Shown: positions 1-19,729 of the stretch, piece after piece | Layout of the letters: each line of letters starts with the position of its first letter | Numbering within the stretch: position 1 is the first letter of the stretch | Assembly (NCBI GenBank): GCA_026983755.1 | Contig: JALSTL010000036.1 | Coordinates: 1-19,729, forward strand | Reading direction: 5' to 3' | Length of the DNA: 19,729 nt | DNA from: Melioribacteraceae bacterium | GTDB taxonomy: Bacteria > Bacteroidota > Ignavibacteria > Ignavibacteriales > Melioribacteraceae | Notes under the pieces: model-generated | What the model saw: only the letters and a program-made list of their open reading frames with translations | What the model was told of the DNA's origin: nothing | Databases searched by the model: none | Translations under genes and position numbers: made by a program

Positions 1-1
1 T

Positions 2-160
2 GACAAAATAATGGAAATAGTTCAAACGAATGAAAAATAAAAGGAAGTTAAGTTTAAAAGTCTAAATATAGAAACAGATTACCGCTTTGAAAAAGTGAAA
101 GAAATTAACGCAGATGAATAATTTGAAAGATTGGTAAGTTAGATAAAAAATAAAATGTAA
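2..160 (+). pseudogene. Stop-interrupted 3' remnant of an unidentified gene
   Basis: One reading frame (codons starting at base 2) gives protein-like sequence over its whole length but is broken by in-frame stops at 38-40, 119-121 and 140-142 before a final stop at 158-160. The longest open stretch, 41-118, encodes a charged segment ending KVKEINADE, and the parts on either side of each stop look like a continuation of the same protein. All stops share one frame, so single-base nonsense changes explain the pattern better than frameshifts. No family is recognised and no start lies within the window. It could also be chance coding-like sequence in AT-rich intergenic DNA, since the stretch is short. 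Confidence 0.35.
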
Positions 161-166
161 TATTAA

Positions 167-225
167 CCTTGTAAAAAAAATTTATAGCTTTTGCACAAAA
201 CCATTATATGCTTTCGGTTACAAGG
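167..225. repeat. Inverted repeat with 8-bp arms upstream of the GH144 gene
   Basis: The arm CCTTGTAA at 167-174 is repeated as its reverse complement TTACAAGG at 218-225, with 43 bases between. Just inside, at 189-200, is a short dyad of TTTTG and CAAAA. The repeat lies between the gene remnant and the GH144 start at 339, so it could be a 5'-UTR structure or a regulator site. It has no T-run directly after it, which argues against an intrinsic terminator. An 8-bp match at this spacing can occur by chance. Confidence 0.25.
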
Positions 226-338
226 GTTTCGTGTTTAATGTGAAATAATTTTAACTTTATTTTAATTACATTTTATGTTATTATTTAATACCGGTACAAA
301 ATTAAATTTAATTTTTAAGTGATAGCAAAAAACAAAAG

Positions 339-2300
339 ATGAAAAAATTTATATTAACATATTTTTTAATTATTTTTTTAAGTATATCTAATTTTGCAAA
401 ATATATAAAACCAAATATTATTATCAATAATGAAATATATTTCCGTAACATTTCCACAGCACCAATCAGCAATGGAAATCAAAAAAAATTACTTCCGAAA
501 GTTCCTAAAAACGTAATGGCAAAGGGCTATGAAAAGCATATAGAAATTACATGGTCTCGTAATGTTTATGATAACACCTTTCAATATAAAATTTACAAAT
601 TGATAAATTCCGTTTATACTTTAATAGGCAAAGTTAACTCTAATAATTCCAGTTATATTGATTTTATTGGTGCGAAAGGAATTACGGCGTCATATAAAGT
701 TTCGGCAATCGATAAGGAAAAGAACGAATCCGAAAAAAGTAACGAAGCCGTTGCAACAACAATTAGTATGACCGATAAAGATTTTCTGGATATGGTACAA
801 AAATATACGTTTAAATATTTTTGGCAATATGCACATCCGGTTTCGGGTTTAATTAGAGAAAGAACAGGTTCCGGAAATACTTGTACAATTGGAGGTACGG
901 GTTTTGGAGTAATGGCCATTATTGTGGGAATTGAAAGGGGATTTATTAGCAGAAACCAAGGAGCTGGAAGAATTAAAAAAATTGTTGATTTTTTACAGAA
1001 TAAAGCAGATAAATTTCACGGAGCATTTTCACATTGGATTGATGGAAGTACAGGCAAAGTAATACCGTTTAGTAAATACGATAACGGCGGTGATTTGGTT
1101 GAAACATCTTTTTTAATTCAAGGATTGTTAACTGCCAAACAATATTTTACTAACAATAACAATACGGAAGTAGCAATTAGAAATTTAATTACAAATATTT
1201 GGCAAAATGTTGAATGGGATTGGTACAAACGTTCAACGAACAGTAATTTTTTATATTGGCATTGGTCACCTAATTATAATTGGAAAATGAATTTTAAAGT
1301 TCAAGGCCCTAACGAAACAATGATAACTTATCTGCTTGCCATAGCATCGCCAACACATTCTATTCCTGCAAGTTTATATTATAAAGGTTGGGCAAGTTCT
1401 CCTAAATATAAAAACGGTAAAACATTTTATGGTTACAGGCTTGATGTTGGATGGGATTACGGCGGTCCGTTATTTTTTGCGCACTATTCGTTTTTAGGTT
1501 TCGACCCCAGAAATAAAAAAGATCAATACACTAATTATTTTAAGAACAACAGAAACCACACTTTAATAAATAGAGCATACTGTATTGATAATCCCAAAAA
1601 TTTTTTGGGTTACAACGATAGTACATGGGGGTTAACGGCAAGTGACGATCCTTGGGGATATTTGGCTCACGAACCGAACGGAAATAAAGATAACGGCACT
1701 ATTACTCCATCGGCATCTTTATCTTCATTTCCATATACGCCGGTTGAATCTTTGCAAGCATTGAAAAATTTATATAGAAATTACGGAAATAAAATTTGGT
1801 CGGAATATGGATTTACCGATGCATTCAATCCTCAAAAAAATTGGTATTCCGATAGTTATTTAGCTATAGATCAAGGTCCTATTATTATTATGATTGAAAA
1901 TTACAGGTCCGGATTATTGTGGAAACTTTTTATGAAAAATCCCGAAATACAACCTATGTTAGATTCAATTGGGTTCGTAAAAGATTTAACCGATGTAAAT
2001 GCTAAAAAAAAAAAATTATTAAAAATTTTTCTTCAACAAAATTATCCTAACCCGTTTAATCCGTCAACAACAATACAATATACAATACCATCAGAGACGT
2101 TGCATGCAACCTTTCAATATGTGCAATTAAAAATTTACGATGTTCTTGGTAAAGAGATTACAACATTAGTAAATGAACGAAAAAAACCCGGTAGTTACAA
2201 AATAAATTTTAATGCGGAAAATCTTGCAAACGGCGTTTATTATTATCGTTTAACAAGAGGGGAAAACTCAATAACAAAAAAAATGATTATACTAAAATGA
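339..2300 (+). CDS. T9SS-exported GH144-type endo-beta-1,2-glucanase (PF10091 glucoamylase-like family)
   Basis: This is a probable surface endo-glucanase. Residues 1-20 are a signal peptide (lysines, then a hydrophobic core). Residues about 52-142 look like a fibronectin type III domain. Residues about 147-545 match the PF10091/GH144 (alpha/alpha)6-barrel family: GGTGFGVMA near 185, WHWSPNYNW, NETMITYLLAIASPTH ending near 340, HYSFLGFDPR at 382-391, TASDDPWGY from 433 and GPIIIMIEN from 513. Residues about 563-653 are a T9SS type A sorting domain with QNYPNPFNPSTTIQY, which predicts export across the outer membrane and attachment to the surface. Characterised GH144 enzymes cleave beta-1,2-glucan; the linkage used here is inferred from family. 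The next gene starts 21 bases downstream, so it probably heads the sensor operon. A run of 12 A at 2004-2015 separates the catalytic and sorting domains. Confidence 0.85.
   Translation: MKKFILTYFLIIFLSISNFAKYIKPNIIINNEIYFRNISTAPISNGNQKKLLPKVPKNVMAKGYEKHIEITWSRNVYDNTFQYKIYKLINSVYTLIGKVNSNNSSYIDFIGAKGITASYKVSAIDKEKNESEKSNEAVATTISMTDKDFLDMVQKYTFKYFWQYAHPVSGLIRERTGSGNTCTIGGTGFGVMAIIVGIERGFISRNQGAGRIKKIVDFLQNKADKFHGAFSHWIDGSTGKVIPFSKYDNGGDLVETSFLIQGLLTAKQYFTNNNNTEVAIRNLITNIWQNVEWDWYKRSTNSNFLYWHWSPNYNWKMNFKVQGPNETMITYLLAIASPTHSIPASLYYKGWASSPKYKNGKTFYGYRLDVGWDYGGPLFFAHYSFLGFDPRNKKDQYTNYFKNNRNHTLINRAYCIDNPKNFLGYNDSTWGLTASDDPWGYLAHEPNGNKDNGTITPSASLSSFPYTPVESLQALKNLYRNYGNKIWSEYGFTDAFNPQKNWYSDSYLAIDQGPIIIMIENYRSGLLWKLFMKNPEIQPMLDSIGFVKDLTDVNAKKKKLLKIFLQQNYPNPFNPSTTIQYTIPSETLHATFQYVQLKIYDVLGKEITTLVNERKKPGSYKINFNAENLANGVYYYRLTRGENSITKKMIILK
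2004..2015 (+). repeat. A12 homopolymer inside the GH144 gene, at the domain boundary
   Basis: Twelve consecutive A encode K556-K559, directly between the catalytic domain and the T9SS sorting domain. Reading the sequence with 11 A gives a stop three codons after the tract (AAT TAT TAA); with 13 A a stop comes 12 codons after the tract. Either slip would yield an intact enzyme without its export and anchoring signal. Confidence 0.6.
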
Positions 2301-2321
2301 TTTTAAGAACAAACAATTTAT

Positions 2322-3650
2322 ATGATAAAAATATTTGAAAAATATTTACCTAACCACATAATTCAACAGCTATTATTCGTAATTGTGATTATGATTTTGT
2401 TTTTGCTGATTATTTTACCAAATTTTTTTAATGAAAAAATAAAAACTAAAGAAGTAACTATTACTTATGCGGATAATATATCGGAAGCACATAAAATTAT
2501 AATAGATAAATTTAATAAACAATTCAAAGGTAAAATAAAAGTAGAAACCATTAATTTGCCTTTTACAAAGTTCAGTACTAACGAACGTAAAGAACTTTTG
2601 GCTCGATCATTACGAAGCAAAAGTGATAAAATTGATATCTTTACTGTGGATATTATTTGGGTTGCACGTTTTGCAAAATGGTGTCAACCGTTCAATAAAA
2701 AAGATTTAAACGGTATTGAAAATAATTTGCTAAAGTATTCGATGGCATCTTGTTATTATCAAAACCGGCCTGTTGCTTTGCCACTTTATATAGATATTGC
2801 TTTAATGTATTATCGCAAAGATATTTTAAGTAAGTTACCCAACTATTCTGCAATAAAAAAAGAATTGGATGCTTCCATAACTTGGGAAAATTTTATTAAG
2901 TTAAGTAATCAATTTAAAAAATCCGGTAAACCTTTTTACATTTTTCAAGCGGATAATTACGAAGGGCTTCTTTGTAGTTTAACCGAATTAATCAGGAATA
3001 AATCCCCTAAATTATTCGGGAAGAAAATAAATTTTCAGAATAAAGTTACGGAAAATGCATTGCAGTTGCTAGTTGATTTGGTTCACAAGTATAAAATCTC
3101 TCCAAAAGAAGTTGTAAATTTTAAAGAAAATAATTCGTGGGAATATTTTATTCAAAAAAACGGTTTGTTTCTAAGGGGTTGGCCGGGTTTTATTAGAGAT
3201 AAAAAGAAAATGTTAAAAGAACATCATATCGAAAATTTAATTGTAAAAGTGCCGTTGCCACACCTTAAAGGTACCAAACCGGTATCGGTATTCGGAGGTT
3301 GGAATTTTATGATTTCCAAATTCAGTAAACATAAAAAAGAAGCGTTGAGTTTTATCAAATTTTTTTTGAAAGAAGATTCACAAAAAATATTGTATTATAA
3401 AGGGGGATTTTTACCTGTAATTAAATCACTATATATGGATAAAAATTTTCTTGAAAAAAATCCCGATATTCTTTTTTATAAATCTTTGTTGAAAAGAGGA
3501 GTAAACAGACCTTTGATGAAAAACTATACCAAAATATCAGATATATTTTCATATTATTCTAACAAAGCTATAAAAGGCGATATGAGTGTTAAAGAAGCAT
3601 TAAAATATGCAACTAAAAATATTTATTCGGAATCATTTATTATTAAATAA
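2322..3650 (+). CDS. Membrane-anchored extracellular solute-binding protein (family 1 type), probable sensor subunit
   Basis: The 442-residue protein has one N-terminal hydrophobic segment (about residues 17-38) and no lipobox cysteine, so it is probably held in the inner membrane facing the periplasm or released by a signal peptidase. The rest resembles family 1 sugar-binding proteins: the opening strand VTITYADN followed by a helix ending DKFNKQF, the DIFTVDIIWVARFAKW segment, PVALPLYIDIALMYYRKDIL, a GWPGF motif, and the FGGWNFMISKFSKHKKEALSFIKF block typical of the C-lobe. No ABC permease or ATPase gene is present. The gene instead lies 6 bases from a histidine kinase and 1.5 kb from a sigma-54 activator, so a role as ligand receptor for the kinase is more likely than transport. 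The ligand is not visible; beta-gluco-oligosaccharides are inferred from the neighbours. Confidence 0.82.
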   Translation: MIKIFEKYLPNHIIQQLLFVIVIMILFLLIILPNFFNEKIKTKEVTITYADNISEAHKIIIDKFNKQFKGKIKVETINLPFTKFSTNERKELLARSLRSKSDKIDIFTVDIIWVARFAKWCQPFNKKDLNGIENNLLKYSMASCYYQNRPVALPLYIDIALMYYRKDILSKLPNYSAIKKELDASITWENFIKLSNQFKKSGKPFYIFQADNYEGLLCSLTELIRNKSPKLFGKKINFQNKVTENALQLLVDLVHKYKISPKEVVNFKENNSWEYFIQKNGLFLRGWPGFIRDKKKMLKEHHIENLIVKVPLPHLKGTKPVSVFGGWNFMISKFSKHKKEALSFIKFFLKEDSQKILYYKGGFLPVIKSLYMDKNFLEKNPDILFYKSLLKRGVNRPLMKNYTKISDIFSYYSNKAIKGDMSVKEALKYATKNIYSESFIIK

Positions 3651-3656
3651 TTTTTT

Positions 3657-5153
3657 ATGCTGAAAAAAAAGATACAAAATAATTTAAAGAAGTATCATTT
3701 TGAACTAAGGCATATATCCGTTATTCTTTTTATACTGATTCTTTTTCAAATTATTTTTTCATTGGTTCAAAAATCTTCTTTGGAAAACTTTCTTAAAAAA
3801 AACCAAAACTGGTATAAAAAAGAATCGGCAGAAAGAATTTCAAATTTATCCACAACATCATTGGAATTAATGATGGAATACATTCATGTTAATGATCAAA
3901 TTTTGGAAGAATCAAAATCAAAAATTATTGAATCGTTTAATATAATTTTTAGCCAACAACTATTAGAGCAAGATGTTGAGTTAAGTTGTTTGATTGTTTT
4001 CTATAACGATAAACCCTTGGTTATAGACGACGGGAAAGTTTTTTATAAATACTTGAACGGTCAAATACACGAACCGTTAATTATAGAAAATAAATATAAA
4101 GAAGCGGTAAAATTATTTTTGGAAAATATAAATGTATTACAAAACCAAGAACAAATATTCAGTATTCAAAAACCTAAAGAAACATTTCATGTTTTGGTAC
4201 CTTTGGTTCCTCGCGGCGAATTTTTAGGTGTTCTATATATGAAAAATACTCCTAATTTTTCTTTTATTACAAGAGATATTCTATCAGGGTATAATCAAGT
4301 CGCAATTATTTATTCGGTTTTGATTTTGTTAGGCCTAATTGCGATGTTTTTAATTTCCTCGTATTCTGTAAACCAAAGAGATCAAGCCCAAAAGTTACTT
4401 TTTGAAGAACATGAAACTCATCTTAAAGAAAAAATAATGTATGAAAAAGAATCACTTTTTACAAAACGAATTTATCATACACATCATAAAGCGGAAAAAG
4501 TTATGGGCTTTATAAAAGAGGACTTACGGAAATTAGAACAAAAAAATATCAAAACGATAAAAGAAAAATTGTATAAATATGCAAACTTTGTTTCCCGCGT
4601 AATTTATGATATGAAATGGTATGACCCGCCTATTCAAACAATTAGAAATCAAATATTTAAAACAAATATAAATGAAATTATAAAATTTATTATTGATAAC
4701 TTATTTTTAAGAATATCAACTCAAACAAAAGCATTCAAATTCAATTTGGAACTTGATGAAAATTTACCCGTGGTGGAAATAAACGAATACGTTATATGGG
4801 AAATACTTGAACCATTGATACAAAATAGTATTGACCATGGCTCTGTAGAGAATTTATTAATAACAATTTCTACGTTTTATAATAAGCAAAACGGTGAAAC
4901 AACCATTACCATTAGAGATAACGGTGTTGGTATTAAAGAAGAATTACTAACCGAAGATGAAAACGGTATCAAAAAAATATTCATGGAAAATGTATCTACC
5001 AAACCATACGAAAATCAAAATAAAGGATACGGTTGTTATATTGCTTATGAAATGGCTACCAAAAAATGTAAATGGAAATTGGATGTGAAAAATTTAACTT
5101 CCGGTGGCTGCCAATTCAAACTAACTTTTAAAAATAAAACAATAAACGGATAA
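3657..5153 (+). CDS. Membrane sensor histidine kinase with periplasmic domain
   Basis: The 498-residue protein has two membrane segments (about residues 18-38 and 216-237) enclosing a periplasmic region of about 175 residues. The end of this region (FHVLVPLVPRGEFLGVLYM) looks Cache-like, though this is a weak resemblance. A cytoplasmic helical linker follows. The dimerisation region around residues 270-325 has the histidines H274, H276 and H277 in YHTHHKAEKVMGF and lacks the usual H-E/D-x-x-N/T-P pattern, so the phosphoacceptor is uncertain. The ATPase domain is convincing: N box with N390 in EPLIQNSIDHG, G1 with D421 in DNGVGI, and G2 as NKGYGCYIAYE. It sits between the binding protein and the response regulator (3-base gap) and most likely converts the binding protein's ligand state into phosphorylation of that regulator. 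Confidence 0.88.
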   Translation: MLKKKIQNNLKKYHFELRHISVILFILILFQIIFSLVQKSSLENFLKKNQNWYKKESAERISNLSTTSLELMMEYIHVNDQILEESKSKIIESFNIIFSQQLLEQDVELSCLIVFYNDKPLVIDDGKVFYKYLNGQIHEPLIIENKYKEAVKLFLENINVLQNQEQIFSIQKPKETFHVLVPLVPRGEFLGVLYMKNTPNFSFITRDILSGYNQVAIIYSVLILLGLIAMFLISSYSVNQRDQAQKLLFEEHETHLKEKIMYEKESLFTKRIYHTHHKAEKVMGFIKEDLRKLEQKNIKTIKEKLYKYANFVSRVIYDMKWYDPPIQTIRNQIFKTNINEIIKFIIDNLFLRISTQTKAFKFNLELDENLPVVEINEYVIWEILEPLIQNSIDHGSVENLLITISTFYNKQNGETTITIRDNGVGIKEELLTEDENGIKKIFMENVSTKPYENQNKGYGCYIAYEMATKKCKWKLDVKNLTSGGCQFKLTFKNKTING

Positions 5154-5156
5154 AAA

Positions 5157-6614
5157 ATGACGGAAGAAACCAATATAAAAATATTACTGATAGAAGATGA
5201 AGAATTTGATGTTAAACGTATAAAAAAAACACTTAAACCTTTTGAAAATAAAATACAAATTAAAGAAGTTGTCTCCAATGGTGCAGATGCAATTCGAATA
5301 TTAAAATCGAATTCCGATTACTTTAGCATTGTAATAATGGATTTTCAAATTGCCGGAGGAATAAAAGGGGAAGATTTAATTAGAAAAATTAAAGATATCG
5401 ATTCAACAATTCAAATAATTGTGATAACCAAATTAACTATAAATATTACCGACTTTAAATTTGCCAACAGACTAATGGAAGCCGGAGCGTTTTGGTATTG
5501 TACAAAATATCCGGGTGATATTGAAAACTATATATATCAACCCACTGATTTTGTTTTGTCAATTTTCAATGCCAATGAAAATAGAATATTAAAAAAACAA
5601 ACTTTTGCTTCAAATAAAAAATTATCGCAACATATAAAAACCATATTGGAGCAAAAAAAAATTATTGGTGAATCCGACCAAATACAAAAATTAAAAAAAC
5701 AAATTGAAAAGCTTGCACAAAGCAATGTAAATGTTCTTATAGACGGTGCTTCCGGAACAGGGAAAGAACTTGTTGCATACCATATTCATTATAAAGGTAA
5801 GCGTAAATTTGAAAAATTTATAAGAATTAATTGCGGTAGTTTACCGAACGATTTGATTGAAAGTGAACTTTTCGGATACACAAAAGGCTCTTTTACCGGA
5901 GCTGCAAAAGAAAAAAAAGGTTTGTTCGAAATTGCACACAACGGAACAATTTTTTTAGATGAAATATCCGAACTACCACTTTCTGCCCAAGTTAAACTTT
6001 TACGAGTTATTCAAGATGGCGAAATTGAGAAAATTGGACGTACCGACGTTGTAAAGGTGAATGTTAGAATCATTGCCGCAACAAATATTAATTTGGAAGA
6101 AAAAGTTGAAAGTAAACTGTTTAGAGAAGATTTATATTATAGACTAAATGTTGCACGGCTCCATATCTCTTCATTAAAAGACAGAGCGGAAGATATTCCG
6201 CTTTTAATAAATTACTTTGTAAATAACTATTGCAAAGATATGGGAATTTCCATTCCCGTTTTTAATGAAAGAGCAATTTCGTATTTGAAAAATTATAATT
6301 GGCGGGGTAATGTTAGAGAATTAAAAAATGTTATTCAACGTTTACTATTATCAAACGAACAAAATTTTATAACTGAAGAAATGGTAAAAAATTCTTTGCT
6401 CGATCGATTAAGTTACAACGGAAATTCTAACAATATATTTAATTTCAGTCGTATTAATGAGGTAGTTACTCTAAAAGATATGGAAAAAAAATTTAGGAAA
6501 GAATACTTCATTTTTATACGTCGCAATTCGGTTTCGGATGCACAAGCTGCAGAAAAATTAGGTTTGGCTCCTCCTAATTATTATAGGATGTGTAAAGAGT
6601 TAGGATTGAAATAA
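5157..6614 (+). CDS. Sigma-54-dependent response regulator (NtrC type)
   Basis: This is a 485-residue cytoplasmic transcription activator. Residues 1-125 are a receiver domain with the acidic pocket around D14 (LLIEDEE), probable phosphoacceptor D62 (VIMDFQ), a VITK strand and a conserved lysine in CTKYP. Residues about 176-405 are an AAA+ sigma-54 interaction domain: Walker A GASGTGKE starting at 197, the sigma-54 contact loop GSFTGA at 244-249 (canonical GAFTGA), Walker B IFLDE with D268-E269, and the RxDLYYRLN arginine-finger region. The last 40 residues contain a Fis-type helix-turn-helix (SDAQAAEKLGLAPPNYYRMCKELGL). It overlaps no neighbour, lies 3 bases after the kinase and is immediately upstream of a -24/-12 promoter at 6730, which it probably activates. 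Confidence 0.93.
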   Translation: MTEETNIKILLIEDEEFDVKRIKKTLKPFENKIQIKEVVSNGADAIRILKSNSDYFSIVIMDFQIAGGIKGEDLIRKIKDIDSTIQIIVITKLTINITDFKFANRLMEAGAFWYCTKYPGDIENYIYQPTDFVLSIFNANENRILKKQTFASNKKLSQHIKTILEQKKIIGESDQIQKLKKQIEKLAQSNVNVLIDGASGTGKELVAYHIHYKGKRKFEKFIRINCGSLPNDLIESELFGYTKGSFTGAAKEKKGLFEIAHNGTIFLDEISELPLSAQVKLLRVIQDGEIEKIGRTDVVKVNVRIIAATNINLEEKVESKLFREDLYYRLNVARLHISSLKDRAEDIPLLINYFVNNYCKDMGISIPVFNERAISYLKNYNWRGNVRELKNVIQRLLLSNEQNFITEEMVKNSLLDRLSYNGNSNNIFNFSRINEVVTLKDMEKKFRKEYFIFIRRNSVSDAQAAEKLGLAPPNYYRMCKELGLK

Positions 6615-6641
6615 TAGCTTATAAAAATTTTAATTATTAAA

Positions 6642-6662
6642 ATGATAATGAATTGTTATCAT
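6642..6662. promoter_or_regulatory. Near-perfect 21-bp palindrome, candidate upstream activating site
   Basis: Arms ATGATAA (6642-6648) and TTATCAT (6656-6662) are exact reverse complements, and the central AAT at 6651-6653 is also symmetric, so 8 of 10 base pairs about the centre (6652) match. The centre lies about 104 bases upstream of the start point predicted from the -24/-12 element, within the usual distance for binding sites of NtrC-type activators. It could alternatively be a weak AT-rich hairpin after the regulator gene. Confidence 0.5.
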
Positions 6663-6729
6663 AATAATAATTTATTGCAAATTCTTTTTTCTTTTTTTAT
6701 CGATTTACTTCAATAATCCCTTTCCTCCA

Positions 6730-6745
6730 TGGCATAGTAATTGCT
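6730..6745 (+). promoter_or_regulatory. Sigma-54 (-24/-12) promoter of the GH3 gene
   Basis: The 16 bases TGGCATAGTAATTGCT match the sigma-54 consensus TGGCAY-N5-TTGCW at every defined position, with GG at 6731-6732 and GC at 6743-6744 at the required 10-base spacing. Transcription would start near 6756, giving a leader of about 38 bases before the GH3 ATG at 6794. The element is intergenic, on the correct strand, and directly follows a sigma-54 activator gene. Confidence 0.8.
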
Positions 6746-6793
6746 AATTTTTCTAATTATAAACTTATATATTAAACTTAAATATTAAATATA

Positions 6794-9046
6794 ATGAAAA
6801 CACAAAAATTGCTTCTCTTAATCTTTTTTCTTAATACAACATATTTAATTTTCTCACAACCCTATAAAAATCCGAATATTAACATTGAAAAGCGAATTAA
6901 CGATTTGTTAAGTAGAATGACGTTAAAAGAAAAAATAGGACAAATGCAACAATACAATTTCTGGAAATTGGACGATGCAACATTAAAAAAAGTTACGGAA
7001 GGGAAAGTAGGTTCGTTCCTAAATGCAAGTAATAAGAAAGACAAAATAAAATTACAAAAAGCGGCAATAGAAAAATCCAGATTAGGAATTCCTTTGATTT
7101 TCGGTCGGGATGTGATACATGGTTATAAAACCATTTTACCAATTCCTCTGGGAGAAGCGGCAACATGGAACCCCGAACTTGTAAAAAAAGGAGCGGAAAT
7201 TGCCGCTCAAGAAGCAACGGAAAATAATATTAACTGGACGTTTGCTCCGATGATAGATATTGCACGAGATCCGCGTTGGGGAAGAATTGCGGAATCTTGC
7301 GGCGAGGATCCTTTTTTAGCTGGAACTATCGGGGCTGCAATGATTAAAGGTTTTCAAGGAAATAATCTTAATGATAATAGTACTATTGCAGCCTGTGCAA
7401 AACATTATGTTGGTTATGGAGCTGCCGAGGGCGGTAGAGATTATAATACTACTTTAATACCCGAAAGAGAATTACGCAACGTGTATTTAAAAACTTTTCA
7501 AACCGCCGTTAATTCCGGTGTTGCTACTTTAATGAGTGCTTTTAACGACTTAAATGGAGTACCTGCTTCCGGAAATAAATTTACTCTGAAAAAAATTTTA
7601 AGAAACGAATGGAACTTTAACGGATTTGTTGTAAGTGACTGGGAAGCTATAAGTGAGATGATAAAACATGGCTTTGCAAAAGACGGCAATGAAGCTGCTT
7701 TTAAAGCAGTTGATGCCGGTGTTAATATGGAAATGGTATCTGAAAATTATGCCAATTACTTGGAAAAACTTATAAACTCTCATAAAGTTAACGGTAGATG
7801 GATAGATACGTTAGTTGCCGGAATTTTAAGAATTAAATTTAAATTAGGATTGTTTGATACACCGATAAATAGTAAACCCGTATCAGAATTCTTACCTGCT
7901 CAAAATAAACAAATTGCGAAAAGTATTGCAACCGAAAGTATAGTAATGCTCCAAAATAAAAATAATACTTTGCCATTAAAAGTTTCAGAAATAAATAGCT
8001 TAGCGGTGATCGGTCCTCTGGCAAATTCACCTAAAGCTCAAATGGGTACATGGACGTTAGACGGCAACCCCAAAGATGTTATTACTCCGTTAAATGCAAT
8101 AAAAAGTGAGTACGGTAAAAAATTAAAAATTTATTATTCAAAAGCAATGGAATCTCCTCGCAGTACAAATAAAAAACTCTTTAAGAAAGCTATCCAAACG
8201 GCAAAAAAATCCGATGCTGTACTTTTATTTCTTGGTGAGGATGAAGAATTATCCGGAGAAACCCATTGCAGAGCATTTTTGAATTTACCCGGGGCTCAAG
8301 AAAACTTAATTATAAAACTTTCCAAATTAAACAAACCCTTGATTCTAATAATTATGGCGGGACGACCATTAACTTTTGGAAATATAACTAATAAAGTAAA
8401 TAGCATTTTATATGCATGGCATCCCGGTACAATGGGTGGAGAAGCAATATCTGATATTATCTTTGGAAAAACATCACCCTCCGGTAAACTTCCCGTAACT
8501 TTTCCAAGAACGGTAGGACAAATACCTCTTTACTATAATCATAAAAATACGGGAAGACCACCATCACCTAATCAATTGGGACGTGTGCTAGGAACTCCTG
8601 TAAATCCTAAAGGATATGCCAGTTACTATTTAGATGTTGATTATACTCCGGCCTATTATTTTGGTTACGGAGAATCATACTCCAGTTTTAATTATTCAGA
8701 TCTAACTTTATCGAAAAAAATAATTGATTTCAATGATACATTAAAAGTATCGGTAATAGTTAAAAACACGGGTAAATATAAAGCTAAAGAAACAATTCAA
8801 CTTTATATTAGAGATTTGTATGCAAGTGTTACAAGACCTGTTAAAGAACTTAAAAGATTTAAGAAAGCGGAATTTATTCCAGGGGAAACCAAAACCATAC
8901 ATTTCAAACTAACTGTTGACGATTTTAAATTTTACGATATAAACATGAAATATAATGCCGAACCTGGTGATTTCGTATTGTTCGTTGGTAGTTCTGCAAA
9001 TGATAAAGACTTATTAAAATCGAATTTTACATTAACTAAGTATTGA
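6794..9046 (+). CDS. bglX: Periplasmic GH3 beta-glucosidase-type glycoside hydrolase
   Basis: This GH3 enzyme has 750 residues, the usual length for BglX-like beta-glucosidases. A signal peptide (about residues 1-21) ends at the IFSQ boundary. The order is a TIM-barrel domain with MTLKEKIGQMQQ, FAPMIDIARDPRWGRIAES, and KHYVGYGAAEGGRDYN (K203-H204), and the nucleophile D282 in GFVVSDWEA. The alpha/beta sandwich follows, with probable acid/base E489 in ELSGETHCRAF and the LILIIMAGRPLT strand. A fibronectin III-like C-terminal domain covers about 655-745. There is no T9SS sorting domain, so the enzyme should remain in the periplasm and remove glucose from imported oligosaccharides. The exact linkage preference cannot be read from the sequence; GH3 members in beta-1,2- and beta-1,3/1,4-glucan loci look alike. 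It is the first gene after the sigma-54 promoter. The gene symbol is a family-level label. Confidence 0.92.
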   Translation: MKTQKLLLLIFFLNTTYLIFSQPYKNPNINIEKRINDLLSRMTLKEKIGQMQQYNFWKLDDATLKKVTEGKVGSFLNASNKKDKIKLQKAAIEKSRLGIPLIFGRDVIHGYKTILPIPLGEAATWNPELVKKGAEIAAQEATENNINWTFAPMIDIARDPRWGRIAESCGEDPFLAGTIGAAMIKGFQGNNLNDNSTIAACAKHYVGYGAAEGGRDYNTTLIPERELRNVYLKTFQTAVNSGVATLMSAFNDLNGVPASGNKFTLKKILRNEWNFNGFVVSDWEAISEMIKHGFAKDGNEAAFKAVDAGVNMEMVSENYANYLEKLINSHKVNGRWIDTLVAGILRIKFKLGLFDTPINSKPVSEFLPAQNKQIAKSIATESIVMLQNKNNTLPLKVSEINSLAVIGPLANSPKAQMGTWTLDGNPKDVITPLNAIKSEYGKKLKIYYSKAMESPRSTNKKLFKKAIQTAKKSDAVLLFLGEDEELSGETHCRAFLNLPGAQENLIIKLSKLNKPLILIIMAGRPLTFGNITNKVNSILYAWHPGTMGGEAISDIIFGKTSPSGKLPVTFPRTVGQIPLYYNHKNTGRPPSPNQLGRVLGTPVNPKGYASYYLDVDYTPAYYFGYGESYSSFNYSDLTLSKKIIDFNDTLKVSVIVKNTGKYKAKETIQLYIRDLYASVTRPVKELKRFKKAEFIPGETKTIHFKLTVDDFKFYDINMKYNAEPGDFVLFVGSSANDKDLLKSNFTLTKY

Positions 9047-9183
9047 GAAAAATACTTATGAAAAAAATTACTAAACTAAAAAATCGTTACAATGAAGTAA
9101 CCTAAAAGAAAATTTTAAATATTATTATTCTTGTTAATTAATTACAAAAGTATAATAAAATAAAAATTAGTTTGCACCACAAT

Positions 9184-9191
9184 AAAGGAGG
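9184..9191 (+). promoter_or_regulatory. Strong Shine-Dalgarno sequence
   Basis: AAAGGAGG lies 6 bases before the ATG at 9198 and fixes that start. It is the strongest such site in the window: the genes at 14680 and 17791 have only GGAG, and GH3 and the GH16 gene have none. This suggests high translation of the surface protein. Confidence 0.7.
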
Positions 9192-9197
9192 AATACC

Positions 9198-11858
9198 ATG
9201 AGAAAATTTTTTTTACTTTCTATATTTTTTTTCATTGTGTCGGTAACTTCGGCACAATGGGTATTAGAACCATTCGATAATGCAGTTGGAAATACCTGGC
9301 CGGATACGGCTTCAACAGAATTAAATTCCAGATATATGTTTGCAAACGGTGCATCTGCTTTTGTTCATTTATTCAATGAAACGGATTCAAAAGATGGAAA
9401 CGGTTCTATGAAATTGGATTATAAAGTACAAGCATCGGATAGTTGGGGGGGATATAGTGTGATAACTTCATACTTGGCAGATAGCATTTCAGATAAACCA
9501 TATATTGATCTTTCAGCCGGAACGGAATTAAGTCTTTGGTATAAAATTGTTACACCGGTAAGTATGACTCAAAACGGGGATATTTTTTCTGAAATAAAAC
9601 TTGCCGAATACGATAATAACGGGAACAGAGATCTTTGGGTTTATAAAACAACAATAAAACATTCGGATAATTCCGGCGAATGGATAAATATTAAAATACC
9701 CCTAGTACAATCAGATGATAAAACCACAGGTTTTGCATTGCAATTTGGAGAAGGAGACGGAGAGCTTCAGTTTGACAAAATAAAAGGTTTCGAAATTACA
9801 TTTGTTTATATAACTTCAGGCAATAGTGATAATCCACCTTCTGCCGAAGGTTCGATACTTATAGACAAATTGCAACTTTTAGGTACCAGATATACACCGC
9901 TTCAAACATTTGATACTGCTGTAGCCGATTCTTTCTTTGTAGTTGACACAATGAGTTGGGCTGGTAGCGGAGCAGGTAGTTCGGTTTTATCCGATAATAC
10001 CACGGATTTTGTTGAAGGATCCGGTTCTTTTCAATGGGATTATACAATAAATGCATCTCAAAGTTGGGGCGGTTATGTAAGAATTACACCTGCAAACCCT
10101 ACTCCAATTGACACTCTACAAGAAAGAACGGCTTTAGTTTTATATATAAAAAATTTGGTACCGCAATCCGGTACGGCAAATAGAGTATCATTTAGATTTA
10201 CATTGGTAGAGAATAATACCGGTGAAGATGAATGGTGGACATGTGAAGTACCCATAAAACTTAGTGAAGCTTCGGAGTGGACAAGATATTATTTACCTTT
10301 GAGAGAAAGACCTGTTTACAATGATAGTATTTACGGCGGTCCAGGTCATAACCATTTTCCGTCAGACGGGTTTTCTCAACCCTGGTGGGAATCGAAAGGG
10401 GATGGTGTTTTTAATCCAGAATCGGTTAAAGAATGGCATGTTACACTTTCGGCCGGAGATCCAAGTTATGGACCTCAAGGGGAAAAATTAAGCGGTACAT
10501 TACTTTTTGATGTATTTCAACAATCGGGATTCCAATATTCAGATAATACACCTCCGGATGTTCCGTCTGATATTGCCGTTGTTGCAGGCAATTATTCGAA
10601 TTTAATTACTTGGAAAGATGTTCCCGGAGAAGAAGGTGAAAAATATAATGTTTATTATAGTACTAAACCAATTTCCGATATAAACGCCGAAGGTGTGGAA
10701 GTGGTTCAATTAGGTGTTGAAGAAAATGTTCAAGTGGTTGAACATGTTTTGCTGTCGCCTTCAACGGATCAAGAAGTAACTTATTATTATGCAGTTAATG
10801 CTGTTGATAAAGTTGGCAATGTAGGTACGCCTGGTGCAACGCAAGCAATAACCAACACAGCTAAAGGAACAACTACCATATCAATGGTTGCACCAACAAA
10901 TTTTACCGCAGATGGTGATTTAAGTGAGTGGGCTGGAATTACACCGTTTAGAATATTTCCATCCGATGGTAGCGGTACAGTTAAAACGGGAACTACCATT
11001 GACGGAGACGATGATTGTTCTGCCGAAGCTTATGTAGCAATTCAAGATAATTACCTATATGTTGCATTTAATGTAAATGATGATGTTGTACACCACGAAG
11101 AATCATGCGATTCTTGGTCTAGTGATTCACCTGATTTATTAATCGGATTGTATAATTGGCACGGTACACCGCATACGGATTATCAACGTGGTAGTCAACC
11201 AGATTATCATTTGAGGTTCGGAAAATATCTTGCACGAAGCGATCATTGGAGTAATCCGAATGATTCCTTATTAATAAGCGGTACCGAAAATTACATTTGG
11301 AAAGAAAAATTTACAGGCGGTTATACGGTAGAAGCTAAAATTCCTTTTGCCGATTTGGCAAGTACAAAAGATACAATCCCAACAATCAAAGAGGGATTTA
11401 GAATACCAATCGATTTTGTTATTAACGATAATGATAATAAAAATCCCGACGGACAATGTTGGCAAAGAAGAGAAGGTATTTTAACATATTCACCGCGTAA
11501 TCAAGACCAAGGCTGGAAAGATGTTTCCGTTTGGTCTTATACATGGTATGGTAATAAATGGATTGTTTCGGCTAGAGATAACAAACAAGTAAAAAATGTT
11601 TATTCCTTGTCGCAAAATTATCCGAATCCGTTTAATCCTACTACAACAATCAAATATTCAATTGCAAAAACCGGTAAAGTCTCAATAAACATTTATAATT
11701 TACTTGGGCAAGAAGTTGCTCAATTAGTAAATAAAGTACAACCTGCAGGAAATTACTCGGTGAATTTTGATGCGACAAAATTATCTACCGGTATTTATTT
11801 TTATCAGATAAAAAGCGGTTCTTTTAAAAAAGTAAAAAAAATGTTATTGGTGAAATAA
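9198..11858 (+). CDS. T9SS-exported multi-domain carbohydrate-binding surface protein
   Basis: This 886-residue protein has a signal peptide (about 1-19, ending TSAQ). Two related beta-sandwich, CBM-like units follow (about 21-230 and 235-445); they share the motif G-S-x-x-x-D-Y-x-x-x-A-S-x-S-W-G-G-Y near residues 68-90 and 274-296, a sign of internal duplication. A fibronectin type III domain lies at about 452-550. Then comes a CBM9/DOMON-like domain (about 560-795), with FTADGDLSEWAG, YLYVAFNVNDD and GGYTVEAKIPFADL, of the kind found in secreted cellulose- and xylan-binding proteins. The end (about 803-886) is a T9SS sorting domain with QNYPNPFNPTTTIKYS. No catalytic domain is evident. By position between GH3 and the TonB receptor, it probably acts as a surface glycan-binding protein. 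Ligand specificity is unknown. Confidence 0.78.
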   Translation: MRKFFLLSIFFFIVSVTSAQWVLEPFDNAVGNTWPDTASTELNSRYMFANGASAFVHLFNETDSKDGNGSMKLDYKVQASDSWGGYSVITSYLADSISDKPYIDLSAGTELSLWYKIVTPVSMTQNGDIFSEIKLAEYDNNGNRDLWVYKTTIKHSDNSGEWINIKIPLVQSDDKTTGFALQFGEGDGELQFDKIKGFEITFVYITSGNSDNPPSAEGSILIDKLQLLGTRYTPLQTFDTAVADSFFVVDTMSWAGSGAGSSVLSDNTTDFVEGSGSFQWDYTINASQSWGGYVRITPANPTPIDTLQERTALVLYIKNLVPQSGTANRVSFRFTLVENNTGEDEWWTCEVPIKLSEASEWTRYYLPLRERPVYNDSIYGGPGHNHFPSDGFSQPWWESKGDGVFNPESVKEWHVTLSAGDPSYGPQGEKLSGTLLFDVFQQSGFQYSDNTPPDVPSDIAVVAGNYSNLITWKDVPGEEGEKYNVYYSTKPISDINAEGVEVVQLGVEENVQVVEHVLLSPSTDQEVTYYYAVNAVDKVGNVGTPGATQAITNTAKGTTTISMVAPTNFTADGDLSEWAGITPFRIFPSDGSGTVKTGTTIDGDDDCSAEAYVAIQDNYLYVAFNVNDDVVHHEESCDSWSSDSPDLLIGLYNWHGTPHTDYQRGSQPDYHLRFGKYLARSDHWSNPNDSLLISGTENYIWKEKFTGGYTVEAKIPFADLASTKDTIPTIKEGFRIPIDFVINDNDNKNPDGQCWQRREGILTYSPRNQDQGWKDVSVWSYTWYGNKWIVSARDNKQVKNVYSLSQNYPNPFNPTTTIKYSIAKTGKVSINIYNLLGQEVAQLVNKVQPAGNYSVNFDATKLSTGIYFYQIKSGSFKKVKKMLLVK

Positions 11859-11868
11859 AATATTTAAC

Positions 11869-11900
11869 TGCTAACCAACTCAAATAACTGTTGGTTAGCA
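11869..11900 (+). repeat. Perfect 11-bp intergenic hairpin between the surface protein and the TonB receptor
   Basis: TGCTAACCAAC (11869-11879) and GTTGGTTAGCA (11890-11900) are exact reverse complements around a 10-base loop. The hairpin starts 10 bases after the stop codon at 11858 and ends 32 bases before the ATG at 11933. No T-run follows, so it is not a classical intrinsic terminator. It could stabilise the 3' end of the upstream message, attenuate the receptor genes, or be an operator. Confidence 0.75.
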
Positions 11901-11932
11901 AATACTTAACAAAAACCAAACAAGCAGTGATT

Positions 11933-14659
11933 ATGAATTTTTTTAAGTTAAGCATATTTGAAAATCCATTAAAAAAAATTTCAAAAACTTTTGTTTTTGC
12001 TATATTCGTACTTATTTTTTTTAATACGGTTCTAAAAGCCGGTACAACCGGAAAGATTGTTGGGAAAGTTATTGATAAAGAAACGGGCGAACCTTTAATA
12101 GGTGCAAATATTCTTGTTAAAGGAACATACTTCGGAGCGGCAGCTGATATGGAGGGGGAATTTATGATACCTAATATTCCGCCCGGTAAATATATTGTTG
12201 TAATATCTGCTGTTGGTTATCATAAAGTTACTATAAAAAATGTGTTGGTTAAAATAGATTTGACAACCAATGTTGGAACCGTTAAAATTTCGGAAGAGGC
12301 AGTGAATATGGATGTTGTGGTTGTAAAAGCGGAACAACCAATGGTTACCAAAGATTTAACCTCTACTTCCGCAATTGTTACATCCGATCAAATAAAAGCT
12401 TTACCTGTAGATAATTTTCAACAAGTTGTTAATCTTCAAGCCGGGGTTGTTGACGGACATTTTAGAGGGGGTAGAAAAAATGAAGTTGCCTATCTAATAG
12501 ATGGTGTTGCCGTAAACGATGCATTTAATGGTGCCCTTAGTGTTGAAGTAGAAAATAACTCGATTGGTCAACTTGAAGTTATAAGTGGAACTTTTAATGC
12601 CGAATACGGACAAGCAATGTCCGGTGTAGTAAATATTATTACTAAAGACGGGGGAATTAATTATGAGGGGAGTGTTTCGTCGTATATGGGAAATTACTTT
12701 ACGAACGCAACCGACATCTTTCTGAACTTAAACAAAATAAACCTTAGTGGTCCGAAAGATTTCAGATTTAATCTAAGCGGACCTGTTAAAATATTAAAAA
12801 ATTTATCATTCTTCGTAACCGGTAGATATTTTGCCGATGACGGATATATGTATGGTAAAAGAGTATTCTTGCCTTCGGACGAAGCTCCGGTTTTTCCGGA
12901 CCCGAGTAATTTTAACTATTTTGTATTAAAACCTTCCGGTAATGGTGAATATGTACCTATGAATCCTAACAAAAAAAAATCATTTAATGGCAAACTTACC
13001 TATAGTATTCCCGAATGGAAGTTTACCTATAGTATTTTTTGGGATGATAACTGGAATAAATTTTATAATCATTCATTTAAATTGGTTCCGGACGGTATAA
13101 AAAATCATTATCGTACTAATACGATTCATTCATTTCAAATTTCTTGGTATCCGTCTAAAGTAACTCTTTCAACGTTAAAATTTTCACATAACTATAATAA
13201 CTACAAAGGATATCTATATGAAAACCCGTTGGACCCCCGTTATGTTGATGTTTCCAAAGGAGCACCCATTTCCGAATATACTTTTCGAACTGGTGGAAAT
13301 GAAGCAGATAGATACCATCGCTTTACAAAGTCAACTATTGCTCAATTAACTTTAGAATCCCAAATTTCAAAAAAACATAAAATTAAAGCAGGGCTCGAAG
13401 GAAGATTTCACGAAATATTTAATTCTTGGAAAACTTTAAGAAATTTTACCGAAGGTCAACGCGATGAAAACGGAAATTTGATTTATCATTTGGGTTATAG
13501 CGATCCGGGAACCAAGTATAATCAAATTTATACAAGTAATCCTTATGAATTTTCCGCATATATTCAAGATAAAATGGAATACGATATTATGATAATAAAT
13601 GCAGGTATTAGATTTGATTATTTTAATTCTAATACAACTCTTCCCATTGATTTAAGAAATCCGTTAAATAATCCTAATTTCCCTGGTGCAAATAAAAAAA
13701 GAAAAGCTAAAAGTCAGTACCAAATTAGTCCCAGATTCGGTGTTTCTTTTCCAATGTCCGATAAAGGAGCAATACATTTTTCGTACGGACATTTTTTTCA
13801 AATTCCGTCTTTTAGTAATTTATATGAAAACAATAGATATATAATAGACCAAACAAGTTCTCCACAATCTTTTGTTGGCAATCCGGAACTAAAAGCACAA
13901 AAAACAGTAAAGTATGAACTTGGATTACAACAAGTAATATTTCCTAACGTTTCTTTGGATGCATCAATATATTATAGCGATATTAGAAATTTATTAGGCT
14001 CGGAAATAAAGGAAACATACGAAGGATTTTTATACGGAAGATATGTAAACAGAGATTATGGAAATGTTAAAGGTCTTATTATAACTCTAGATAAAAGATT
14101 TGCGAATTATTTTAGTGCAAAAATAGACTATACATATCAAGTTGCTGCCGGAAATGCGTCTGATCCTCGTACTGTTTTTTTTAACAGCCGTTCAGATCCT
14201 CCGGTAGAAACCACTAAAAAAGTTGTTCCTCTTAATTGGGATCAAACTTCCACACTTAATGCTGCAATTAATGTAGGTCAACCAGGGAATTGGACACTAG
14301 GTTTAATTTTCGGTTATGGCTCCGGTATGCCATATACGGAAGATCCCCGTTATTCCAAAGGTTTAAGATTTGAAAACGGAGGAAGAAAACCGAGTTATTT
14401 CAATGTGGATTTACGTGCTAACAAACAATATAATTTGTACGGAATAAAAATAAATACCTTTTTAATTGTATATAATTTGTTAGATATTCAAAACGAATTT
14501 GGGGTTAGTCCAACTACCGGAAGAGCCGGTGTGGATTTAAATGCCGAAGCTTATACGGGAAAAATATTCGGGTTAAATACAATTGCCGAATACTTAAGAA
14601 ATCCTGCAAACTATTCAAGACCAAGACAAATAAATATTGGATTTAGTATAGGGTTATAA
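11933..14659 (+). CDS. TonB-dependent receptor with N-terminal carboxypeptidase-regulatory-like domain
   Basis: This outer-membrane transporter has 908 residues from the chosen ATG. A TTG 42 bases upstream is in frame, but it lies within a hairpin arm and would add 14 residues before the signal peptide, so ATG at 11933 is preferred. Residues about 1-36 form a long signal peptide. Residues about 40-125 are a CarboxypepD_reg-like beta-sandwich (GKIVGKVIDKETGEPLIGAN) as in SusC-type receptors. A plug domain follows (LPVDNFQQVVNLQAGVV, YLIDGVAVNDAF, LEVISGTFNAEYGQAMSGVV), then a beta-barrel to the end (RQINIGFSIGL). It should import glucan oligosaccharides using TonB energy. No SusD homologue is next to it; a large exported protein follows 20 bases downstream. 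Confidence 0.9.
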   Translation: MNFFKLSIFENPLKKISKTFVFAIFVLIFFNTVLKAGTTGKIVGKVIDKETGEPLIGANILVKGTYFGAAADMEGEFMIPNIPPGKYIVVISAVGYHKVTIKNVLVKIDLTTNVGTVKISEEAVNMDVVVVKAEQPMVTKDLTSTSAIVTSDQIKALPVDNFQQVVNLQAGVVDGHFRGGRKNEVAYLIDGVAVNDAFNGALSVEVENNSIGQLEVISGTFNAEYGQAMSGVVNIITKDGGINYEGSVSSYMGNYFTNATDIFLNLNKINLSGPKDFRFNLSGPVKILKNLSFFVTGRYFADDGYMYGKRVFLPSDEAPVFPDPSNFNYFVLKPSGNGEYVPMNPNKKKSFNGKLTYSIPEWKFTYSIFWDDNWNKFYNHSFKLVPDGIKNHYRTNTIHSFQISWYPSKVTLSTLKFSHNYNNYKGYLYENPLDPRYVDVSKGAPISEYTFRTGGNEADRYHRFTKSTIAQLTLESQISKKHKIKAGLEGRFHEIFNSWKTLRNFTEGQRDENGNLIYHLGYSDPGTKYNQIYTSNPYEFSAYIQDKMEYDIMIINAGIRFDYFNSNTTLPIDLRNPLNNPNFPGANKKRKAKSQYQISPRFGVSFPMSDKGAIHFSYGHFFQIPSFSNLYENNRYIIDQTSSPQSFVGNPELKAQKTVKYELGLQQVIFPNVSLDASIYYSDIRNLLGSEIKETYEGFLYGRYVNRDYGNVKGLIITLDKRFANYFSAKIDYTYQVAAGNASDPRTVFFNSRSDPPVETTKKVVPLNWDQTSTLNAAINVGQPGNWTLGLIFGYGSGMPYTEDPRYSKGLRFENGGRKPSYFNVDLRANKQYNLYGIKINTFLIVYNLLDIQNEFGVSPTTGRAGVDLNAEAYTGKIFGLNTIAEYLRNPANYSRPRQINIGFSIGL

Positions 14660-14679
14660 CCTTAACAAACGGAGTTTTA

Positions 14680-17600
14680 ATGTTGAACAAAAAAATTTAC
14701 TGGGTTTTTATTCTTATTTATGCAAATATTGTATTTGCACAAGTTAATCCTAATATACAAAAATATAGGGAAGAAGAATACGGAGATAAAACATATCGTA
14801 AAAAAGGAATAATGGATGGCAATCTTGTAAGAACCATATTTAGAAATGATGGACAGGTAGGGGCTTGGCCGGATAGACCTTCGGGGGAATGGCCTAAAGG
14901 AACAGGCCATAATTATCTTGACGGGTTAACACCTATTATTTCAGCTTCCGTAAAAGCTCCTGGCAATAATCAGTTGGTTCATCCTGCAATTACATCTTAC
15001 AGAGAAGAAGTAGATTTCGATCCGGTTACAAATCAACTTTGGGTTGTTGAACCTGTTCCCGGTTATGCCTCACCGGAATCGGAAGAACCTGCAATTAGTA
15101 CAAAACCGAAAACATGGCCGGAATTTTGGCCGAGAGCTTTGCCTAATATAGATGAAACTTGGGATGGATATTGGTATGGTTATTTTGGACGTGGTGTTCA
15201 GAATGCCGATTTTGAAACTTTTTATGTTATGGATGATTCACAAGATAAAGAATTTAGTCGTCCACCTTATCAATATTATCCTATTGCTTCGGATTCTAAC
15301 CGTAGTGGACTTGGTTTGCGCATTGAAGTTCGTGGTTTTCAATGGTCTCATGTTTTGGCCGAAGATATTATTTTTTGGCATTTTGACATCATTAACCTTT
15401 CGGATAATACATACGATACAACTTATTTCGGATTTTATAGTGATACGGGAGTTGGCGGTGTTAGCGATAATGGTGATGATAATGCTTCTTATAATACAAA
15501 ACTTGATATTGCTTATGCTTTTGATGCCGACGGAGTTGCACCTCCGGAACAATGGAAAACCGGCTATGTTGGTTATGCTTATCTAGAAAGTCCAGGTAAC
15601 TCGTTAAACGGAATTGATGATGACGAAGACGGCATGATTGACGAAAGAAGAGATGACGGTATTGATAATGATGGCGATTGGGTAGGTTTTTCGGATTTAA
15701 ACGGTAACGGGAAATGGGACGCTGATGAAAATGAACCGCTGAATAATGATCTTGGTGTTGATGGTGTTGGACCATTTGACCCGCAATATAATGGCCCTGA
15801 TTTAGGTGAAGGTGATGGTAAACCTACCGAGGGTGAACCCAACTTCGATAAAACCGATAAAGACGAATCCGATCAAATAGGACTTACAAGTTTGGCAATA
15901 GAGAGATTATCCAATAAAGGCCCCAATTCAATTTGGCCTAAAAATGATGAAGTAATTTGGAAAACTATGGCAGGGCATGTTTTCGATACATCGTTGACAA
16001 ATGCGAATATACAAATTCTTTTCGGTTCAGGTGGTTTTCCGTTAGAAGTAAACCGGCGTCAAAGATTTTCGGTTGCTCTTGTTTTCGGAAACGATTTGGA
16101 AGATATGATTTTTAATAAAGAAACAGTTCAACAAATTTATAATGCAAATTATAATTTTGCCAAACCTCCTTTAAAACCAACACTAAAAGCTGTTGCTGGT
16201 AATAAGAAAGTGTTCTTATTTTGGGATGATGTTGCAGAGCATTCAAGAGATCCTTTTTTAGGTTATGAAAATGGAGACCCCAGATTAGGATTTAAAAAAG
16301 ATTTTGAAGGATATCTTTTATACAGAAGTGAAGAGCCTGAGTTCAATGATATTAAAGTCATAACAGATTCCAAAGGCGAACCTAAATATTGGAAACCTAT
16401 TGCACAGTTCGATCTAATCGATAGCATTACCGGGCCCGACCCGATAGGCATTAATGGTGCTCACTTTTGGCGAGGCAGCAATACAGGCTTACAACATTCA
16501 TTTATTGATACCAATGTTGTTAATGGTAAAACATATTACTATGCTTTGGTTGCTTATGATCAGGGAGATCCTAATTTCGGTACAAAGGGTTTGATTCCCT
16601 CGGAAACCACTAAGATTATTACTGTAGATTTGGTTGGTAATGTAAAATTTATTGACATAAATTGTGCGGTTGTAACACCTAATGCACCAACTGCAGGATA
16701 TGTACCGCCAGAAATTAATGGAGACCTTAATAATGTAAACGGTATAGGTACAGGCAATATTCAAGTAGCCGTTTTAGATCCGAATGTAATAAAAAATAAT
16801 GCAACTTATACTATCTTGTTTGATTCCGAAGGTGATATACCTTTCTATAGAACTGTTTCATATTCTATCTTGCGTTCTATAAACGGAAAAGTTGATACAT
16901 TGGAATCTTACATAGACTCTACAAGTATTGGTAGCGGTAAATTTAGTCCGCCTTTCGACGGTTTATCCGTTGTTGTTAAAAATGATACGGCAGTTGCAGT
17001 TGATCAAGAAAAAACCGGTTGGATTGTTGGGTTTGCAAATTTGAATATGGCGGTTACTCCCGATAATAGCAGTCCTGCGCGTAACATTGCCTGGCCAGCA
17101 GATTATGAAATTGATTTTTTGGAAGAGAGATCGGTTACAACACCTTTTAACAAAATCAAAGTGCCGTTTATAATAAAAAATTTATCAAGAGGAGATACTG
17201 TTCAAGCGGAAATCATTGATAACAATAATAATAAAACTTTTGATTTAGGTGATGATATTGTAATAATAGAGTATATCGGTTCCAGTTATAAATTGACTTG
17301 GAGAATAGGGTATAATCATTCAACTACTGCTCCAATAGATGCATTCCCGGTTGCGGGTGATAAATTTTTAATTAAAACGAGAAAGCCATTCAACAAAGGA
17401 GATTATTTTACTTTTAAAACTCTTGCAGCTAAAACCGATTTAAAACTTGCTAAAAACGATTTGAAAAAAATAAAAGTAGTACCTAATCCTTATGTTAGTG
17501 CTGCAAGTTGGGAAACAAGAAATTTAAATCAAGAAGGAAGAGGTAACAGACGAATAGACTTCATTCACTTACCAGCAAAATGTACAATTAGAATTTATTC

Positions 17601-17775
17601 AATAACCGGTGCTTTGATTAAAACATTAAAAAAGGATACAGGAAGTACAGACGGTTCGTTAAGTTGGAACTTGGTATCGGATGACGGTATGGATATTGCC
17701 TACGGATTATACGTTTATCATGTTACCGCACCGACAATAGGCGAATATATTGGTAAATTTGCGGTTATTAAATAG
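14680..17775 (+). CDS. Large exported protein with acidic Ca-binding-like repeats and VVPNPY C-terminal domain; possible receptor partner
   Basis: The function of this 1031-residue protein is not established. It has a signal peptide (about 1-20, ending FAQ), a long aromatic-rich N-terminal region with DETWDGYWYGYFGRG, and an acidic stretch at about residues 311-400 made of D-x-D-x-D-G units (GIDDDEDGMIDE, GIDNDGDW, DLNGNGKWD) resembling thrombospondin type 3 or dockerin calcium loops. A fibronectin-like region covers about 497-640 (FEGYLLYRSEEPEF), followed by further beta-rich sequence. The last 100 residues start with KIKVVPNPYV and end YGLYVYHVT...GKFAVIK, a T9SS/FlgD-like C-terminal domain of a variant type. 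A GGAG site 5 bases before the ATG supports the start. It lies between a TonB receptor and a PorV-like protein, so it may be a surface or extracellular glycan-binding partner filling the place of SusD (inference). Confidence 0.6.
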   Translation: MLNKKIYWVFILIYANIVFAQVNPNIQKYREEEYGDKTYRKKGIMDGNLVRTIFRNDGQVGAWPDRPSGEWPKGTGHNYLDGLTPIISASVKAPGNNQLVHPAITSYREEVDFDPVTNQLWVVEPVPGYASPESEEPAISTKPKTWPEFWPRALPNIDETWDGYWYGYFGRGVQNADFETFYVMDDSQDKEFSRPPYQYYPIASDSNRSGLGLRIEVRGFQWSHVLAEDIIFWHFDIINLSDNTYDTTYFGFYSDTGVGGVSDNGDDNASYNTKLDIAYAFDADGVAPPEQWKTGYVGYAYLESPGNSLNGIDDDEDGMIDERRDDGIDNDGDWVGFSDLNGNGKWDADENEPLNNDLGVDGVGPFDPQYNGPDLGEGDGKPTEGEPNFDKTDKDESDQIGLTSLAIERLSNKGPNSIWPKNDEVIWKTMAGHVFDTSLTNANIQILFGSGGFPLEVNRRQRFSVALVFGNDLEDMIFNKETVQQIYNANYNFAKPPLKPTLKAVAGNKKVFLFWDDVAEHSRDPFLGYENGDPRLGFKKDFEGYLLYRSEEPEFNDIKVITDSKGEPKYWKPIAQFDLIDSITGPDPIGINGAHFWRGSNTGLQHSFIDTNVVNGKTYYYALVAYDQGDPNFGTKGLIPSETTKIITVDLVGNVKFIDINCAVVTPNAPTAGYVPPEINGDLNNVNGIGTGNIQVAVLDPNVIKNNATYTILFDSEGDIPFYRTVSYSILRSINGKVDTLESYIDSTSIGSGKFSPPFDGLSVVVKNDTAVAVDQEKTGWIVGFANLNMAVTPDNSSPARNIAWPADYEIDFLEERSVTTPFNKIKVPFIIKNLSRGDTVQAEIIDNNNNKTFDLGDDIVIIEYIGSSYKLTWRIGYNHSTTAPIDAFPVAGDKFLIKTRKPFNKGDYFTFKTLAAKTDLKLAKNDLKKIKVVPNPYVSAASWETRNLNQEGRGNRRIDFIHLPAKCTIRIYSITGALIKTLKKDTGSTDGSLSWNLVSDDGMDIAYGLYVYHVTAPTIGEYIGKFAVIK

Positions 17776-17790
17776 TCCGGAGAAATTAAA

Positions 17791-18825
17791 ATGAAATTTT
17801 CTTTCAAAATAATTACCATTACATTTTTTTTGTTTTCGCAAATATATGTTTTTGCACAACAGATTGTTACTAATGTTTCCAAAAAAGGGACAACAGCAGC
17901 ATCCTTTTTATCAATAGGACAAGGAGCCAGAGCAACTTCTATGGGCAGCGCTTTTGTAGCAATGGCAGATGATAGAAGTGCAATTTACTGGAACCCGGCA
18001 GGAATATCGGATTTGCAAAGTGCCGGTGTGTTGGTTGAGCATACTAATTGGATTGCAAATGTAAATTATAATTTTTTAGCCGCAACTTATTCATTAGGTA
18101 ATTTTGGTACTATTGGTCTTAGTTTCACTTCCTCTAGTATTCAAGATATGGACGTTACAACTATAGAAGAACCCGATGGAACCGGGGAAACTTATTCGGT
18201 TAGTGATATTGCCTTCAGTGTTTCCTATTCAATTAAATTAACTGATAAGTTTTCTATCGGTTTTAATCCCAAATTTATTCATCAAAAAATATGGCGTATG
18301 TCTGCCAGTGCTTTGGCAATTGATCTCGGGGTTAAATATGTTACTCCCTTCGATGGTATTGTTTTAGGCATGAGCATATCTAATTTCGGAACATCAATGA
18401 GAATGGAAGGGAAATCAGCTTTGGTTTTATATGATCCCGATCCTCAAACTACAGGTAACAATGGTAAAATTCCCGCCTTTTTACAAACGGATAATTGGGA
18501 ATTACCTTTGAATTTTAGAGTTGGAATTGCATACAAAATTTTAAATACCAAATTGCATGGTCTTACCATAGCAGTTGATGCACTTCATCCCAGTGATGAT
18601 TACGAAAGTGTAAATATTGGTGCGGAATATAATTTTAATGACCTTATTTTTTTTAGAGCTGGTTATAAATCTCTGTTTTTAAATTCTTCCGAAGAGTCTT
18701 TTACACTTGGTATAGGATTTAAACAATTACTATTGGGAAATTTAGCACTGAAAGTTGATTATGCTTATGAAGATTTCGGCAGGCTTTCAAATATTCAAAA
18801 ATTTTCTTTAAGTATTTTATTTTAA
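17791..18825 (+). CDS. PorV/PorQ-family outer-membrane beta-barrel protein
   Basis: This 344-residue protein has a signal peptide (about 1-22, ending FAQ) and the PorV/PorQ family N-terminal signature: GTTAASFLSIGQGARATSMG, then AFVAMADDRSAIYWNPAGIS, a FadL-like start, followed by alternating beta-strands ending KFSLSILF with a terminal aromatic residue typical of barrel assembly. In the type IX system, PorV binds the C-terminal sorting domain of cargo and carries it to the attachment complex. Here the gene is 15 bases after a sorting-domain-like protein (GGAG site 8 bases before ATG) and just before an exported GH16 enzyme. It may be a locus-specific PorV paralogue serving those cargos, or the single genomic copy; this cannot be decided from the window. 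Confidence 0.85.
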   Translation: MKFSFKIITITFFLFSQIYVFAQQIVTNVSKKGTTAASFLSIGQGARATSMGSAFVAMADDRSAIYWNPAGISDLQSAGVLVEHTNWIANVNYNFLAATYSLGNFGTIGLSFTSSSIQDMDVTTIEEPDGTGETYSVSDIAFSVSYSIKLTDKFSIGFNPKFIHQKIWRMSASALAIDLGVKYVTPFDGIVLGMSISNFGTSMRMEGKSALVLYDPDPQTTGNNGKIPAFLQTDNWELPLNFRVGIAYKILNTKLHGLTIAVDALHPSDDYESVNIGAEYNFNDLIFFRAGYKSLFLNSSEESFTLGIGFKQLLLGNLALKVDYAYEDFGRLSNIQKFSLSILF

Positions 18826-18841
18826 CAATATATAGTTATAA

Positions 18842-19729
18842 TTGAAACAATTAAATATTAAAATATTATTAATTATATTTTTTGCTTTTATTATTTTATC
18901 TGCTTATTCATTTGGAAAAAATTATAAAGGAGCGGAAATAATCTCAACTCAAACCTATAAATACGGCAGATTCGATGTTAAATTTAAACCCGCGAACAGA
19001 GAAGCCGTGGTTTCTTCTTTTTTTACATTTTACCACTGGTTAAGCGGTGGTATATCAAATTGGAATGAAATTGATATTGAAATTGTAGGTAGATACAAAA
19101 ATAATATACAGTTTAATGCAATAACACCCGGACGGTCATTTCACATCAGAAGTCAATATATAGATTTTGATGCGTATGTAGATTTTCATGAATATGGGTT
19201 TGAATGGACTCCGGATTATGTTGCATGGTTCATAGATGGAAACGAGGTATTTAGGCAAACCGGCGAACATATTAAAACTTTGGTACATCCCCAAAATATT
19301 GAGATGAATTTGTGGATTCCCGAATATACAAATTGGGTGGGATATTTTAATGATTTATATTTACCGTTGACAGCAAAATATGATTGGGTAAAATATTCTT
19401 CTTATACACCCGGCAACGGAAGTTATGGTACGGATAATAACTTTACACCACAATGGAAAGATGAATTTGAAACTTTTGATTCTACAAAATGGGAAATATC
19501 AACAGGAACTTTTCAAGGAAACTTGGTGGACTTTGTATCGGAAAATGTTATAATACAAAACGGGTTGTTAAATCTTTTTATTACTGATGCCAATAACACC
19601 GGAGATGTGGATAACAATCCTCCAAGTATAATTTGGGCAAGAGCAAATTATGATAAATCAATTACAATTCAATTTTCGGAAGAGATAGAAAAATCTTCTG
19701 CCGAGAATATTGCCAATTATATAATTTCA
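18842..19729 (+). CDS. Circularly permuted GH16 beta-glucanase (lichenase type), 5' part only
   Basis: The gene begins at a TTG directly after an in-frame TAA and is open to the right edge (296 codons). No ATG precedes the domain, and TTG is the only start that keeps the hydrophobic signal peptide (about 1-24). The GH16 core starts at once with YKGAEIISTQTYKYGRFDVKF, then VVSSFFTFY, the catalytic EIDIE (E76 nucleophile, D78, E80 acid/base by family), HEYGFEWTPDYVAWFIDG and MNLWIPEYTNWVGYF. A linker of the type YTPGNGSYG follows. Residues 205-248 (WKDEFETFDSTKW... to NGLLNLFIT) are the strands that normally open the domain. From about 253 an Ig-like Big_5/SbsA domain begins. Predicted substrate is beta-1,3-1,4- or beta-1,3-glucan. 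A T9SS domain is expected beyond the window. Confidence 0.85.
   Translation, partial: MKQLNIKILLIIFFAFIILSAYSFGKNYKGAEIISTQTYKYGRFDVKFKPANREAVVSSFFTFYHWLSGGISNWNEIDIEIVGRYKNNIQFNAITPGRSFHIRSQYIDFDAYVDFHEYGFEWTPDYVAWFIDGNEVFRQTGEHIKTLVHPQNIEMNLWIPEYTNWVGYFNDLYLPLTAKYDWVKYSSYTPGNGSYGTDNNFTPQWKDEFETFDSTKWEISTGTFQGNLVDFVSENVIIQNGLLNLFITDANNTGDVDNNPPSIIWARANYDKSITIQFSEEIEKSSAENIANYIIS

Follow-up and report, generated by a model that had tools for sequence, protein, structure and literature searches.

A naturally permuted, lichenase-type GH16 protein of a Melioribacteraceae bacterium and its permuted relatives in several phyla

At the end of the window, by which we mean the whole 19,729-nucleotide stretch of Melioribacteraceae DNA that was analysed, lies a gene for a GH16 protein in which the block that is N-terminal in canonical enzymes stands C-terminal to the rest of the domain. 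This circularly permuted order is real and was confirmed; very probably, the protein is a secreted lichenase-type endo-beta-glucanase (GH16 subfamily 21-like) with a naturally permuted jelly roll, and a member of a permuted family found in several phyla. The open reading frame (18842-19729, forward strand) has a TTG start, supplies 296 residues and continues past the window end. The span first assigned to it, 18842..19590, was right in its start but not in its end, as the gene runs beyond 19590 and beyond the window. The parts of the protein are the following.

18842..18916, forward strand: likely signal peptide, residues 1-25 (translation, showing a hydrophobic leader immediately ahead of block A; model helix 2-23; TTG start)
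18917..19402, forward strand: GH16 block A, residues 26-187, which canonical enzymes have at the C-terminal end of the domain (PF00722 at 27-159; canonical-only HMM at 26-185)
19067..19081, forward strand: catalytic EIDIE, residues 76-80 (aligned to the Fibrobacter succinogenes enzyme; invariant columns)
19403..19438, forward strand: linker YTPGNGSYGTDN, residues 188-199, bridging the canonical C- and N-termini (sequence comparison)
19439..19588, forward strand: GH16 block B, residues 200-249, the N-terminal strands in canonical enzymes (canonical-only HMM at 200-248; model strands)
19625..19729, forward strand: start of an Ig-like region, residues 262-296, cut by the window end (strands 263-268 and 274-278; relatives)

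The block order was read with HMMs built from 76 canonical-order proteins and zero permuted sequences, the block boundaries being taken from matches to window-seeded models. With these canonical-only HMMs, residues 26-185 match block A (iE 8.8e-50, 164.7 bits) and residues 200-248 match block B (iE 3.7e-15, 51.6 bits), with a single match per block, so that A precedes B and each is present in one copy; among 1000 shuffles of the window protein the top scores were 7.9 bits (A) and 7.4 bits (B). The relocation of the N-terminal block, which the original prediction had proposed from motifs, is thereby upheld, and all five of those motifs recur at their given positions in the translation (YKGAE 28-32, EIDIE 76-80, YTPG 188-191, WKDEF 205-209 and NGLLNLFIT 240-248). 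PF00722 matches with 87.4 bits (cut-off 22) over residues 27-159, or profile positions 28-158 of 175, a partial view of the domain that is expected when a canonical model meets a permuted protein. The NCBIfam BglS equivalog NF047856 scores 150.2 bits, under its curated cut-off of 300, and its match is confined to residues 21-187. In relatives, mostly 10-40 residues lie ahead of the GH16 block.

The 1,3-1,4-beta-D-glucanase of F. succinogenes (PDB 1mve, 1zm1, 3axd) is cited as a natural circular permutant, and the window protein has in common with it the block order, the cut loop, the YTPG linker, the catalytic E-x-D-x-E and, as predicted here, the whole-domain fold. The resemblance in cut point and linker that had been suggested is supported, the linkers being similar (YTPGNGSYGTDN versus YTPGQGEGGSD). 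In the predicted structure, the GH16 domain superposes whole onto the F. succinogenes structure at ~35% identity, and strands 201-207, 236-239 and 242-249 of block B are part of one domain. As modelled, the fold closes as a single jelly roll, and residues 205-248, whose failure to complete it had been envisaged, contribute strands inside the superposing domain. The chain would start in the loop before YKGAE, continue through the catalytic EIDIE strand and the remainder of the canonical domain, pass, by way of the YTPG linker, from what is canonically the C-terminus to the N-terminus, and end with the canonical N-terminal strands.

The catalytic residues E76, D78 and E80 pair with F. succinogenes E56, D58 and E60 and occupy invariant columns of a 49-sequence alignment; the F. 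succinogenes numbering is consistent with the mutations V18Y, W203Y, F40I and E85I named in PDB titles. By homology, E76 would be the nucleophile and E80 the acid/base, the roles that we take E56 and E60 to have. A catalytic E-x-D-x-E without an inserted residue is a criterion for the lichenase-type subfamily GH16_21, and the EIDIE of the window protein has no inserted residue. Along with EIDIE, the window protein keeps W74, F61, Q90 and N92, and the comparison with F. succinogenes shows eight kept tryptophans (54, 105, 112, 141, 148, 165, 186 and 198). F61 lies opposite F. succinogenes F40 and may correspond to the Phe (Phe-92 there) that the subfamily paper (PMC6827312) describes as the -1 subsite platform of lichenase-type GH16 enzymes. 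Four positions are substituted from F. succinogenes to the window protein, W203 by G222, Y42 by F63, N44 by H65 and E85 by Q105, so that substrate fit may differ between the two enzymes. The best PDB matches by both sequence and fold are 1,3-1,4-beta-glucanases, and endo-1,3-1,4-beta-glucanase is most likely the activity of the window enzyme, judging from its family. Once exported, the enzyme would hydrolyse beta-1,4 bonds of mixed-linkage beta-glucan, acting through a retaining mechanism.

What follows the GH16 domain is best seen in relatives. P0003 (614 residues), which is 76% identical to the window protein over 294 aligned residues, has the GH16 domain, malectin at 364-498, and FlgD-like and secretion-tail matches, the T9SS tail scoring 27.2 bits with PF18962 (cut-off 27) and 35.3 with TIGR04183 (cut-off 23). 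The model of L001 (613 residues, pLDDT 90.5) is mostly beta after the GH16 part. Big_5 (PF13205) is precomputed for the relatives P0077 and P0127; P0003 and the window protein themselves gave no Pfam match to an Ig domain. Malectin (PF11721) and PF00722 occur together in 117 of 120 proteins among the matches listed (of 547, with lengths limited by the search). The close full-length relatives thus carry a probable Ig-like region, malectin and a T9SS tail after GH16; the joining to an Ig-like domain in the original prediction fits but is incomplete, since malectin and the tail follow. The window protein ends before its own presumed malectin/T9SS part, which is deduced from P0003 and L001, and the tail in these relatives suggests that the window enzyme is probably exported. 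Over its last 34 residues (263-296; window 19628-19729) the window protein is identical to P0003, and the window may therefore end in a repeat of two paralogues that broke the assembly.

Upstream of the permuted gene, on the same strand, lie the following genes, together with those for a solute-binding protein, a histidine kinase and a sigma-54 response regulator.

17791..18825, forward strand: PorV/PorQ-family outer-membrane protein, conserved neighbour (NF033709, 228.9 bits, cut-off 90)
14680..17775, forward strand: 1031-aa protein with no Pfam family, conserved neighbour (Pfam scan; relatives' loci)
11891..14659, forward strand: TonB-dependent outer-membrane receptor with a CarboxypepD_reg-like N-terminus, conserved neighbour (Pfam; relatives' loci)
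9198..11858, forward strand: CBM9 protein with a T9SS tail (Pfam)
6794..9046, forward strand: GH3 beta-glucosidase, BglX-like (PF00933/PF01915; NF011678, 694.7 bits, cut-off 666)
339..2300, forward strand: PF10091 'Glycoamylase' domain protein with a T9SS tail (Pfam)

In L001, L002 and L004-L008 the permuted gene is preceded by the TonB receptor, 1031-aa protein and PorV-family genes, and L003 has none of the three. At a distance from the GH16 gene, the 1031-aa and PorV-family genes occur in L009, L014 and L015, and the PorV-family gene alone in L011. A PorV-like gene is present in 9 of the 10 loci L045-L054, among which L045 and L048 duplicate the L001 and L002 proteins. In L002, L004-L009 and L011 a GH3 gene comes next after the permuted one, and L012 and L016 have the kinase/regulator pair upstream; no such neighbours were found in L017-L026, save a GH3 match in L023. 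The 1031-aa protein, which stands beside a TonB receptor and a PorV-like gene in several Ignavibacteria, resembles a T9SS sortase model at its end, with a score below the cut-off. In part of the permuted family, the surroundings look like a beta-glucan utilisation locus, in which uptake and final cleavage of the oligosaccharides would fall to the TonB receptor and GH3 beta-glucosidase nearby. PF10091, which we take to be linked with GH144 beta-1,2-glucanases, would broaden the locus beyond mixed-linkage glucan.

That same breadth bears on the substrate. The permuted fold could serve mainly for another glucan, such as xyloglucan or beta-1,3-glucan, as suggested by the substrate-site positions that differ from the F. 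succinogenes enzyme, by malectin in relatives and by the PF10091 and CBM9 neighbours; we regard this as somewhat unlikely, given that the closest solved relatives are 1,3-1,4-beta-glucanases and that EIDIE, W74, F61, Q90 and N92 are kept. Other readings concern the order itself. Tandem duplication followed by trimming is presumably a usual route to permutation, and the order observed might be the visible middle of a duplicated gene, with A from one tandem or truncated GH16 domain and B from the next. This is highly improbable, because the hydrophobic leader stands directly before block A at the start of the ORF, P0003 ends in malectin and T9SS parts with no second GH16, and more than one B occurs in 0 of 299 permuted proteins with both blocks; we rejected it on the single B found by the canonical-only HMMs, and the second canonical N-terminal segment that had been envisaged was likewise not found in the window protein. 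That the order stems from a chimeric assembly or a frameshift in a single metagenome contig is hardly credible: the window protein is indeed cut inside the stretch identical to P0003, but the same order recurs in independent genomes (e.g., 17 of 40 genomes in the Calditrichota sample and 45 of 149 in the Neomarinimicrobiota sample) and in the crystallised F. succinogenes protein.

Block HMMs divided 386 proteins into 302 with the order A-B (284 distinct permuted cores), 67 with B-A and 17 with A only, a ratio that is not a frequency, as two permuted queries but a single canonical one were used to gather the set. The A-only proteins comprise short proteins, a KSB1 copy that appears broken, and Bacillota and alphaproteobacterial enzymes whose block B was missed by the model; the match in the KSB1 copy (L030:6001-6550) is split in two, and its ORF gave no block B. 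Scanning genome contigs yielded 42 loci, of which 28 are permuted, 3 are canonical according to both blocks and 11 have block A alone; GH16 ORFs from later loci (E 0.01; duplicates included) were 44 AB, 17 BA, 4 A only and 1 none. No B-A-B or A-B-A intermediates were found among the 386 classified proteins and the later-locus GH16 ORFs.

In a survey of genomes, a match running from residue ≤11 to ≥211 of a 228-residue permuted query was counted as near-whole. The groups were named after a centre genome chosen for its GH16 match, so that the counts are not unbiased rates: near-whole matches occurred in 29 of 296 genomes in the phylum sample around the Melioribacteraceae genome (any match, 43) and 19 of 149 in its class sample (any, 20), in 17 of 40 Calditrichota (any, 17), 45 of 149 Neomarinimicrobiota (any, 45), 25 of 82 KSB1 (any, 30), 1 of 151 Chlamydiota (two copies; the sole genome with any match in the sample), 1 of 235 Myxococcota (two copies; any, 8), 2 of 299 Pseudomonadota (any, 29) and 0 of 299 Bacillota (any, 13). 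Fibrobacterota is represented by the PDB sequence and P0183 (named Chitinispirillaceae, which we take to lie in that phylum), and not by a genome sample. On plasmids, 70 records matched, none over more than 80% of the query; the 20 matches listed cover 45-60% and include no permuted copy. A permuted GH16 lineage outside Fibrobacterota, as was originally surmised, spans several phyla, and most of the family seems to lie in Fibrobacterota, Bacteroidota (in the wide sense), Calditrichota, KSB1 and Marinimicrobia, having probably been transferred now and then to other groups.

The outlying copies are individually varied. Both permuted myxococcal copies end in a MYXO-CTERM signal (21.4 and 23.8 bits, cut-off 20), which argues against contamination; their genome, G010, holds these two (L043:1419-2645, L044:2079-3422) and a canonical-order copy (L041:16-882). 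A Chlamydiae MAG has two permuted GH16 genes with ankyrin repeats after the domain (L028:629-2065, L042:5443-7053). The two Pseudomonadota-sample copies (L105, L106) have A then B, with B at E 1.6e-18 and 7.2e-22; both are of the Fibrobacter type, and L106 has an extra C-terminal region. Permuted and canonical-order lichenase-like genes also occur together in G290 (L095), G908 (L091, L099) and G909 (L092), and those of G290 lie ~8 kb apart on one contig. Several members from Neomarinimicrobiota (L019 and L022-L026) have an additional stretch at the N-terminus, ahead of the permuted GH16, and a C-terminal part that to the eye seems dockerin-like.

A single permutation in a canonical lichenase would best explain the multi-phylum family, and five concatenated trees bear on it. 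As representatives, 25 of the 297 permuted cores and 25 of the 74 others were taken. The 55-row tree added 5 further permuted loci; the 53-row tree dropped the long L039 and P0327; the 57-row tree had 12 new rows and was made without L039, P0327, the chlamydial L028 and L042, P0267, P0266, P0259, P0273, P0307 and L024; the fourth, without the longest rows, also dropped P0281, L098, L093, L094, L031 and L043 and gained 8 rows, including canonical and Cytophagales ones; and the 67-row tree restored 8 dropped rows. The 55-, 53-, 57- and 67-row trees require 2 changes of the order label, and one permuted clade appears in 0, 2, 26 and 0% of 200 bootstrap trees, respectively. One clade is not rejected with 53, 57 or 67 rows (AU p 0.184, 0.311 and 0.132). 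In the fourth tree, the only one of the five to give this result and made after pruning, the 35 permuted rows group together in a single clade (95/96), which 96% of the 200 bootstrap trees contain; rooted on Bacillota, it lies inside a paraphyletic canonical set, its sister being a 13-row canonical clade that includes Myxococcota L027, L032 and L041. With 8 of the dropped rows back, in the 67-row tree, one clade was again not recovered and the chlamydial pair was not placed; block A alone gives one clade, unsupported (64/54). A subclade (100/99) unites F. succinogenes, P0183, the myxococcal copies, both Pseudomonadota-sample copies, L103 and P0206, and its mixed phyla point to transfer between phyla, in one direction or the other. 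The trees with long rows or fewer canonical relatives, with no single clade and 2 label changes, could also reflect a long-standing permuted order in the phyla around Fibrobacterota, Bacteroidota, Calditrichota, KSB1 and Marinimicrobia, with more than one switch of order, through repeat permutation at the same loop or through myxococcal canonical enzymes re-permuted from a permuted ancestor. We consider this unlikely, since one clade is unrejected in the three tested sets and well supported once long rows are removed, and the cut loop is common to the permuted rows.

Among known systems, the F. succinogenes enzyme is set apart by its identity of only about a third, by W203 where the window protein has Gly, and by the malectin and T9SS parts of the window protein's close relatives. 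Engineered circular permutants of Bacillus lichenase (1cpm, 1cpn) are also among the closest known systems. Canonical GH16_21 licheninases (e.g., 1gbg, 3wvj) are alike in the catalytic EIDIE and in block A sequence and fold, but have the order B-A where the window protein has A-B. The closest canonical sequences found are the lichenase-like proteins of Myxococcota L027, L032, L041 and their kin (P0241 etc.), whose block B is close to the permuted block B although their order is canonical; L027, L032 and L041 stop just after block A, without a tail.

The permuted protein kind is already known, and the window protein is an additional member of it. Tsai et al. (2003), a title given in the PDB records for the F. 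succinogenes enzyme, appears in the reference lists of PMC2395249, PMC4606783, PMC12571822 and PMC3281007, and PMC2395249 names 'some bacterial beta-glucanases' as natural permutants, wording by which more than one natural case may already be in print. Neither 'permut' nor 'Fibrobacter' occurs in the main text of the GH16 subfamily paper (PMC6827312), and the titles and abstract openings among the papers listed yielded no printed account of a wider permuted lineage, a weak negative given their thin coverage of subscription journals. Pfam and NCBIfam models match only block A, so that annotation does not reveal the permutation. What is added here is a permuted GH16 family in several phyla, with a canonical-order clade close by. 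Should the order have switched more than once, GH16 block order would be evolutionarily labile and not a single accident. The 284 permuted cores and their canonical relatives, alignable in both blocks, provide material to place the event on the tree, to look for the ancestral order, and to compare folding and activity before and after permutation.
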